From contig JBBEBQ010000019.1 of NCBI GenBank assembly GCA_040882285.1, forward strand, positions 1 through 64,000: a stretch of 64,000 bases of DNA, in the 5' to 3' direction. Numbering within the stretch: position 1 is the first letter of the stretch; the number at the start of each line of letters is the position of its first letter. Both the position numbers and the translations under genes were made by a program. The notes under the pieces are model-generated. The model had not been told where the DNA came from. It searched no databases and worked only from the letters and a program-made list of their open reading frames with translations. This stretch comes from Gemmatimonadaceae bacterium (GTDB lineage Bacteria > Gemmatimonadota > Gemmatimonadetes > Gemmatimonadales > Gemmatimonadaceae). Shown here one piece after another: positions 1-64,000 of this stretch.

Positions 1-100
1 TTTCGAGCTGGCGGCAGTAGCTTAACTCACTGTCCACTAAACCCGGCGCAGCTCACTCACGCGGGTCACTTCGCGGATTGTAGCAAGTCGCGTAGAGAAC

Positions 101-415
101 GTGTTGCGGCGGTTCGAAGCAGCAGCGCAAGGAGAAGCACAATTGTGTGCCGCGCTTCAGGCCACTGTCCGAGACGCTGCAATTGCACCACTGTGGATGG
201 CCGCTGAGGCTGAGGTAAAAGAAGTCATTGCAACCGCGGATTATGGACGAGCACTCCAGATCTTCAGCCACAAGGGTCTCGTCGAGCTAGTCGGCAACGT
301 CTTTGGCCTCAAGACCAGCCAATTCGTCCGTCTCGTGAAGCAGCTCCTCCTCAGCGACCAACGCGCACCAACTCTAGTCGCGCTGCGGATTAACCTGCCG
401 ACGATAGCCTTTTGA
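101..415 (+). CDS. hypothetical protein, possible gene-cassette ORF
   Basis: A 104-residue reading frame starting with GTG. I do not recognise a family. The product is mixed alpha-helical in character, with a central KGLVELVGNVFGL stretch and a basic C-terminal half. No convincing ribosome binding site precedes the GTG, and the frame is open back to about position 41, so the start is uncertain and the protein may be the tail of something longer. What supports it is position: it stops 21 bases before a well-formed attC site (436-574), the spacing expected for the ORF of an integron gene cassette. Base composition is lower in GC than the core genes further right. It may also be non-coding. Confidence 0.35.
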   Translation: MLRRFEAAAQGEAQLCAALQATVRDAAIAPLWMAAEAEVKEVIATADYGRALQIFSHKGLVELVGNVFGLKTSQFVRLVKQLLLSDQRAPTLVALRINLPTIAF

Positions 416-435
416 CGGACACCTCGTGTGCCGCT

Positions 436-574
436 GTCTAACCGAGCGTTGGTGCCGATGGCGCTATCCGGGAAGCGACCGCGGGCGGCCGGAATGAGCG
501 CACCGATCTGACTGGCGCGCCCGCCCGCGGACGCCTCTATTCGAAGCGCCGCAGCACAACGCCGTTCGTTAGGC
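436..574. other. attC recombination site (integron cassette, site 1)
   Basis: Outer boxes GTCTAAC (436-442) and GTTAGGC (568-574) match the integron consensus RYYYAAC / GTTRRRY. Inner boxes GCGTTGGTGC (446-455) and GCACAACGC (554-562) are complementary except for one unpaired G, the extrahelical base expected in attC. Inside, GGCGCT (460-465) pairs with AGCGCC (545-550), and CCGCGGGCGG (479-488) pairs perfectly with CCGCCCGCGG (521-530), so the whole 139 bp folds into one long arm. Length is at the upper end of the usual attC range. An ORF ends 21 bases upstream and another starts 13 bases downstream, as in cassette arrays. Confidence 0.8.
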
Positions 575-586
575 ACTTCAACAACT

Positions 587-1213
587 ATGACTGCTCTGAT
601 GGAATTCAACGAACGGCTACAGCTCTTCAACTCCAAAGTCGAGTTGTTGTCACAGCGATCGTTCTTCGGCCATCTGACGTCTCAGCCGACGAATGTTCGC
701 CTTAAGTGGGACCGGGATACAGGGTGGGAGTCGTCGTTTGCGGGCCCGGCGGACGAGTCAATTGAAGCTTCCGTTCTTACCATCCGGCAGTTCATGCAAG
801 ACAACGACCCGATCTCGATCAGGAACGTGGCGAACTCATACGTAACGAGTGGAGTTGACCAATCCACCATTGACGAGTACCAGAAAGTGAGGGGGTGGCT
901 CAACGACTATCTGGATCGCGAATCGAACCTTGGCGTGGCCGAAGGGAAACAGCTGACGAACCGCGAGATCCTTTTCACCTTTGTCTACGGCGGCCTAGCT
1001 CATTCATCTGAGCCCTACCATTCGAGATATCGCGGCTTAATGGGAAGTCCATTCGCGAGTCTCTTGAAAGTCTTGTTCGTTGAGGTGCTGGGCAAGTTCA
1101 TGTCTACCTTGAGGATGCTCGCCACGGTGAACCGTCGTGTGATCAATCCCGAGGGAACCGGTGCTCATTCACCACCGGCGGACGATGCGAGCGCTATCGC
1201 GCCGAGTGCCTGA
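587..1213 (+). CDS. hypothetical protein, gene-cassette ORF
   Basis: A 208-residue soluble protein of unknown function. The ATG at 587 lies 13 bases after the GTTAGGC box of attC site 1, and the TGA stop (1211-1213) sits inside the left box of a second attC-like site (1208-1318), so the gene fills exactly one integron-style cassette. The sequence is largely helical, with a moderately hydrophobic segment near residues 160-180 and a proline/serine/alanine-rich tail. I see no signal peptide, catalytic motif or nucleotide-binding loop. Phage-defence and toxin-antitoxin roles are common among such cassettes, but nothing in this sequence assigns one. Reading through both flanking sites makes a real gene likely; function unknown. 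Confidence 0.65.
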   Translation: MTALMEFNERLQLFNSKVELLSQRSFFGHLTSQPTNVRLKWDRDTGWESSFAGPADESIEASVLTIRQFMQDNDPISIRNVANSYVTSGVDQSTIDEYQKVRGWLNDYLDRESNLGVAEGKQLTNREILFTFVYGGLAHSSEPYHSRYRGLMGSPFASLLKVLFVEVLGKFMSTLRMLATVNRRVINPEGTGAHSPPADDASAIAPSA

Positions 1214-1318
1214 CACCGCGTTGCTGCTGCCGGCACGTGCCTTTGGAAGCAGCTGGCTCACTTCGCTCGCCTGCGGCATCTTTCGCGATGCGCCCCGGCA
1301 GAACGCGGATGGATAGGC
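1208..1318. other. degenerate attC-like site (site 2)
   Basis: Same geometry as site 1 (3 bases between left boxes, 5 between right boxes). Left box GCCTGAC (1208-1214), right box GATAGGC (1312-1318): each differs from consensus at one base of the key AAC/GTT triplets. Inner boxes GCGTTGCTGC and GCAGAACGC pair with one unpaired G at the same place as in site 1; flanking bases extend the pairing (CCGCGTT 1216-1222 with AACGCGG 1302-1308, CTGCCGG 1227-1233 with CCGGCAG 1295-1301). The changed triplets suggest a site that is inactive or decaying. Confidence 0.5.
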
Positions 1319-1348
1319 GGGTGTACCGATGTGTAACCTGAGCCCACA

Positions 1349-1885
1349 ATGGCGGTCGACCGGCAGTACGGACTCATAGAGCGGCTGGACAGGCACCTTG
1401 ACGAGACGCTTACGCGCTTCGACGAAGCACGTACGCCCATCTGGGAAAGCCAAGCTGACGTTGGGAGGACTTTAGTAACCCTTGCTTCAGGGTCACTCGT
1501 AATAAGTATCACGTGGGTGCAGTTTTTGGTTACCAAGGTGCCACACCCCGAATGGCGACTGCTTCTGATCACATCATGGAGTCTGTTCGCATTAACAGTC
1601 ATTCTCGCAGCAGCTCGCCAAGGTTGGTCTGGACGCGCGCGATCATATCGTCTTGGGTTTGAGCGCCGTCGCGGGGACCTGCGTGCAGTGATAGCGCGCA
1701 TTGACGCAGCCGGTGGAGGCAGCGACGAAATAGATGCCGCTATCGCGACAGTCGTGGAGGAGGCCAATAGGTATCCGGCAAGCGCAGTGCGCGTTTACAA
1801 CGGTATCTCGCACGTGATGTTTTGGTCCTTCGCGATTGGGTTGATCTCGCTGTTAGGGTTTGCCTTGAGGAATCTGCCTTTTTGA
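1349..1885 (+). CDS. small membrane protein, unknown function
   Basis: A 178-residue protein with two adjacent hydrophobic segments (about residues 45-65 and 70-88), a basic middle region rich in arginine, and a third hydrophobic segment near the C-terminus (about 155-175). The N-terminal 40 residues are charged and probably helical, giving an inner-membrane protein with cytoplasmic domains. The layout loosely recalls SLATT-type or other small defence-associated membrane proteins, but I cannot place it in a family. It starts 31 bases after the right box of attC-like site 2 and would be the next cassette; I found no attC on its downstream side, where 168 bases separate it from the restriction gene transcribed toward it. 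Confidence 0.6.
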   Translation: MAVDRQYGLIERLDRHLDETLTRFDEARTPIWESQADVGRTLVTLASGSLVISITWVQFLVTKVPHPEWRLLLITSWSLFALTVILAAARQGWSGRARSYRLGFERRRGDLRAVIARIDAAGGGSDEIDAAIATVVEEANRYPASAVRVYNGISHVMFWSFAIGLISLLGFALRNLPF

Positions 1886-2053
1886 CTGCGCTACGCACGC
1901 TCAAGTTCCAACCCACCGCTCGCATGTCATCCAGCCGCGTGAGCCGCAGGTGGCGAGAACCCACCGCCCTGATGGCGTGTAGAGTGGCACGCATGCCGCA
2001 ATGCGCGGCGTCGGGCTTTACCGCGATGGTAGAGATGCAGTTCTGACGGTGAG

Positions 2054-4660
2054 CTACAGCGTTCCGGAAGGGGTCTCGTCCGGGTAGTTCTTGGCCAAGG
2101 CCCCTTCGTAGAGAGCGCGCGCTTCGAGCGCTTCCTCGATCGCCTTCCGAACATCCACACGCGTCAGGTCGAGCACCCGCAGTTTCCCCTTGACCTCGGC
2201 GACCGCCTCAACTCGCCTGAATGCATCGGGGTGCGTCGCGGCGTAACGGGCTAATCCCTGCAGCTTGGCCAATGCATCAGCCCAAGCGACGCTATGCGGA
2301 TCCACGATGTCCACCACGATCCTGCCCTTCGAGTCCTCGGCGAAGAACAGGAAGTCGGGCCGAAGAGTCTTCGTGTCGTCACCATCCATGTAGGCCACGC
2401 CCAGTGAATCCTGCGTGGGCCGACCGGGATTCCGGTACCAGAACCGGAAGCCGTCGCGCTTCATCTCAGCACGGAGCACGGCCCGCTCCCACTCGTTCAG
2501 CTCGGCCGGATAGGCTCCCTGGCCGTCGCAGAGCACATGGTTCTCGTATGCCTGCAGCTTCGTTTCGCTACCATCCTTCTCGCGCGCGGCGGTCAACTCC
2601 CATCGCGACACGGGTCGCGCGAGATCAACGTCCTGCGGCTCGCGGCTGAGCGCTCTGATCTCGCGGTAAGCCTCCTGCCGGTCGTCGGGCAGCTCCTTGA
2701 TTTGCTCCCGGTACTTCCTCAGCCATTCCTCCGCGAGCTTCGTGGCCTCGGCGTCGATGTACACGTCCAGGTTCTGCATCAGTCCCAGCGCGCCGATGTC
2801 CTCGCGCGCCTCGATCAACGCATCATCGAAGTCGTACTCTTTCTCGGGTTTCTGCCGCGCGCGGTGCTCCGTGTAGGTGCGGGCGATATCCGGGCTGATG
2901 ATGCGCGCGGTGCGGCGGTACGCATCGTTGATGACGACTGCATCCGCCTCCGTCTGGAATGACCGGAACTCCGTTACCTGCGCCTTGACGTGGAGAACAA
3001 TCGTTCGGCCCTCGACAGTCTTCACCGATTCTCGTTTGGACTTGAACTCGTAGGGATTCTTTGCGATGAATGCATCGAGCGCCTTGTGCATCGCCGCGTG
3101 CGCTTTCTGCCCCGCCTTCGGCAACAAGGCATCCATCGCCAGCTCGTGCGCGAGCGCGGTCAGGCGCTTCGGCGGCCTCGCGCCGTGCTGAGGGCGCGTC
3201 TGTGACGGTAGGGAAGTGAACACGTCCCAGATCACGGCGGTCACCGCCGGGTTGGGCTTCATTTCGACCGGATTGATAAGGATGCGGCCAAGCGGTGGTA
3301 CGTCTCCGCCTCCCTGCATCAACGCATCCACGACGTCCTTGACTGCCTTCTCGTCGAAGAACGGAAGCAGGCAGTCCACGGAGTTGAGACGGTCGTTGCC
3401 GGGAATGCGGCGGGCGAGCGGCGTGCGTACCATGCGCCCAAGTAACTGGGTGATGTGTGTGGGGTCCTTTGCGGGCCGGAACGAGACCATCACCTCGGCG
3501 CGCGGGCAGTCCCAGCCCGTGCTGATGGCGTCCTTGGCGAGGAGCACGCGCACCCAGGTGGCGTCCTGCACGCGCTCGGGGGAGATGTAGGGGACGGTGT
3601 GCCTGCCGAAAGTCTGCGTGGTGTGCTCACCGAACACGTGCGCAATGCAATCCTCGGGAAGGTCGGACCACCGCTGAAAGATCGTGTCGAGCCACTGCCC
3701 GACCTCATTGGGGTTCGGCGTATTCGGCACCTGGAGGACCATTAGCGGCACGACACTCTCGCCGCTTTCCTGCTCTTTGCCGTACTTCGCCCACTCGGTG
3801 GCGGATTCCCGGAGCTTGTCCGTGGCGAGCCGCACCAGAACGGTATCGAACTGGCCTTCCTCGTCGGGGATGTCCACAACGATGGTGTCCTTCAGCAGCC
3901 CCGAGTCCTGGACCCGGGCGGCGTCCACCTGCACTCCCGGAAGCGTCGTGCGCCCCATTGCGCCTTCCATCGCGCGGTTGAACCGCTCGACCGTAGCGGA
4001 AATGCCGAGCACGACGGGGACCCCCGGCACGCCCTTCTCGCCGTTGATGAGCCGCTTCACGAGGGTGGATTTCTCGATTTCCGCGGCCCGACTGGGCTTG
4101 CCCATACCGCGGTGCGCCTCGTCCAGCACGAGGTAGAGCGTGAGCGACGGGTCCTCGATGGTGTTGCGGATGGTGTCCCAGATCGTGTGCGCGCGCATAT
4201 CGGCGCGCATCTGGGGGAAGCCATGCTGGTCCTCCTCACTCTGATCGAAGCCGCGAACGAGCCGACTGTTCTTGCCGAGCTTCTGCGTGTTGAGGAAGTA
4301 GATCTTCCCGGGCTCGAATCGTTGGCGATGAAAGCTGTTGTCAACCACCACCATATCCGTGCTGCGGAGCCGGTCGGCGGACGCCATCAGGCGAAAGCGC
4401 GTCTGTTCGTTCAGGGATGGGTCGTCGCTGAACCAGATCACGACAGCACCGGGGTCGGCGTCGAAGTCATAGTCATCGTCGCCGTGGAACAGCGCCTCGA
4501 ATACCGCCGCCGCCATGACCGTCTTGCCCGCGCCGGTGGGCGCGGTGAGCGAGAAGGCATGTCGTTCGCTTTCCTCGCGCCAGCGCTTCCGCGCCTTACG
4601 AACGCTGGCGAGGATCTCGCGGACCGCATCGTCCTGATAGTCCTTGAGGGTGACCTTCAT
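2054..4660 (-). CDS. type III restriction enzyme-like helicase (Res subunit)
   Basis: An 868-residue superfamily 2 helicase, the expected size for a type III Res subunit. Walker A PTGAGKT is at residues 41-47, the DEAH box at 180-183, followed by an ISATVERF motif, the GWDCPRAEVMVSFR segment and the arginine-bearing QLLGRMVRTPLARR of motif VI. The C-terminal domain holds RPDFLFF then, about ten residues later, VVDIVDPH, where a PD-(D/E)XK nuclease would have its acid-X-lysine; no lysine is seen at that point, so nuclease activity is uncertain. The gene overlaps the methylase gene by four bases (ATGA), so they are translated as a pair. Together they should translocate on and cut DNA lacking the Mod methylation. 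A helicase-only defence role is an alternative. Confidence 0.85.
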   Translation of the reverse strand: MKVTLKDYQDDAVREILASVRKARKRWREESERHAFSLTAPTGAGKTVMAAAVFEALFHGDDDYDFDADPGAVVIWFSDDPSLNEQTRFRLMASADRLRSTDMVVVDNSFHRQRFEPGKIYFLNTQKLGKNSRLVRGFDQSEEDQHGFPQMRADMRAHTIWDTIRNTIEDPSLTLYLVLDEAHRGMGKPSRAAEIEKSTLVKRLINGEKGVPGVPVVLGISATVERFNRAMEGAMGRTTLPGVQVDAARVQDSGLLKDTIVVDIPDEEGQFDTVLVRLATDKLRESATEWAKYGKEQESGESVVPLMVLQVPNTPNPNEVGQWLDTIFQRWSDLPEDCIAHVFGEHTTQTFGRHTVPYISPERVQDATWVRVLLAKDAISTGWDCPRAEVMVSFRPAKDPTHITQLLGRMVRTPLARRIPGNDRLNSVDCLLPFFDEKAVKDVVDALMQGGGDVPPLGRILINPVEMKPNPAVTAVIWDVFTSLPSQTRPQHGARPPKRLTALAHELAMDALLPKAGQKAHAAMHKALDAFIAKNPYEFKSKRESVKTVEGRTIVLHVKAQVTEFRSFQTEADAVVINDAYRRTARIISPDIARTYTEHRARQKPEKEYDFDDALIEAREDIGALGLMQNLDVYIDAEATKLAEEWLRKYREQIKELPDDRQEAYREIRALSREPQDVDLARPVSRWELTAAREKDGSETKLQAYENHVLCDGQGAYPAELNEWERAVLRAEMKRDGFRFWYRNPGRPTQDSLGVAYMDGDDTKTLRPDFLFFAEDSKGRIVVDIVDPHSVAWADALAKLQGLARYAATHPDAFRRVEAVAEVKGKLRVLDLTRVDVRKAIEEALEARALYEGALAKNYPDETPSGTL

Positions 4661-6783
4661 CCTTCGCTCCCGTTAGCGAAGGCGAAATTCGTCAGGTAGG
4701 ACTCGTACAGGCGAACCGATTCCACACCCTCTGGCAGTCGTCGCGCGAGCGCCTGGAAGCGGCGCTCGTCGTCAGTGACGATGTAGGCGATGCGCAGATC
4801 CTTGCTCTTGCGGACCGCCTTAAGAAACGGCGTCGCCTCGTCGAGCTCCGTAAGCAGCCCGTACGTGTCCACCACTTTCCAGCCGGCGGTAGGAATCTTC
4901 TCGATGCGCCGCCCTCGGCTGCCCGCGCGCATCCAGAGCAGTGGTGCGATGCGGGCGAAGGCCACGTGGTGGCTGACCGCAACCGGCGTCTCGTAGGTGA
5001 GTGTGAAGAACTCAGCGTTCTCCTCGAAGCCATCGGACATCGGGAATTCATCCATGAATTTGTAGGCGCCATCGAGGAGTTCGCCTTCTGGGGTCGTTCC
5101 ACTAATGGCAGCGGCGATCCGCGGCTTCGTGATATGGTCGCAGATGCCCATCCGCTCCCAATCTGGATCGCCCGGGCGAAGCCCCTTGTTTCGCAAGCCG
5201 TCGTGCTCAACGGCGGCAACTTCGTTGTTCGTTACGGAGATGCACTGACGCCGACCACCATCCTGCTGGTTCAATCGCAGGATCGCATGAGCGGTGGTGC
5301 CGGACCCGGCAAAGAAGTCGAGTGCTACTGCGTTTTGCCTTTCGCCGACAAAGAAGCGAAGCGTGTCTTCGACTGCATAAAGAGACTTGGGGAATGGGAA
5401 TGATCGCTTCGGGAGGAGGTCAGCAAGCACCAGAGTGCCGCCCGTCTCCGCGTTGTGTGACGGTCTGACCCAGGTGGAGGTTGGGGTCTTGAGCTTGTCC
5501 GCCACATATTCTGCGATCACGCTATTGTCGGGTGCTCGGCCGACGACTGCCGCTCGACCCGACTCAATGTCCTCAATCTTCCCGGAGGTCATGTACGAGA
5601 TCTCCCACTCTTGTGGCTTGGTGGGCGTGTGACGACCAACGCGCACGAAGCCTTTCGCATGGATGACGCGCAATGCGGGCGCAGTCAGCCCCCAGTTCAT
5701 CTCGACTCCATTCTCGCGAATAGGGAAAACCGCGGTGCAGCCTTTTCGAGTCGGAGCGTCTGATCGGGGAACATGGTGAGGCAACGCATCGCCGACGTGT
5801 ACGATGTGGCCCTCTCGGCTGACATAAATCGGATAGAACTGCGCAGTCCCCCCCTTGGGCTTGCCCCGCGCTGACGCGGCATCGCTGCGTCGCAATGTTC
5901 TCCAAGGAACGCGAGTGCCGCCGCCAAAATCGGGGTCGACCTCCTTGCCCACGGTCGCAGTCCCGAGCATAACTATGAACAGGTACTCATCCGACCGAGC
6001 GAATCGTCCCGGTCGATGTCGCCCGCGTGGGTTTACAACGGTCGTTACCATCTCGATCACGCTTCCCAGGAACACCTGTTCGAGCAATAGGCCAAGTCTC
6101 AAGTACTCCTTTTCGTCGATTGTAACGATGAGTACTGAGTTTGACGGACTCAGTAATTCGCGAGCGAGAAGCAGTCGCCGTTCCATGAAGGCCAACCACT
6201 TACTGTGGCGATACAGATCGTCTTCCTCGACGTAATCATTGTTGTATTTCCAATCCCTAGCTCCACTGTTGTAAGGCGGATCGATGTAGATCGCGTCCAC
6301 CGTGCCGCGGTGCGACCACGTCAGTGCCTTGAGCGCGTGATAGTTCTCCGCATTGATCACTGTGTGATACGGCTTGTCGCCGCCGCGCTCCACCTTTCCC
6401 GTGCTCACCAGACCGGGATAGATGGTGTCCTTGAACTCGGCGACGACGACGAGGTCTTCGACGGGCACTGACTGCGTTTCCGGCGTCGCCGCGTCGAGTA
6501 GCACCAGGTCGGCGATTTTTCGTTTGCTGGCGGTGGCGATCTTCACTACGTGCCACAGACGCTGGTCACCCTTCTTCGTTGACCCGCGCTCGGGCAACAC
6601 TCTGACCTTGTCGCCCTTCCGGATAGGACGCAGCGGCAGCTCGACCGCCTCCGGCCGATGGCGCTCGAAATTCAACCCGAACGGCAGGCGCGACGACAGC
6701 GCCTTGAACTCCCGTTCGAGGTCCGCGCCCACCTGCGGGTCCTTGGCTTTTGCCTGGGCAATCAGGTCAGTCAGTCGAGACAC
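4657..6783 (-). CDS. type III-like DNA adenine methyltransferase (Mod subunit)
   Basis: A 708-residue DNA methyltransferase. DPPY (motif IV, residues 168-171, with YIDPPYNSG around it) comes before FAGSGTT (motif I, SAM binding, residues 491-497); this order marks the beta class, typical of type III Mod and N6-adenine methylation. The 300 residues between them contain the likely target-recognition domain. The first gene of a two-gene minus-strand operon with the Res helicase, it sets which site is recognised and protects host DNA. The flanks and the gene itself are lower in GC than the core genes to the right, consistent with transfer. An ATG start at 6783 is used; the next 200 bases upstream hold no clear gene. 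Confidence 0.88.
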   Translation of the reverse strand: MSRLTDLIAQAKAKDPQVGADLEREFKALSSRLPFGLNFERHRPEAVELPLRPIRKGDKVRVLPERGSTKKGDQRLWHVVKIATASKRKIADLVLLDAATPETQSVPVEDLVVVAEFKDTIYPGLVSTGKVERGGDKPYHTVINAENYHALKALTWSHRGTVDAIYIDPPYNSGARDWKYNNDYVEEDDLYRHSKWLAFMERRLLLARELLSPSNSVLIVTIDEKEYLRLGLLLEQVFLGSVIEMVTTVVNPRGRHRPGRFARSDEYLFIVMLGTATVGKEVDPDFGGGTRVPWRTLRRSDAASARGKPKGGTAQFYPIYVSREGHIVHVGDALPHHVPRSDAPTRKGCTAVFPIRENGVEMNWGLTAPALRVIHAKGFVRVGRHTPTKPQEWEISYMTSGKIEDIESGRAAVVGRAPDNSVIAEYVADKLKTPTSTWVRPSHNAETGGTLVLADLLPKRSFPFPKSLYAVEDTLRFFVGERQNAVALDFFAGSGTTAHAILRLNQQDGGRRQCISVTNNEVAAVEHDGLRNKGLRPGDPDWERMGICDHITKPRIAAAISGTTPEGELLDGAYKFMDEFPMSDGFEENAEFFTLTYETPVAVSHHVAFARIAPLLWMRAGSRGRRIEKIPTAGWKVVDTYGLLTELDEATPFLKAVRKSKDLRIAYIVTDDERRFQALARRLPEGVESVRLYESYLTNFAFANGSEG

Positions 6784-6990
6784 GTTCGCTCATTTGCTCC
6801 GGGAAGACGGACGCCGGCGATGCCGAGCACTGCCCGTCGCCAAAGAAACTAGTCGTTCTCGAAGAGCGCCACCGTCTCCGGCGCGGCAGGGAGGTTGACC
6901 GCAGGCTGCCACGCGGCAACTTCACACCGCCTGTCGGGTATTGATGTTGCGATTCCGGAAGCGATCGTAAGGTTCCAGCAGGGAGGCGCA

Positions 6991-7167
6991 ATGACGGAAC
7001 ACTGGACTCCGACCCTGTCAGAAGAGGGGTCAAAAGAAGTCTTTGCAGAGCAGCAGTCGCGTGAGGCGGAGACGCCGCAGCGGCGGGATATGCTCGAGCG
7101 CGTGCGAGCGGCATTTCGCGCGCTTGGTCGCCAGGATACTGAAAGGCGGGTCAGCACGGTCCGCTGA
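6991..7167 (+). CDS. small hypothetical ORF
   Basis: A 58-residue frame beginning ATG at 6991, chosen because GGGAGG lies 5-10 bases before it, the best ribosome binding site in the surrounding 400 bases. The product is acidic then basic and probably helical (glutamate/glutamine/arginine-rich, ending in a RVRAAFRALGRQ-like helix). No family recognised. It lies between the divergent methylase gene and the toxin-antitoxin pair and may be a small regulator, a remnant, or chance. Confidence 0.3.
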   Translation: MTEHWTPTLSEEGSKEVFAEQQSREAETPQRRDMLERVRAAFRALGRQDTERRVSTVR

Positions 7168-7244
7168 TCCGATTTCCACTCAAGTGCGTTATGGCGACAG
7201 GGCCAGCGGTTGCATATTCCGAGAACCTCCTCCAGTATCCAGTC

Positions 7245-7463
7245 ATGATTTCGCGCGCCATCGCCGTCGATGAACTGACTGCCGAAGAGCGACTCGAGCT
7301 CATCGGGCGGCTCTGGGATAGCCTGGACCCTGCTGCCGCCGCGCCCGTGACCGACGCGCTTGCCGCCGAGCTTGATCGCCGCGAGGCCGATGCCGACGCG
7401 ACCCCCGACGAAGGGGATGAGTGGCCTGAGGTGAAGGCCGCACTGAGCAAGAAGCTCTGGTAA
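7245..7463 (+). CDS. addiction-module antitoxin, RelB/PF09720-like
   Basis: A 72-residue protein whose core ELTAEERLELIGRLWDSL is the signature of the 'addiction module component' antitoxin family, followed by a short linker and an acidic WPEVKAAL tail that normally wraps the toxin. The frame is open upstream to an ATG at 7191, but family members begin just before the ELTAEER helix, so ATG 7245 is preferred. The stop TAA is directly abutted by the GTG of the toxin gene, giving translational coupling. Such antitoxins bind and neutralise the toxin and autorepress the operon. Confidence 0.85.
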   Translation: MISRAIAVDELTAEERLELIGRLWDSLDPAAAAPVTDALAAELDRREADADATPDEGDEWPEVKAALSKKLW

Positions 7464-7763
7464 GTGCGGACGTTGCGCGTCCGTCGCGTCGCGCGGCGCG
7501 AAATCGAGGCGGCGTTCGAATGGTACCTTGCACGGTCTCCGACGGCCGCGCGGCGATTCCTGGACGAAGTTGACCACGCGATCACGACGCTCCACGCCAA
7601 CCCTGAACGCCACGCCGTTGTTCGCGGCCGACTCCGCCGCGTGTTGCTGCGGCAATTTCCGTACGCCGTGTATTACAAGGTCTACCCCGCGACGATCAGC
7701 GTTGTCGGCGTGATTCACGGGCATCGCCACCCAGAGACCTGGCTGAAGCGTGCTGCGCCATAA
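7464..7763 (+). CDS. ParE/RelE-family toxin
   Basis: A 99-residue basic protein of the ParE/RelE fold: an N-terminal strand-helix (RVARREIEAAFEWYL), the RRFLDEVDHAI helix, then strands with RRVLLRQFPYAVYYKV and the C-terminal VVGVIHGHRHPETW that is characteristic of these toxins. The GTG start touches the antitoxin stop. The stop codon TAA (7761-7763) lies in the left box of an attC-like site, so the pair looks like an integron-cassette toxin-antitoxin module, a common cassette cargo that stabilises arrays. Target (gyrase or ribosome-bound mRNA) cannot be told from sequence alone. Confidence 0.88.
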   Translation: MRTLRVRRVARREIEAAFEWYLARSPTAARRFLDEVDHAITTLHANPERHAVVRGRLRRVLLRQFPYAVYYKVYPATISVVGVIHGHRHPETWLKRAAP

Positions 7764-7868
7764 CCAGCAATTGCAGCAGACGGCGCTTTCTGTCGGTAGC
7801 GGCTGGCGGTCTTCGCCCGCCAGCCGCATCATATGTGATGCGCCGCAGCTGAATTGCGGTCGTTATGC
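7758..7868. other. attC-like site following the toxin gene (site 3)
   Basis: Left box CCATAAC (7758-7764) and right box GTTATGC (7862-7868) keep the AAC and GTT triplets but deviate from RYYYAAC/GTTRRRY elsewhere. Inner boxes GCAATTGCAGC (7767-7777) and GCTGAATTGC (7848-7857) pair with a single unpaired G, the attC hallmark. The tip contains GCGGCTGGCGG facing CCGCCAGCCGC (about 7799-7826), an almost uninterrupted stem that could also act as a transcription terminator hairpin. Total 111 bp. Confidence 0.55.
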
Positions 7869-8067
7869 CGAGCCAGCCTTCGACCAACATCTCAGACACG
7901 CGGAGAATCCGATAAAGACGCTTGCCTCTGTTATGGCAATGTTCGCGTGCCTCGTCCGCATAACCGAGCTCGACCAGCGGAGTCAGGTGCTCACGCTGGA
8001 CGGCGGCTTCCGCGTGTATCGGCGAAACCGCAGGCAGTCGGTTCCAACGATCATGCCCGGCCGCTAG
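7869..8067 (+). pseudogene. PIN-domain (VapC-like) toxin remnant
   Basis: From 7918 to the TAG at 8065-8067 the frame encodes about 49 residues that match the end of a PIN ribonuclease: FACLVRITEL, VLTLDGGFRVYRR and VPTIMP correspond to the usual ADACLVR..TEL, VLTLDSDFRVYR and IP..MP blocks. The N-terminal two-thirds is missing, and the acidic residues expected in 'ADAC' and 'LDSDF' are replaced (FAC, LDGGF), so even the surviving active-site half is dead. It begins right after attC-like site 3 and ends five bases before the next gene. Confidence 0.65.
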
Positions 8068-8072
8068 CTGCG

Positions 8073-9263
8073 ATGCGACCGCTTCCCGTACCGCGTTGTC
8101 TAGTTGCTGTTCTCGGTGTGACCATGTTCGCGGCGTGCGAAAGGGCACCGGACGATCGCGCCGACAGCCCCTCTTCTCGGCTCTCCCTTGGCTTCGCGGT
8201 GGATACATCCGCTGCGGCCATTTCTCTTTGGGCGGTAGATCCAGCGCGTGCCGCGCTTCCAGCAGTGGTGCGAGCATGGGACGCGTATCTCACTGTCCGC
8301 GGGGACTCGACAAAGCGGCTCTCGTTCTGGTCCACCGCGGATCGCCAGCGTACACCCGACCCGGATCTCGTCCTGTACTCCGAGGGCTACGTATCACAAA
8401 GCAATGCGATACTCGTTGAAGCACTCCCTCTCGTAGCTGGGGATTCCTCGAAATGGGTATTGCGCACGGTCTACGTTGGCGGGGGCACAGCGGCGCGTCC
8501 GGGACTTCTGGCCATGGAACGCATCCATGTCGTGCAGGAGGAAGGACGGTGGGTGTTGGCGCATCCGAGCTCAGCGGAAACCGAGGGCTGGCGCCGTGAG
8601 CGAGTGGGGTTGATCGAGTATGTCGTCCACCCCGTGCTCCGCTTTGACGCGACACGGGCACTGGAAACCGCGCAATGGGTCGAAGATACGGCGCAGCGGT
8701 TCGGCGTCTCCGATGTCCGCCCGATCACGTATTATCTCGTGCCCGACCTGCCTGCCGCGTTTCGCGTCATGGGCCTGGACTGGGGCCTCACCAGCGATCG
8801 AGTGGGAGGGAAAGCCAACGCACGTGCTCGGGTGGTTTTCGCCGCGGATCCGCGATTTGGCGAAGCCTATCTACACGAACTGGCGCATGTGCTCTTGCAC
8901 CCGATCACGGGAGGCGCGTCAGCGTTCGTACAAGAGGGAATTGCGCAATGGCTGGGTGGTGCGCGGGGCAAGGCATTGCCGGGCGTGTTGCACGATCTGG
9001 CCGGCTACCTCGATCGGCGGCCAACCATCGGGTTACGCGCGATCCTCACCGACGACGGCTCAAGCGCGGCAGCCAGTGCTCGTTTCCCGGCAGCGGCGGC
9101 CGTATTCGAGCTCGTCCACCGACGCGGAGGCGACACCGCAATACGAAACTTCCTCACAGCCATGGGTAAGGATGAGCCAACGCTCGACAGCCTTGCGCGC
9201 GCTCTCGGGATGGTGCCGGCGGAACTCGAATCGGAATGGCGGGCGCTCGTGCGCTCCTATTAG
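8073..9263 (+). CDS. lipoprotein with a gluzincin (peptidase MA-like) metalloprotease domain
   Basis: A 396-residue exported protein. The N-terminus has a hydrophobic stretch ending in MFAAC, a lipobox that predicts a lipid-anchored periplasmic protein. The C-terminal half carries HELAHVLLH (HExxH zinc motif) and, about 20 residues on, VQEGIAQWLGG, where the glutamate would be the third zinc ligand, the arrangement of gluzincin/peptidase-MA-like enzymes. The first half has no recognised domain. Start ATG 8073 was chosen because it sits immediately before the signal peptide; the frame is open upstream through the PIN remnant. It ends four bases inside the convergent XRE gene. Substrate unknown; it is the only large intact non-toxin gene in this belt. 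Confidence 0.75.
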   Translation: MRPLPVPRCLVAVLGVTMFAACERAPDDRADSPSSRLSLGFAVDTSAAAISLWAVDPARAALPAVVRAWDAYLTVRGDSTKRLSFWSTADRQRTPDPDLVLYSEGYVSQSNAILVEALPLVAGDSSKWVLRTVYVGGGTAARPGLLAMERIHVVQEEGRWVLAHPSSAETEGWRRERVGLIEYVVHPVLRFDATRALETAQWVEDTAQRFGVSDVRPITYYLVPDLPAAFRVMGLDWGLTSDRVGGKANARARVVFAADPRFGEAYLHELAHVLLHPITGGASAFVQEGIAQWLGGARGKALPGVLHDLAGYLDRRPTIGLRAILTDDGSSAAASARFPAAAAVFELVHRRGGDTAIRNFLTAMGKDEPTLDSLARALGMVPAELESEWRALVRSY

Positions 9264-9580
9264 GCGGCAGCGCGACGCAAGGTGCGGCCGATGTCTCCGG
9301 GGCTGGCGCCGAGCGCGAACAACCCCTTCAGTAGCAGATCAACCGATACGGATCGGTCCGCGGCTTCCATCTTCGCCACTCGCGATCGGCTCGAGTTGAG
9401 GCGGCGCGCGAGCTGCTGTTGGGTAAGCCCTAACGCTGCGCGCTTCCGACGCAGCGCCTGGCTGAGTGCGACCTTGGTTTCTACGAGCGCGGCCTCTTCA
9501 TGGCTGATGCCGAGGAATTCCGCCGCGGTGCCGGCCCGCCAGCCTGCCGCCTCCAGTCGAGTTCTTTTTGCTTGCTTCAT
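9260..9580 (-). CDS. XRE-family helix-turn-helix antitoxin-like protein
   Basis: A 106-residue DNA-binding protein. After an N-terminal KRTRLEAAGWRAGTAAEFLG segment and a helix, the HTH region RRKRAALGLTQQQLARRL followed by SSRSRVAKMEA is a classic XRE/HTH_37 unit. This arrangement is typical of antitoxins partnered with RelE/HigB-like toxins encoded just upstream, but no toxin ORF is seen in the 147 bases on that side. It therefore looks like an orphan antitoxin or a small repressor. ATG 9580 was chosen; the frame runs on upstream without family similarity. Its stop overlaps the end of the convergent metalloprotease gene by four bases. Confidence 0.75.
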   Translation of the reverse strand: MKQAKRTRLEAAGWRAGTAAEFLGISHEEAALVETKVALSQALRRKRAALGLTQQQLARRLNSSRSRVAKMEAADRSVSVDLLLKGLFALGASPGDIGRTLRRAAA

Positions 9581-9727
9581 TCGATCTTCCCGGTCGAGTC
9601 TAATATGCCGAAGCAGGGATTGCTCCTCGATGCGTGCTTCCTTCCAATTGAGTTCCCGCCCTTGCTTGGGCCATCGCCGGGGGCGTAGACTCCATCTGTC
9701 CTCCACTGTCCCTCTGCGGGAGTTCAC

Positions 9728-9913
9728 ATGGCCGCGCCTGCCAAACAACTGCTGCGAGAAGCCGTCGACCACGTGCCGGAAGATGCGTCCATCGAGGACG
9801 TGATGGAACGCCTGTACTTCCTGGCAAAGGTCGCGCGCGGCCTCGATGCAGCTGATCGGGGCGACACCATCTCGCATGAAGACGTAGCGCGCGAGTTTCT
9901 CGCGGACGAGTGA
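9728..9913 (+). CDS. small antitoxin-like protein (toxin partner lost)
   Basis: A 61-residue acidic protein preceded by a GGGAG ribosome binding site. The pattern IEDVMERLYFLAKVARGL followed by TISHEDVAREFL is that of short antitoxins that pair with ParE/RelE toxins. The stop TGA overlaps a GTG (9910-9912) that opens a short frame beginning VNRVVWT, the way ParE toxins of such pairs start, but that frame dies after 22 codons. The antitoxin therefore appears intact while its toxin has been cut to a few codons. Confidence 0.65.
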   Translation: MAAPAKQLLREAVDHVPEDASIEDVMERLYFLAKVARGLDAADRGDTISHEDVAREFLADE

Positions 9914-10075
9914 ATCGCGTCGTTTGGACGCTAATGACGATTCGCCGACCGGTTGCACGCGCAAATGGGCGATCGTAAGGGTCAGTACTCGATAGCGATC
10001 AATGATCAGTGGCGTGTGTGCTTCAGGTTCGTTGATGGCGGCGCATATGACGTCCAGATCTGCGATTACCATTGA
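9910..10075 (+). pseudogene. toxin remnant: ParE start joined to HigB C-terminal half
   Basis: Two toxin pieces lie back to back. The first, from GTG 9910, reads VNRVVWT and then loses similarity, ending at a TAA at 9976-9978. The second, in another frame (9938 to TGA 10073-10075), reads DRKGQYSIAINDQWRVCF and ends in CDYH, the C-terminal half of a HigB toxin. The HigB N-terminal half is absent. The simplest reading is a deletion that fused the start of one toxin gene to the end of another. The HigB stop overlaps the HigA start as TGATG, as in intact higBA operons. Confidence 0.65.
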
Positions 10076-10404
10076 TGCCGAGGCGAGATATGAGCATACC
10101 CAACACCCGACGGATGAGGCGCCGGCCGACCCACCCGGGTGAGATGCTGCAGGAGGACTTCATCCCGGACTACGGACTTACTGTTGCCGGTCTCGCCGAG
10201 GCCGCGGGCGTTTCGCGCCAGTCGATCAATGAACTGCTGCGCGGACGGCGCGCCCTCAGTCCGGAGATGGCGCTACGTCTCGCGCACCTTTTCGGCAACT
10301 CCCCGGAGTTCTGGCTGAACGCCCAGCGAGCGGTGGACCTATGGGACGCGGCACAGGCCATCAAGGATGACATGGCGCGTATCAAGCCTCTACGTGTCGC
10401 ATGA
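10075..10404 (+). CDS. higA: HigA-family XRE antitoxin
   Basis: A 109-residue HigA: RRRPTHPGEMLQEDF at the N-terminus, the HTH region LTVAGLAEAAGVSRQSINE followed by LLRGRRALSPEMALRLAHLF and the family-typical NSPEFWLNAQ near the end. ATG 10075 overlaps the stop of the HigB remnant (TGATG); ATG 10090 is an alternative start. It normally binds HigB and represses the higBA promoter. Here the toxin is truncated, so the antitoxin may persist as a solitary repressor or by antidoting a HigB elsewhere in the genome. Confidence 0.85.
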   Translation: MPRRDMSIPNTRRMRRRPTHPGEMLQEDFIPDYGLTVAGLAEAAGVSRQSINELLRGRRALSPEMALRLAHLFGNSPEFWLNAQRAVDLWDAAQAIKDDMARIKPLRVA

Positions 10405-10434
10405 GGCCTACTGCTCTCTAACGCAGATACTGCG

Positions 10435-10701
10435 GTGAAAGCCGTTGTCGTCGGTGGCGGGCCGGCCGGCCTGTACACGGCCCTGCTCCTCAAACAGGCC
10501 GACCCCCCGGACGGCTGGCCGCGCCCGTCCGGGTACAGCGGCGGCGTGACGGTCTCCGGCAGGCTCGTGGTTCTCGCCGGACAGGTCGGCTGGAACCCGC
10601 TCACTGCCGAGTTCGAGACGGACCAGCTCACCGCGCAGGTACGGCAGGCGCTGATGAACATCGTCACGCTGCTCGCGGAAGCCGCAGTAGTGCCGGAGTG
10701 A
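10435..10701 (+). pseudogene. deletion scar: FAD-monooxygenase start fused to truncated RidA
   Basis: An 88-codon frame made of two unrelated pieces. Residues 1-23 ([20 protein letters not shown]) are the start of an FAD-dependent aromatic-CoA monooxygenase, complete with the GxGxxG dinucleotide loop. From about residue 25, [15 protein letters not shown] and VVLAGQVGW are the beginning of a RidA (YjgF) protein, which then stops after [10 protein letters not shown], about half the usual RidA length. Salicylyl-CoA 5-hydroxylase/2-aminobenzoyl-CoA monooxygenase, RidA, thiolase and amidohydrolase genes are known to cluster for anthranilate degradation, so this looks like a deletion that removed most of such an operon. 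No clear ribosome binding site. Its stop overlaps the thiolase start. Confidence 0.65.
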
Positions 10702-11906
10702 CCGCGCGCGAAGCGGTCATCGTGGACGCGGTCCGCACGCCGGTTGGGCGGCACCGCGGGGCTCTCGCCCGCGTTCGGCCCGACGATCTCGCCGCGATCG
10801 CGATCGCGGGGCTGATCGCCCGCACCCGAATAGATCCTGCCGGCATCGACGATGTGATCCTGGGCTGCACGAACCAGGCGGGCGAAGACAGCCGCAACGT
10901 GGCGCGCATGGCGCTGCTGCTCGCCGGGCTGCCGGTCGAGGTGCCGGGGCAGACGGTGAACCGCCTGTGCGGCTCCGGACTGCAAGCGGTGGCGAGCGCG
11001 GCGCAGGCGATCCGCGCGGACGAGGGCGATTGCTTCATCGCGGGCGGCGTCGAGAGCATGACCCGCGCGCCGTGGGTGATGCTCAAGCCCGACGAGCCGT
11101 TCGCGCGCGGCGTGCCGAGGACCGCGGATTCGACGATCGGGTGGCGGTTCGTCAACCCGGCGATGCCGCGGGAGTGGACGATCTCGATGGGTGAGACCGC
11201 CGAGCGCGTGGCCGAGCGGTATGGAATCACGCGCGAGGAGCAGGACGCGTTCGCGCTGGAGAGCCAGCAGCGGACGGCGCTGGCGGTGAGCGGCAATCTT
11301 TTCGCGGACGAGATCGTGTCCGTAAAGACGCTGGATTCACAGGGCAATCCCGTTGTGGTCGCGCGCGACGAGCATCCGCGTCCCGAAACCACGGCGGCGG
11401 CGCTCGCCGCGCTGCGACCGGCGTTCATGCGGGACGGCGGTACGGTGACGGCCGGCTCCGCCAGCGGGATCAACGACGGCGCGAGCGCGGCGCTGGTGAT
11501 GGAGCGCGGCGCCGCGGAGCGCGCGAAGCTGCGGCCGATCGCGCGCATCGTGGCCAGCGCGGTGGCCGGCGTTTCTCCGGAAGTAATGGGAGTCGGCCCG
11601 GTTCCCGCCACGCGCAAGGCACTGGAGCGCGCGGGACTGTCGGTGTCCGACCTCGACGTCGTGGAGCTCAACGAGGCGTTCGCGGCGCAGGCGATCGCGT
11701 GCATGCGCGATCTCGACCTCGATCCCGGGAAGGTGAACGTCAACGGCGGTGCGATCGCGCTCGGCCACCCGCTCGGCTCCAGCGGCGCGCGCATCCTGAC
11801 CGCGCTCGTGCACGAGCTGCGGCGCCGCAAGGCGAGATACGGCCTCGCGACGATGTGCATCGGAGTGGGCCAGGGTATCGCGACTATCGTGGAGCGCGTC
11901 GAGTGA
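10698..11906 (+). CDS. thiolase family protein (acetyl-CoA acyltransferase)
   Basis: A full-length 402-residue thiolase. The acyl-accepting cysteine is at residue 91 in NRLCGSG; the catalytic histidine is in [10 protein letters not shown] and the second cysteine in MCIGVGQG near the C-terminus, together with the NEAFAAQ block. It cleaves a 3-oxoacyl-CoA with CoA to release acetyl-CoA, or runs in reverse. The GTG start overlaps the stop of the monooxygenase/RidA scar (GTGA), so it was once part of that operon. In such a setting it would finish ring-cleavage-derived beta-oxidation. Beta-ketoadipyl-CoA thiolase (PcaF-like) or general acetyl-CoA acetyltransferase are equally possible by sequence. 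Confidence 0.92.
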
Positions 11907-11919
11907 GGACGGAGAACTG

Positions 11920-12795
11920 ATGGCGGTTGCCGGTATCCGCGTTACCGACTGTCACGTCCACGTGCACCCGTGGCGCGACATGCCCGACGACATCGTCGAA
12001 GTGCTCAAGCGCGGCCAGCAGGACATCGAGCTGCTTCTGGAAGCCATGTACGATCCCGCGCTGCTGCTCCGCATGATGGACGAGGACGGCATCGACCGCG
12101 TCGGGCTCGTTAACTATCCGTCGCCGGACGTGATGCGCACCGATTGGCGGATCAACGAGCACGCCGCGCGGTATTGCGCGGCCGATCCCGCGCGGCTGCT
12201 TCCGATCGGCGGCGTGCATCCGCGTGTCACGACCGATCCGGCTGGAGACGTGGACGCGCTGATCGAGATGGGCATGCACATGCTCAAGCTGCACCCGAAT
12301 CACCAGCAAATGACGGCCAATGCGTACACCGACGGTCTCGAGGCGCTGGGCAAGATCTACAGCCGGTGTGAAGCGCGCGGCCTGCCCGTGCTGATCCATA
12401 CCGGCACCAGCATCTTCCCGCGCGCGCGCAACAGGTTCGGCAACCCGCTGGAGGTGGACGACGTCGCGGTCGACTTTCCCGACCTGCAGATCGTGCTGGC
12501 GCACGGCGGCCGGCCGTTCTACATGGGCGAGGCCTTCTTCGTGCTGCGCAGGCACAAGAACGTGTGGTTCGATCTTTCCGGCATTCCGCCGAAAGCGCTG
12601 CTCGAGTATTTCCCCAAGCTCGCCGAGCTCGAGCACAAGCTGCTGTGGGGCAGCGACTGGCCGAGCCCCGGCGTGACGCGGATGCGGCGGAACGTGGATC
12701 AGTTCATGGAGCTGCCGCTATCGGACTCGCTCAAGCGCGCCGCGCTGGAGACGAATCCCGAGCGCTTGCTGCCGCGCGGTGGACGGACGGTCTAG
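11920..12795 (+). CDS. amidohydrolase family protein (amidohydrolase 2, ACMSD-like)
   Basis: A 291-residue TIM-barrel metal-dependent hydrolase. The first metal ligands are in DCHVHVHPW near residue 13, a second histidine is in the LPVLIHTG strand, another in IVLAHGGR, and a late acidic residue in LLWGSDWPSPG, the D of the last strand. This set belongs to the amidohydrolase-2/ACMSD group that decarboxylates or hydrolyses carboxylated ring products. It follows the thiolase by 13 bases with a GGACGGAG-type ribosome binding site and is likely co-transcribed. In anthranilate-type clusters, such proteins act on ring intermediates; that role is inference. It converges with the next gene, overlapping by four bases. 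Confidence 0.85.
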   Translation: MAVAGIRVTDCHVHVHPWRDMPDDIVEVLKRGQQDIELLLEAMYDPALLLRMMDEDGIDRVGLVNYPSPDVMRTDWRINEHAARYCAADPARLLPIGGVHPRVTTDPAGDVDALIEMGMHMLKLHPNHQQMTANAYTDGLEALGKIYSRCEARGLPVLIHTGTSIFPRARNRFGNPLEVDDVAVDFPDLQIVLAHGGRPFYMGEAFFVLRRHKNVWFDLSGIPPKALLEYFPKLAELEHKLLWGSDWPSPGVTRMRRNVDQFMELPLSDSLKRAALETNPERLLPRGGRTV

Positions 12796-13220
12796 CCGGC
12801 GGTCGGAAGAGTGCGGCGGACCGGCGGCGAGCCTTCGAGCGTCCGCCAGATGTTGTAGATGAAGCAATAGGCGGCGACCGCCCCCATCACCCCGCCGAGC
12901 GCCAGGAGATAGATGGACGCACGCTCGCCATGCGCCCGCGCGGCGAATCCGGCGGCGAGCAGAGCCAGGCCGACGTTCGCCAGCCAGAGCTGCGCGACCG
13001 CGATCTTCACGTTGTGGATCGCGTTGCCGGTGAAGCGCGGCATCACGTGATAGGCCACGCCGTAGATCATCATGCTCACGAAGCCAAGCAGGTTCATGTG
13101 CAGGTGAGCGGTCCGGTACACCGCCGTCTCCGGATGCACGGCCATGATGACGCCGAGCGTCACGCCGAGGCCGAGCCACACAAGCCCCGCCTTGACGAAG
13201 GCCTTCGTGAACCAGTCCAT
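12792..13220 (-). CDS. small heme-copper-oxidase-like membrane protein
   Basis: A 142-residue integral membrane protein with four predicted transmembrane helices (about residues 8-27, 38-60, 70-92 and 100-122). The second helix region reads TAHLHMNLLGFVSMMIYG followed by VAYHVMPRF; the paired histidines resemble heme-liganding helices of cytochrome oxidase subunit I / NorB / NnrS-type proteins. It is far too short to be an oxidase. It is translationally coupled (TGATG) to the upstream ScdA-N protein, so it probably serves the same nitric-oxide or iron-sulfur repair function, for example by heme binding in the membrane. Function inferred only from context. Confidence 0.75.
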   Translation of the reverse strand: MDWFTKAFVKAGLVWLGLGVTLGVIMAVHPETAVYRTAHLHMNLLGFVSMMIYGVAYHVMPRFTGNAIHNVKIAVAQLWLANVGLALLAAGFAARAHGERASIYLLALGGVMGAVAAYCFIYNIWRTLEGSPPVRRTLPTAG

Positions 13221-13435
13221 CAGGATGTGCTGGCGAGGCTCACTTGCTCGAGTGCATGCACCAGCGCCGCGGCGTCGAGTCCGGCGACCTTCGCGGCCTC
13301 GGTGAGCGTGCGCGTGCCGCCGCAGCAGGTGTCGATGCCGTACGACCGGAGAGCCGCGGCGGTCTCAGGGCGAAAGTGGACCAGCTCGTGCACGGTCCAG
13401 GCAGGATCGATTTTAACGCTGTCGTCGATTTGCAT
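13220..13435 (-). CDS. ScdA/Ric N-terminal domain protein (DUF542)
   Basis: A 71-residue protein equal to the isolated N-terminal domain of ScdA/YtfE/RIC iron-sulfur repair proteins: WTVHELVHFRPETAAALRSYGIDTCCGGTRTL-type arrangement with the hallmark double cysteine (GIDTCCGG) around residues 35-38. The di-iron hemerythrin domain that normally follows is absent. ATG 13435 was chosen because it places the family start at residue 1; the frame continues upstream without similarity. Such stand-alone domains may dimerise through the cysteines and hold or deliver iron or NO. It is followed, with overlapping stop and start, by the heme-copper-like membrane protein. Confidence 0.85.
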   Translation of the reverse strand: MQIDDSVKIDPAWTVHELVHFRPETAAALRSYGIDTCCGGTRTLTEAAKVAGLDAAALVHALEQVSLASTS

Positions 13436-13490
13436 CGGTAACTCCGAAAAAATGAATTGAGGCGGTTCGAGGCGCGCGGCGCGCCCGGGA

Positions 13491-14939
13491 TCAGCCGACC
13501 GGCGCCAGCTGTCGAGGCGCGGAGATCCAGCTGAGCAGGTAGTCGATGACGTCACCGGCCGAGTAGCTGCTCCGCCCGTCGAGGAACGCGGCGATCGTCT
13601 TGAGGTCGTCGCCGCTGGTGACGAGCGGCGGCTCCTCCTCGCCCGAGACGCGGATCTGCGCCTGGCCGACGTTGGCGGTGAGCGCGTTGCACAGACATTG
13701 GCGGCCGACCGTGTCCTCGATCGCTCCGCCTTTGCGCACGTAATCCTCCACGGGCTCCGCCGCGCAGCGGAATCCGATCCGGCCGTCGTCGCGCTTGTAC
13801 GCCACGCGCAGATAGCCTAGGTCGCACAGCCGCTGCCGCTCGGGCTTGCCGCTGTCCTTGCCCCAGCGGGCGACCTTGAACGGGTAGCCCGTGGGCGACG
13901 CGCGCGGATCCGTGAAGACGTCCACGTCGCCCCGCGCGGCGTGGTCGAGGATCTCCTGCTTGAGGCCTGGCTCGAGCCCGGACTCCTCGCAGAAGGCGAA
14001 CAGCGTCCCCACCTGCACGCCCGCCGCGCCGACCTTGAGCGCGTCGACGAGGTGCTTGGGCGAGCCGGCGCCGCCGGCGAGCCAGAAGGGAAGCCCGAGC
14101 TCCCGCATCTTCTCCATGTTGACGTCGTCGCGCTCGCCGTACAGCGGCTCGCCGCGCTCGTTGAACCGCGGCTCCCCGCGGGGCGGCGCGTTGTGCCCGC
14201 CGGCGGTCGGCCCTTCCACGACGAATCCCTCGACGGTTCCGTTCGCCTTGCGGGCGAGAGTCGTCGCCAGCGAGTTGGCCGACACGATCGGCAGGAATGC
14301 CGGCCGTTCGACGGACACGCCCGGGTCGACACCGCATTCCCGCGGATCGAGGGTCATCGACATCGATTCGCCGGCGGCAAGACCCTCAACCTCGAGCTTC
14401 ATCGCGGCGGGCCGATGCTCCGCCAGCGCGTCGAGCACGCCGGGAACCTCGCGCGGAATGCCGGCCCCCATGAGCACGTAATCCACCTTCGCGAGCATCG
14501 CGCCGTACAGCGAGGCGAGATTGGGGAGCTGCACTTTCGTGAGAAGATTGATGCCGACCTTGCCGGAGTGGCCTTCCTTGGCGAGGTACACTTCGACGAA
14601 GTTTGCCAGCATGGTGAGCTGCTGCCGCGCGATGCTCACCGGCAGCCTGTACATCTGGAGCAGCTTGTACCGCTCCCCCGCCGCTCGTCCAGCGGGGCGG
14701 AAATAGCGGTGCAGCGCGGCGTCGGCCACTCCCGGTATCGGAAAGCTCTTCATTGCGCGCCGCAGGTGACCCCCGATATCGCCGTCCTGCAGCCGCCGGA
14801 CGAACACCGTGTCGAGCACGGTCCCGGACACGACGCCGAGCTGTCCGCGGATCGAAACGGCACGAGCGAGCTTCCAATTGGAAATGGCCACGCCCATCCC
14901 GCCCTGGATTATTTGTGGAAGTGCTGACGCTTCGGGCAT
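13491..14939 (-). CDS. nitronate monooxygenase / 2-nitropropane dioxygenase family protein
   Basis: A 482-residue FMN-dependent TIM-barrel enzyme. QGGMGVAISNWKLARAVS at the start is the NMO/IMP-dehydrogenase-like phosphate-binding entry, VEGPTAGGHNAP the central glycine-histidine block and FWLAGGAGSPKHL then GAAGVQVGTLFAF the C-terminal FMN phosphate-binding strands. It is longer than classical nitronate monooxygenases, with extra C-terminal residues including a cysteine pair (GRQCLCNAL) and a helical tail; PfaD-like enzymes are the nearest alternative. It would oxidise alkyl nitronates or act as an FMN enoyl reductase-like protein. It lies just upstream of the ScdA-N gene on the same strand (55 bases), suggesting a shared nitrosative-stress operon. 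Confidence 0.85.
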   Translation of the reverse strand: MPEASALPQIIQGGMGVAISNWKLARAVSIRGQLGVVSGTVLDTVFVRRLQDGDIGGHLRRAMKSFPIPGVADAALHRYFRPAGRAAGERYKLLQMYRLPVSIARQQLTMLANFVEVYLAKEGHSGKVGINLLTKVQLPNLASLYGAMLAKVDYVLMGAGIPREVPGVLDALAEHRPAAMKLEVEGLAAGESMSMTLDPRECGVDPGVSVERPAFLPIVSANSLATTLARKANGTVEGFVVEGPTAGGHNAPPRGEPRFNERGEPLYGERDDVNMEKMRELGLPFWLAGGAGSPKHLVDALKVGAAGVQVGTLFAFCEESGLEPGLKQEILDHAARGDVDVFTDPRASPTGYPFKVARWGKDSGKPERQRLCDLGYLRVAYKRDDGRIGFRCAAEPVEDYVRKGGAIEDTVGRQCLCNALTANVGQAQIRVSGEEEPPLVTSGDDLKTIAAFLDGRSSYSAGDVIDYLLSWISAPRQLAPVG

Positions 14940-15068
14940 TTATGAGAGACGAGGGTTGGAAACACCAAGGCGCAAGTTATTCCCACCCTTGAATACCCCG
15001 CTGTCGGGCAATGCGCGAGCCCTTTGTGGTGGATACCCCGACGACCGGAGCCGCGCGGCTCGGTCAGC

Positions 15069-15719
15069 TCATTCGGCGTCGTCGTAGGGCACGAGCGGCT
15101 CGTGCGTCCAGCCGGCGTCGAAGTTCACGCTGCCGTCGGCTGGCGGGGCGATCTCCGGCAGCCGCCGCTCCGCGACCGCCCGGTTGAGGTCCGTGGTCGA
15201 GACGATGCCCGCGAGGCGGTCGTGGTCCATCACCAGCAGCCGGTGCACTTTGGCCTCCTGCATCATCCGCGCGGCCGCGATCGCGGGCTCGTCGGCTCCG
15301 ATCGTCTTCACCTTCGTCGTCATCGCGTCCGCGACGGTGTATTCGTCGAGCACGTCCATGTTGGAATCCGACATCCCGGCGAACCTCATGTCCACCTCGG
15401 TGTCGGCATCGTTCAGGAAATCCGTGAAGAACGCGCCGTCGCTGAGCGCGTCGCCGGCCAGCTCGATGCCGGCCTCGTCGTCCATGTCCGGCAGATCGTC
15501 GAACTCCGCCTCGGCGTCCGGTCCGCGCGCGGCTTCGGGCGACGCGGCGGCGAACGCCAGCAAGTCGCTCGCCGAGATCACTCCCACGAGCTTGCCGCCG
15601 CTGGAGACGGGCGCTCCGCTGATGTGCTCGCGCGTGAAGAGCTCCATGGCGTCGCGTAACGAGGTTCCGGGCGTGACGGTGATGGGCTCGCGGGTCATTA
15701 TGTCGCGTACCTTCAACAT
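15069..15719 (-). CDS. CBS-domain pair protein with acidic insert
   Basis: A 216-residue protein with two CBS motifs: VRDIMTREPITVTPGTSL to VGVISASDLLAF (about residues 3-60), and VADAMTTKVKTIGADEP to LAGIVSTTDLNRAV (about 130-190). Between them lies an unusually long, strongly acidic linker rich in aspartate and glutamate. CBS pairs bind adenine nucleotides and report energy status. ATG 15719 was chosen because GGAGGA stands 7 bases upstream. It resembles the hypoxia-response protein Hrp1 in general role, and it sits beside universal stress proteins and a P-type ATPase. Target unknown. Confidence 0.88.
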   Translation of the reverse strand: MLKVRDIMTREPITVTPGTSLRDAMELFTREHISGAPVSSGGKLVGVISASDLLAFAAASPEAARGPDAEAEFDDLPDMDDEAGIELAGDALSDGAFFTDFLNDADTEVDMRFAGMSDSNMDVLDEYTVADAMTTKVKTIGADEPAIAAARMMQEAKVHRLLVMDHDRLAGIVSTTDLNRAVAERRLPEIAPPADGSVNFDAGWTHEPLVPYDDAE

Positions 15720-15747
15720 GGTCGTGTCCTCCACAGCTGATTGATGC

Positions 15748-16614
15748 TCACCCGGGAGCGCTCGCCGGCGTCACGAGCACCGGCCCCGAGCCCTGGCGCA
15801 GGACGAATTCCGCGGTGCTTCCGAGGAAGCGTCCCCGCCGCGGATCATGCGAGCCGAGGATGATGAGATCGGCGGCGTGCCGGCTCGCCGCGCGCAGCAG
15901 CTCGAAGCACACGTCGCCAACGGCGACGTCGAGGTCCGCGCGAATGCCCGCCTCCTCGATCCGTCCCCGGAGCCACGCTTCGGCGTGCTGCCGCAGCTGG
16001 CGCTCCGCGGTCGTGATCTCCGACTCGCTGGCGGCGACTTTCACGAACCCCGCCAGCATGGGAGAGCAAACGTGAACTACCACAACGCACGCGCCGTCGT
16101 GTCGCGTCAGAAGCGGGATCCACTCGAGCATCGCCGGACTGAATCCGGAATCGTCCACCGCCACCAGCACGATACGCACGCCGTTCTCCGGCAGATTCCG
16201 CGCGAGCAGCAACGGTTGTCGCGCATGCCTGGCGATCCGCTCGGCCGTGCTCCCGAGCAGCTTCCACACGCCGGACCTCCGGCCGTGCGATCCGACGACC
16301 AGCAGGCGCGCGTCCATTTCCTCGGCCATTGCCGGCAGCCGGTCCTCGGGCCGCCCCACGGTGACAGCGGCTTCCGCCGGGCGCTCCAGCGTCGCGGAAA
16401 GCTCCTGCAGGCGCTCCTCCGCGCCGCGGGTCGCGTCCTCGATCAGCGTAGCGGTCGAAGGATAGAATCCGCTCAGAAAACGCGGTGGCTCCGGCAGCCA
16501 GACCGAGTGCGCGAGCACGAGCTTGCCGCCGAGCAGATGCCGCGCCGTCCACCGGGCCGCCGCCAGCGACGGCTCCGCAAAATCAACCCCTACGACTATC
16601 GGCTGGATGTCCAT
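15748..16614 (-). CDS. universal stress protein, tandem UspA domains
   Basis: A 288-residue protein with two UspA folds. The first runs from IVVGVDFAEPSLAAARW to LLVVGSHGRRSGVWKLLGST and ends in ARQPLLLAR; the second from IVLVAVDDSGFSP to LIILGSHDPRRGRFLGST and GPVLVTP. The G-2x-G-9x-G(S/T) ATP-binding loop is visible in both. It lies 28 bases upstream of the CBS-protein gene on the same strand, so the two are probably one transcript. Tandem USPs of this kind help bacteria survive oxygen limitation and growth arrest. Confidence 0.9.
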   Translation of the reverse strand: MDIQPIVVGVDFAEPSLAAARWTARHLLGGKLVLAHSVWLPEPPRFLSGFYPSTATLIEDATRGAEERLQELSATLERPAEAAVTVGRPEDRLPAMAEEMDARLLVVGSHGRRSGVWKLLGSTAERIARHARQPLLLARNLPENGVRIVLVAVDDSGFSPAMLEWIPLLTRHDGACVVVVHVCSPMLAGFVKVAASESEITTAERQLRQHAEAWLRGRIEEAGIRADLDVAVGDVCFELLRAASRHAADLIILGSHDPRRGRFLGSTAEFVLRQGSGPVLVTPASAPG

Positions 16615-16712
16615 CGCTGCGGCTCCACGGGTTCAACGAGGAAGATGCATCCGGCGCCGCAGCGCGGCAGTCGGGGAAGTCTGGACCGCGTGTAAGGGAC
16701 TGCCGCAGCGGG

Positions 16713-19442
16713 TCAGTACAACGGCTGCCGGCGGATGCGGTTGAAGGCCTTGTCGAGCTCGCCGCCGAAGACCACGGCGGTACCGACGACCAGGATGACG
16801 AGCCACTGCTCGCCGGTCGGAGGCACGGTGTGAAAGATCTTCTGGAGAGGGGAGAGATACAGCGCGGCGGCGTGGGCGAACGCGGCGGCCACCAGGCTGA
16901 GGAACAGCGGCTTGTTGGAGAGCGGCGGAAGCATGAAGACCGAGCGCTCGAGCGAGCGGCAGTTGAAGACGTGAAAGAACTGGAACACCACCATCTGCGT
17001 CATGGCCACCGAGCGGGCGGCAGCGAGGTCGTTGGTGGACGTCAGGACCCACCAGAATACCGCGAGCGTTCCCGCGGCCAGCACCGCTCCGATCAGGGCG
17101 AGCCGGCCGAGCAGACGACGGTCGAGGACACCTTCCGCCGGCGAGCGGGGTGGCCTGCGGAGCAGTCCGGGCTCGCCGGGCTCGAACGCGAGCGCGACGT
17201 CCTGGAGGCCGTTGGTGACGAGATTGATCCAGAGGATCTGCGCCGCCGCGAAGGGCAGCGGCCAGCCCGCGATGAGCGCGAACAGCAGCGTGAGGACCTC
17301 TCCGGCCGCGGTGGACAGCAGGAAGAACGTGACCTTGCGGATGTTCGAGAAGACGACGCGTCCTTCCTCCATCGCCGCGGTTATCGACGCGAAGTTGTCG
17401 TCGGCGAGGATCATCGACGCCGCTTCGCGCGCGACGTCCGTACCGCTCGAGCCCATGGCTATGCCGAGATGCGCCGCGCGCAGCGCCGGCGCGTCGTTGA
17501 CGCCGTCGCCGGTAACGGCGACGATCTCGCCGGACCGTTTCAGGCTCTCGACGATCCGCAGCTTCTGCTCGGGAGCGACGCGGGCGAAGACGTTGCGCGT
17601 CTGCAGCGCCGCGTCCAGCTCGGACGCGGACATCGCCGCCAGCTCGCGGCCGCTTACGGCTCGCTCGTCGCCCATCAGCGCGAGCTGCCGGCCGATCGAT
17701 TCGGCGGTGTTGACGTGGTCGCCGGTGATCATCAGCACGCGGATTCCCGCCGCGTGCGCGACGTTCACGGCGCCGGCCGATTCCTCACGCAGCGGATCCT
17801 CGAGCGCGACGAGGCCGGCGAACGTGAGATCGCGGATCGACCTGTCGTGCACCGCGTCATCGGTGAAATCACGCGAGGCGAGCGCCAGGACCCGGAGCCC
17901 GCGCGACGCGAGCGCCGCGGCTTTGTCCGCGATGGCGTCCGCGGCGAGATCCACGCGGGCGGTGATCCCTTCCGCGCCGATCAGCATGTGGGCGCACCGC
18001 GCGAGCACGGCCTCCGGCGCCCCTTTTACCATGAGCGTCCTGGTTCCTGCGTGGCGATTGACCGTCGCCATCAGCTGCCGCTCCGGCTCGAACGGAAGGA
18101 TGTCCGACTGCGGATACTGCGTCCGCGTCGCGATCGGATTCAGGCCGCCCTTGGCGGCCACGACGTGCAGCGCCAGGTCCGTCGGGTCGCCGACGCGCTC
18201 CAGAACGCCGTCCAACACCGGCGGCTCGGCCTCGTTCGCGAGCGTCGCGATCAGCAGAGCCTGACGGAGCAGGGCATCGCCCTCGCGCGCGATCCTGCCC
18301 GCGAACAGTATGCGCCCGCGCGGCGAGTAGCCGATTCCCTCCACCTCGTACTCGCCGCTCGCCGTCCATATGGCCCGCACGGTCATCTCGTTCTTCGTCA
18401 GCGTGCCGGTCTTGTCGGCCCCGATGACGGTGGTGCTGCCGAGTGTCTCCACGGCCGGCAGAGACCGGATGATCGCGTGCCTGTTCGCCATCCTCCGGAC
18501 TCCGATCGCGAGCGTGACCGTGAGCACGACGGGAAGTCCCTCGGGCACCGAGCCGATCACCATCGCCACGGCCACCACGAAGATCTCCGACACGGACAGC
18601 CCTCGCATGACGCCGAGAACGGCCACCACGATCGCCAGAACGATAGTGAGCACGCCGACCTGCTTCCCGAACCGCTGGATCTTCCGCTGGAGCGGAGTGA
18701 CGGTCTTGCCGGTCTCGCGCATGGACTGGGCGATTTTCCCGAGCTGCGTGGCGACGCCCGTTTGCACCACGATTCCGCGGCCGCGCCCGCGCGTGACGGT
18801 CGTGCCGGCGAATGCCATGTTGGCCTGGTCGCCGACGATGGTCGCTTCGTCGGCAATCGGCGTCGTAGTCTTGCCGACCGACGCGGACTCGCCGGTGAGC
18901 GTGGATTCGTCGAGCTCGAGGTCGTGCACCCAGGCGAGGCGGAGGTCGGCGGGAATGCGCGCGCCCGAGGAGAGCAGCACCACGTCACCGGGCACCAGCT
19001 CCCAGCTGTCGATGGTCCTGCGCTCTCCGTCGCGCACGACTTCGGCCTTCGACGTGCTCATCCGCGCCAGCGCGCGCATGGCCGTGCGCGCGCGGAACTC
19101 CTGCGTGAACCCGATCATCGCGTTGATGATCACCACCGCGGTGATCACCGCGGTGTCGGTCACTTCGCCGACCGCCAGCGTCACCACCGCGGCCACCAGC
19201 AGGATGTAGATGAGCGGGTCGCGGAACTGGCGGAGCAGCAGCGACCACCACGGTGTCTCCCGCTCCGCGCCGATATCGTTCGGGCCGTGTCTTGCCAGGC
19301 GGTTTCTGGCGTCCGCCCAGTTCAGGCCCCTGTCGGTGACGTGGAGCTCGCGCTCCACCTCGGCCACGGACAGCGAATGCCACGGCGAACGAAATGCCTC
19401 CGCGGCGGTCGAAATCCCGGTCGGCCGGAGCGCCGTGCCCAT
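16713..19442 (-). CDS. P-type ATPase, P2A (Ca2+/cation) type
   Basis: A 909-residue cation pump. The N-terminal segment (HSLSVAEVERELHVTDRGL) is the cation-ATPase N domain; LDESTLTGESASV is the actuator loop, GSVPEGLPVVLTV the ion-binding M4 helix with PEGLP, GADKTGTLTKNEM the phosphorylation site, and VAVTGDGVNDAPAL the hinge. PEGLP rather than CPC/TPC places it with SERCA/PMR1-type transporters, of which mycobacterial CtpF is a hypoxia-induced example. It likely exports Ca2+, Mn2+ or related cations across the inner membrane. It lies between two CBS/USP genes on the same strand, matching the stress-gene block. The start ATG 19442 gives the expected length. Confidence 0.93.
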   Translation of the reverse strand: MGTALRPTGISTAAEAFRSPWHSLSVAEVERELHVTDRGLNWADARNRLARHGPNDIGAERETPWWSLLLRQFRDPLIYILLVAAVVTLAVGEVTDTAVITAVVIINAMIGFTQEFRARTAMRALARMSTSKAEVVRDGERRTIDSWELVPGDVVLLSSGARIPADLRLAWVHDLELDESTLTGESASVGKTTTPIADEATIVGDQANMAFAGTTVTRGRGRGIVVQTGVATQLGKIAQSMRETGKTVTPLQRKIQRFGKQVGVLTIVLAIVVAVLGVMRGLSVSEIFVVAVAMVIGSVPEGLPVVLTVTLAIGVRRMANRHAIIRSLPAVETLGSTTVIGADKTGTLTKNEMTVRAIWTASGEYEVEGIGYSPRGRILFAGRIAREGDALLRQALLIATLANEAEPPVLDGVLERVGDPTDLALHVVAAKGGLNPIATRTQYPQSDILPFEPERQLMATVNRHAGTRTLMVKGAPEAVLARCAHMLIGAEGITARVDLAADAIADKAAALASRGLRVLALASRDFTDDAVHDRSIRDLTFAGLVALEDPLREESAGAVNVAHAAGIRVLMITGDHVNTAESIGRQLALMGDERAVSGRELAAMSASELDAALQTRNVFARVAPEQKLRIVESLKRSGEIVAVTGDGVNDAPALRAAHLGIAMGSSGTDVAREAASMILADDNFASITAAMEEGRVVFSNIRKVTFFLLSTAAGEVLTLLFALIAGWPLPFAAAQILWINLVTNGLQDVALAFEPGEPGLLRRPPRSPAEGVLDRRLLGRLALIGAVLAAGTLAVFWWVLTSTNDLAAARSVAMTQMVVFQFFHVFNCRSLERSVFMLPPLSNKPLFLSLVAAAFAHAAALYLSPLQKIFHTVPPTGEQWLVILVVGTAVVFGGELDKAFNRIRRQPLY

Positions 19443-19501
19443 GGGAGTAGGCGAAGAGCCGTCCGGCGGCCCGCGGCCGCCCGACAGCTCAGTCGAGTCG
19501 G

Positions 19502-19990
19502 CTACAGCCAGGGAATCGCGTGGTTGCCGGTCGCAGTCGCGTCGTCGGGCACCGGGATCATCGCCGCTCGCGATATCCGCTCCACCAGGTGCTCTACGCC
19601 GGCCGGGTCGCCGGGGCCGAGCTTGGTCGCGATGTCCGCCTGCGCGATGATTCCCACCAGGCGTTTACCCTCCACGACGGGGACCCGGCGGATCTTCGCG
19701 TGCTCCATCCGCTCCATTAAGTCCGCCGGGTCTTCGTCCGGTTGAGCGGTCACGAGGTCGGACCACGACATGTGGTCGCTGATCGTGCAGCTGCCGTCGT
19801 GCCTGCGGGCGACGCACCGCACCGCGAGATCGCGATCGGTGATCACGCCGACCAGCCGCATCGACGAACGGTCGTCCACTACGGGGATGATCCCCACATC
19901 CTTGTCACGCATGAGCGCCGCGGCCACGGATACAGGGTCGTCCCGCGTCGCGACGTACAGCTGCGTGCTCATCAGGTCACGTGCTTTCAC
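19502..19990 (-). CDS. CBS-domain pair protein
   Basis: A 162-residue protein consisting of two CBS motifs: ARDLMSTQLYVATRDDPVSV to LVGVITDRDLAVRC, and SWSDLVTAQPDEDPADLM to VEGKRLVGIIAQADIATK. It has the compact size of mycobacterial Hrp1 (about 140 residues). Such proteins bind AMP/ATP or related ligands between the two motifs. It is the upstream neighbour of the P2A ATPase (59 bases apart, same strand) and could modulate or be co-induced with it. No membrane segment. Confidence 0.9.
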   Translation of the reverse strand: MKARDLMSTQLYVATRDDPVSVAAALMRDKDVGIIPVVDDRSSMRLVGVITDRDLAVRCVARRHDGSCTISDHMSWSDLVTAQPDEDPADLMERMEHAKIRRVPVVEGKRLVGIIAQADIATKLGPGDPAGVEHLVERISRAAMIPVPDDATATGNHAIPWL

Positions 19991-20097
19991 TGTTCCTCCG
20001 TGCTGTGGTCGTAACTGTTGAGATTAGGGAGCCCGGACGCGATCCGGCGTCGGCAGAGACCGGAATTGCTGTACGGGTTTGCCGGAAGTGTGGCGGG

Positions 20098-20538
20098 TCA
20101 GGTGGACTCCGCGGCCCTTCCGGTGACATCGTCGGCGAACACCCGGAAGAACACGTCGCGAGAGCCAACCGGATCGTCGGGGGACATGGTCTCCGGTACG
20201 ATGCGCCGCAGCAGCCGGACCGCGCGGCGTCTCGCGCCCGGGTCGGGCGGCGGACGGTCGGGGTCGAGCAGGTACAGGCCGCCGTGCACCACGACGCTGC
20301 GCCAGTCGAACACGCCGTCTATCTCGTCCACCTCGAACGCCACCCACTGGTTGTGCCTGAGCGCCAGCAGCTTGGGCCCCACCGATGTCCGCCCGTACAG
20401 CCAGCCGCCCGAATACACGTAGTGGAGCGGCACGACGTCCACGCGGTTCCGATACGCGAAAGCCATGCGGCCGACGTTGTTTCTCCGCAGCAGCGCGAGG
20501 GATTCCCTGTCGGAGAGCTTGCGAAAATGAACCGGCAT
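20098..20538 (-). CDS. pyridoxamine 5'-phosphate oxidase-like FMN-binding protein
   Basis: A 146-residue split-barrel flavin protein. The start RKLSDRESLALLRRNNVGRMAFAYRNRVDVVPLHYVY-type layout (key pieces VGRMAFA and PLHYVYSGGWLYGRTS, ending in KLLALRHN and VAFEVDEI) is that of the PNPOx-like family found with stress genes, including DosR-regulon members. These bind FMN or F420 and reduce small electrophiles or heme-derived compounds. Its ATG overlaps the stop of the upstream metal ATPase (TGATG), so they are co-translated. The substrate cannot be deduced. Confidence 0.85.
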   Translation of the reverse strand: MPVHFRKLSDRESLALLRRNNVGRMAFAYRNRVDVVPLHYVYSGGWLYGRTSVGPKLLALRHNQWVAFEVDEIDGVFDWRSVVVHGGLYLLDPDRPPPDPGARRRAVRLLRRIVPETMSPDDPVGSRDVFFRVFADDVTGRAAEST

Positions 20539-22436
20539 CAGCGACTCACCCGCAGGGCGTTCACGATCACGGCCACGTCGATGAATTCCTGCAGCACCGC
20601 CCCGATCACCGGCGGTATGTAGCCGAAGGCCGCGAAGCCCATGGCCACTCCGCTCAGGCCGAGCCCGGTCCAGATGCTCTGCTTGGCGATGCGGATCGTG
20701 CGATGGCTGATTTGCACGGCTTCGCTCACGCGGCCCAGATCGTCGACGAGAATCACCACGTCGGCCGCTTCGGCGGAGATGCCGCCGCCGTGCGCGGCCA
20801 TGGCTATCCCCACCGTCGCGGTGGAGAGGGCCGGAGCGTCGTTGGTTCCGTCGCCGACCATCAGCACTTGGTCGCCGTCGCCGATCATCTGCTCGATCGC
20901 CCGGACCTTGCCTTCGGGCTTCAGCTCACCCACGGCGTTGGCGATGCCGGCGGAATCGGCGATGCGACGCGTGTGGCGCTCGTCGTCGCCGGAGAGGAGC
21001 AGCGTGCGGCGGATTCCCTGGGCGGCAAGGTCCGCGAGAACCTGCCGCACGCCGGGGCGCACGCGGTCGTCGTACTCGACCCGGCCGACTCCGAGGCCGT
21101 CCACCGCGACGTAGGCCCGCAGGGCCGAGCTCTGCTCGTCGAGATCAGCGTAGCCGTCGCTGGCGCCGGGATGGAGCTCGAGGACGTAGGACCGCGAGCC
21201 GACCGTGACGACGCGTCCGTCCACGGTGCCGGTCACTCCCCGACCGGCGGTCTCCGTGACGTGCGAGGCCGGCGGAAGCAGCACGCCCTTGGCGAGCGCC
21301 GCTTTCACCAGCGAGCGGGCGAGCAGGTGACCCGACCGCTCCTCGAGAGCGCCGGCGAGCCGCAGCAGGTCGCCCTCGTCCCATCCGCACGACGTCACGA
21401 CCGCCGAGACCTCGGGCACTCCGGGCGTCAGCGTGCCGGTCTTGTCGAATACCGCGACGTTCACGCGTGCCAGCCGCTCGAGGGCGCCGCCGTCGCGGAC
21501 CACGATCTGGCGCTTTGCCGCGGTGTTGATCCCGCCGATGATCGCCACCGGCGTCGCGAGAATGAGCGGGCAGGGCGTAGCCACGACGAGTATGGCGAGG
21601 ACGATGACGGGGTCGCGGGTCGCGACGTACGCCGCCAGGCAGACCGCCAGCGTCAGGGGCGTGAACCAGATCGCGTACCGGTCCGCGAGCCGCTGCAGCG
21701 GCGCCTTGGTCGCCTGCGCGTGCCGCACCAGCTCGACGATCCGGCCGTACTGGCTCTCGCCCACCGGCGCGATCACTCGCGCGGTGAGCGCGCCTTCGTG
21801 GTTCACGCTGCCGCTGGCGAGAGTGGTGCCTGTAACCGCGCTGACCGGCATCGGTTCCCCGGTCAGCCGCGAGGCGTCCACGTGCGAGCGGCCGCTGACG
21901 ACGATGGCGTCGAGCGGCACCAGCTCTCCCGGGCGGATCACCACGACGTCGCCGACGCGAGCCTCGCCCACAGGCACGTCGCTCAGGCCGCCGGCGTGCA
22001 GCAGGTGCGCGATTCTCGGCGCGTCTTCCTCGAGCTTCCGCAGCGCGTCCGAAGCGCGCCCCCGCGCGATTTTCTCCAGCGCTTCGCCGCCGGTCTGCAT
22101 CAGCACGACGATCAGGCCCGGAAGCGGCTGTCCGATCGCGACCGCCGCGACGATCGCGAGCGTCGCGGTGATGTCGGTGGAGAACTGCCGTCGCAGCGCG
22201 CTGCGCAGTGTGCGCCAGACGACCGGCGCGCCGGTGATGACCAGGCCGGCTGTCCAGACGTCGTTCGCGAGCAGGCGCGCTGGGAGCCACACCCACGCCG
22301 CGATTCCCCCGACCAGAAAAACCACGGACGCGACCGGGAGAAAGTGTCCGCGGAAAACTCCTTCCGGACCCCACACGCGGGCCGGCGTCTGCTCCGCGAT
22401 CGGAGGCGGCAGCGGGACGGTGTGAGGAAGGGACAT
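20538..22436 (-). CDS. heavy-metal-translocating P1B-type ATPase
   Basis: A 632-residue metal pump: DKTGTLTPG phosphorylation site, VMLTGD-type hinge replaced by LLLSGDDERHTRRIA and GDGTNDAPALSTATVGIAM, and the intramembrane metal site TPCPLILATPVA (TPC in place of the usual CPC). There is no N-terminal heavy-metal-binding domain. The TPC signature belongs to a poorly characterised P1B subgroup, so the metal (Zn, Co, Cu or other) is not assigned. ATG 22436 was preferred; an upstream TTG at 22490 would add 18 residues. It is the first gene of a pair with the FMN protein and is divergent from the universal stress protein gene. Confidence 0.9.
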   Translation of the reverse strand: MSLPHTVPLPPPIAEQTPARVWGPEGVFRGHFLPVASVVFLVGGIAAWVWLPARLLANDVWTAGLVITGAPVVWRTLRSALRRQFSTDITATLAIVAAVAIGQPLPGLIVVLMQTGGEALEKIARGRASDALRKLEEDAPRIAHLLHAGGLSDVPVGEARVGDVVVIRPGELVPLDAIVVSGRSHVDASRLTGEPMPVSAVTGTTLASGSVNHEGALTARVIAPVGESQYGRIVELVRHAQATKAPLQRLADRYAIWFTPLTLAVCLAAYVATRDPVIVLAILVVATPCPLILATPVAIIGGINTAAKRQIVVRDGGALERLARVNVAVFDKTGTLTPGVPEVSAVVTSCGWDEGDLLRLAGALEERSGHLLARSLVKAALAKGVLLPPASHVTETAGRGVTGTVDGRVVTVGSRSYVLELHPGASDGYADLDEQSSALRAYVAVDGLGVGRVEYDDRVRPGVRQVLADLAAQGIRRTLLLSGDDERHTRRIADSAGIANAVGELKPEGKVRAIEQMIGDGDQVLMVGDGTNDAPALSTATVGIAMAAHGGGISAEAADVVILVDDLGRVSEAVQISHRTIRIAKQSIWTGLGLSGVAMGFAAFGYIPPVIGAVLQEFIDVAVIVNALRVSR

Positions 22437-22524
22437 GAGGAAAAAAGCTAGGCCGCGCGGGACCGTCGTATGTCGGGCGGTCGGTGCCAAAACGGTCGGG
22501 GATTCACCTACTCAAGGTGCGATT

Positions 22525-22574
22525 GAGGATTCCGAAGTCGCAAGTCGTGCGAGTATGCCCTACAAGGAATCCTC
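22525..22574. promoter_or_regulatory. inverted repeat in divergent promoter region
   Basis: GAGGATTCC (22525-22533) and GGAATCCTC (22566-22574) are perfect 9-base inverted copies separated by 32 bases, in the 213-base region between the divergent metal-ATPase and universal-stress-protein genes. It could be a pair of operator half-sites or a hairpin. No regulator is assigned. Confidence 0.3.
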
Positions 22575-22649
22575 TCCCTCCTGACAGAGTTTTTCCCGCT
22601 TTTGGGTGACCTTCGATGCACGTCCGGCAAACCCAAACTCGGAGTAGCC

Positions 22650-23585
22650 ATGCAAACCCAGACCCCCCACGCGCCTGCGGCTACCGCGCCCGCCGCGAAA
22701 CTCAGCGCGGTCGCCCGAGAGTGGAGCGTGAAGCATCCATTCGTCGTCGGAGTGGACGACACGAAGGAAGCCTATCCCGCGCTGAAGTACGCCGCCGAGC
22801 TCTCGCTCGTCACGGGCTCGCGCGTGCATCTCGTGAGCGCCCTCAAGCCGTTCCACGGCATCGGAGCGGGCTCGGCGAGCGAGGAGCGCACGGCCGAGCT
22901 GAGACTCGAGCTCCGCGAGGTGTTTCTGGAAGATCTTCTTCCGACCGTCGTGACGCCGCCCGTGTGGACGCGGATCGCCAAGATCGGCGATGCCGCCGAG
23001 ATACTGGCGAACGAGGCGGTCGACATCCGCGCCGGAATGATCCTGATCGGTGCCGGGCGGCACGGAACGGTCGAGCGGATTCTGAGCCGGCCGACCGCGC
23101 TGCGCGTGATTCAGAAGACGGACCTGCCGATCGTGGTCGTGCCGCGCGGCGCCAAGCCGCCCAGCACGGTGGTCGTCGGCGTCGACTTCAGTCCTGCCAG
23201 CATGTTCGCGTGCCGCGTGGCGACCGACATGCTCGGCGGAACGGGGACGCTGCACCTGGTGCACGTCCAGCCGCTGCTGCCGCTTCCGGGCGAGGTGTGG
23301 TCGGTGGACCTCGGCAAGTGGGAGATCGAAGGCACGATGGACCGGCTCGAAGAGTACGTGCCCGATCACACGCTGTATCCCGACATTCGCGTGGAGCGCA
23401 TGTCGCTTTCGGGCGACATCGCGTCGACGCTCGAGAAGTACGCCATGTCCGTCGGTGCGGACCTCGTAGCGGTCGGATCGCACGGCTACAACCTCGCCCA
23501 GCGGGCGATGCTCGGAAGCGTGTCGGCCGCGCTCCTCGCGCGACCGATGCAGGCGGTGGTCGTAGTGAGGGCCACGGAGACGTGA
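22650..23585 (+). CDS. universal stress protein, tandem UspA domains
   Basis: A 311-residue protein with two UspA domains. The first begins FVVGVDDTKEAYPALKYAAE and contains ILIGAGRHGTVERILSRPTA, a modified ATP loop; the second begins VVVGVDFSPASMFACRVATD and ends VAVGSHGYNLAQRAMLGSVS then MQAVVVV. A proline/alanine-rich N-terminal tail precedes domain one. ATG 22650 follows GGAGTAG and was preferred over an upstream GTG. The stop codon overlaps the GTG start of the decarboxylase gene (GTGA), so the two are made together, linking a stress protein to an acid- or amine-producing enzyme. Confidence 0.9.
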   Translation: MQTQTPHAPAATAPAAKLSAVAREWSVKHPFVVGVDDTKEAYPALKYAAELSLVTGSRVHLVSALKPFHGIGAGSASEERTAELRLELREVFLEDLLPTVVTPPVWTRIAKIGDAAEILANEAVDIRAGMILIGAGRHGTVERILSRPTALRVIQKTDLPIVVVPRGAKPPSTVVVGVDFSPASMFACRVATDMLGGTGTLHLVHVQPLLPLPGEVWSVDLGKWEIEGTMDRLEEYVPDHTLYPDIRVERMSLSGDIASTLEKYAMSVGADLVAVGSHGYNLAQRAMLGSVSAALLARPMQAVVVVRATET

Positions 23586-25558
23586 GCTCGCGGGACGCGC
23601 AAGGATCGCCGCTCTCGGCGTGGTTTCTCGGCCCGCACGCCGAGAACGGCGAGGTGCTGGAGAGACTCGCGCTGGGCGTGCTGCGGGATTACACGGCTTG
23701 GAGAGCCGATTTCCACCCCGCCGACCCGCAGGCGATCACCTGGGACGACAAGCAGACCCGCGAGTACGCCGACGGCATCGCGCGTCTCGAGGCGGGGCTC
23801 GCAACGCTCATGGCCGAGCTGAAGGACGCCGTCCCGGCGTTCAGCCAGCGCTACAAGGGCCACATGCTCGGCGAGCAGACGCTTGCCGGGCAGCTCGGGT
23901 ACTTCGCGGGGATGCTGCATAACCCGAACAACATCTCGAGCGAGGTCTCGCAGTCCACGACCAAGCTCGAGCAGCAGGTCATGCACGATCTGGCGCGGAT
24001 GATCGGATACGGGACCGATTCGTCGTGGGGGCATCTGACATCCGGCGGGACGATCGCGAACTTCGAGGCGCTTTGGATGGCGCGCGCGACCATGGACTTC
24101 CCGGTCGCCGTCGCGTGCGCGGCCAACGAGCTTGGCGTCGCGCTGCACGTCCAGCTGCCCGACCGGAGCCACGCTCCGCTCGCCAATCTCGCGCTGTACG
24201 ACCTGCTCAACATCCGCACGGGCGCGGCGCTCGATCTCATGCACGCGCTGCACGAGAGCGCGGCGGGGCCGGATCTCGCCGAGGCGCTGGAGAAGCATTC
24301 GCTCGCGTCCGCCGGATATCAGGTCCAAGCGGAGCAGGTTGGGCGGCACTTCGGTCACCGCGCGCAGCCGGCGGTGCTGCTGGTTCCGGCGACAGCCCAT
24401 TACTCGTGGGAGAAGATCATCCGCGCACTCGGCGTCGGCGCGCGCCAGCTGGTGTTCGTGCCCGTGGACCAACATTGTCGAATGGATCCCGACGGGCTGT
24501 GGAAGACGGTGCGGGATCTGGCGGCGAAGCGGGTTCCGATCATCGCGTGCGTCAGCGTCTGCGGCTCGACGGAGGAAAGCGCCATAGACCGGCTCGATCT
24601 GTTGTGCGAGGTGCGGGCGCGCGCGGAGCGGGAGCTCGGCGTCACGTTCCACATGCATTCCGACGCGTGCTACGGCGGGTACGCCGCCGCGATAACCTGG
24701 GACGCAAACGGCCGCCGAAAGACCGCGGAGCAGATCCGCGCATCCGCGGGCATCGACTGGCCCACCGACGAATGGCAGAAGTCGATGGTCGCGCTGTCGC
24801 GGGCGGATTCGGTGAGCATCGACCCGCACAAGCTCGGGTACGTGCCGTACCCGGCCGGCGCCCTGATGATCAGGGACCGCAGAGCCCGGGATCTCGTGGC
24901 GACCGATCCGCCGTATCTCCTCCCGACGACGCTGTCGCGAACCAAGGAAGACCTGATTGCGGGCCGGTTCTCATTCGAGGGCACGCGGCCGGGCGCAGCC
25001 GCCGCCGGGGTGTGGCTGAGCCATCGCGTGCTGCCGCTGGACGAGCGCGGCTACGGCCACCTGATCGAGCGAACCGTCGTCGGCGCCCGCCGGCTGTACG
25101 CGGCGCTGCGGCAGGCCGACGTCGCGCCGCACGTGGTCGTGACGCTGCCGGAGCCCGATCTCAACATCGTCTGCTTCTTCCTGTACCACCCGCGAATGAA
25201 GTCGCTGGCGGAAATCAACGAGCTGAACGAGCTGCTGTATCGCGAGATGAGCCTGCACGGTCCCGCGGACGCCCCGCCGTACATCGTCAGCCGGACGAGG
25301 CTGCGCTCGCCCATGTATCATGGCGCGGCGACCCCGCTGCTGGAGACCATCAGCGATGATCTCACGGAGCAGTGGCAGGCCGGAGAGGCCGGCGGTCTCG
25401 TCGTGCTTCGCTCGACCGTGATGGATCCGTTCCTCGCGAAGAAGGAGCTGGCCGACGTGCACATCACGGGCTTGATCGACGCGCTCGCGGCCGCGACCAA
25501 GCGCGTCGCGAGAGCGGGGGACGTCGTCCGGGAACGGCGGAGCAAGGTAGCGGGCTGA
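23582..25558 (+). CDS. PLP-dependent decarboxylase, tyrosine/glutamate decarboxylase-like
   Basis: A 658-residue group II PLP decarboxylase. The segment NNISSEVSQSTTKLEQ and YGTDSSWGHLTSGGTIANFE form the N-terminal half of the cofactor site, HMHSDACYGGYA supplies the aspartate that contacts the pyridine nitrogen, and SIDPHKLGYVPYPAG carries the Schiff-base lysine. The LGYVPYPAGA extension and total length favour the bacterial tyrosine decarboxylase-like branch rather than GadB. It would convert an amino acid to an amine and CO2, consuming a proton. GTG 23582 overlaps the stop of the universal stress protein gene. Substrate unproven; no adjacent antiporter is seen. Confidence 0.88.
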   Translation: MSSRDAQGSPLSAWFLGPHAENGEVLERLALGVLRDYTAWRADFHPADPQAITWDDKQTREYADGIARLEAGLATLMAELKDAVPAFSQRYKGHMLGEQTLAGQLGYFAGMLHNPNNISSEVSQSTTKLEQQVMHDLARMIGYGTDSSWGHLTSGGTIANFEALWMARATMDFPVAVACAANELGVALHVQLPDRSHAPLANLALYDLLNIRTGAALDLMHALHESAAGPDLAEALEKHSLASAGYQVQAEQVGRHFGHRAQPAVLLVPATAHYSWEKIIRALGVGARQLVFVPVDQHCRMDPDGLWKTVRDLAAKRVPIIACVSVCGSTEESAIDRLDLLCEVRARAERELGVTFHMHSDACYGGYAAAITWDANGRRKTAEQIRASAGIDWPTDEWQKSMVALSRADSVSIDPHKLGYVPYPAGALMIRDRRARDLVATDPPYLLPTTLSRTKEDLIAGRFSFEGTRPGAAAAGVWLSHRVLPLDERGYGHLIERTVVGARRLYAALRQADVAPHVVVTLPEPDLNIVCFFLYHPRMKSLAEINELNELLYREMSLHGPADAPPYIVSRTRLRSPMYHGAATPLLETISDDLTEQWQAGEAGGLVVLRSTVMDPFLAKKELADVHITGLIDALAAATKRVARAGDVVRERRSKVAG

Positions 25559-25810
25559 GCCCGCAGCAGCATCATTCATATGGAAGTAGAAGCAGCCGCT
25601 GGAACCAGCAGCGTCCGGACGCGGACGGACGTCGACGCGTGCAAGGTTAACTGCGTCGTGGGGCGGTTAATGCCGCCGCAAGATACGGGAATCCCCTACG
25701 TCCTTTCCACCATCTCCCCGCTGAGGCCGGTACCCGACTCCCCTAACCTGTCTCCATCACGTTGACCGCCGCGTTTCTGGCGGGCGCGCAACAACACGTA
25801 TGGGAGACAT

Positions 25811-26260
25811 ATGCTGAGCACGAAGATCTTATGGGGACTTTCGCTTGCCCTCGTCGCCGCTGCCTGCAGCACGGAGAAGCGGGACGCTCCGGAAGCGGAA
25901 GGGGACGACGACGCGCGCGCGCCGACCGCGGCAACGGGGAAGATCATCGAAGTGAAGATGATCACCGACGACAAGGGGAATTACTACGAGCCGGCCGCCA
26001 TCCACGCGGAAACCGGCGACGTGCTCCGGTTCACGGTCGTGACGGGAGTTCACAACGTGAATTTCCTGCCCGACTCCAACGCCGGAAAGCAGGGACTGCC
26101 GCCGGCGAGCGACCTGCTGCAGCTGCCCGGACAGACGCTCGACATCCCCGTCACGTTCGCCGAGGGCAGCTACTACTTCCAGTGCGATCCGCACGCTCTG
26201 CTCGGCATGATCGGACGGCTGCACGTGGAAGACGACGATGATGACGACGACAATGACTGA
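25811..26260 (+). CDS. cupredoxin-like lipoprotein of the nos cluster
   Basis: A 149-residue periplasmic copper protein. The signal peptide ends VAAAC, so Cys19 is the lipidation site. The mature part is a plastocyanin-type fold with a full type-1 copper ligand set: His81 (VHNVNF), Cys125, His128 and Met133 (FQCDPHALLGM). It ends in an aspartate tail of ten acidic/asparagine residues, which is unusual. The gene precedes nosZ by 61 bases and is very likely the electron donor, or a copper-delivery protein, for nitrous oxide reductase. Two GGTTAA copies 20 bases apart (25645 and 25665) lie in the 252-base upstream region; no clear FNR box was found. Confidence 0.88.
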   Translation: MLSTKILWGLSLALVAAACSTEKRDAPEAEGDDDARAPTAATGKIIEVKMITDDKGNYYEPAAIHAETGDVLRFTVVTGVHNVNFLPDSNAGKQGLPPASDLLQLPGQTLDIPVTFAEGSYYFQCDPHALLGMIGRLHVEDDDDDDDND

Positions 26261-26321
26261 CAAGCTTGTTGGCCCGATCAACCCACGCCGCCCTCAGCGG
26301 CCCAATACAGGAGACCGTTCG

Positions 26322-28322
26322 ATGAATTCGTTTTCTCTTCGCTGGAGTGTCGCCGCGCTGGCGGCGGTCTCGCTGCTCGCCGCGTGCGGCGAGCGCACTC
26401 CCGACGTCCCCGGCCAGCGCACCATGGCCACCGGCGACGTGCAGAAGGCAGCGTTGGCCACCTACGTCAAGCCCGGTGATCTGGACGAGTATTATCTGTT
26501 CTATTCCGGCGGGCACTCCGGCCAGGTGTCGGTGGCGGGCGTGCCGTCGATGCGCCACATCGTCACAATTCCGGTCTTCGCTCCGTATCCCGGCACTGGC
26601 TACGGGTTTGATGAGGAGAGCCGCCGCATGCTGGGCGCCTTCACCTGGGGCGACGTACACCATCCGGCCGCCTCCAAGACCGACGGCGACTACGACGGGA
26701 GATGGCTGTTCGTCAACGACAACGCCAACAACCGCATCGCGCGCATCGACCTGCGCGACATGAAGACCAGGCAGATCCTCGGCCCGATCCCCAACACGAT
26801 GGGGAATCACGGTTCGTCGATGGTCACGAACAACACCGAGTACATCCTGGTCGCGACCCGGTTCTCCACTCCGCTGGCCGGACGGTACGAGCCGCTCGAG
26901 CAGTACGCCACGCTGTACAAGGGCGCGGTGAGCGGCATCAAGGTTGACTCCGCGACGGGCACCATGTCGGTCGGCTGGCAGATCATGACGCCGCCGTTCA
27001 ACTGGGACCTCGGCGCCACCGGCAAGGGCCCGTCCAACGACTGGGCGTTCTGGACGTCGTACAACAGCGAGCGCGCCACCGGCAAGCTCGAGGTGACCAG
27101 CGCGCAGAGAGATCGCGATTACATCGCGGTCGTCAACTGGAAGAACGCGGAGCGTGCCGCGACGGGGAACGCCACCACTGTGTCCGCCGGCGTGCGCGTG
27201 ATCGACCCGGCGCGAGCGCCCGGCGTGATGTATCTGCTACCCTGCGGCAAGAGCCCGCACGGCGTGGACGTGGATCCGAGCGGAGAGTACGTGGTCTGCT
27301 CCGGCAAGCTCCAGCCGACGGCCACCGTGTACTCGTTCGCGAAGATCAAGGAAGCGATCGACAAGCGCGACTTCGAGCCGGAGATGGAAGACGGAATCCC
27401 GGTCATCAAGTACAACTCGGCGGTCGTGATGGAAGTGCCGGTCGGACTCGGGCCGCTGCACACGCAGTTCGACGGCAAGGGCTTCGCGTACACCTCGCTG
27501 TACGTCGAGAGCGCGATTGCCAAGTGGAAGCTTCCGCCGTACGCGGCGAACGTGGATCCGAAATCGCTGGTGGTGGACAAGATTGCGGTCCAGTTCAACA
27601 TCGGCCACCTGGTGACGAGTCATGGCGACACCAGGCGCCCGCGCGGCGACTACATGATCGCGATGAACAAGATGTCGAAGGGACGCCACCTGAACGTCGG
27701 GCCGTCGCAGCCGGAGAGCTCGCAGCTCATCACGATCGGCGGTGCCAAGATGGAGATGATCTACGAGGCCTTCACGGATCCGGAGCCGCACTTCGCACAG
27801 CTCATCCACCGGGACATCATCAAGCCGATCGAGTTCTATCCAAGGTCCGAGAGCAGGGACAGGAACGCGATCTGGGCGCCCGACGGAGCCCGCGTCACGC
27901 GGAACGCCGCGCGCAGGACCGTGGAAGGAAACGTGTACGCCATCCGGAGCTACTTCGAGCCCGGTCGCATCCAGGTGCAGCAGGGTGACACCGTGATACT
28001 GCACATCACCAACGCCGAGCAGCAGCGGGACGAGATTCACGGCTTCGGCGTGGTGGGCTACAACAAGAACATCGTCATGGATCCGGGCGAGACCAAGACG
28101 CTGCGCTTCGTGGCGGACCGCGCCGGAGTCTTCCCGTACTACTGCACCAATTTCTGCTCGGCGCTGCACCAGGAGATGCAGGGTTATCTCGAGGTGATGC
28201 CCACGGGCAGGCGGTTGACGATGTACGACGCGAGCGGGGTGATGCGAATCGACGGACGGGCGGCAGCCCGTGGTGTCGCCGCCGCGAACGCGCGCCGGAC
28301 TCCCGCCGGGAGCCTGGACTGA
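26322..28322 (+). CDS. nosZ: nitrous oxide reductase NosZ, clade II, lipoprotein signal
   Basis: A 666-residue periplasmic enzyme that reduces N2O to N2. The signal peptide is Sec type with a lipobox (SLLAAC), not Tat, which marks clade II. CuZ-centre histidines appear in GDVHHPAAS, GNHGSSMV, CGKSPHGVDV, GLGPLHTQF, GHLVTSHGD and EPHFAQLIHRD. The C-terminal CuA site is intact: CTNFCSALHQEM (Cys608, Cys612, His616, Met619). ATG 26322 was chosen because AGGAG precedes it and it starts the signal peptide; a further 28 codons are open upstream. It stands second in a six-gene nos operon and is followed after two bases by a membrane protein gene. Confidence 0.97.
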   Translation: MNSFSLRWSVAALAAVSLLAACGERTPDVPGQRTMATGDVQKAALATYVKPGDLDEYYLFYSGGHSGQVSVAGVPSMRHIVTIPVFAPYPGTGYGFDEESRRMLGAFTWGDVHHPAASKTDGDYDGRWLFVNDNANNRIARIDLRDMKTRQILGPIPNTMGNHGSSMVTNNTEYILVATRFSTPLAGRYEPLEQYATLYKGAVSGIKVDSATGTMSVGWQIMTPPFNWDLGATGKGPSNDWAFWTSYNSERATGKLEVTSAQRDRDYIAVVNWKNAERAATGNATTVSAGVRVIDPARAPGVMYLLPCGKSPHGVDVDPSGEYVVCSGKLQPTATVYSFAKIKEAIDKRDFEPEMEDGIPVIKYNSAVVMEVPVGLGPLHTQFDGKGFAYTSLYVESAIAKWKLPPYAANVDPKSLVVDKIAVQFNIGHLVTSHGDTRRPRGDYMIAMNKMSKGRHLNVGPSQPESSQLITIGGAKMEMIYEAFTDPEPHFAQLIHRDIIKPIEFYPRSESRDRNAIWAPDGARVTRNAARRTVEGNVYAIRSYFEPGRIQVQQGDTVILHITNAEQQRDEIHGFGVVGYNKNIVMDPGETKTLRFVADRAGVFPYYCTNFCSALHQEMQGYLEVMPTGRRLTMYDASGVMRIDGRAAARGVAAANARRTPAGSLD

Positions 28323-28324
28323 CG

Positions 28325-28975
28325 ATGAAGCTGCTTCCGGCCCCTCCGATGCTGCGGCGGCCCGTGGTCCAGCGAGCGCTGCTGCTCGCCGCCGCGGGCC
28401 TGCTCGTGGCCGCCGTTTTCCTGCCCCTGTGGGGAATGACGCTCGTGAGCGTGCAGTATCCGGAGGGGCTCCGGATGATCGTGTACCCGACGTTCATCAC
28501 GGGCGACATCACCGAGATCAACCTGCTCAACAAGGCTATCGGGATGAAGCCTATCTTCAATGATTTCTTCCTGGAGCTCAAGGTGCTTCCGGTCGCGTTC
28601 GCCGCGCTAGCGCTGCTGTGTGTGGTGGGCGCGTTCATCCGGCGGGCGTGGTGGTCGCTGCTGTCGTTGCTCGCTATGGCGGGGGTCGGCGGCTACGGCC
28701 TCTGGAGCATGCGGCATCGGCTCTGGCAGTTCGGCAACGAGCTGAGCCCGACTGCGGCCATGACGATCGATCCGTTCACCCCGCCGATGATCGGATCCAA
28801 TCAGATAGCGCAGTTCGCGACGTATTCGTATTTCAGCTGGGGCACGACGCTGCCGCTCATCGCCGGCGGGCTTGTGCTGGCGGTGCTGTGGGCCCAGCTC
28901 GGCACCGGCCGCCGGCCGAACAGGCAGCGAGCGCGCGCCAAGTCCGTGTCGGAGCTGCAGCCCGCGCGGTCGTAG
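28325..28975 (+). CDS. nos-cluster membrane protein (NosB-like position)
   Basis: A 216-residue inner-membrane protein with four hydrophobic helices (about residues 19-37, 88-107, 114-132 and 178-197). A conserved-looking loop QYPEGLRMIVYPTFITGDI and NLLNKAIGMKP faces the periplasm after helix 1. It sits between nosZ and nosD, starting two bases after nosZ. Clade II nos clusters are known to encode a membrane protein (NosB) in this position; similarity by size, topology and place supports that, but I cannot align it here. Possible roles are assembly of the copper centre or electron transfer from quinol. Confidence 0.75.
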   Translation: MKLLPAPPMLRRPVVQRALLLAAAGLLVAAVFLPLWGMTLVSVQYPEGLRMIVYPTFITGDITEINLLNKAIGMKPIFNDFFLELKVLPVAFAALALLCVVGAFIRRAWWSLLSLLAMAGVGGYGLWSMRHRLWQFGNELSPTAAMTIDPFTPPMIGSNQIAQFATYSYFSWGTTLPLIAGGLVLAVLWAQLGTGRRPNRQRARAKSVSELQPARS

Positions 28976-28976
28976 G

Positions 28977-30344
28977 ATGCTCACTACGCTGGGCTTCTCG
29001 CTGCTGCAGGCGCTCGCTCCCGCGGGCGGAGCGCGGACGCTCATGGTGGCGCCCGGCGGCCCGTACACGCATCCCGTGGAAGCGATCGCCGCCGCGCGTC
29101 CCGGTGATACGGTACGCGTGGCGGCCGGCACGTACGCCGGACCGGTCGTGATCGATCGCCGGCTGGCGCTGGTGGGCGCTCCGGGCGCGGTGCTCGACGG
29201 CCGCGGCCGCGGCACCGTCGTCACCGTGGATGCGGACTCGGTCGCGATCAGCGGATTCACCATCGTACGCAGCGGGCTGTCGCTCAACAAGGACGAAGCC
29301 GCCGTCAAGCTGCTGCGCTGCTACGGCTGCGTCGTCTCCGGCAACACGATCGGCTCCTCGCTGCACGGCGTCTACCTGCTCTCGTCGCACGACGTGCTGA
29401 TCGAGAACAACCGGATCACCGGTGACGCGAAGCTGCAGGAGGCCTGGCGGGGAAACGGGATCCATCTGTACAACTCGACGTACGTGGAGATGCGGCGCAA
29501 CACCGTGCGGACCACGCGCGACGGCCTGTACTTCTCCTTCGCCAGCCATTCCACCGCGGTGGGCAACGACGTGTCGAACGTGCGGTACGGGCTGCACTAC
29601 ATGTACTCCGACGACAACACTTTCACGGACAATCGCTTCACGCGGAACGCCGCCGGCGCCGCGATCATGTTCTCCAAGCGCATCACCTTCCGGCGAAACA
29701 CGTTCTCCAGGCACGTAGGCTACCGCGCATACGGCATCCTGCTGCAGACGGCGGAAAACGTGACTGCCGAGCGGAATGTCATCGAGGGCAACCTCACGGG
29801 AATGTTTCTGGACGGATCCGTCCGGAACATCTTCCGCGCGAACACCATCAGCGGCAACGGCGTCGGCATCGACATGATGGCGAGCTCGGAAGGGAACACG
29901 TTCGTGGACAACGTCATCACCGGCAACCGGACGTCGGCCCGCACGATACTCGGCGTGGGCGACAACGCGTGGTCCGCTGAAGGCCGCGGAAATTTCTGGG
30001 GCGGCCGCGCCACGTTCGATCTCGACGGAGATGGAGTGGGCGACCGCCCGCATCGCGCTGGCGATCCGTTCGCGTCGCTGGCCGGAATGAGGCCGGTGCT
30101 CGAGCTGTGGGCGGGAACGCCCGCCGCGCGCGCGCTCGCCTGGGCGGAATCCGCGTTTCCCGTCTTCGACTTCGCGGCGATCACCGACGAGCGGCCGCTC
30201 GCCGTCCGTCCGGAGCACGCGCCGGTCGGCGCGACCGCGACGTTCGACCGGTCGCGATCGATGCTCGCCTTCGCCGGCATCAGCCTGCTCGGGCTCGCCA
30301 TGTATCAGACCCGCCGTTCGACCTTTCCCCGGGCACGCCGATGA
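28977..30344 (+). CDS. nosD: NosD, nitrous oxide reductase maturation protein
   Basis: A 455-residue periplasmic right-handed beta-helix (CASH/parallel beta-helix repeats) protein. Many short N-x-I/F repeats are visible, such as GVYLLSSHDVLIENNRI, GIHLYNSTYVEMRRNTV, GLHYMYSDDNTFTDNRF and NVTAERNVIEGNLTGMF. NosD works with NosF and NosY to supply sulfur for the CuZ cluster of NosZ. ATG 28977 follows the stop of the previous gene by one base and begins a short signal sequence; the C-terminus ends with a hydrophobic segment (LAFAGISLLGLAMY). Its stop overlaps the start of nosF (ATGA). Confidence 0.95.
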   Translation: MLTTLGFSLLQALAPAGGARTLMVAPGGPYTHPVEAIAAARPGDTVRVAAGTYAGPVVIDRRLALVGAPGAVLDGRGRGTVVTVDADSVAISGFTIVRSGLSLNKDEAAVKLLRCYGCVVSGNTIGSSLHGVYLLSSHDVLIENNRITGDAKLQEAWRGNGIHLYNSTYVEMRRNTVRTTRDGLYFSFASHSTAVGNDVSNVRYGLHYMYSDDNTFTDNRFTRNAAGAAIMFSKRITFRRNTFSRHVGYRAYGILLQTAENVTAERNVIEGNLTGMFLDGSVRNIFRANTISGNGVGIDMMASSEGNTFVDNVITGNRTSARTILGVGDNAWSAEGRGNFWGGRATFDLDGDGVGDRPHRAGDPFASLAGMRPVLELWAGTPAARALAWAESAFPVFDFAAITDERPLAVRPEHAPVGATATFDRSRSMLAFAGISLLGLAMYQTRRSTFPRARR

Positions 30345-31072
30345 TCGCTTACCACGGATTCACCAAACGCTATGCCGACGTGCTCGCGATCGAGCCGCTG
30401 TCGCTGACGGTGGAGGAAGGCGAGACGCTCGCGCTCGTCGGCCCGAACGGCTCCGGCAAGACGACGCTGCTGAAAGGTGCCGCCGGACTGGTGCGCGCGA
30501 CCGCGGGCCGGATCGCTGTCGCCGGGCACGACGTCGCGCGGCATGGGCGCGAGGCACGCCGCGCCGTCGGCTACATGCCGCAGCGGCTCGGCTTTCCCGA
30601 AGGAGCGACGCCGCGCGAGGTGCTGCGGCTGATCGCGCGCCTGCGGGACACGGATCTTCCGCGGCCCGAGGCGCTGCTCGAGCGCGTGGGACTCGAGAAC
30701 GTGCTCGACCGGCAGATCGAGACGCTGTCGGGTGGAATGCGCCAGCGCTTCGGTCTCGCGATCGCGCTGCTCGGGGATCCCCGCGTTCTGCTGCTGGACG
30801 AGCCGAGCGCGGCGCTGGACCCGACCGGAGCGCTGCTGATGCGGGACCTGCTGTGCGAGCTCGGCAACGAAGGGAAGACCATCCTCATCTCGTCCCACGA
30901 TCTCATGGAAGTCGAAGCGGTCGCCGACCGGCTGGCGGTTTTCGTCGCCGGAAGACTCGTGGCCGCGGGCGAGCCAGCCGCGCTCGCGTCGTCGCTGGAT
31001 CTGAAGCACGGCGCCGGAGTCGAGGAGATCTATCGGCGCCTCACGGGACTCGAGCTCCGGGTGGCCGCATGA
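30341..31072 (+). CDS. nosF: NosF, ABC transporter ATPase of the Nos maturation complex
   Basis: A 243-residue ABC ATPase: Walker A GPNGSGKTTLL near residue 36, Q-loop GYMPQRLGF, signature LSGGMRQRF, Walker B VLLLDEPSAALDP and the switch histidine in ISSHDLMEV. It powers the NosDFY complex that delivers sulfur (and possibly copper handling) for maturation of nitrous oxide reductase. ATG 30341 overlaps the nosD stop; the nosF stop overlaps nosY, so nosD, nosF and nosY are translationally coupled. Confidence 0.96.
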   Translation: MIAYHGFTKRYADVLAIEPLSLTVEEGETLALVGPNGSGKTTLLKGAAGLVRATAGRIAVAGHDVARHGREARRAVGYMPQRLGFPEGATPREVLRLIARLRDTDLPRPEALLERVGLENVLDRQIETLSGGMRQRFGLAIALLGDPRVLLLDEPSAALDPTGALLMRDLLCELGNEGKTILISSHDLMEVEAVADRLAVFVAGRLVAAGEPAALASSLDLKHGAGVEEIYRRLTGLELRVAA

Positions 31073-31956
31073 CGCACATCCAGCTCGCGAGCCCGCCTTT
31101 GGCGGGCGGGGCTCGACCGCTGACGGCGGCGGCGCTGCCGCGCGTCCTCGCGCTCGCGGCCTTCGAGCTGCGCTCCACCATGCGCGGCAAGATGGTTCCG
31201 ACCTTCGCGGCGGTCTTCGCCGTCGTGGCCGCGGGTCTCGCGCTCGCCGGTCTCGGCGGCAGCGGCCAGCTGCTGGTTCAGGGCTTCACGCGCACGGCCG
31301 TGTCGCTGATGACGCTCGGCTACTACATCATGCCGCTGCTCGGATTGTTGCTCGGGGCCATGGCCTTCGCCGCCAACTCCGCCGCGATGGAAGCGATCGC
31401 CGCGCAGCCGGTCGGAGTCGCGGAGCTGGTGCTGGGCCGCGCGCTCGGACTGCTCGCCGCGATCGTGTTGGTCGTGGTCGCGGGATTTGGCGGCGCGATG
31501 GTGTTCATCGCCGCCAGCGCCGGTACCGCGGGGATCGGCGGGTTTCTTCTCGTAGCGCTCGGCTCCGTCCTGGCCGGGGCAGCCGGGCTGGCGGTGGGAA
31601 TACTGCTGGGGGTCGTGTCGCGCAGCCGCCTCGGGGCGATGGGTGGAGCTATCGCCGCGTGGCTCTTCGCCGCGGTGGTGTTCGACCTAATCGCTATCGG
31701 AGTGCTCCAGCTCGTGGGCGACGGACAGCCGGGCCGGTGGCTGCTCGCGCTACTCGGCTTGAATCCCATCGACGGGCTGCGCGCCGTGTCGCTGGTGGAG
31801 CTGGGAGCCGACGTGCTGCTCGGCCCCGCCGGAGCCGCCCTGGAGCGCATGCTCGGCGGCGCGGCAGGGCTGTCGTTCGTCGCGGTGTCGCTCACGCTGT
31901 GGATCGCCGTCCCGCTCGCGGCAGCGGTCACGCTCAGCTCGCGCCGCGACCGGTAG
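31069..31956 (+). CDS. nosY: NosY, ABC transporter permease of the Nos maturation complex
   Basis: A 295-residue membrane protein with about six hydrophobic helices, starting with FELRSTMRGKMVPTFAAVFA, the ABC-2 type permease entry helix, and ending TLWIAVPLAAAVTLSSRR. It forms the membrane part of NosDFY. ATG 31069 overlaps the stop of nosF. It is the last gene of the operon; a nosL copper chaperone and nosR are not present nearby, the latter as usual for clade II clusters. The 268 bases that follow hold no gene on this strand until the sensor kinase. Confidence 0.94.
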   Translation: MTHIQLASPPLAGGARPLTAAALPRVLALAAFELRSTMRGKMVPTFAAVFAVVAAGLALAGLGGSGQLLVQGFTRTAVSLMTLGYYIMPLLGLLLGAMAFAANSAAMEAIAAQPVGVAELVLGRALGLLAAIVLVVVAGFGGAMVFIAASAGTAGIGGFLLVALGSVLAGAAGLAVGILLGVVSRSRLGAMGGAIAAWLFAAVVFDLIAIGVLQLVGDGQPGRWLLALLGLNPIDGLRAVSLVELGADVLLGPAGAALERMLGGAAGLSFVAVSLTLWIAVPLAAAVTLSSRRDR

Positions 31957-32165
31957 CGCCGTGCGGCGCCGGGGAGTCGGTCGGGGAAACCCTGTCAGCG
32001 GGTGGGGAACAACCGCAGGGAAGTTCCGCGAAGACGATTACAGAGGATTGGGCCCGCGCCGTCTAGGTTGCGGGACCGTCACGACACCGAACTGGAGCCG
32101 CATGAGATGACCGGTAAGTCCGCCGCCGAGATGTCCGAAACGATTCCCACCTGCCACATTCTTCC

Positions 32166-32200
32166 CCATGCCGAATCCTAGCACGGGATGTTCGGCATGG
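32166..32200. promoter_or_regulatory. 10-bp inverted repeat upstream of sensor kinase
   Basis: CCATGCCGAA (32166-32175) and TTCGGCATGG (32191-32200) are perfect inverted copies with a 15-base loop, 25 bases before the first start codon of the kinase gene. There is no T-tract, so an operator or an mRNA hairpin near the translation start is more likely than a terminator. Confidence 0.4.
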
Positions 32201-32224
32201 TGACGGCGCTGGTCGTTGGCTAGC

Positions 32225-32287
32225 ATGGCCAGAGGACTCCGTCCCATGGCCAGAGGACTCCGTCCCATGGCCAGAGGACTCCGTCCC
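32225..32287 (+). repeat. three perfect 21-bp tandem repeats carrying start codons
   Basis: Copies at 32225-32245, 32246-32266 and 32267-32287 are identical. Each unit starts with ATG, encodes seven residues (MARGLRP) in frame with the kinase, and holds AGAGGA nine bases before the ATG of the next unit. A fourth ATG follows at 32288. Each repeat thus works as a ribosome binding site plus start codon for the one after it. Confidence 0.9.
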
Positions 32288-33337
32288 ATGGATGCGGTCG
32301 CGCTCGGCACGGCGGGACCGGGACCGGTGTCTGTCTCCCAGATGCTCCTGCTGTGGCGCGCGCGGATTCTCGGCGTGCCGCTGCTGTGGAAGCTGTTCGG
32401 GGCCAACGCGATCATCGTCCTGGGGACCGCGGCCACCGCGATAGCCACGCACGTGGGACAGCCCGGGATGTGGATCGCGCTGAGCGCCGCGCTGCTGGTG
32501 ACGTTCGTCGTGAACGGCGCGTTGGTGTATCTGGCGCTGCGCCCGCTGGCCGCGCTGGAGGAAGCGGCGGGCAGGGTGTCGCGCGGCGAGCGGAACGTGC
32601 GCGTGGCGCGGTCGCCGCTGGCCGACCGGGACATGACGCGCGTCGGCGAGACGATCAACCGGCTGGTCGACCGGCTCACGGCCGACCGCTACCACATGCG
32701 CAAGCTGGCGTCCCAGGTGATAACCGCGGGCGAAGAGGAGCGCGCGCGCATCGCGCGGCGGTTGCAGGACTCCGCGGCGCAGACGCTGGCCGCGCTGTCG
32801 CTCCAGGCCTCGTCGGCGCTGCGCGATTGCACCGACGCGGACCTGAGGAAGCGCCTCGAGCTGATACACGACCTTACGGTCGACGCGCTCGAGGAGATCA
32901 GAGCGCTGGCACAGGCCGTGTATCCCAGAGTGCTGGACGACCTCGGGCTGCCCGCCGCCCTCCAGTGGCTGGCGCGTCGCGCGCGGACGGACCAGGTGGA
33001 GGTTTCCGCACAGCTGGGCGATCCAATCAAACTTTCCCGGGAGGTTGAAGCCGTGCTTTACCAGGTTGCTAGCGAAGGGCTGTCGAACGCGCTTCGCCAC
33101 GGCAAGCCGACGCGCGTCACACTCTCTCTGACTCCCAATGGTGACCGGGTTACGTTACGGGTCATGGACAACGGTGACGGATTCGATACGGGCGGCATCG
33201 CGCACGGGGTGGACGGCTTCGGCCTGTTCACCATGGAGGAGCGCGTATCGCTGGTGGATGGGAGCTTCACCGTGGAGAGCGCGCCCGGCAAGGGCACGCG
33301 CCTGACGGTGACCGTGCCAATGGCCGGGGACGCATGA
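32225..33337 (+). CDS. NarX/LiaS-type sensor kinase with Gln at the phospho-histidine position
   Basis: A 370-residue membrane sensor: two hydrophobic helices (about residues 55-75 and 81-103), a HAMP-like linker (ALRPLAALEEAAGRVSRG), a HisKA_3 dimerisation domain and a HATPase domain with N-box EGLSNALRHG, MDNGDGFD and GFGLFTMEERV. In HisKA_3 the acceptor histidine is normally in a 'RELHDxxxQ' motif; here the sequence is RRLQDSAAQ, with CAG (32765-32767). The ATP-binding residues look intact. Four in-frame ATGs (32225, 32246, 32267, 32288) are possible; the last three have AGAGGA at good spacing, so 32288 (MDAVALG) may be the main start. The stop overlaps the response regulator start (ATGATG). 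Confidence 0.85.
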   Translation: MARGLRPMARGLRPMARGLRPMDAVALGTAGPGPVSVSQMLLLWRARILGVPLLWKLFGANAIIVLGTAATAIATHVGQPGMWIALSAALLVTFVVNGALVYLALRPLAALEEAAGRVSRGERNVRVARSPLADRDMTRVGETINRLVDRLTADRYHMRKLASQVITAGEEERARIARRLQDSAAQTLAALSLQASSALRDCTDADLRKRLELIHDLTVDALEEIRALAQAVYPRVLDDLGLPAALQWLARRARTDQVEVSAQLGDPIKLSREVEAVLYQVASEGLSNALRHGKPTRVTLSLTPNGDRVTLRVMDNGDGFDTGGIAHGVDGFGLFTMEERVSLVDGSFTVESAPGKGTRLTVTVPMAGDA

Positions 33338-34008
33338 TGGACGTCATTCGCGTAGTTCTCGCCGACGATCACATGGTCGTCCGGGCCGGTCTCAAAGCGG
33401 TGCTGTCCGGCGCGCGGGACATCGACGTGGTGGGTGAAGCGTCGAACGGCAAGGAGGCCCTCGCGCTCGCCGACCGGCTGCACCCGCACGTCGTGGTGAT
33501 GGACCTCTCGATGGCCGAGATGGACGGACTGACGGCGACGCGCGAGCTGGTGACGCGGTCCGACCCGCCGAAAGTGCTCGTTCTCACGATGCACGGCGAA
33601 GAGGAGTATCTGGTCCAGGTGCTCGAGGCCGGAGCCTCGGGCTATCTCGTGAAGAACGCGGCGGACCGCGAGCTGGTGGACGCGATTCGCGCCGTTGCGC
33701 GCGGCGACATGTACGTGCAGCCGTCCGCGGGGCGTATTCTCGCGCGCGGGATCAAGAAGGACGAGAAGACGCTCGACGATCGCGCGCGCTTCGAGAAGCT
33801 CACCGAGCGCGAGCGGGACGTGCTACAGCTCGTGGCGCACGGGTACACCGCGCCGGAGATCGGGGAGAAGCTGTTCATCAGCCCGAAGACCGTGGACACG
33901 TACAAGCAGCGCATTGGCGAGAAACTCGGGCTGACGCACCGGTCGGACTACGTGCAGTTCGCGCTCAAGCTCGGGCTGCTGAAGTTTCAGGCCGGCGCGA
34001 CCTCGTAG
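33334..34008 (+). CDS. NarL/FixJ-family response regulator
   Basis: A 224-residue regulator with a receiver domain (acidic pair LADDH, phospho-acceptor aspartate in VVVMDLSMAEMDG, lysine in GYLVKNAAD) and a LuxR-type HTH (LTERERDVLQLVAHG then FISPKTVDTYKQRI). The linker between them is charged. It overlaps the kinase stop at ATGATG, so ATG 33334 or 33337 may be used. Because its partner lacks the acceptor histidine, the regulator might be phosphorylated by another kinase or by small phosphodonors. Its end overlaps the convergent PAS kinase gene by 22 bases. Confidence 0.93.
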   Translation: MMDVIRVVLADDHMVVRAGLKAVLSGARDIDVVGEASNGKEALALADRLHPHVVVMDLSMAEMDGLTATRELVTRSDPPKVLVLTMHGEEEYLVQVLEAGASGYLVKNAADRELVDAIRAVARGDMYVQPSAGRILARGIKKDEKTLDDRARFEKLTERERDVLQLVAHGYTAPEIGEKLFISPKTVDTYKQRIGEKLGLTHRSDYVQFALKLGLLKFQAGATS

Positions 34009-35180
34009 ATCGGCAGACTGAAGCGAAACACGCTGCCGCCCTCCGGGCCCGACGCCGCCCACAGCCGTCCGCCGTGAGCCTCCACGATGCCTTTCGCGAT
34101 GACGAGCCCGAGCCCGGAGCCGCCGCTGGTCTGACGCTTCGCCTGCCAGCGCCTGTCGGCGAGGCTGTCCATCTGCTCGCGCGGTAGCCCCGGCCCCGTG
34201 TCGCTCACGGCCACCACGAGCTCCGCGGGCTCCCGCTCGACCGAGATCGTGACGGTGCCGCCCGGCGGCGTGAACTTGATCGCGTTGCCGGCGATGTTCG
34301 AGATCACCTGATGAATCCGGCTCGCGTCCACGCTCACAAGCGGCAGCTCGGGGCTGGGCTCGCGGCGTAGCGCTACGGACTTCTCTTCGGCGATCGGCGA
34401 CAGGACCTCGGTGGCCGCGTCGATGATCTCTTCCAGGTCCTCCGGGGCCGCGTGAATGCGGAGCGACCCGGCTTCGATGTGCGACACGTCCAGCAGATCC
34501 TGAATCAGCCGGTCGGCCTGCTCGGCCGCGCGCCGGATTATCTCCGCCGAATCGTACACCTGGTCGCCACCGTCTCGCTCCGCATCGTTGCGCGCAGATC
34601 GCACGAGCGCGGCGGCGAGCATCTTGATCGCGTTCACCGGATTTCTGAGATCGTGCGACACGACGGCGATCGTCTGGTCGCGCGCGAGGACGGCCTGCTT
34701 CGCCTCGTCGTACAGCGCCTGCAGCAGGTCCGCGGCGCGCCGCTGCTCCGATACGTCCCGCAGCACGACGTTGTACACGACGGAGCCGGCGATGGTGTGC
34801 TTGGAGATCGACGCTTCAGCGGGGAACTCCTCGCCATTCTTTCGCAGTCCCGAGATGGAGCGCCGATGCGCCATACGCCGCGCGCGATCGTGTCCGGCGC
34901 CGAAATCCCGCACTTGGCCGCGATGGTCGGCGCGATACCGCTCCGGCAGCAGCACGTCCAGTGGCCGGCCGATAGCTTCCGCGGCGGCGTAGCCGAAGAT
35001 CTGCTCGGCCCCTTCGTTGAACAGGATGATCGTCTGCGTTTCGTCGACGGAGATGATCGCGTCGGCCGCGATGCCGACGATCCCCTCGAAGCGCGCCTCC
35101 GCGGCGCGGAGCTCCTGCTCGAGCCTCTCGACCGATGGCGCGGCGCGCCCGCGGGCGGCGCTCCTGTACGTGTCTGTCAC
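33987..35180 (-). CDS. PAS-domain sensor histidine kinase
   Basis: A 397-residue soluble kinase. A coiled-coil N-terminus leads into a PAS domain (GIAADAIISVDETQTIILFN then GRPLDVLLPERYR) and a PAC-like segment with SGLRKNGEEFPAEASI. The HisKA H-box is VSHDLRNPVNAIKML; HATPase motifs are NIAGNAIKFTPPGG, VSDTGPGLPRE and GSGLGLVIAKGIVEAHGG. No membrane segment, so it senses an internal signal, perhaps redox or oxygen through the PAS cavity. No response regulator is on the same strand next to it; the convergent NarL-type regulator overlaps its 3' end and is a possible partner. Confidence 0.92.
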   Translation of the reverse strand: MTDTYRSAARGRAAPSVERLEQELRAAEARFEGIVGIAADAIISVDETQTIILFNEGAEQIFGYAAAEAIGRPLDVLLPERYRADHRGQVRDFGAGHDRARRMAHRRSISGLRKNGEEFPAEASISKHTIAGSVVYNVVLRDVSEQRRAADLLQALYDEAKQAVLARDQTIAVVSHDLRNPVNAIKMLAAALVRSARNDAERDGGDQVYDSAEIIRRAAEQADRLIQDLLDVSHIEAGSLRIHAAPEDLEEIIDAATEVLSPIAEEKSVALRREPSPELPLVSVDASRIHQVISNIAGNAIKFTPPGGTVTISVEREPAELVVAVSDTGPGLPREQMDSLADRRWQAKRQTSGGSGLGLVIAKGIVEAHGGRLWAASGPEGGSVFRFSLPIYEVAPA

Positions 35181-35255
35181 TTCAGAAAGCTGGACACGGG
35201 GCGGCGCCGGCGCGAGGTGTCGGCGCCGATTCGCGCTCGGCCCGGATCCTTCAGC

Positions 35256-36152
35256 CTATTTCCAATCGGCAACGAGGTCCGCCGCCGGATGGTTCGTGAT
35301 GTTCACGCGGCCTCCTCCGTCGCTCGCGCGCATGGTGAAGATGTCGCCGTTGCCGCCCTCGCTCATCGTGAGCGCGATGCGCTGGCCATCCGGAGACCAG
35401 ACGGGCTTGGAAGGAAAGCGTTCATAACCCACCAAAAAAACGGGATTGGCGCCCGGCGTCGGCACGCTGACCGATCGGTAAATGCCGCCGTACGGCCACT
35501 CACCGTACTCGTATACGAGGTTCTTGCTGTCCGGCGCCCACGAGTAGCTGTGAATGCCGCCGACGGACTGGGTGGGAACGCGGATGCGATCGCTGCCGTC
35601 GGGTGCCACGGTGAAGATCCACGACCAGCCGAGCGGGCTGCCGAGGAAGGCGATTCGCTGGCCGTCCGGGGACCAGCGCGGGAGCGAGTCGGCCCACTCG
35701 TTGTCGGTGAGCTGCACGACGTTCGACCCGTCGGCGTTCATCACGAAGATCTTGCTGCGCGTGCCCGTGGTGGCGTACGCGATTCTGCTTCCGTCGGGCG
35801 ACCAGCTCGGCGAGCTCTCCAGGACGTCGTTCGTCGTCAGGCGCTTCACGCCCGACCCGTCGGAGTTCATCATGAAGATCTCGTACGTCGGCGACCCGTT
35901 CACACCCGGGGATCGGTTGCTGATGAACATGATCCTCCGCCCGTCCGGCGACCATTGCGGCGCGAAGTCGACCGCGCCGTTGCGCGTGAGCCGGATCGGA
36001 TCACCGCCGTTGGCGTGCATCGTGTAGATCTCGACGTTGCCGTCCCGATCGCTGGTGAACAGCACGGCCTGACCGCGCTGGACCGGCGCGGTGGGCTCGC
36101 TGACACATGCCGCGACGACGGCAAGTGTGAAGACTGCCGCGAGAATGCGCAC
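35256..36152 (-). CDS. TolB-like WD40/PD40 beta-propeller lipoprotein
   Basis: A 298-residue lipoprotein (lipobox VVAAC) made of about five to six PD40 repeats with the hallmark WSPDGxRIAF: PQWSPDGRRIMFISNR, PSWSPDGSRIAYATTG, PRWSPDGQRIAFLGSP and PVWSPDGQRIALTMSE. Each blade ends with IYTMHANG/IFVMNADGS-type strands. The fold matches the TolB C-terminal propeller but lacks its N-terminal domain. It is probably a periplasmic scaffold or sensor. Such proteins are numerous in soil bacteria of this type. No operon partner. Confidence 0.85.
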   Translation of the reverse strand: MRILAAVFTLAVVAACVSEPTAPVQRGQAVLFTSDRDGNVEIYTMHANGGDPIRLTRNGAVDFAPQWSPDGRRIMFISNRSPGVNGSPTYEIFMMNSDGSGVKRLTTNDVLESSPSWSPDGSRIAYATTGTRSKIFVMNADGSNVVQLTDNEWADSLPRWSPDGQRIAFLGSPLGWSWIFTVAPDGSDRIRVPTQSVGGIHSYSWAPDSKNLVYEYGEWPYGGIYRSVSVPTPGANPVFLVGYERFPSKPVWSPDGQRIALTMSEGGNGDIFTMRASDGGGRVNITNHPAADLVADWK

Positions 36153-36543
36153 GCTCAGCTCGCCGGCGTCTGACTACCGATCGCGATCAGGTGCCCGCTG
36201 TGAAGCAGGGAATCACGAACACGGTGTGGGGTCATGGCGCGCGGGCTGAAGAGTGAGCGGAGCACGATCGTCGCATTGCATACACTATCTGCCCCCGGCG
36301 GGAAGGTGACAATGAGAAATGTCGCCGGGTGGCGGCGGCCTTTTTGGGGGCTAAAGGCGCCGTCCATCAATAACGTGACGCGGCGGGGGAAAATGTGGAA
36401 AACTCCGCCCTTTAGTAAAAGGTGAACAAAACGGCCGATCCCTTGAAATTTCATATGGTTGAATCGCGTCGAGCAGCATATATTCGGCTCCAGTTTTCCC
36501 CAAACCTCTGGCGTTATACACCAGCGGAGAGAGAGTCTTGACC
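36153..36543. promoter_or_regulatory. divergent intergenic region between the propeller lipoprotein and ftsZ
   Basis: 391 bases without a credible gene. It is less GC-rich than its surroundings close to ftsZ (AT-rich stretch about 36410-36490, with TTGAAATTTCATATGG and GCATATATTCGG), so the ftsZ promoter should lie there. GCGGAGAGAGAG just before the ftsZ ATG is the ribosome binding site. I could not fix -35/-10 boxes with correct spacing. Confidence 0.45.
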
Positions 36544-37770
36544 ATGGTATTCGAGTTCGACGAGAGCGAGTCGCAGGCCGCGCGCATGAAAGTGGTCGGC
36601 GTCGGGGGTGGCGGAGGGAACGCCGTCAACCGGATGATCGACGAGCATCTCCAGGGCGTGGAATTCATATCGGTGAACACCGACGCGCAGGCGCTCCTGA
36701 ACTCGAAGTCCGACGTCAAGATCCAGATCGGGAAGAAGCTGACGCGCGGACTCGGCGCCGGCGCCCGTCCCGAGATCGGACGCCAGGCAGTCGAGGAGAG
36801 CAGGGACGACGTCTCCCGCTCGCTGCAGAACGCCGATCTCGTGTTCGTCACCTGCGGCATGGGCGGCGGCACCGGGACCGGTGCCGCGCCGATCGTGTGC
36901 GAGCTCGCCCGCGAGGCGGGATCGCTCACGGTGGGAATCGTGACGCGCCCGTTCCTCTTCGAGGGACGCAAGCGCATGCGGCAGGCCGAGCTCGGCATCG
37001 CCGAGATGCGAAAGTACGTGGACACGATGGTCGTCGTCCCGAACGAGCGGCTGCTCGCGGTGGTCGGCAAGGGGATCCCGTTCCAGGACGCGCTCAAGAA
37101 GGCCGACGAGGTCCTGCTGCACGCCACGCAGGGCATCTCCTCGCTCATCAGCGTCACCGGTCTGGTGAACGTCGACTTCGCCGACGTGCGCACGGTCATG
37201 CAGGAGGGCGGCTCCGCTCTGATGGGCACCGGGATCGGTCGGGGGGACAACCGCGCGACCGAGGCCGCCCAGCAGGCCATCGCCAGTCCGCTGCTCGACA
37301 ACGTCTCCATCGCCGGCGCCACGGGAGTTCTGCTCAACATCACCGGCGGTCCGGACATGACGCTGGGCGAGGTCTATCAGATCAGCGAGATCATCCACGA
37401 CGCGGCCGGGTCGGACGCCGAGATCATCTTCGGAGCGGTCCACGAGCCGGCCATGGGCGGGGAAATTCGCGTAACGGTCATTGCGACCGGCTTCGACAGC
37501 GCTAATAATAGTGCCGTCCCGGGACGGGTCATTTCCCACGGACAGGGGAAGGGCTCGCCCGTCATTCCGTTCCCCGCGCAGCGTCAGGCCGGCATTGCGC
37601 GCGTCACCCGGGGCATTCAACAGGTTGGTACGGGGACAGACGGGTTGCGCCGAGTGACCCAGGCGCCCTCAGCGTCGTCCTTGACGGACAAGCAGCACAA
37701 GCAGGAAGTGCAGGATCAGGATCTCGCCGACATGGAGATCCCGACCTTCATTCGGAGACAAATGGATTGA
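36544..37770 (+). CDS. ftsZ: cell division protein FtsZ
   Basis: A 408-residue tubulin-like GTPase. Near the start, [16 protein letters not shown] is the FtsZ nucleotide entry loop; [12 protein letters not shown] is the tubulin signature; [11 protein letters not shown] and the T7-like segment follow. The C-terminus ends in [13 protein letters not shown], the conserved tail that binds FtsA/ZipA-type partners after a variable linker. It polymerises into the Z ring at mid-cell. ATG 36544 is used; a TTG two codons earlier is also open. The stop overlaps the TTG start of the M23 peptidase gene, and no other dcw genes adjoin it here. Confidence 0.98.
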
Positions 37771-38840
37771 GGTTGTCATGGGCGCGCTCCATCGCCTACA
37801 CGGTGGTCGGAGCGCTGGCGATCGGAGCTTTGAGACTTACACCGCCGGTACCTGCTGCAAGGGCCGGCGAACTGCTCTCTGCGCGCGAGATCGACCCGAT
37901 TCGCGTGCTGGACAAGAAGCGCACGACGGTTCCGGTCGCGCCATACGTGTACGACCCCATCGTGAGTCCGGTCCTTGTCGTGGCGTCGAGCGCGGTGATA
38001 GTCGACACGATAGCCGTGACCGGCACCATCAGGTCCAGCCTGTACTCCGCGCTGGACCAGTTCTCCGACGCTCTTCTCCCGAAGGGCCAGCGGCTGCGGC
38101 TGGCGTGGCTCCTCGCCGACATCTACGAGTACCGCGTGGACATGAGCCGGGACCTGCAGGTGGGCGACAAGTTCGGCGTCGTGGTGGAACGCGTGCAGGA
38201 GCCGACCGGTGGCGTGCACGTGAACAAGATCCTCGGCGCGACGATGCAGCTCTCCGGCAAGGAGATCCAGGCGATCCACTTCCGCAGCAACGTCGCCGGC
38301 GGCGAGTGGTTCGACGCCGAAGGCAAGTCGCTGCGCGCCGCGTTCCTCCGCGCGCCGCTCAATTTCCGGCGGATCTCGAGCGTGTTCGGCATGCGCAAGC
38401 ATCCGGTGCTCGGCCGGTGGCGCGCGCACAAAGGCACCGATTACGCCGCGGCGTCGGGTACGCCGGTCCGCGCGATCGGCGACGGCGTCGTGATCTTTGC
38501 CGGCCGCAAGGGCGGGTACGGCAACGTGATCGACATCCGCCATCGCAACGGTTACGTGAGCCGCTATGCCCATCTCCGCGGATTTGCAAACGGCGTGGGC
38601 CGCGGGAAGCGCGTCGGGATCGGGAACACGATCGGCTACGTTGGGATGACCGGCCTCGCGAGCGGGCCGCACCTGCACTTCGAGGTGCTCGTGAGCGGCG
38701 TGCAAAAGAACCCCCGCGTCGCGCTGCAGATGCGCGGCGGGGATCCGATCGGGTCGTCGGAGCGCGGGACGTTTCTGCAGCAGCGGAACAGGGCGCTGGC
38801 GTTCCTGAGAGACTTTTCCTCCGCCAGCACAGGAGAGTAG
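37767..38840 (+). CDS. M23-family murein endopeptidase (LytM)
   Basis: A 357-residue exported protein. A signal anchor ([13 protein letters not shown]) is followed by an OapA/LysM-like middle region ([19 protein letters not shown]) and a C-terminal LytM domain: [14 protein letters not shown] carries the first zinc ligands, RYAHLRGF and [10 protein letters not shown] the remaining ones (HxH). All four metal ligands are present, so it should cut peptidoglycan cross-links. The TTG start overlaps the ftsZ stop (ATTGA), coupling a wall hydrolase to the division ring protein; a role in septum splitting is plausible. The terminator-like palindromic element B lies just downstream. Confidence 0.9.
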
Positions 38841-38850
38841 ATCCCGGATT

Positions 38851-39003
38851 GAACGGCGGGGCGCGGTGTGCGTTTCCCGTTCTTCCGTCTTGGGTAAGGC
38901 CGTGAACGGCGGCTGGAACACCGGTTCGATCCCACCGCAGTCTACCTCCTAACGGACGCACGCATTAACGGTTCACGCACTACGCGCTCCGTTTTTTCCT
39001 TCC
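38851..39003. repeat. palindromic intergenic element B (related to element A at 45518)
   Basis: About 150 bases that fold on themselves imperfectly (GGGGCGCG near 38857 faces CGCGCTCC near 38983). The right half shares an ordered series of words with the right half of element A: CGGTTC, CCCACCGCAGTC (38931-38942), an ACGTCC/ACCTCC-like block, AACGG and CACGCAC. It ends with a T6 run (38992-38997), so it may terminate the ftsZ-peptidase transcript. A tRNA was considered because of GGTTCGATCC and rejected. Confidence 0.6.
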
Positions 39004-39077
39004 GTCAGCGTTTCCCCGACAACAGCCCGCCCCAATCTCTGACAGCGGACATCCCGCCGTGGGGGTACTTTTCGCCC

Positions 39078-39434
39078 ATGGATTCCATCCGCCGGTTGGG
39101 TGCGCTTGTCATGAGTGTGCTGGTGCTCCAGCTCTCGCTGGCGGCCGGGCTATCCGCGTGTGACGAGCCCACCGCCATCGCTGAGACGGCGCACGCCGGG
39201 ATGTCGATGCCGGCGGAATCGGAATCCTGCTCCGGCGAGGCCCCCGGAACCGACTGCGCTCCATCCGACCACGGCGCCTGCCAGGCGGTGATGTCGTGCA
39301 TGGTCGCCGTGTTCCAGCCGGCGATGCAGTCGCAGCTGACGGTCGCAGTCACACGCGACGTCGCTCCCACTGATCCGGCTGCGCTGTTTCAGACCCGCAG
39401 CACCGTCCCGGAACTTCCCCCTCCTCGCGCCTAG
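39078..39434 (+). CDS. small secreted Cys/Met/His-rich protein beside copper efflux genes
   Basis: A 118-residue protein with a signal peptide (VMSVLVLQLSLAAGLSAC, which may be a lipobox) and a mature part containing HAGMSMPAESESC, GTDCAPSDHGAC and VMSCMVAVF, that is, six cysteines and many methionines and histidines suited to soft-metal binding. It is 97 bases upstream of the TolC-family gene of the CusCBA set, on the same strand. By context and composition it is a periplasmic copper sensor, chaperone or sponge; no family was recognised. Confidence 0.7.
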   Translation: MDSIRRLGALVMSVLVLQLSLAAGLSACDEPTAIAETAHAGMSMPAESESCSGEAPGTDCAPSDHGACQAVMSCMVAVFQPAMQSQLTVAVTRDVAPTDPAALFQTRSTVPELPPPRA

Positions 39435-39531
39435 GCTCACTCGCATCTAGCAGTGAGCGGCGCCGCGGAATTTCCGCGCGCAGCTGACCCGACATCACGC
39501 TGGTCAACACAGGATCCGGAAGGGAGAGGGT

Positions 39532-40938
39532 TTGTCCATCACATTCAGCAGGAAAGAACGCGTACGCCGCCCGTGCGCCGCACGGCCGTCGATCGGACGG
39601 TGGCTGCTGGCCGCCGGCATGCTCGCGCTCATTGCCATGCCCGCGCGCGCGGCCGCCCAGGAGCACATGCGCCTCGGCGAGCTGTACGAAGCAGCCAGGC
39701 GGTCCAACCCGGGCGTGGCCGCGGCGCGCGCGCGCGCGGACGCGGCCCGATCGCGCGTGTCGAGCGCACGGCTCCCCGCGGATCCGGAGCTGGAGCTGGC
39801 GTTCATGAACCGTGAGCTGCCGGGGCTCGCGCCGATGCCGGGCGTCGGCATGACCCAGCTCAGCGTCATGCAAATGCTCCCGGTCGCGGGCCAGCTCGGC
39901 CTCAAGGGGCGTATCGCACGGTCCCAGGCGACCGCAGCCGCGGAGCTCGCGGGCGAAGCGGAGTGGGAGGTGCGAGCCGCGGTCGCGATGGCGTTCTACG
40001 ACCTGTACGCGGCCGACCGGCAGATCGCGGTGACCCGCGAGTCGCTCCGGCTCCTGGAAGACATTAGGAAGACCGCCGAATCGATGTACCGCGTTGGCGA
40101 GGGCAGGCAGGCCGACGTGCTGCGCGCGCAGGTTCAGATCGCGCGCGAGGCGGAAGACACGCTTCGCATGGTCGCGATGCGCGATGCCATGGCCGCGAGG
40201 ATCGAAGCGCTGCTGGGCGAGCCCGGCGCGGAAGGCGCGGACGGCGGGGACGATCGCGGTCCGCTCCGCATCCGCTCGCCGATCTTGCCGCTGTTCCCGC
40301 GGTCCATTCCGCCGCTCGACTCGCTGCAGCAGCGCGCGCTCGCGGGCCGCAGGATGCTAAAGGCGGGAGAGGCCGAGGTTGCCGCGGGCGCGGCGTCGCT
40401 GCGGCTCGCGAAGCGCGAGATCTGGCCCGACCTGCGGATCGGCGTGGCGTACGCGCAAGGCCCGGCACTCGCCGCGATGGACGAGCCCTCGCGCAGCCAA
40501 CGCATGGGGAGCCTGATGCTCGGCGCGAGCGTGCCGATCTTCGCCCGCGGCCGCCAGCTCGCGATGCGTGAGGAGGCCGCGGCGATGGAGCGGATGGCGC
40601 TGCTCGACCTGGCCGACATGCGCGCGGACACGCGCGCGCGCGTCGCCGCGGCGCACGCGGATCTCCAGCGCGCCCGCAGTCTCCAGCGACTGTACCGCGG
40701 GACCATTCTCCCCCAGGCGAGCGCAACCGTGCAATCCTCGCTCGCCGCGTACCGCGTGGGCAGCGTGGATTTCATGACGCTGCTCGACGCCCAGATGCTG
40801 GTCACCAACTACCGCCGCGATCTCGTCATGCTCGAAGCCGAAGAAGGGAAGGCATGGGCCGAGCTGGAGATGCTGCTGAGCGGCGAGCTTCTCGATCCTG
40901 ATTCGACTGCTCCTACGCAGTCACGCGGAGGCGTGTGA
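39532..40938 (+). CDS. TolC-family outer membrane efflux protein (CusC-like)
   Basis: A 468-residue outer-membrane channel. The signal peptide ends at about residue 43 (PARAAAQ), then two repeated OEP halves of long coiled coil follow, each with the typical NPGVAAARARADAARSRV and LPADPELELAFMNRE-type segments, and later RADTRARVAAAHADLQRA and GSVDFMTLLDAQMLV. TTG 39532 was chosen because GGGAGAGGG stands five bases before it. It would conduct copper from the CusBA pump across the outer membrane. The stop overlaps the ATG of the adaptor gene (TGATG). Confidence 0.9.
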   Translation: MSITFSRKERVRRPCAARPSIGRWLLAAGMLALIAMPARAAAQEHMRLGELYEAARRSNPGVAAARARADAARSRVSSARLPADPELELAFMNRELPGLAPMPGVGMTQLSVMQMLPVAGQLGLKGRIARSQATAAAELAGEAEWEVRAAVAMAFYDLYAADRQIAVTRESLRLLEDIRKTAESMYRVGEGRQADVLRAQVQIAREAEDTLRMVAMRDAMAARIEALLGEPGAEGADGGDDRGPLRIRSPILPLFPRSIPPLDSLQQRALAGRRMLKAGEAEVAAGAASLRLAKREIWPDLRIGVAYAQGPALAAMDEPSRSQRMGSLMLGASVPIFARGRQLAMREEAAAMERMALLDLADMRADTRARVAAAHADLQRARSLQRLYRGTILPQASATVQSSLAAYRVGSVDFMTLLDAQMLVTNYRRDLVMLEAEEGKAWAELEMLLSGELLDPDSTAPTQSRGGV

Positions 40939-42224
40939 TGTCCGTCAAGTCCAATTCACCCGAGTCGCCGTTCGGGCCGTCGCTCGACCGCCGTCGCCGG
41001 ATCGTCCGGGGCTCGGTGATCGCCGGGCTCATCATCGTCGCTCTCGGCGCTACCGTGCTCATCACGCGCGGCGACGAGAAGCAGCCGGTGCAAGCCGACG
41101 AGCACGCGGGGCACGGCGGCGTGCCCGCGGGCAGCGACAGCGGTAGGGCGGTGCTGCTGAGCGCGAGCGAGGCTGAGCGCATCGGCGTGACGTACGCGAC
41201 CGTCGAAGCCGGCTTCGTCGCGAGCACGATACGAACGGTGGGCCAGGTCACCTTCGACGAAGCGCGCGTCAAGACCATCTCGCCGAAGATCGACGGCTGG
41301 ATCGAGCAGCTGTACGTCAACTCCACGGGACAGTACGTGGGTCGCGGGCAGGCGCTGTTCACGATTTACTCGCCGATGCTCGTCGCCACGCAGGACGAGC
41401 TACTGCTGGCGAGGCGCCTCGCCGCCGACGTGAGTGCCGGCTCGGACGAGGCGAAGCGCTACGCGGACGGGCTGGTGGCCGCCGCGCGCCGGCGGCTGCT
41501 GTACTGGGACGTGAGCCCGGCGGAGATCGCCCAGATCGAGCGAACCGGAGTCGCGAAGCGGAGCCTGACCCTGCGCTCGCCCGTGAGCGGCTACGTGATC
41601 GAGAAGGCGGTGTTCGGTGGACAGCGCGTCATGGCGGGCGACGCGATGTACAAGGTCGCCGACTTGAGCGTCGTGTGGGTCGAGGGTGAGGTGTTCGAGC
41701 GCGACCTGCACGCGATCAGCCTCGGGCAGCAGGCGAGCGCGCAATTCGAGGCGCTGCCGGGAGAGGAGCGCAGCGGCCGGATCACGTACATCTATCCCAC
41801 GCTGAATCCGGAGACGCGCACGGTGCGCGTGCGCGTGGCGCTGTCGAACGCGAACGGACACCTCAAGCCCGGCATGTACGCCACGCTCTCGGTCCCCGCG
41901 TCGGGCAGGGCGCGGCCATCGCTCTCGGTGCCGCGGGGCGCCGTGCTGTCCACGGGAGAGCGGAACATCGTGTTCGTCAAGCGTCCGGACGGGAAGCTCG
42001 AGCCCCGGTTCGTCACGCTCGGCGCCGCCGGTGAAGACAAGATCGAGATACTCAGCGGGCTCGCGGTCGGCGAGCAGGTGGTCGCCTCCGCGACGTTCCT
42101 CGTGGACGCGGAGTCGAACCTCGGCACTTTGATGGGCGGCATGGGGAACATGCCGGGAATGGAGATGACCGCTCCGTCCGCCGGTCCCGCGCCGGCGCCC
42201 GCTCCCCCAACCCGTCCGGAATAG
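40938..42224 (+). CDS. cusB: RND efflux periplasmic adaptor (CusB-like)
   Basis: A 428-residue membrane-fusion protein with an N-terminal membrane anchor (SVIAGLIIVALGATVLI). The lipoyl/barrel core shows GQVTFDEARVKTISPKIDGW, then VGRGQALFTIYSP and GYVIEKAVFGGQRVMAGDAM, and the beta-barrel piece SGRITYIYPTLNPETRTVRV. HAGHGG after the anchor and the Met-rich tail GGMGNMPGMEM are metal-binding features of the Cus/copper branch. ATG 40938 overlaps the channel gene stop; the pump gene follows 12 bases later with an AGGAGGAG ribosome binding site. It links pump and channel and may hand copper over. Confidence 0.9.
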   Translation: MSVKSNSPESPFGPSLDRRRRIVRGSVIAGLIIVALGATVLITRGDEKQPVQADEHAGHGGVPAGSDSGRAVLLSASEAERIGVTYATVEAGFVASTIRTVGQVTFDEARVKTISPKIDGWIEQLYVNSTGQYVGRGQALFTIYSPMLVATQDELLLARRLAADVSAGSDEAKRYADGLVAAARRRLLYWDVSPAEIAQIERTGVAKRSLTLRSPVSGYVIEKAVFGGQRVMAGDAMYKVADLSVVWVEGEVFERDLHAISLGQQASAQFEALPGEERSGRITYIYPTLNPETRTVRVRVALSNANGHLKPGMYATLSVPASGRARPSLSVPRGAVLSTGERNIVFVKRPDGKLEPRFVTLGAAGEDKIEILSGLAVGEQVVASATFLVDAESNLGTLMGGMGNMPGMEMTAPSAGPAPAPAPPTRPE

Positions 42225-42236
42225 GAGGAGCGAGCG

Positions 42237-45200
42237 ATGCTTGCGCGCGTGATTCAGTGGTCGATCGCCAACCGGCTCATCGTCCTACTCGCGACGGCGG
42301 CGGCTGTCGCCGGCGGCCTCTGGGCCATCCGGGAGACGCCGCTCGAGGCGCTGCCGGACCTGTCGGACGTGCAGGTCATCGTGCAGACCGATTACGGCGA
42401 GCAGGCGCCGCGCATAGTCGAGGACCAGGTCACCTACCCGATCGCGGCGGAGATGCTGAAGGTCCCGGGCGCGCGTACCGTGCGCGGCTACTCGTTCTTC
42501 GGCGTGTCGTTCGTGTACATCATCTTCGACGACGACACCGATCTGTACTGGGCGCGCACCCGGGTGGTGGAGTACCTGGACGGACTCAAGGGCCGGCTGC
42601 CCGCGACCGTCGCGCCCCAGCTCGGTCCGGACGCGACCGGCCTCGGCTGGGTGTACCAGTACGCGATCGAGGACACGACGGGCCGGCTGAACCTGTCGGA
42701 GCTGCGCGGGCTGCAGGACTGGTATCTGCGCTACGCGCTGACGTCGGTGCCCGGCGTCGCCGAGGTCGCGTCGGTCGGCGGCTTCGAGAAGCAATACCAG
42801 GTCGATCTCGATCCGGCCAAGTTGCTGGCGTACCGCATCCCGGTGACCACGGTGATGGCCGCACTGCAGAACGCCAACGCCGACGTCGGGGCGATGGTCA
42901 TGGAGCTGTCCGAGCGCGAGTACATGGTGCGCGGGCTCGGCTATCTCCGCTCGATGAGCGACATCGAGAACGTCGTCGTGGCCGCGACCGCGGACGGCAC
43001 GCCCGTGCGCGTAGCCGAGCTGGGCCGCGTGTCCACGGGGCCCGCCGTGCGGCGCGGAATCGCCGATCTCGACGGGCGCGGAGACGCGGTGGGCGGAATC
43101 GTGATTATGCGGTTCGGCGAGAACGCGCTCACCACGATCGAGCGGGTGAAGGCGAAGCTCGCGGAAGCGCAGAAAGGACTGCCTCCGGGCGTGAAGATCA
43201 TTCCGGTGTACGACCGGAGCGAACTGATCCTGGAATCCATCTCGACGCTGCGGCACAAGCTGCTCGAGGAATCGTTGATCGTCGCGCTCGTGTGCATCGT
43301 GTTCCTGCTGCATCTGCGCAGCGCGCTGGTCGCGATCGTGACGATCCCCGTCGGCATCCTGCTCGCGTTCGTGGGCATGCGATTCGTCGGCGTGGGCGCC
43401 GACATCATGTCGCTCGGCGGAATCGCGATCGCGATCGGGGCGATGATAGACGCGGCGATCGTGATGATCGAGAACATGCACAAGCATCTCGAGCGCGCCG
43501 TCGAGGTGAAGATCGGCCCGGACGCGGCGCAGCTCGCCAGGCTCGACACGGGGGTATTGTCGCTGCGCGAGCGGTGGACGGTGGCGAACGTCGCGGCGCG
43601 CGAGGTGGGGCCGGCCCTCTTCTTCTCGCTGCTGGTCGTGACCGTGTCGTTCCTGCCGGTGTTCACGCTCGAGGGGCAGGAGGGCCGGCTGTTCACGCCG
43701 CTCGCCTTCACCAAGACATTCGCGATGGCGGCCGCAAGCCTGCTCTCAGTGACGCTCGTGCCCGTGGCCATGGGGCTGTTCGTGCGCGGCAAGATCTGGC
43801 GCGAGCGGGCCAATCCCGTGAACCGCGCGCTGATCCGCGCGTACGACCCGGTGATCCGCTTCGTATTGCGGAACCGGTGGGAGGTGATCGCCGGCGCGGT
43901 GATCGTGGTGATCGTCTCGGCGATTCCATGGTCGCGCGTCGGCTCCGAGTTCATGCCGCCGATGGAAGAGGGGACGATCCTGTACATGCCGACGACGATG
44001 CCGGGGATCAGCATCGCGCGGGCGAAGGAGGCGCTGCGAATCCAGGACTCGATCCTGGCGACGTTCCCCGAAGTCGAGCGCGTGTTCGGCAAGGCCGGGC
44101 GCGCGGAGACCGCCACCGATCCCGCGGGGCTCGACATGTTCGAGACCACGATCACGCTGAAGAGCCGCGACAAGTGGCGTCCGGGAATGACGTACGACGG
44201 GCTGATCGCGCAGATGGATTCCGCGGTGCGGATGGCGGGAATCACCAATTCCTGGACGATGCCGATCCGCGGCCGGATCGACATGCTCGCCACGGGCATC
44301 CGCACGCCCGTCGGGATCAAGGTGTTCGGGCCGGACCTCGCGACGCTGGAGACAATCGGCAAGGAGATCGAGCAGGCCGTGCAAATGGTGCCGGGCACGC
44401 GGAGCGCGTTCGCCGAGCGCGCAATGTCGGGCTATTACCTGGACATCGACATCGACCGGGCGGCCGCCGCGCGGCACGGCCTGAACGTGGGGGACGTCCA
44501 GTCAGTGATCGCGAGCGCGATCGGCGGGATGGTGGTGACGCAGACGGTCGAGGGACGGGAGCGGTACGGCGTGCGCGTGCGGTACATGCAGGATTTCCGC
44601 GACACGCCCGAGCAGCTTGCAACGGTGCTGGTGCCGGTGAGCCACACCGGCGGCGCCGCGGCGTCCGGGATGGCCGGGATGGGCGGGGCGATGCCCGCGG
44701 CCCCGGCCCAGGCGGGCGTGGCGCAGGTCCCGCTCGGCGAGCTGGCGACCATCCGGAAAGTCGCGGGGCCGATGGTGGTCCGCACCGAGGACGCGCAGCC
44801 CACGGCCTGGGTGTTCGTGGACGTGACCGGCCGGGACATCGGCGGGTACGTGGCCGACGCGCAGAAGATGGTGGAGGACATGGTCGCGCTGCCCACGGGC
44901 TACACCATCGCGTGGAGCGGGCAGTACGAGTACATGCTGCGGGTGCGGGAGAAGATGAAGATCGTGGTGCCGGCTACGCTGGCGGTGATCTTCCTGCTGC
45001 TGTACTTCAATTTCCGGAGCGTGGGCGAGTCGCTCATCGTGATGCTGTCGCTGCCGTTCGCGCTCGTCGGCGGCGTCTGGTTCATGTGGCTGCTCGGCTA
45101 CAACTGGTCGGTGGCGGTGGCGATCGGGTTCATCGCGCTCGCGGGAGTGGCCGCCGAGACTGGGGTGGTGATGCTCATCTACCTGGACCACGCCTGGCGC

Positions 45201-45518
45201 GCGCGCCAGGAGACCGTGCGGCGGCCGACGACGCGGGACCTGTACGACGCGGTGCTCGAGGGCGCGGTGGAGCGGGTGCGGCCGAAGATGATGACGGTGA
45301 CGGCGATCACGGCCGGACTGTTGCCGATCATGTGGGGCGGAGGGGCGGGGGCGAGCGTGATGCAGCGGATCGCGGCTCCCATGGTCGGCGGAATGGTCTC
45401 GAGCACGGTGCTCACGTTGGTCGTGATTCCTGCCGTGTATGCTCTTTGGAAGGAATGGGAGATGGCGAGGGCGGAAGAGCGGGGGATCGCGGCAGTTCCG
45501 GAGACGGTGCCGGCGTAG
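42237..45518 (+). CDS. cusA: heavy-metal RND efflux pump (CusA-like)
   Basis: A 1093-residue proton-driven pump with twelve transmembrane helices (first after the start ANRLIVLLATAAAVAGGLW, others about 337-360, 365-400, 450-520 and the C-terminal third). Cus-type features are LYMPTTMPGISIARAK, LDMFETTITLK and RIDMLATGIRTPVGIKVFG, where methionines of copper pumps are placed. An unusual insert of about 25 residues (SGMAGMGGAMPAAPAQAG) lies in the second periplasmic half, near residues 805-830. The pump moves Cu(I)/Ag(I) out of the periplasm or cytosol. The stop TAG is directly followed by palindromic element A. Confidence 0.92.
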   Translation: MLARVIQWSIANRLIVLLATAAAVAGGLWAIRETPLEALPDLSDVQVIVQTDYGEQAPRIVEDQVTYPIAAEMLKVPGARTVRGYSFFGVSFVYIIFDDDTDLYWARTRVVEYLDGLKGRLPATVAPQLGPDATGLGWVYQYAIEDTTGRLNLSELRGLQDWYLRYALTSVPGVAEVASVGGFEKQYQVDLDPAKLLAYRIPVTTVMAALQNANADVGAMVMELSEREYMVRGLGYLRSMSDIENVVVAATADGTPVRVAELGRVSTGPAVRRGIADLDGRGDAVGGIVIMRFGENALTTIERVKAKLAEAQKGLPPGVKIIPVYDRSELILESISTLRHKLLEESLIVALVCIVFLLHLRSALVAIVTIPVGILLAFVGMRFVGVGADIMSLGGIAIAIGAMIDAAIVMIENMHKHLERAVEVKIGPDAAQLARLDTGVLSLRERWTVANVAAREVGPALFFSLLVVTVSFLPVFTLEGQEGRLFTPLAFTKTFAMAAASLLSVTLVPVAMGLFVRGKIWRERANPVNRALIRAYDPVIRFVLRNRWEVIAGAVIVVIVSAIPWSRVGSEFMPPMEEGTILYMPTTMPGISIARAKEALRIQDSILATFPEVERVFGKAGRAETATDPAGLDMFETTITLKSRDKWRPGMTYDGLIAQMDSAVRMAGITNSWTMPIRGRIDMLATGIRTPVGIKVFGPDLATLETIGKEIEQAVQMVPGTRSAFAERAMSGYYLDIDIDRAAAARHGLNVGDVQSVIASAIGGMVVTQTVEGRERYGVRVRYMQDFRDTPEQLATVLVPVSHTGGAAASGMAGMGGAMPAAPAQAGVAQVPLGELATIRKVAGPMVVRTEDAQPTAWVFVDVTGRDIGGYVADAQKMVEDMVALPTGYTIAWSGQYEYMLRVREKMKIVVPATLAVIFLLLYFNFRSVGESLIVMLSLPFALVGGVWFMWLLGYNWSVAVAIGFIALAGVAAETGVVMLIYLDHAWRARQETVRRPTTRDLYDAVLEGAVERVRPKMMTVTAITAGLLPIMWGGGAGASVMQRIAAPMVGGMVSSTVLTLVVIPAVYALWKEWEMARAEERGIAAVPETVPA

Positions 45519-45665
45519 GAAGAGCGGAGAGCGTTGTGCGTTGACCGTTGAACCGTGGACCGTTAGGACGTTTACGGCGGTGGGCACAACCATTCGGTTC
45601 CCACCGCAGTCACGTCCCAACGCGAAACAGAACAACGGTCAACGCACAACGCTCTCCGCTCTTCC
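45518..45665. repeat. palindromic intergenic element A with 33-bp perfect arms
   Basis: Left arm 45518-45550 and right arm 45633-45665 are perfect reverse complements over 33 bases. The centre also pairs (GGACGT..ACGGCGGTGGG about 45567-45584 with CCCACCGCAGT..ACGTCC about 45600-45618), leaving a small AACC/GGTT tip, so nearly all 148 bases form one hairpin. The arms hold 7-base-spaced words (GCGTTGT, GCGTTGA, CCGTTGA, then CCGTGG and CCGTTA). No target duplication was seen. Element B near 38.9 kb is its diverged relative. Confidence 0.92.
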
Positions 45666-45693
45666 CCCGGTCGGTCTTTACCTTTTACTCCCT

Positions 45694-46629
45694 ATGCCGC
45701 GTCTCATCCGCCGCCCCGGCGACGTTCCCGCGCGTTCCCTATGGCAGCGCGTGCGCGACGTCGCGCTCATGGACGTCGCCGTGCTGGCGAAAGGCGGCGT
45801 CAGTGCGGGCTCGCTCGAGCGCGTCGAGGGGATCCTGCTCGAGGCCGACCTCGGCGTCGCGACCACCATGCAGCTCGTGGCGGAGCTCGAGCGGCTCGCC
45901 AAGCTCGGGAAGATCCGTACCGAGCCCGAGTTCCGCGAAGCGCTCCGCTCGGGGATCGAAGCCTCGCTGCGAGCGGGGAACAGCGATCCCGCGCTGCGGC
46001 TTGCGCCGTCGGCGCCCACGGTCATTCTGGTGATCGGCGTGAACGGAGCCGGGAAGACGACATTTGTCGGCAAGCTCGCGTCGCGTCTGCGTCAGCAGGG
46101 CATGAACAAGATCGTCATCGGCGCGGCCGACACGTTCCGCGCGGGCGCGGTGGATCAGCTCCGGCAGTGGTCCGATCGCGCCGGCGCGGAGTTCGTCGGC
46201 GCGCGCGCCGGAACCGACCCCGCGTCCGTCGCGTTCGAGAGCGTGGACGCGGCCGTCGTCCGCGGAGCCGACGTCGCGATCATCGACACCGCCGGCCGGC
46301 TGCACACGAGCGACGCGCTGCTCGAGGAGATGCGGAAGATCCACCGCGTCGTGGGGAAGCGGCTGCCCGGCGCGCCGCACGAGACGTTGCTCGTGCTCGA
46401 CGGAACGATCGGCCAGAATGCCATCGCCCAGGCCACCACTTTCTCCTCCGCCGTTCCCATCACCGGTATCGTGATGAACAAGTTGGACGGCTCCGCGCGC
46501 GGCGGGATAGTCGTCGCGGTGCACCAGGCGCTCGACGTTCCGGTCAAGTTTCTCGGCGTGGGTGAGAAGCTGGATGATCTCGTCCCGTTCGATCCCGCCG
46601 AGTTTGCCCGCGAAGTGATCGGCGACTGA
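45694..46629 (+). CDS. ftsY: signal recognition particle receptor FtsY
   Basis: A 311-residue SRP GTPase with the N domain (VAVLAKGGVSAGSLERVEGI) and the NG core: GVNGAGKTTFVGKLA (G1), DTFRAGAVDQL (G2), DTAGRLHT (G3), MNKLDGSARGG (G4, with N where many FtsY have T) and KFLGVGEKLDDLVPFD at the end. No long acidic A domain is present, which is common in this type of bacterium. It docks ribosome-bound SRP at the membrane. ATG 45694 starts the N domain; the frame is open upstream through element A. The stop overlaps recG (TGATG). Confidence 0.95.
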   Translation: MPRLIRRPGDVPARSLWQRVRDVALMDVAVLAKGGVSAGSLERVEGILLEADLGVATTMQLVAELERLAKLGKIRTEPEFREALRSGIEASLRAGNSDPALRLAPSAPTVILVIGVNGAGKTTFVGKLASRLRQQGMNKIVIGAADTFRAGAVDQLRQWSDRAGAEFVGARAGTDPASVAFESVDAAVVRGADVAIIDTAGRLHTSDALLEEMRKIHRVVGKRLPGAPHETLLVLDGTIGQNAIAQATTFSSAVPITGIVMNKLDGSARGGIVVAVHQALDVPVKFLGVGEKLDDLVPFDPAEFAREVIGD

Positions 46630-48707
46630 TGTCGCCGGCGGGGCGGGTCGCACTGGACACGCCGGTCGGGTATCTCAAGGGCGTCGGCCCAATCCGCGCC
46701 GAGGCATTTCGCAAGCTCGGGATCACGAAGGCGGGCGATCTGCTCTTTCACATCCCGCACCGGTACGAGGACGCGAGCACCATCTCCACGATCGCGTCCG
46801 TCGACGTCGGCATGGACGCGACGATCGTCGGCAAGGTGATCTCCAAGGGGGTTCTGCCGACTCGCAAAGGGCTGCGGATCTTTCAGGCCGTGATCCAGGA
46901 TCGGAGCGGCATGCTCGAGGCCGCCTGGCCGGGGCAGCCGTTCCTCGACCGCTCGATCGACAAGGGCGACCTGCTGCTGCTGAGCGGACCGGTCCGGTTC
47001 TATCACGGGCGGCAGCTCGCGCCTCGCGAGTACGTGAACTTCGGGCCCGACGACCCGGGCGCGGCTCCGGGCCGCGTGTTCGCGGTGTATCCGGCGACGG
47101 AAGGGCTGACGTTCCGGACGATCCGCTCGATCATCGACGCGCATCTCGACCAGCTCCTGGCGCGCACCACTGACCATGTCCCGCGCGCGGTGCTGAAGGA
47201 GCTCTCCCTGCCCGCGCTGCCGGACGCGCTCCGCATGGTGCACCGGCCCACGTCGATCCGCGAAGCGGAGCAGGGGCGCGACCGGCTCGCGTTCGACGAG
47301 CTGATGTTTCTGCAGCTGCTCCACCGCCGGGCGCACGCGCTCGCGCGCACCGCGCGCCGTGGCATCCGGTTCGTGAACAAGAGGGAATTGACGACGAAGC
47401 TCAAGTCGGAGCTGCCGTTCGAGCTGACCGGCGCGCAGGTGCGCGTGCTGCGCGAGATCTTCGCGGACATGTGCGGCGACCGACGCATGCACCGGCTGCT
47501 CCAGGGGGACGTCGGCAGCGGGAAGACGATCGTCGCGCTGTTCGCCGCGCTGCTCGCGTACGAGAACGGCTATCAGGCGGCGATCATGGCGCCCACGGAG
47601 CTGCTCGCCGAGCAGCATCACCGGACGCTGCACCGGCTGCTCGCGCCGCTCGCGATCGAGCCGCTGCTGCTGACCGGGAGCGTGAAGACCAGGACGCGCG
47701 CGCCGCTGGAGGCACGGCTGAAGACCGAGGAGCCGGTGATCGCGGTCGGGACTCACGCCCTCGTGCAGACGACCACTGCCTTCGGCAAGCTGGGCTTCGT
47801 CGCGATAGACGAGCAGCATCGGTTCGGCGTGGAGCAGCGCGCGGCGCTGGCGAAGAAAGGACAGGCGCCCGACGTGCTGCTGCTGAGCGCCACGCCGATT
47901 CCGCGGTCGCTCGCGCTCACCGTGTATGGCGATCTCGACGTGAGCACTCTTGACGAGCGGCCACCCGGGCGCCGTCCGGTGACCACGGTCCTGCGGCGGG
48001 AGAGCGGGCGCGAAAAGGTGCTCGCATTCGTCCGCTCGCAGGTGGAGGAAGGGCGGCAGGCGTACGTGGTGTACCCCGTGATCGAGGAATCGGAGAAGAC
48101 CGACCTGAAAGCGGCGACGACGATGTTCGAGCAGCTCTCGGCGGGCGCGTTCGCCGGGCTGCGCGTCGCGCTGCTGCACGGGCGGATTCCTTCCGATCAG
48201 CGCGAGAGCATCATGCGGCAGTTCCGCGACGGCGAAATCGACATCCTCGTCGCGACCACGGTAATCGAAGTCGGAATTGATGTCGCCAACGCCACGGTCA
48301 TGCTGATCGAGCACCCGGAGCGGTTCGGCCTGTCGCAGCTCCACCAGCTCCGCGGCAGGGTCGGCCGCGGGGCGGAAAGCTCCTACTGCATTCTGCTCGG
48401 CGAGGCCGGCCAGGAATCGATGGAGCGGCTCGAGTTGTTCGCGTCCACCGACGACGGCTTCGAGATCGCGCGCGCGGATCTCCGGATTCGCGGGATGGGC
48501 GACCTGTTCGGCCAGCAGCAGAGCGGGGAAGCGATGCTCCGGATCGCGGACCTCGTGCGCGACGAGAAGCTGAACGTGCTCGCGCGCGAGGCCGCCGAGA
48601 AAACGCTGGCGGACGACCCCGGGCTGGAGAAGCCGCAGAACTCCGGATTGAAGCGCGCGCTCAGCGCGCGATTCCCCCGGGCGCTGGAGCTGTTCCGGGT
48701 AGGCTAG
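46629..48707 (+). CDS. recG: ATP-dependent DNA helicase RecG
   Basis: A 692-residue branch-migration helicase. N-terminal wedge/OB region begins VGYLKGVGPIRAEAFRKLGI and has HIPHRYEDAST; the helicase core has LLQGDVGSGKTIVALFA (Walker A), IMAPTELLAEQHH, the RecG-specific DEQHRFGVEQR (motif II), LLSATPIPRSLALTVYGD, and motif VI region LHQLRGRVGRG. It processes stalled forks and recombination intermediates. The start overlaps the ftsY stop, and its end overlaps the convergent lipoprotein gene by four bases. Confidence 0.96.
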   Translation: MSPAGRVALDTPVGYLKGVGPIRAEAFRKLGITKAGDLLFHIPHRYEDASTISTIASVDVGMDATIVGKVISKGVLPTRKGLRIFQAVIQDRSGMLEAAWPGQPFLDRSIDKGDLLLLSGPVRFYHGRQLAPREYVNFGPDDPGAAPGRVFAVYPATEGLTFRTIRSIIDAHLDQLLARTTDHVPRAVLKELSLPALPDALRMVHRPTSIREAEQGRDRLAFDELMFLQLLHRRAHALARTARRGIRFVNKRELTTKLKSELPFELTGAQVRVLREIFADMCGDRRMHRLLQGDVGSGKTIVALFAALLAYENGYQAAIMAPTELLAEQHHRTLHRLLAPLAIEPLLLTGSVKTRTRAPLEARLKTEEPVIAVGTHALVQTTTAFGKLGFVAIDEQHRFGVEQRAALAKKGQAPDVLLLSATPIPRSLALTVYGDLDVSTLDERPPGRRPVTTVLRRESGREKVLAFVRSQVEEGRQAYVVYPVIEESEKTDLKAATTMFEQLSAGAFAGLRVALLHGRIPSDQRESIMRQFRDGEIDILVATTVIEVGIDVANATVMLIEHPERFGLSQLHQLRGRVGRGAESSYCILLGEAGQESMERLELFASTDDGFEIARADLRIRGMGDLFGQQQSGEAMLRIADLVRDEKLNVLAREAAEKTLADDPGLEKPQNSGLKRALSARFPRALELFRVG

Positions 48708-49258
48708 GGCGTCGGCGTCGCGAGCCGGCGCTTGATGCGCTCCAGCTCGGCATTGAGCCGCGCGATCTCGGCGTGCTGCGTCCGGATCACGCGGTCCCGC
48801 GCGGCGATCCCGGCCGGCGACGTGTCGCTGATGACGATCGTAGTGTCGCCCGAAACCTGGGCGGCTGCCTGCTCGGCGAGGACGATCTCGCGCGCGAGAT
48901 GTCGCAAAACGTTCGCCTGACCGCGGTACCACGCCGTCTTCTCCGACGTGAGGTACGAATCCAGCAACGCCCGTCCCTCCGCCCTGGCCGCCGCCGGGCT
49001 CCTGGGATCGAGCTTGTAAAGCGCGCGCCAGAACAGCACCTCTTCCGCCGCGCGGGTGCCCGGGTGGCGGCTCGCGAACGCGAGCAGCGTGCTGTCCGCG
49101 GCGCCGTGGCGGCCGGCGTTGGCGAGATCGTCGGTCGTGTTGAGCAGCGCCCCCCAGGCCTCAGGGCTCGGAGAGTCCGGGCCGGAGCGGGAGAAAGTCG
49201 CGCACGCGCTCAGCGTCGATACGGCCAGGAAGGCCGTGATGATTCTTGCGGTTCTCAT
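48704..49258 (-). CDS. small lipoprotein, helical, unknown function
   Basis: A 184-residue protein with a lipobox signal (VSTLSAC). The mature part is helical (TPR-like first half: AADSTLLAFASRHPGTRAAEEVLFWRAL-type spacing) and ends with a short coiled coil (RTQHAEIARLNAELERIKRR). ATG 49258 was chosen as the signal-peptide start. It lies four bases downstream of the sensor kinase gene on the same strand and may be a periplasmic partner of that system, similar in layout to small envelope-stress lipoproteins. No family assigned. Confidence 0.75.
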   Translation of the reverse strand: MRTARIITAFLAVSTLSACATFSRSGPDSPSPEAWGALLNTTDDLANAGRHGAADSTLLAFASRHPGTRAAEEVLFWRALYKLDPRSPAAARAEGRALLDSYLTSEKTAWYRGQANVLRHLAREIVLAEQAAAQVSGDTTIVISDTSPAGIAARDRVIRTQHAEIARLNAELERIKRRLATPTP

Positions 49259-49262
49259 GTCT

Positions 49263-50753
49263 TCAGGCCGGGTCGGAAGCACGGTGGCGGCCAGAGATCC
49301 GGGAGACAACCGCGTGGGCCGGCAACGTCAGATGGAACGTCGTGCCGGATCCCTGCTTGCTGTCCACCGTGATCGTACCATGGTGCGCCTCCACTATCTG
49401 CTTTGCAATAGCAAGTCCCAAGCCCGTCCCCTTGAGGGCCGCGGACGCCTGGTTGTCCGCCTGGTAGAACTTCTCGAAGATGTGCCGCAGCTGGTCGGCG
49501 GGGATCCCCGCCCCCGTATCGCTGATGGTGATCCGGACCTCGGACTCATCACCGTCCAGACCGAGTGTCACCTGCCCGTCACGCGGCGTGAACTTGAACG
49601 CGTTCGAGAGCAGGTTGCCGAGCACCTCGTTCATCCGGTCCTCGTCCCACGTCACCTCCGTGGGCAGCGTCGGCGAGTGCTGCACGCTGAACGCGATCGT
49701 TCGCTGCACGGCCAATCCCTGGAACGCCGCTTCCAGGTGCTGGAGAAACCGCGCCAGATCGACCTTGCGGGGCTCGACCCTGCCGCCGCCCGCCTCGAAC
49801 CGGCTGACGTCGAGCAGCTGCCGGGCCAGGCGCGTGAGGGTCTGGGCCTGCTTCTCCATGGTCGCCGCGACTTCGGTCTGCTTGGGCGACAACGGCCCGT
49901 AGATCCCCTCCTGCAGAAGCTCCAGATAACCGATGATGACGTTGATCGGCGTCTTGAGCTCGTGCGAGGCGATGGAGATGAACTCCGCCTTGAGCTTGTC
50001 CAGCTCCGCGAGCTGCCGGGTCATGGACTGGTAGCTACCCGCGAGCCTGCCGAACTCGTCGCGGCGGGTCCCGGTGTACGGTAGCCGGTAAGAGAAGTCG
50101 CCGTCGGCTACCGCCTTCATGCCCTTTTCGAGCAGGCGCACCGGGGTGCTGATGGAGCGCAGCAGCCAGAGGGCTATGAGCAGCGCCAGGAGCAGGGCGA
50201 TTGCGAGCGCAGCGGCGGCGGTGCGCTGCGCCTCGATGGTCACCGTGGCGGCCTCGTCCACGCGCTCGGCGGTGCGTCCGCGCAGGTCGGACTCGGTCTG
50301 CCGCACCGTGGTGTTGATCCGGGCGATCTCCGGGAGGAGCCTGCCGGCGGAGATTCTCTCGGCCTCGGGCGCGCGGCCGGCGCTCGCGGCCTCGTACTCC
50401 GCTGCCGCCGCCTCGGATATGCTGGCAAGCGCCGAGCGGACCTGCGCGCTCTCCCGCTCGAGGTAATATGCGCGGAGCGCGCCCGCCAGGCTGTCCGCGT
50501 GCGCGATGCCCGCGGTCATGCGCCGTCTGCTGCTGTCGTCGTGCACGAACAGCAGAGCGTTCTCGGCGGCCCGGATGTCGTCGGTCGCCGTGCGCAGCCT
50601 GCCGATGGCGATCGACGCCGCGAAATCGGTGTCGCGCAGCACGCGATTGGTGTCCTCCAGCCGCTCCAGCGAGTTCAACGCCAGGAGCAGCGGAATGAGC
50701 AGCACCAACGCCATGCCGATGAGACCGAGGCTCAGCCGCGCGCGCAGCGTCAT
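49263..50753 (-). CDS. membrane sensor histidine kinase (HAMP-HisKA)
   Basis: A 496-residue kinase. Two transmembrane helices (GLIGMALVLLIPLLLAL near residue 10 and ALAIALLLALLIALWLL near 185) flank a helical periplasmic sensor of about 160 residues, then HAMP (STPVRLLEKGMKAVADGDF), HisKA with ISIASHELKTPINVII, and HATPase motifs GNLLSNAFKFTPRDGQ, ISDTGAGIPADQ and GTGLGLAIAKQIVEAHHG. It senses an envelope signal; no response regulator adjoins it. The helical lipoprotein gene follows after four bases. Its start is divergent from asnS. Confidence 0.92.
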   Translation of the reverse strand: MTLRARLSLGLIGMALVLLIPLLLALNSLERLEDTNRVLRDTDFAASIAIGRLRTATDDIRAAENALLFVHDDSSRRRMTAGIAHADSLAGALRAYYLERESAQVRSALASISEAAAAEYEAASAGRAPEAERISAGRLLPEIARINTTVRQTESDLRGRTAERVDEAATVTIEAQRTAAAALAIALLLALLIALWLLRSISTPVRLLEKGMKAVADGDFSYRLPYTGTRRDEFGRLAGSYQSMTRQLAELDKLKAEFISIASHELKTPINVIIGYLELLQEGIYGPLSPKQTEVAATMEKQAQTLTRLARQLLDVSRFEAGGGRVEPRKVDLARFLQHLEAAFQGLAVQRTIAFSVQHSPTLPTEVTWDEDRMNEVLGNLLSNAFKFTPRDGQVTLGLDGDESEVRITISDTGAGIPADQLRHIFEKFYQADNQASAALKGTGLGLAIAKQIVEAHHGTITVDSKQGSGTTFHLTLPAHAVVSRISGRHRASDPA

Positions 50754-50814
50754 ATTTCGTTGACACTCACCAAATGGCGGCCTAGCTTGCCGCGTTTTCT
50801 CTGCCGCTCAGCGA

Positions 50815-52122
50815 ATGTCAAAGAATCCCCCATCGATACGGATCGCCGACCTCGGCGCGCATGCCGGGCAATCCGTGGAAGTGCAAGGGTGGGTAACGCA
50901 CGTCAGGTCGTCCGGGAAAATTGCGTTTGTTGTCATACGTGACGGTAGTGGCACGGCCCAGGCGGTGCTCGTCAAGAAAGAGGTGGAGCCCGACGTCTGG
51001 GACCGATTTGGTAGTCTGACCCAGGAAAGTTGCATCCGGTTGACAGCCGTCGTGCGCGAAGACCGCCGGTCGCCGGGTGGATTCGAGCTCGGAGCCAGCG
51101 ATCTCGAGATCCTCGGACCGAGCCCGCAGGACTACCCCATCCAGCCCAAGGAGCACGGGGTGGACTTCCTGCTCGATCACCGCCACCTCTGGCTCCGGAG
51201 CTCCCGGCAGCGCGCGATCGCGCGGGTGCGGCACGAGATCGAGCAGGCGATCCGCGACTTTTTCTATGAGCGCGACTTCACGCTCGTCGACACACCGATC
51301 CTGACGGCTGCCATCGGTGAGCGCAGCGGTCTGTTCGCGACTGAGTACTTCGACGAAGGGACCGCCTACCTCGCGCAGACCGGCCAGCTGTACGGCGAGG
51401 CCGCGGCGGCGGCGCTCGGCCGCATCTACTGCTTCGGCCCCACGTTTCGCGCGGAGAAGTCGAAGACGCGCCGGCACCTGAGCGAGTTCTGGATGATCGA
51501 GCCCGAAGTCGCGTTCAACGACTCCGAGGACAACATGCGGCTGCAGGAGGACTTCGTCTCGTACATCGTCGCGCGGGCCGTCGATCGCCGCCGGGCGGAG
51601 CTGGAGGAGCTGGAGCGGGACGTCACCAGGTTGGAGCGGGTGAAAGCGCCGTTTCCGCGAATCGACTACGGCGAGGCAGTCAAGACTCTTCAGGCCAAGG
51701 GCAGCAACATCACCTGGGGCGACGACCTCGGCGCCGAGGACGAGACGCTGCTGGTCGCGGACTACGACACGCCGATCTTCGTGTGCAACTACCCGAAGGA
51801 AGCGAAGGCGTTCTACATGAAGGAGAACCCGGCCGATCCACGCACCGTATTGTGCAACGACTGCCTGGCGCCGGAAGGCTACGGCGAGATCATCGGCGGG
51901 TCACAGCGCGAGGACGACTACGACAAGCTGCTGGGCAGGATCCAGGAGGAGAAGCTTCCGGTCGAGGCGTACGGCTGGTACCTGGATCTCAGAAAGTACG
52001 GGACGTTCGTGCACTCCGGGTTCGGGCTCGGGCTGGAGCGGACAGTCGCGTGGATCTGCGGGCTGCCGCATGTGCGCGAGACGATCGCGTTTCCGAGGAT
52101 GATGAATCGGTTGAGACCCTGA
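50815..52122 (+). CDS. asnS: asparagine-tRNA ligase
   Basis: A 435-residue class IIb aminoacyl-tRNA synthetase. The N-terminal OB fold (VEVQGWVTHVRSSGKIAFVV) binds the anticodon; the catalytic domain has motif 1 near FFYERDFTLVDTPIL, motif 2 FGPTFRAEKSKTRRHLSEFW and motif 3 GFGLGLERTVAWICG. The FRAEKSKTRRHL variant and the length fit AsnS rather than AspS. It charges tRNA-Asn with asparagine. It is divergent from the sensor kinase and convergent with mazG. Confidence 0.96.
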   Translation: MSKNPPSIRIADLGAHAGQSVEVQGWVTHVRSSGKIAFVVIRDGSGTAQAVLVKKEVEPDVWDRFGSLTQESCIRLTAVVREDRRSPGGFELGASDLEILGPSPQDYPIQPKEHGVDFLLDHRHLWLRSSRQRAIARVRHEIEQAIRDFFYERDFTLVDTPILTAAIGERSGLFATEYFDEGTAYLAQTGQLYGEAAAAALGRIYCFGPTFRAEKSKTRRHLSEFWMIEPEVAFNDSEDNMRLQEDFVSYIVARAVDRRRAELEELERDVTRLERVKAPFPRIDYGEAVKTLQAKGSNITWGDDLGAEDETLLVADYDTPIFVCNYPKEAKAFYMKENPADPRTVLCNDCLAPEGYGEIIGGSQREDDYDKLLGRIQEEKLPVEAYGWYLDLRKYGTFVHSGFGLGLERTVAWICGLPHVRETIAFPRMMNRLRP

Positions 52123-52144
52123 ACTGCGCAGCACGCAGCGCAGT

Positions 52145-52924
52145 TCATCGCCGTTTGACTTCGTCCCAGATCCGGTCGAGCGCCTCCAAACCAGCGGAAC
52201 CGACGTCCAACCCCCGCTCGGCCGCAGTCTTCTCTACCTCCTCGAACCGCCGTTGGAATTTTGCGTTCGCCTTGTCCAGCGCGAGCGACGAATGCACCCC
52301 CAGCTTCCGACACAGGTTAACGCACGCGAACAGCAGGTCCCCCAGCTCCCCCTCCAGCTCCGCGTGCGCCTCGTCGTGCACGGGCGCGCCGTGCTCACTG
52401 AAGCGGACTTTCTTCTCCTGCATCAGGTCGCGCACCTCGGCCAGCTCTTCGGCGACCTTGTCCGCCGGCCCCTCGGCGTCGGGCCAGTCGAAGCCGACTC
52501 CCGCGGCGCGGTCCTGGAGCCGGTGGGCGCGATGCAGCGAAGGCAGCATGGACGGGAGCCCGTCGGCGAGCGATGCGCGCTTCTTCGACTTCATCCGCTC
52601 CCACGACTCGCGCTCGCCGTCGGCGTAGAGATGCGGATGGCGCGCTTTCATCTTGGCGATCAGCGCGCCCGCGACGTCGTGCAAATCGAACGCGCCCCGC
52701 TCCTCGGCCACCACAGAGTGGAACAGGACCTGGAGCAACACGTCGCCCAGTTCCTCCCGCACGAGCGCGTCGTCGCCCAGGCGCAGCGCGTCGTCCAGCT
52801 CGAGCGATTCTTCGATGAGGTAAGGCCGCAGCGAGTCGTGCGTCTGCGCCGCGTCCCAGTCGCAGCGCTGCCGCAGGTCGCGCATGAGGGCGAGGGTGTC
52901 GTCGAGGGAGGGGGGATGTGGCAT
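52145..52924 (-). CDS. mazG: MazG nucleoside triphosphate pyrophosphohydrolase
   Basis: A 259-residue enzyme with two MazG domains. In the first, LRQRCDWDAAQTHDSLRPYL leads to EESLELDDALRLGDD then EELGDVLLQVLFHSVVAEE, the E-E-x-x-E/D metal-binding motif; the second has RVGFDWPDAEG-like and ELEGELGDLLFACVNLCRKL. It converts NTPs to NMPs and PPi, clearing aberrant or stress nucleotides. ATG 52924 borders the repeat element C, so its promoter must lie in or beyond that element. Confidence 0.93.
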   Translation of the reverse strand: MPHPPSLDDTLALMRDLRQRCDWDAAQTHDSLRPYLIEESLELDDALRLGDDALVREELGDVLLQVLFHSVVAEERGAFDLHDVAGALIAKMKARHPHLYADGERESWERMKSKKRASLADGLPSMLPSLHRAHRLQDRAAGVGFDWPDAEGPADKVAEELAEVRDLMQEKKVRFSEHGAPVHDEAHAELEGELGDLLFACVNLCRKLGVHSSLALDKANAKFQRRFEEVEKTAAERGLDVGSAGLEALDRIWDEVKRR

Positions 52925-52927
52925 GAT

Positions 52928-53088
52928 GGTGACTAGTGACTTGTGACTATGGAGGTGACTAGGGACTGGTGACTATGAAGGTGACTAGTGACTAGTGACT
53001 GGTGACTAGTGACTAGTAACAGCGGCACTGCCGGAACAGAAGGAAACGGAGGCGGTTGACTAGTCACCAGTCACTAGTCACTAGTCAC
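52928..53088. repeat. heptamer-repeat palindromic element C
   Basis: Between divergent mazG and alr. Left side: two 26-bp tandem units (52928-52953, 52954-52979), each GGTGACTA..GGACTG/TGACTT..GTGACTA, then a run of GTGACTR heptamers. The 30 bases at 52981-53010 have a perfect reverse complement at 53059-53088 (heptamer AGTCACT), separated by a 48-base loop. It is not CRISPR: units are contiguous without spacers. Both genes' promoters would have to overlap this structure. Confidence 0.9.
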
Positions 53089-53119
53089 GTCCTCCATGGC
53101 CCAACGATAACTTCCCGCC

Positions 53120-54190
53120 ATGCCAGCCCGCATCGAAATAGACCTCGCCGCCGTCGTGCGCAACGCGCGCGCGCTGGCCCACAGGGCCGGGACGCGGCTG
53201 ATTCCCATGGTGAAGGCCGATGCGTATGGGACGGGCGTGCGCGCGGTGGTGAAGGCGCTCGAGAAGGTCGATCCGTGGGGATTCGGCGTGGCTACGGTCA
53301 CCGAGGGCGAGGAGTTGCGGGCGCTCGGCGTCGAGCTTCCGGTGCTCATTTTCACGCCGCTTCTGCAGAGCGAGCTCGCGGCGGCCGGCGCGGCGCGCCT
53401 CACGCCGGCACTGGGATCGGCGGCGACGATCAAAGCATGGCAATCGCGCGGGGGTCCGTGGCACCTCGCCATCGATACCGGAATGGCCCGGGCCGGAGCT
53501 TCGTGGCGCGACGTCGCCGCGCTTCGGGAAGTCGTCTCGGCGTTTCCTCCGGAAGGCGCGTTCACGCATTTTCATTCGGCGGAGCTCGACGACGGCAGCA
53601 TGCGGGAGCAGGATCGCCGGTTCGAGGACGCGCTGACCGCGCTGGGTCTCACCGCCGTCTTCACCCACACCGACAACAGCGCCGCGGTGCTGCGTCGCGG
53701 GCGCTCCAGCCGCGACGCGGTCCGGCCCGGGATCTTTCTCTACGGCGGCGCGACCGTTCCCGGTGCCGCGATCGAGCCCGATCCGGTCGCGCATCTGCGC
53801 GCCCCGATAGTCGATCTGCGCGGGTGCGCGCCCGGCGACACGATCAGCTACGGCGCGACGTTCAAGGCGACGCATCGCAGGCGGATCGCGACGCTCGCCT
53901 GCGGCTACGCCGACGGCTATCCGCGAAACGTCGGGGAGCAAGGTCGCCCGGGCGCCACGGTCGTTCTCCGCGGGCGCCGCGTTCCGATCGTCGGCAGGGT
54001 GACGATGGACATGATCATGATCGACGTCACCGGGGTCGACTGCGCAGCGGGCGATACAGTGACGCTCATCGGCCGCGAGGGTGACGAGCTCGTCACCGTA
54101 GCCGAAGTGGGGGCGTCGGCGGGGATCACTCCATACGAAGTGCTCGTGGGAATGAACAGCCGCTCGCCGCGGTCGCACAGTGAAGACTGA
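53120..54190 (+). CDS. alr: alanine racemase
   Basis: A 356-residue PLP racemase making D-alanine for the cell wall. The PLP lysine is Lys32 in MVKADAYGTG; the second catalytic residue, the tyrosine, is in TISYGATFKATHRRRI; GRVTMDMIMIDVT and VTLIGREGDEL are further family blocks. It starts 31 bases after element C. The C-terminus overlaps the next gene by 11 bases, so it is translated together with phosphopentomutase and cytidine deaminase. Confidence 0.95.
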   Translation: MPARIEIDLAAVVRNARALAHRAGTRLIPMVKADAYGTGVRAVVKALEKVDPWGFGVATVTEGEELRALGVELPVLIFTPLLQSELAAAGAARLTPALGSAATIKAWQSRGGPWHLAIDTGMARAGASWRDVAALREVVSAFPPEGAFTHFHSAELDDGSMREQDRRFEDALTALGLTAVFTHTDNSAAVLRRGRSSRDAVRPGIFLYGGATVPGAAIEPDPVAHLRAPIVDLRGCAPGDTISYGATFKATHRRRIATLACGYADGYPRNVGEQGRPGATVVLRGRRVPIVGRVTMDMIMIDVTGVDCAAGDTVTLIGREGDELVTVAEVGASAGITPYEVLVGMNSRSPRSHSED

Positions 54191-55367
54191 GCGCAGAGCG
54201 GCGATCATCGTGCTCGACGGCGTCGGGTGCGGTGGTGCGCGCGACGTCGACTCGTACGGCGATGCGGGCAGCGACACGCTGGGCAATCTGTCCCGCGCGG
54301 TCGCGGGCTTCGCGCTGCCGAACCTACGCGAGTACGGACTCGGCAACCTGGCGAGCCTCGCCGGTGTCCCACCTGCTGAAGAACCTCTCGGCGCATGGGG
54401 TGTGATGGAGCCGCGGTCCGCGGGGAAAGACAGCACTACAGGCCACTGGGAGATAGCCGGCGTGCACCTCGCGCGTGCGTTCAGGACGTACCCTCACGGA
54501 TTTCCCGCGGAGGTGCTCGCGGAATTCGAGCGCCGCACCGGCCGGGCGGTGATCGGGAACGTCGTCGCGAGCGGCACGGTCGTGATCGAGCGCTTCGCCG
54601 AGGAGCACCGGCGCACGGGCGCGTGGATCGTGTACACGTCCGCCGATTCCGTCTTTCAGGTAGCCGCGCACGAGGACGTGGTTCCGCTGGACGAGCTGTA
54701 CGCCGCGTGCGCCGCCGCGCTGGAGATCAAGCCGCGGGATCCCGATGGCGCGAGCCCGCTCGTCTCGCGCGTGATCGCCCGGCCGTTCGAGGGCGGGCCC
54801 GGCACCTACAGGCGCACGGCCAACCGCCGGGATTTCTCCGTCGAGCCGCCCTCCGAGACGCTGCTCGATGCTGTTCGTGCCGCCGGCATCGGTACGGCCG
54901 GAGTCGGAAAAGTCGACGATCTCTTCGCCGGCCGGTCGATAAGCGCGCGGCACACCTCCTCCAACGCGGAGGGATTGGACGAGATCCGCCGGTGGATAGC
55001 CGGCGATCGGAGTGGGTTACTGCTGGCCAATCTTGTAGATTTCGACCAACTGTACGGGCACCGGAACGATGTTGCGGGGTTTTACCAAGCGCTGCTCGAA
55101 TTCGACGAAGCGCTGCCCGGTCTCGTGCGCTCCCTGAAAAAGGACGACCTTCTGTTCATTACCGCCGACCACGGCAACGATCCAACGACTCCGTCGACGG
55201 ACCACTCGCGAGAGTGCGTCCCGCTCCTGGCCGCGGGCTCCCGCGTCCGGCCGGCGGGCATCGGGCGGCGCGAGACCTTCTCGGATCTCGGCGCCACAGT
55301 CGCCGAATGGTTGGGCGTCGATTTTCACGGTCGCGGCACCTCCTTTCTGCCCCAGATCATCCAGTGA
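54180..55367 (+). CDS. deoB: phosphopentomutase
   Basis: A 395-residue enzyme of the alkaline-phosphatase-like metalloenzyme superfamily. IVLDGVGCGGARDVDSYGDAGSDT holds the first metal site and the threonine nucleophile region (broken here as VLDGVGCGGARD and DAGSDTLGN), GKDSTTGHWEIAGV is the DeoB signature and LFITADHGNDPTTPSTDHSRE gives the remaining metal ligands. It interconverts ribose-1-phosphate (or deoxyribose-1-P) and the 5-phosphate, feeding nucleoside salvage, as does the next gene. Start ATG 54180 overlaps alr; the stop overlaps cdd (GTGA). Confidence 0.95.
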   Translation: MKTERRAAIIVLDGVGCGGARDVDSYGDAGSDTLGNLSRAVAGFALPNLREYGLGNLASLAGVPPAEEPLGAWGVMEPRSAGKDSTTGHWEIAGVHLARAFRTYPHGFPAEVLAEFERRTGRAVIGNVVASGTVVIERFAEEHRRTGAWIVYTSADSVFQVAAHEDVVPLDELYAACAAALEIKPRDPDGASPLVSRVIARPFEGGPGTYRRTANRRDFSVEPPSETLLDAVRAAGIGTAGVGKVDDLFAGRSISARHTSSNAEGLDEIRRWIAGDRSGLLLANLVDFDQLYGHRNDVAGFYQALLEFDEALPGLVRSLKKDDLLFITADHGNDPTTPSTDHSRECVPLLAAGSRVRPAGIGRRETFSDLGATVAEWLGVDFHGRGTSFLPQIIQ

Positions 55368-55780
55368 CACGCCAAGCTGACCACAAGCTCCGCGACGCTG
55401 CATTCGCGGCGCTGGAGCGCTCGCATGCTCCATATTCCGGTTTTCCCGTCGGCGCCGCGCTGCGAGCCGGCAACGGCGCGGTGTTTCAAGGTTGCAACGT
55501 CGAGAACGCGTCCTACGGACTCGGGATCTGCGCCGAGCGCGTAGCCGTGTTCTCCGCGGTCATCACCGGGGCGGGCGCGTTCGACTGCATCGCGATCGCG
55601 ACCGAAGCGGACGAGCCGGCTCCGCCGTGCGGCGCCTGTCTGCAGGTGCTGGCGGAGTTCGCCGCGCCGGACTTGAAGGTGCACAGCTATTGCCGGAACG
55701 GTGCCGAAGCCAGCTGGAGTCTCGGCTCGCTGTTGCCGCATCCATTCTCGGCCAACCTCCTCGCCACGGGCACCACGTGA
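55364..55780 (+). CDS. cdd: cytidine deaminase
   Basis: A 138-residue tetrameric-type cytidine deaminase. Zinc and catalytic residues are visible: GICAERVAVFSAV (Cys and catalytic Glu) and PPCGACLQVLAEF (two Cys); substrate binding is in SGFPVGAALRAGNG and GCNVENASYG. It deaminates cytidine and deoxycytidine to uridines in pyrimidine salvage, functionally next to phosphopentomutase. The GTG start overlaps the deoB stop; the stop overlaps the ATG of the next gene (TGATG). Confidence 0.95.
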   Translation: MTRQADHKLRDAAFAALERSHAPYSGFPVGAALRAGNGAVFQGCNVENASYGLGICAERVAVFSAVITGAGAFDCIAIATEADEPAPPCGACLQVLAEFAAPDLKVHSYCRNGAEASWSLGSLLPHPFSANLLATGTT

Positions 55781-57045
55781 TGCGGCGCAGGGGGATCGCG
55801 CTGCTGGCGCTCGGCCTCGTTGCTGTCGTGGCTGCCGCATGCAGCGAGAAGCTGGAGAGCGCGGTCGGCTGCCCGGAGCTGTGCCCGAACCAGGGCATCG
55901 AGGTGATCAACGTCACGATCGATCCCGTGGTATTCGATACGACGGTCCGCGCCGAGGGACCGTTCGGGGCCGAGCCTTTCATGCTGCTGGCGTCGCGCGG
56001 GGACACGCTCGATTCCCGCGTCATCATCCGGTACGACAGCTTGCCGCAGCGGGTCCGGAAGACGCCCGGCGACAGCACGACGAGCCCGATAACGACCGTC
56101 GACAGCGCGTACATCGAGCTCCGGCTCGATCTTTCCGAGAAGCAGATGGGCACGTCGCTGACGGTCAGCGCGTACGACGTGGACACCGACGCGAACGACA
56201 CGTCGGTCGCGGCGCTCGCGCCGCTGTTCACCGCCGACAGGCTGATCGGATCGCAGCAGTTCGCGTCGGCGGACCTCAAGGACTCGGTGCGCGTTCCGCT
56301 GTCGAACGCGGCGGTGCTGGCCAAGGTGCAGGCGAACGCGCCATTGCGCATCGGACTCCGCATTACGGATGGAACGGGCCAGTTCCACGTACGGTCCATG
56401 GAGGCGGGCACGCCGCCGACGCTCTACTTTCGCGCCGTACCAGACACTCTCGTTCCGCGAATCACGCTGCTCCCGCTGTCGCGCACGCCCGAGGATTCGC
56501 TCGACCAGCAGGTTACGCTCTCGGATTTCCAGCTCGTGCTACGGACTCCGCCGCCCGGATCTCCGCAGGAGCTGCTGGTCGGCGGCCTCCCGTCGCTTCG
56601 CACTTACATACGCTTCCTGATCCCGAGCTCGATCCTCGATTCGTCGAGCGTCATACGCGCGACACTGCTGCTCGACCAGATACCGAATACGGCGTTGGGT
56701 CCGCTGGACACGGTGTTCGTGGTGACGCACGTGGCCATCGGCGGCAAAGTCATAACCGACCCGGAGCAGGCCGCGCGGCTCATCGCCGCGTCCGAGCTCA
56801 CCCAGATCGACACTTTGCGCGTCGCGGCGAACGCGTCCGGCATTCGCGAGATCGACATCGCGCCGGTGCTGCGGGTCTGGCGGGCGCAGGGCGACACGCT
56901 CGGTCCGCGCGCGCTGGTGCTGCGCAGCGCCCGCGAGGGAGTGTCCGCCGCCCAGGCGTGGTTCACCAGCGCCGAGGGAATTCCGGACACGCGTCCGCGC
57001 CTCAGAATCAGCTATACGCCGGCCAACCCCTTCGGACTACCATGA
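55780..57045 (+). CDS. lipoprotein with repeated beta-sandwich segments, unknown
   Basis: A 421-residue lipoprotein (lipobox VAAAC) rich in beta strands. Its C-terminal half has TYIRFLIPSSILDSSSVIRA and VLRVWRAQGDTLGPRALVLR, reminiscent of the DNRLRE/carbohydrate-binding-like modules that describe multi-domain surface proteins. Several cysteines lie just after the lipid site (GCPELCPNQ). No catalytic motif. It is translationally coupled to cdd upstream (TGATG) and to an outer-membrane barrel downstream (ATGA); the two are likely to form one envelope complex. Confidence 0.75.
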   Translation: MRRRGIALLALGLVAVVAAACSEKLESAVGCPELCPNQGIEVINVTIDPVVFDTTVRAEGPFGAEPFMLLASRGDTLDSRVIIRYDSLPQRVRKTPGDSTTSPITTVDSAYIELRLDLSEKQMGTSLTVSAYDVDTDANDTSVAALAPLFTADRLIGSQQFASADLKDSVRVPLSNAAVLAKVQANAPLRIGLRITDGTGQFHVRSMEAGTPPTLYFRAVPDTLVPRITLLPLSRTPEDSLDQQVTLSDFQLVLRTPPPGSPQELLVGGLPSLRTYIRFLIPSSILDSSSVIRATLLLDQIPNTALGPLDTVFVVTHVAIGGKVITDPEQAARLIAASELTQIDTLRVAANASGIREIDIAPVLRVWRAQGDTLGPRALVLRSAREGVSAAQAWFTSAEGIPDTRPRLRISYTPANPFGLP

Positions 57046-58214
57046 CTCGCTCCTTTGTGGCCGGTGCCCTGATTTTCGCGCTTGCCGCTTCCGGCGCCGG
57101 CGCCCAGGGAAACCTCAGCACGCAGGGCTTCGGCTATCCGCCGGGGCAGCTGAGCACGACCGCCATGTCGCTCGGCGGCGGCCCCGCGGAAATCGACCCG
57201 AACTCGGCGGTCAATCCCGCCGCGGCGGCGCTATGGGGCGCGACCGTGATGTTCATGCAGTACGAGCCCGAGGTGCGCACGGTGAAGAGGCTGGAGGCGA
57301 GCTCGCGGACCACGACGGCGCGCTTTCCGATGGTGGGAATGTCGCTGACGCTGGGACGCCGCCTCACCGCCCAGGTCACCGCTTCGACGTTTCTGGATCG
57401 CACCTGGAGCAGCGTCACCGAGACGCAGCAGGACATCGGGGGCACCGTCGTGGACGCGACGGAGTTTTTCTCGAGCAACGGCGGGATCACCGATTTCCGG
57501 CTGGCTCTGGCGTACAGTGCGTCGCCCCGCTTCCAGATCGGCTTGGGGGGCCATGTGCTCTCCGGTGAGAACCGGATAGCGGTCGAGCAGCGCTTTCCGG
57601 ATACGGTCACGTTTTCCGGGACGAGCCAGACGTCGGACATCAGCTACTCGGCGTTCGGCGCGTCCGCCGGAGTCGTGTGGCGTCCGGTCGCGAGTCTCGG
57701 GCTCGGTGCGTCGGTGCGCGTCGGCGGGGACATGGAGACGCAGACCGGCGACAGCGTGCTGACCAGCGGAAAGCTGCCGTTGAGGTACGGCTTCGGAGCG
57801 AGCTATTCGGGAATCTCCGGAGTCGCTCTGTCCGCGCGCGCGAGCTTCGACGAGTGGTCCGCGATGCAGCCGCTCAGGCGTGCGGGCAGCAACATGCTCG
57901 CGTTCGACTCGTGGGATTACGGGGTCGGAGCGGATGTGGCCGGGCCGACCATCGGCCGGCGCAACGTCGCCCTGCGGCTCGGCGCGAGATACCGCGGGCT
58001 GCCGTTCGGCGCCGGCGGAGCGCTCGGCGGTGAGCAGTCGAAGGTGAACGAGCTCACGTTCTCCGGCGGTTTCGGGATTCCGCTGGGAATCGGCAGGTCG
58101 CGGCTGGATGTCGGTGTGGCGCGCGCGATCCGGGACCTGGACGCCAAGGTCTCGGTGAACCCAGCCACCGAGACCGCGTACATCTTCAGCTTCGGTGTCC
58201 GCGTAAGGCCGTGA
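57042..58214 (+). CDS. outer-membrane beta-barrel protein (PorV/FadL-like)
   Basis: A 390-residue protein with a cleavable signal peptide (ALIFALAASGAGAQG) and alternating strands of a barrel, e.g. YPPGQLSTTAMSLGGGPAEI, FRLALAYSASPRFQIGLGG and YGFGASYSGISGVALSARA. An N-terminal GGGPAE and the last residue being proline after VRVRP rather than phenylalanine distinguish it from classical porins. It could be a PorV-type or FadL-type transporter. Its ATG overlaps the stop of the preceding lipoprotein gene. Confidence 0.75.
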   Translation: MTRSFVAGALIFALAASGAGAQGNLSTQGFGYPPGQLSTTAMSLGGGPAEIDPNSAVNPAAAALWGATVMFMQYEPEVRTVKRLEASSRTTTARFPMVGMSLTLGRRLTAQVTASTFLDRTWSSVTETQQDIGGTVVDATEFFSSNGGITDFRLALAYSASPRFQIGLGGHVLSGENRIAVEQRFPDTVTFSGTSQTSDISYSAFGASAGVVWRPVASLGLGASVRVGGDMETQTGDSVLTSGKLPLRYGFGASYSGISGVALSARASFDEWSAMQPLRRAGSNMLAFDSWDYGVGADVAGPTIGRRNVALRLGARYRGLPFGAGGALGGEQSKVNELTFSGGFGIPLGIGRSRLDVGVARAIRDLDAKVSVNPATETAYIFSFGVRVRP

Positions 58215-58218
58215 CCGG

Positions 58219-59397
58219 ATGACCGCGAGCGAGGCCGGGCGCAAGCCGCTGATCCTCGTCGCCGACGACGTGCAGGCGAACGTCGAGCTGCTGGTGGACC
58301 AGCTCAACACCCTCGACTACCGGATCATCTCCGCGAACGACGGGCCGTCCGCCGTCGCGCTGTGCTTCGACGAGCGTCCCGACCTGTGCATCCTCGACGT
58401 GTCGATGCCCGCGGGCGACCTGGGCGTGGACGACCGCTCGGCGGGCTTCGAGGTTTGCCGCCGGATCAAGCGCGATCCGCGCACCGCGCGCATCCCCGTC
58501 ATCTTCGTCACGGCGCTCAACGACACGAGTGACCGGGTGAAGGCGATCGAGGCCGGCGGCGACGACTTCCTGACGAAGCCGCACAACCGGCTCGTGCTCG
58601 GCGCGCGTGTGCGGAGCCTGCTCAAGCTCAAGGCGGTCACCGACGAGCTGGAGGACAGCTACCGCAAGCTGCGCGAGCTGGAGAAGGTGCGCGAGGACCT
58701 GATGAAAATGATCGTGCACGATCTCAAGACGCCGCTGACGTCGGTGCTCGCGAGCCTGGAGATGGTGACCGACGGCGACTTCGGCATCCTGACCACGGTG
58801 CAGAAGCGCGTGCTCGCCGACGCCGAGTACAAGGCCGAGGAGCTGCTGTCGCTGATCAACGACCTGCTCGAAGTGGCGCGGATCGAGGACGCCAACCTCC
58901 CGCTCAACATCGAGCCGCTGGCGCCCGGCGCGTTCGTCGCCGATCTCGTCGCGGAGTGGGAGGTCCGGCTCGCGCAGGAAGCCGCGATCGTCGCGGTGGA
59001 CGTGGCCGACGACGCACCGGTGTTCGAGGGCGACAGGACGATTCTGAAGCGCCTGTTCTCGAACCTCATGCAGAACGCGCTGGTCCATTCCGGCGGGGTG
59101 GGGGTCGCGATCGAGCTGCGCGCGCGCGCGGAGGGTGACGGCATCCTCTTCGCGGTGAGCGACAACGGGCCGGGTATTCCGGAGGAGTACCACGAGGTCA
59201 TCTTTCAGAAGTTCCGGCAGGTCAAGACGCCGCGGATGCCGAACGTCCGGAGCTCGGGGCTCGGGCTGGCGTTCTGCAAGCTCGCCGCGGAAGCACACGG
59301 CGGCCGGATGTGGGTAAAGAGCAAGGAAGGCGCGGGAAGCACGTTCTTCGTGCTGCTCCCGACGAGGGCGACCACACCAGCGGAACGCGACGGATGA
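58219..59397 (+). CDS. response regulator-histidine kinase hybrid
   Basis: A 392-residue protein with an N-terminal receiver domain (ILVADDVQANVELLVDQL; phosphate-accepting Asp in DLCILDVSMPAG; Lys in FLTKPHNRLV), a coiled-coil linker and a C-terminal kinase with the H-box MIVHDLKTPLTSVLASLEM, then NLMQNALVHSGG, VSDNGPGIPEEYHEV and SGLGLAFCKLAAEAHGG. Receiver-first kinases of this form are controlled by phosphorelay from another kinase. No DNA-binding output. It follows the barrel gene by four bases and overlaps miaB (ATGA). Confidence 0.9.
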   Translation: MTASEAGRKPLILVADDVQANVELLVDQLNTLDYRIISANDGPSAVALCFDERPDLCILDVSMPAGDLGVDDRSAGFEVCRRIKRDPRTARIPVIFVTALNDTSDRVKAIEAGGDDFLTKPHNRLVLGARVRSLLKLKAVTDELEDSYRKLRELEKVREDLMKMIVHDLKTPLTSVLASLEMVTDGDFGILTTVQKRVLADAEYKAEELLSLINDLLEVARIEDANLPLNIEPLAPGAFVADLVAEWEVRLAQEAAIVAVDVADDAPVFEGDRTILKRLFSNLMQNALVHSGGVGVAIELRARAEGDGILFAVSDNGPGIPEEYHEVIFQKFRQVKTPRMPNVRSSGLGLAFCKLAAEAHGGRMWVKSKEGAGSTFFVLLPTRATTPAERDG

Positions 59398-60722
59398 GCG
59401 GTACGGTTTACGTCGAGACTTACGGCTGCCAGATGAACGTCAGCGACTCCGAGTTGATCCTCGGGAAGCTGGCGGACGTCGGCTACTCGCAGGTCGAGTC
59501 GCCGGACGGCGCCGACGTGATCCTGGTCAACACGTGCGCGATCCGCGACCACGCCGAGCAGCGCGTGCTGGGAAGGCTCGGCGAGCTGAAGCGGCACATG
59601 AAGGAAGGCGCGGTGGTCGGCGTCGCGGGTTGCATGGCGCAGCGGCTGGGGCCGCGGCTGTTCGACCGGGCCAAGCACGTCAGTCTCGTCATCGGCCCGG
59701 ACGGCTACCGCGCGCTCCCGGATCTGATCGAGCGGGCGCGCGACGGCGAGCGCGCGACCGCGGTCGAGTTCGACCTCGAGGAGCACTACCAGGGGTTCAG
59801 CGCGCGCCGGTTCGAGGGAGTGAAGGCGTGGATCCCGGTGCAGCGGGGCTGCGATTATCGGTGCACGTACTGCATCGTGCCGACGACGCGCGGGCCCGAG
59901 CGGAGCAGGCCCTTGCTGGACGCGGTGCGCGAGGCGGAGCAGGTGGCGGAGCAGGGAATCACCGAAGTGGTGCTGCTCGGGCAGACGGTGAACTCGTACA
60001 ACGACGGCTCGCACGACTTCGCCGACCTGCTGCGCGCCGTGGCGCGCGTGGACGGGATCCGGCGCGTGCGGTTCACCAGCCCGCACCCGAACGACTTCAG
60101 CGAGCGGGTGATCGCGGCGATCGCGGAGACGCCGGAGGTGTGCGAGCACGTGCACCTGCCGATGCAGTCGGGGTCGTCGAGGGTGCTCAAGCGGATGCTG
60201 CGGAGGTACACGCGCGAGCAGTACTTCGATTGCGCCGAGCGCCTGCGCGCCGCCGTCCCGGGATTGGGGCTCACGACGGACATCATCGTCGGATTCCCGG
60301 GAGAGACCGAGGAAGATTTCGCGGAGACGTTGAGCGCGGTGCGCGAGATAGGCTTCAACGACGCGTACACGTTCAAGTTCTCCGCGCGGGAAGGAACGGC
60401 GGCGACGCGGTTCCCGTCGGCGGACGACGTTCCGGACGAGGTGGCGAGCGAGCGGCTGGAGCGGCTGATCGCGACGATGCGAGCCGGCGCGCGCCGGGCG
60501 AACATGGCGGCGCTCGGGGAGAGGCACGAGGTGCTGGTGGAGAAGGAAGCGAGGCGGGGAGGGTTGCTGCAGGCGCGAACCCGGGATTTCAAGACAGTCA
60601 TCATTCCGGGAGAGCCGTCGCTGATCGGCAGCTATTTGACCGTTGAGCTTACAGGGACGACGGGCTCGACATTTACAGGAACAGTGGCGTCGGAGCGGGG
60701 CGAGCTACCTCTCGCGGGATAG
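59394..60722 (+). CDS. miaB: tRNA-2-methylthio-N6-dimethylallyladenosine synthase MiaB
   Basis: A 442-residue radical-SAM methylthiotransferase. The N-terminal UPF0004 domain has three iron-sulfur cysteines (TYGCQMN, NTCAIRDHAEQ, GCMAQR), the radical-SAM cluster is GCDYRCTYCIVPTTRGPER, and the TRAM tail (ETLVEK-like, GEPSLIGSYLTVELTG) binds tRNA. It adds the methylthio group to i6A37 in tRNAs reading UNN codons. ATG 59394 overlaps the upstream kinase stop. The comEC start follows after 109 bases. Confidence 0.96.
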   Translation: MSGTVYVETYGCQMNVSDSELILGKLADVGYSQVESPDGADVILVNTCAIRDHAEQRVLGRLGELKRHMKEGAVVGVAGCMAQRLGPRLFDRAKHVSLVIGPDGYRALPDLIERARDGERATAVEFDLEEHYQGFSARRFEGVKAWIPVQRGCDYRCTYCIVPTTRGPERSRPLLDAVREAEQVAEQGITEVVLLGQTVNSYNDGSHDFADLLRAVARVDGIRRVRFTSPHPNDFSERVIAAIAETPEVCEHVHLPMQSGSSRVLKRMLRRYTREQYFDCAERLRAAVPGLGLTTDIIVGFPGETEEDFAETLSAVREIGFNDAYTFKFSAREGTAATRFPSADDVPDEVASERLERLIATMRAGARRANMAALGERHEVLVEKEARRGGLLQARTRDFKTVIIPGEPSLIGSYLTVELTGTTGSTFTGTVASERGELPLAG

Positions 60723-60831
60723 AAAGCCCTGGGATTCCCCCAGCCTTCGCCAGGAGCCGCGCCGCGCGACTTTGGTTGTGATTGCAAGACGCCGCTGTCG
60801 TTAAGAGCCGCCCGATCGATGAGCATGCTTG

Positions 60832-62847
60832 ATGCCGTTGATCGCCGCCGCCTGCGTCGCCTACGCCGCGGGGCTGCTGGCCGGCTTCGCGACGGATCGC
60901 AGAATCACTGTAATCGTCGCGGGTCTGGCGGCTGCCGCGGTGCTGTACGGGCTGCTGCGACGCAGCGGTTACGTGTTTGCCGTTGCCGCGCTGCTCGCCA
61001 GCGGGATCGCCGTCGCGCTGACCGAGCCACCCAAGCCGATTCATCGGTTCACACGCGCGGTCGCAAGTCCTGACGCGGCTCCCGCGCTCGAGCGCGTCCG
61101 CGCGGGCGCCGCGAAGCGGATCGAGCGAATGTTCGGCAGCGACGCGCCGATGGCGAAGGCGCTGCTGATCGCCGAGCAGCAGGACCTTGGCCCCGAGGTC
61201 CGCCAGCGGTACGCCGACGCCGGGCTGGTGCACATGCTGTCCATCTCCGGGCTGCACGTCGCGATTGTCGCCGGCGCGGTCGAGCTGCTGCTCTCGGCGA
61301 TGGCGCTCGGCCGCGCGCGCGCGGCGATCCTCTCGCTCGTCATCGTCTGGCTGTACGTTGCGGTGATCGGCGCGCCCGCGCCCGCGCTGCGCTCGGCGGT
61401 GATGCTCACCGTCATGGCGTCGAGCAGGATCGCGCAGCGGCCGACGTCGCCCTGGGCGTCGCTCGCGCTCGGCGCGGCGGTTCCGCTGTACGAGCCGCGC
61501 AACGTGCTCGGGCTCGGGTATCAGCTGAGCGTCGTCGGAATGGCGGGACTCACCGCGAGCGGGAGCATCACGCGGCGGTGGATCGCGCCGAAGGTCGAGG
61601 GTTGGCGGCTCGCCGTGTCGAATCAGCTATTGCCGTCCATCATCGCCACGATCGTCACCGCTCCGCTGATCGCATGGTACTTCGGGCGGCTGAGCCTGAT
61701 CGGGCCCGTGTCGAACGTGCTCGCGTCGCCGGTGATCACGATACTCCAGCCAATGCTGTTCCTGGCGATGCTGTTCCCGATTGACGGCGCGGCGCAGTTC
61801 GTCGCGGACGGCTGCCTGCCGCTGCTGCACGTTTTCGACGGGATCGCGGCACGCACGGCTGCCCTGCCGTACGCATCGATCCAGGTGACCCCGTCGCTGC
61901 TCACGACGCTGTTGTGCTGCGTGGCGATCGCCGCGCTGGTAGCCGCCGCGTCCGCGCGGTTCACCGCGCGGCCCGCGCTGCTCGCCGCGCTCGCGCTCGG
62001 CGGCGCGCTCTGGTATCCGCTCATGCCGCCGCCCGCGCGGCGCGAGATCGAGCTGCACATGCTGGACGTAGGCCAGGGCGACGCGCTCGCGCTCCGCACG
62101 ACACGCGGCAACTGGATCCTGTTCGACGCGGGTCGCGCGTGGCGCACCGGCGACGCCGGGCGGGCGGTGATCATCCCGTACCTGGCGCGGCGCGGGGGAA
62201 AGCTCGCCGCGTTCGTGCTGTCGCACCCGCACAACGATCACGTCGGCGGCGCTTCCACGATCCTGCGGGCGCTGAAGCCGCGAACCTTCCACGACCCGGG
62301 TTTCGTCGCGCCGACGGGCTCGTACGCCGCCGCCCTGGCGAGCGCCGTGACGGCGGGGACGCGCTGGAGCCGGGTACGGCCGGGCGATTCCCTGGTGGTG
62401 GACGGGGTCGTGGTCAACTTCCTGGCGCCGGACTCGGCGTGGGCCAGTGCGCTGACAGACCCGAACGAGGCGAGCACGATCGCGCGCGTCCGGTTCGGCG
62501 CGGTTCGATTCCTGCTTGTGGGAGACGCGGAGAAGGAGCTGGAGCAATGGCTGGTCGCCAATGACAGCCTCGACCTTCGCGCGGACGTTCTCAAAGTGGC
62601 ACATCACGGCAGCTCGACGAGCACCACGGAAAGATTTCTCTCCGCTACGAAACCGCGGGTCGCATTGATCTCGGTGGGGAAGGACAACAGCTACCGCCAT
62701 CCCAGCCCGGCCGTGGTGGAGAGGCTCGAGCGCTCGGGGGCCGCCGTGTACCGCACCGATCAGCTCGGCACGGTCGTGGTGTCCACCGACGGCAGGCGGG
62801 TGCGGGTTCGCGCTCGCGAAGGTGAGTGGGAGCTGCGGCCCCGATGA
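60832..62847 (+). CDS. comEC: ComEC/Rec2 DNA-uptake channel with metallo-beta-lactamase domain
   Basis: A 671-residue membrane protein. The hydrophobic N-terminal region and competence domain (LVHMLSISGLHVAIVAGA, the Competence signature, plus about eight membrane helices to residue 400) are followed by a C-terminal beta-lactamase-fold nuclease-like domain with MLDVGQGDALALRT, LSHPHNDHVGGAS (HxHxDH), LLVGDAEKELE and LKVAHHGSSTSTT. It carries DNA through the inner membrane in natural transformation. A TTG three bases before the ATG is an alternative start. The stop overlaps the next gene (ATGA). Confidence 0.93.
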   Translation: MPLIAAACVAYAAGLLAGFATDRRITVIVAGLAAAAVLYGLLRRSGYVFAVAALLASGIAVALTEPPKPIHRFTRAVASPDAAPALERVRAGAAKRIERMFGSDAPMAKALLIAEQQDLGPEVRQRYADAGLVHMLSISGLHVAIVAGAVELLLSAMALGRARAAILSLVIVWLYVAVIGAPAPALRSAVMLTVMASSRIAQRPTSPWASLALGAAVPLYEPRNVLGLGYQLSVVGMAGLTASGSITRRWIAPKVEGWRLAVSNQLLPSIIATIVTAPLIAWYFGRLSLIGPVSNVLASPVITILQPMLFLAMLFPIDGAAQFVADGCLPLLHVFDGIAARTAALPYASIQVTPSLLTTLLCCVAIAALVAAASARFTARPALLAALALGGALWYPLMPPPARREIELHMLDVGQGDALALRTTRGNWILFDAGRAWRTGDAGRAVIIPYLARRGGKLAAFVLSHPHNDHVGGASTILRALKPRTFHDPGFVAPTGSYAAALASAVTAGTRWSRVRPGDSLVVDGVVVNFLAPDSAWASALTDPNEASTIARVRFGAVRFLLVGDAEKELEQWLVANDSLDLRADVLKVAHHGSSTSTTERFLSATKPRVALISVGKDNSYRHPSPAVVERLERSGAAVYRTDQLGTVVVSTDGRRVRVRAREGEWELRPR

Positions 62848-63224
62848 TGCGGGCCCTGCTCGGAACACCGATCTCGTTGCGGCAGGACATGCTCATCCGG
62901 TATCCGGAGCTGCGTGCCGCGCGCTTCCGGGCGGGGGGACTGCCAGTACGGGTAGGCGGGTGGCTGCTTGGCCGCAGCCGGGTGGACGCCGTGACGCTGG
63001 GACGCACCATCTTCGTCGCGCGCGAGATCGAGCCGTCGGCGGAATTGCTCTTGCACGAGCTTCGGCACGTCGAGCAATTTTGCGAGAGCAGGGCATTCCC
63101 ATTTCGCTACATTTGGGAAACGCTGCGACGCGGTTATTCCGAGAATCTTTTCGAGCGGGACGCCCGGGAGTTTGCCACCAGGAGGGTGCGCGGTTCCGAG
63201 GCCCCCTTTACGAAGGACGTCTAA
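62844..63224 (+). CDS. small HExxH-motif protein (DUF4157-like)
   Basis: A 126-residue protein with LLLHELRHVEQFCES near residues 68-82, an HExxH zinc motif in the DUF4157/'eCIS core' style. The rest is basic and lacks a signal peptide. A similar motif marks inactive or dedicated peptidases embedded in many bacterial operons. ATG 62844 (with ATG 62847 next) overlaps the comEC stop; GTG 62826 would add six residues. It is one base before the fbp start, so the three are one transcript. Function unknown. Confidence 0.7.
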   Translation: MMRALLGTPISLRQDMLIRYPELRAARFRAGGLPVRVGGWLLGRSRVDAVTLGRTIFVAREIEPSAELLLHELRHVEQFCESRAFPFRYIWETLRRGYSENLFERDAREFATRRVRGSEAPFTKDV

Positions 63225-64000
63225 GTGGTAAAGCACAGCGCAACCTCGGTCGTCACGATCGACCGGTACATCATCGAGGAAGAGCGGCTCCATCCCCAGG
63301 CGACGGGCGAGCTGTCCGGCATCCTGTACGACCTCGCGCTCGCCGCGAAGATGATCGCCAACAAGGTTCGCAACGCCGGACTCGCCGACGTTCTCGGCGC
63401 CACCGAGAACAGCAACGTCCAGGGGGAGATCCAGCAGAAGCTGGACGTGCTCGCCAACGACATCATCATCAAGGCGATGGACCACGGCGGGCGTCTGTGC
63501 GCGATGGCGTCGGAGGAGATGCCCGGTCTCATCCCGATTCCGGAGCAATTCCGCTGCGGTAAGTACGTGCTGCTGTTCGATCCACTCGACGGCTCTTCCA
63601 ACATCGACGTCAACGTACCGGTGGGCACCATATTCTCGGTGCTGCTGAAGGTCACTCCCGGGAACAAGGGCGAGATGGGAGACCTGTTGCAGCCCGGTCG
63701 CCAGCAGGTGGCCGCGGGGTACGTGATCTACGGCTCGAGCACGATGATGGTGTATACCACGGGGCAGGGCGTGCACGGATTCACGCTCGACCCGGCGATC
63801 GGCGAGTTTCTGCTGTCGCACCCGCACATTCGCACGCCCGATCCGGGCAGGTACCTCTCGGTGAACGATTCGTACGAGCCCCTCTGGAACGACACCGTCA
63901 GGGAGCTCATGCGGCGATATCGCAAGGGCGACGGCAAGAAGCGGAACGGCACGAGCTCGCGCTACGTCGGCTCGCTCGTCGCCGATTTCCACCGCAACCT
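63225..64000 (+). CDS. fbp: fructose-1,6-bisphosphatase class I (3' end outside window)
   Basis: The open frame from GTG 63225 runs off the right edge after 258 codons, without a stop. It encodes the start of class I FBPase: ENSNVQGEIQQKLDVLAND, ALCAMASEEMPGLIPI-like (here LCAMASEEMPG), LLFDPLDGSSNIDVNVPVG (the metal-binding DPLDGSS) and VIYGSSTMMVYTTGQGVHGF. It removes the 1-phosphate of fructose-1,6-bisphosphate in gluconeogenesis. It starts directly after the stop of the HExxH protein gene (TAA-GTG). Confidence 0.95.
   Translation, partial: MVKHSATSVVTIDRYIIEEERLHPQATGELSGILYDLALAAKMIANKVRNAGLADVLGATENSNVQGEIQQKLDVLANDIIIKAMDHGGRLCAMASEEMPGLIPIPEQFRCGKYVLLFDPLDGSSNIDVNVPVGTIFSVLLKVTPGNKGEMGDLLQPGRQQVAAGYVIYGSSTMMVYTTGQGVHGFTLDPAIGEFLLSHPHIRTPDPGRYLSVNDSYEPLWNDTVRELMRRYRKGDGKKRNGTSSRYVGSLVADFHRN

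Follow-up and report, generated by a model that had tools for sequence, protein, structure and literature searches.

A probable remnant of a chromosomal integron at a contig edge of a Gemmatimonadaceae bacterium

Introduction

Does the left edge of a contig from a Gemmatimonadaceae bacterium hold part of an integron, and if so, can that integron still move genes? The stretch of DNA analysed here (the window, 64,000 bases) corresponds to bases 1-64000 of contig C19 (87,373 bases) in a genome of 2.89 Mb that is assembled in 27 contigs and is about 97% complete. A sequence-only reading had described two attC sites close to the left end, flanking small open reading frames (ORFs), and had proposed either part of a cassette array or a cluster of attC sites lacking an integrase. 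In integrons the integrase IntI works on the folded bottom strand of attC and cuts at G^TT of the R' box. As described below, the left 7.9 kb of the contig very probably represents a CALIN (cluster of attC sites lacking an integrase), the decaying piece of a sedentary chromosomal integron whose integrase has been lost.

Results

Three attC sites in the window

We built a covariance model (R1) from five attC-like sites outside the window, two on contig C14 and one each on C20, on C7 and at C19:71993. When these five are aligned with the two window sites described earlier, the two helices pair in 89.6% of cells, compared with 77.8% in shuffles and 20-42% when slid. Searching 80 integron-integrase-carrying contigs of many phyla with R1 yielded 40 sites at E < 0.01, from which a second model (R2) was made that contains no window sequence and in which helix covariation is seen. 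Applied to large arrays of three relatives, R2 gives 24 to 37 attC sites per 17-20 kb, all on one strand. In 94 of the 125 intervals of these arrays that strand also carries the longest ORF, so that the strand given by R2 is the cassette strand. The attC background is low, since several relatives of 2.9-5 Mb give no match at E 0.01. Using the consensus RYYYAAC for the outer box R'' and GTTRRRY for R', we describe the three sites that R1 finds in the window, all on the + strand; R2 finds the same three and nothing else at E < 0.05 in the 64 kb.

436..574, + strand: attC 1, canonical; R'' GTCTAAC (436-442) and R' GTTAGGC (568-574), both exact
1208..1318, + strand: attC 2, decayed; R'' GCCTGAC and R' GATAGGC, inner boxes intact
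7757..7868, + strand: attC 3; AAC/GTT triplets intact, directly behind an antitoxin/ParE pair

The assignment of 436-574 as attC is well supported. Besides its exact outer boxes it is matched by both window-free models (R1, 31.4 bits, E 2.2e-6; R2, 35.0 bits, E 4.9e-6), so that the absence of a covariance-model hit, named beforehand as a refutation, did not occur. Its bottom strand folds with -44 kcal/mol (z -4.15), and none of 200 shuffles is as good. The site at 1208-1318 indeed has the same geometry with changed triplets, as had been claimed: the spacers of 3 and 5 nt, the GCGTT[G] inner box with one extra base and 11 inner pairs agree with attC 1, while both key triplets are lost (GAC/GAT instead of AAC/GTT). 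Folding alone does not distinguish attC 2, as 47 of 200 shuffles are as good (z -0.77), but both models do, if with a weaker score than for attC 1 (R1, 25.0 bits, E 1.5e-4; R2, 19.8 bits, E 0.015). The two sites are 634 bases apart.

Both sites seen at the left edge are thus real, but the third, attC 3, had been missed. It scores 32.4 bits with R1 (E 1.2e-6) and 33.0 bits with R2 (E 1.4e-5), and its outer boxes CCATAAC/GTTATGC (7758-7868) fall short of the full consensus. At the DNA level attC 2 and attC 3 resemble sites of an array on contig C7 (81% identity over 63 nt and 71% over 98 nt, respectively), while attC 1 has no such match; the likeness of the two to this array is what one would expect if all derived from one sedentary integron. 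Aligned to the model columns, each of the three sites has one unpaired G on the left arm of the top strand. An extrahelical G had been noted before, and this is correct for the top strand; on the bottom strand, the one that folds, the base is a C. The stretches 436-574, 1208-1318 and 7757-7868 are confirmed as attC sites; recombination by an IntI integrase is predicted for the first and the third. An Rfam search of the window at gathering cut-offs matched 0 families.

Genes among the attC sites

The genes that accompany the sites, and the repeat at which the contig begins, are the following.

1..55, no strand: end of a multi-copy repeat; interrupts the first cassette and forms the contig end
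62..415, + strand: remnant of a cassette gene, 5'-truncated (ORF 101-415), with C-terminal AriAB likeness
587..1213, + strand: cassette gene of 208 residues between attC 1 and attC 2
1349..1885, + strand: probable cassette gene of 178 residues, starting 31 bases after attC 2
7191..7463, + strand: antitoxin (addiction module component); Pfam Unstab_antitox, E 2.4e-11; TIGR02574
7464..7763, + strand: ParE-type toxin; Pfam ParE_toxin, E 7e-10

Base 1 of the window is base 1 of the contig, and attC 1 stands 436 bases from this end. The proposed continuation of the array to the left would lie beyond it, where the contig stops in a repeat. The repeat at 1-55 has identical copies (100%) at C24:1-55, again a contig start, and at C14:15-55, and a diverged copy (91%) at C6:9281-9326. 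Because it recurs at contig ends, it is probably the terminus of an insertion sequence; a DNA search to identify this element matched nothing informative. The repeat end with which the window begins appears, on C14, to have been the target of an insertion sequence (15-1340) that has the ends AGAGGTGGCCT and duplicated CTAA.

The ORF 101-415 had been said to abut attC 1. The gene does end at 415, but its frame is open back to base 62, where it is truncated by the repeat. Its ~100 residues match only the C-terminal end of AriAB of the defence system PARIS (PADLOC, E 8e-11, profile positions 456-555 of 570), the remainder of that protein being absent; there was no Pfam family above cut-off and no NCBIfam family, and a solved-structure search with the truncated ORF gave 0 matches. 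PARIS (AriAB) combines the ATPase AriA with the TOPRIM nuclease AriB.

The earlier statement that the function of the ORFs is unknown is correct for those of 208 and 178 residues, neither of which matches a family in profile searches (Pfam, PADLOC, NCBIfam). Searches with the 208-residue protein detected no homologue among 394 other genomes of the phylum, no match in phages and no close homologue in a collection of genome contigs. One distant relative (29% over 150 aa) is encoded on a Bradyrhizobium plasmid, near multiubiquitin/ThiF and VPA1262-family genes. The 178-residue ORF has no plasmid homologue, and no attC is recognisable behind it. Hydrophobic stretches suggest that its product may be a membrane protein, and a low-confidence model predicts it to be all-helical. 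Single-sequence structure prediction gave a mean pLDDT of 41 for the 208-residue and 63 for the 178-residue protein, too poor for use. Both proteins are candidates for new defence functions.

The position of the gene ends relative to the R'' boxes is cassette-like: the TGA stop of the 208-residue ORF lies inside R'' of attC 2 and the TAA stop of the toxin gene inside R'' of attC 3, and the third gene (62-415) ends 20 bases ahead of attC 1. With filters off, the covariance models detect no attC between 1319 and 7756. For these 6.4 kb between attC 2 and attC 3, cassette status of the contents is only partly proven.

A type III restriction-modification operon within the cluster

Much of this interval is occupied by an operon on the strand opposite to the attC array.

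2054..4660, - strand: type III restriction enzyme (Res); Pfam ResIII, E 2.5e-13
4657..6783, - strand: type III DNA methyltransferase (Mod); PADLOC MTase_III, E 5e-285

We considered the operon (2054-6783) as one cassette and rejected this, as no attC is found at either boundary with filters off. A second copy (81%) lies at C7:77338-80692 within the second attC array, and there are more copies in G003, a genome of the same genus. In G003 only 80 bases separate one operon from the counterpart of window position 9285; it stands beside the same HTH gene, without the 2.4 kb (window 6881-9284) that comprise the toxin-antitoxin pair, attC 3 and a 395-residue ORF. Either the genus had the type III operon before the toxin-antitoxin pair was inserted, or G003 has lost this insertion. 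Another copy in G003 (its contig C120) follows three attC sites and has the same orientation relative to them. At about 126-133 of contig C126 of G003, GGTTAGGC, an R'-like box, is found just ahead of the type III operon boundary; no attC arm is recognisable before GGTTAGGC.

The presence of the operon among attC sites at two loci here and after three attC sites in G003 suggests that the inverted operon might itself be an integron-associated mobile unit, although we consider this rather improbable. If true, a ~5 kb defence operon would have entered cassette arrays more than once, and not by the route that ordinary single-gene cassettes take.

Integrases and attC sites elsewhere in the genome

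The proposed cluster of attC sites lacking an integrase is supported on this contig: we find no integron-integrase match anywhere on C19, together with three same-strand attC sites. Four IntI matches are present in the genome (on C14, C5, C20 and C8) and none is full length; they start at model positions 87-158 and thus have no intact N-terminal part. The match on C14 is in two pieces with residues 45-92 missing and the one on C8 contains a stop. On C14 and C20 the integrase is followed, past its 3' end and in the same strand, by attC sites. R1 and R2 together find about 12 attC sites beyond the window, on C7, C8, C14 and C20 and at C19:71993, with single sites at C19:71993 and C7:71215.

Three of these regions may be described briefly. 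An integron remnant on C14 (local 3487-6315 of C14:1-20000, - strand) consists of the broken intI and, behind its 3' end and all on one strand, a nitrilase cassette, an attC, a cation-efflux cassette and a further attC. A larger decaying attC cluster on C7 (local 716-18225 of C7:70500-90499, - strand) contains Gabija (GajA/GajB), an HNH protein, a PD-Lambda-2 component, several unknown cassettes and the second type III restriction-modification copy; C7 also encodes a DUF4145 protein that matches PD-T7-4 weakly. The lone attC on C19 (local 7993-9013 of C19:64001-84000, - strand) stands directly behind an alpha/beta-hydrolase-like gene, beside a transposase-like ORF; in an empty-site comparison its immediate flanks were not conserved in the genus.

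Among the relatives, G001 of the same genus has a full-length integrase (model 1-315, 423 bits). At E 1e-40 neither G002 nor G003 shows an integrase match, but both have kept attC sites. Several relatives still have full-length integrases, one of them together with about 75 attC sites.

Further along the window (10435-10701), the start of an FAD-binding/OYE protein and the end of a RidA-like protein are joined in one small ORF. Between these two parts G002 and G003 carry a gene cluster with ORFs for a 774-aa FAD/OYE protein, an SDR, an enoyl-CoA hydratase, an acyl-CoA dehydrogenase and an AMP-ligase-like protein; thus about 7 kb have been deleted here, probably also in G001.

Decay of the attC outer boxes

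The outer AAC/GTT pair is not intact in register in 6 of the 15 sites of this genome, compared with 1 of about 128 in the arrays of three relatives that were picked for having large arrays (Fisher p 3e-6, indicative only, as loci were chosen and sites within an array are related). The six damaged sites are 1208-1318, four on C7 and one on C8. We counted attC 3 as intact, with both AAC and GTT present; it is non-strict in the scripted list for the sole reason that the match to the model begins one base too early. The R'' box of attC 2 may once have read GCCTAAC; a change from this to GCCTGAC would have turned a TAA stop into TGA, so that the gene end would have been kept while the recombination box was lost.

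Discussion

The data are best explained by the following sequence of events. A working integrase would once have captured cassettes head to tail, with one attC behind each gene. It would then have been truncated or lost in this lineage. With the recombination boxes no longer under selection, AAC/GTT would have disappeared from sites such as 1208-1318; the inner boxes and the stop codon of the gene would have survived this decay. The remaining genes would now stay as fixed accessory genes, and we propose that those retained are mostly of the anti-phage or addiction type. The genes had previously been read as recently mobile. This agrees with the absence of the 208-residue ORF from the 394 other genomes, but the triplets of attC 2 are lost and the integrases truncated, and therefore the array now looks fixed.

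A complete and working integron, of which the window would hold the distal part with the integrase and attI beyond the contig edge or unassembled, seems very unlikely. The contig does end at base 1 within a repeat, G001 of the same genus has a full-length integrase, the triplets of attC 1 and attC 3 are intact, and a full-length intI may be merely unassembled in a genome of 27 contigs and about 97% completeness. The genome, however, yields four integrase remnants and 0 full-length copies, and the decay of attC 2 is shared by further sites (6/15 damaged). Far less credible still are chance attC-like palindromes, such as terminators or interspersed repeats: the fold of 1208-1318 alone is unremarkable, yet in 64 kb both window-free models give three sites and no others at E < 0.05, each of them on the + strand behind + strand genes, and several relatives of 2.9-5 Mb give no match at E 0.01.

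The most serious alternative, which we nevertheless regard as unlikely, is off-target insertion of single cassettes at attG-like chromosomal sites, with the three attC sites as separate events. It could account for the G003 locus, where the type III operon and the same HTH gene occur without the 2.4 kb holding the toxin-antitoxin cassette and attC 3, and for the single attC sites at C19:71993 and C7:71215. With the 395-aa ORF, however, the difference from G003 is larger than one cassette, and a precise G^WT junction was not found. Moreover, attC 1 and attC 2 are properly spaced neighbours and attC sequences of the window match the multi-site array on C7. A decaying fragment of one sedentary integron thus remains the preferred reading. 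The case documents an integron dying in a little-studied lineage. Together with the relatives that still have full-length integrases, it could show how quickly attC sites erode once the integrase is gone and which cassettes are retained.

Gemmatimonadota are among the phyla with integrons, and three origins of CALINs have been described, off-target insertion, loss of intI and rearrangement (PMC8618304). IntegronFinder defines a CALIN as two or more attC sites without an integrase, and CALINs are seen as degraded integrons (PMC9024848). Like these, the present locus has two or more equally oriented attC sites, with cassette ORFs in between and no integrase on the contig (PMC9024848). In contrast to them, one of the close attC pair lacks AAC/GTT, the third attC is 6.4 kb away and the left side is unassembled. 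A complete integron, i.e. intI with adjacent attI and an array, is not present on C19, which starts 436 bases left of attC 1.

In Xanthomonas, integrases have been lost repeatedly and leftover arrays with some defence cassettes remain; these sedentary chromosomal integrons resemble the present case in an ancestral integron, lineage-specific integrase loss, arrays at several loci and poorly characterised cassettes that include some defence genes (PMC12444791). Here, by contrast, another lineage is concerned, integrase remnants occur at four loci and attC outer boxes are visibly lost.

Integron arrays with antiphage defence cassettes have reportedly been described by Darracq (2025, Science), Getz (2025, Nat Microbiol) and Kieffer (2025, Science), as cited in PMC12444791. 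Common to these and our locus are defence and toxin-antitoxin genes between attC sites; what differs is the inverted 5 kb type III restriction-modification operon here and Gabija on C7, neither of which we claim as a single cassette. What is unusual about the locus is that an inverted type III operon recurs among attC sites; the sequences reveal no mechanism for this. The locus itself departs in nothing from the known kind of CALIN: it is ordinary in kind and a genuine relic.
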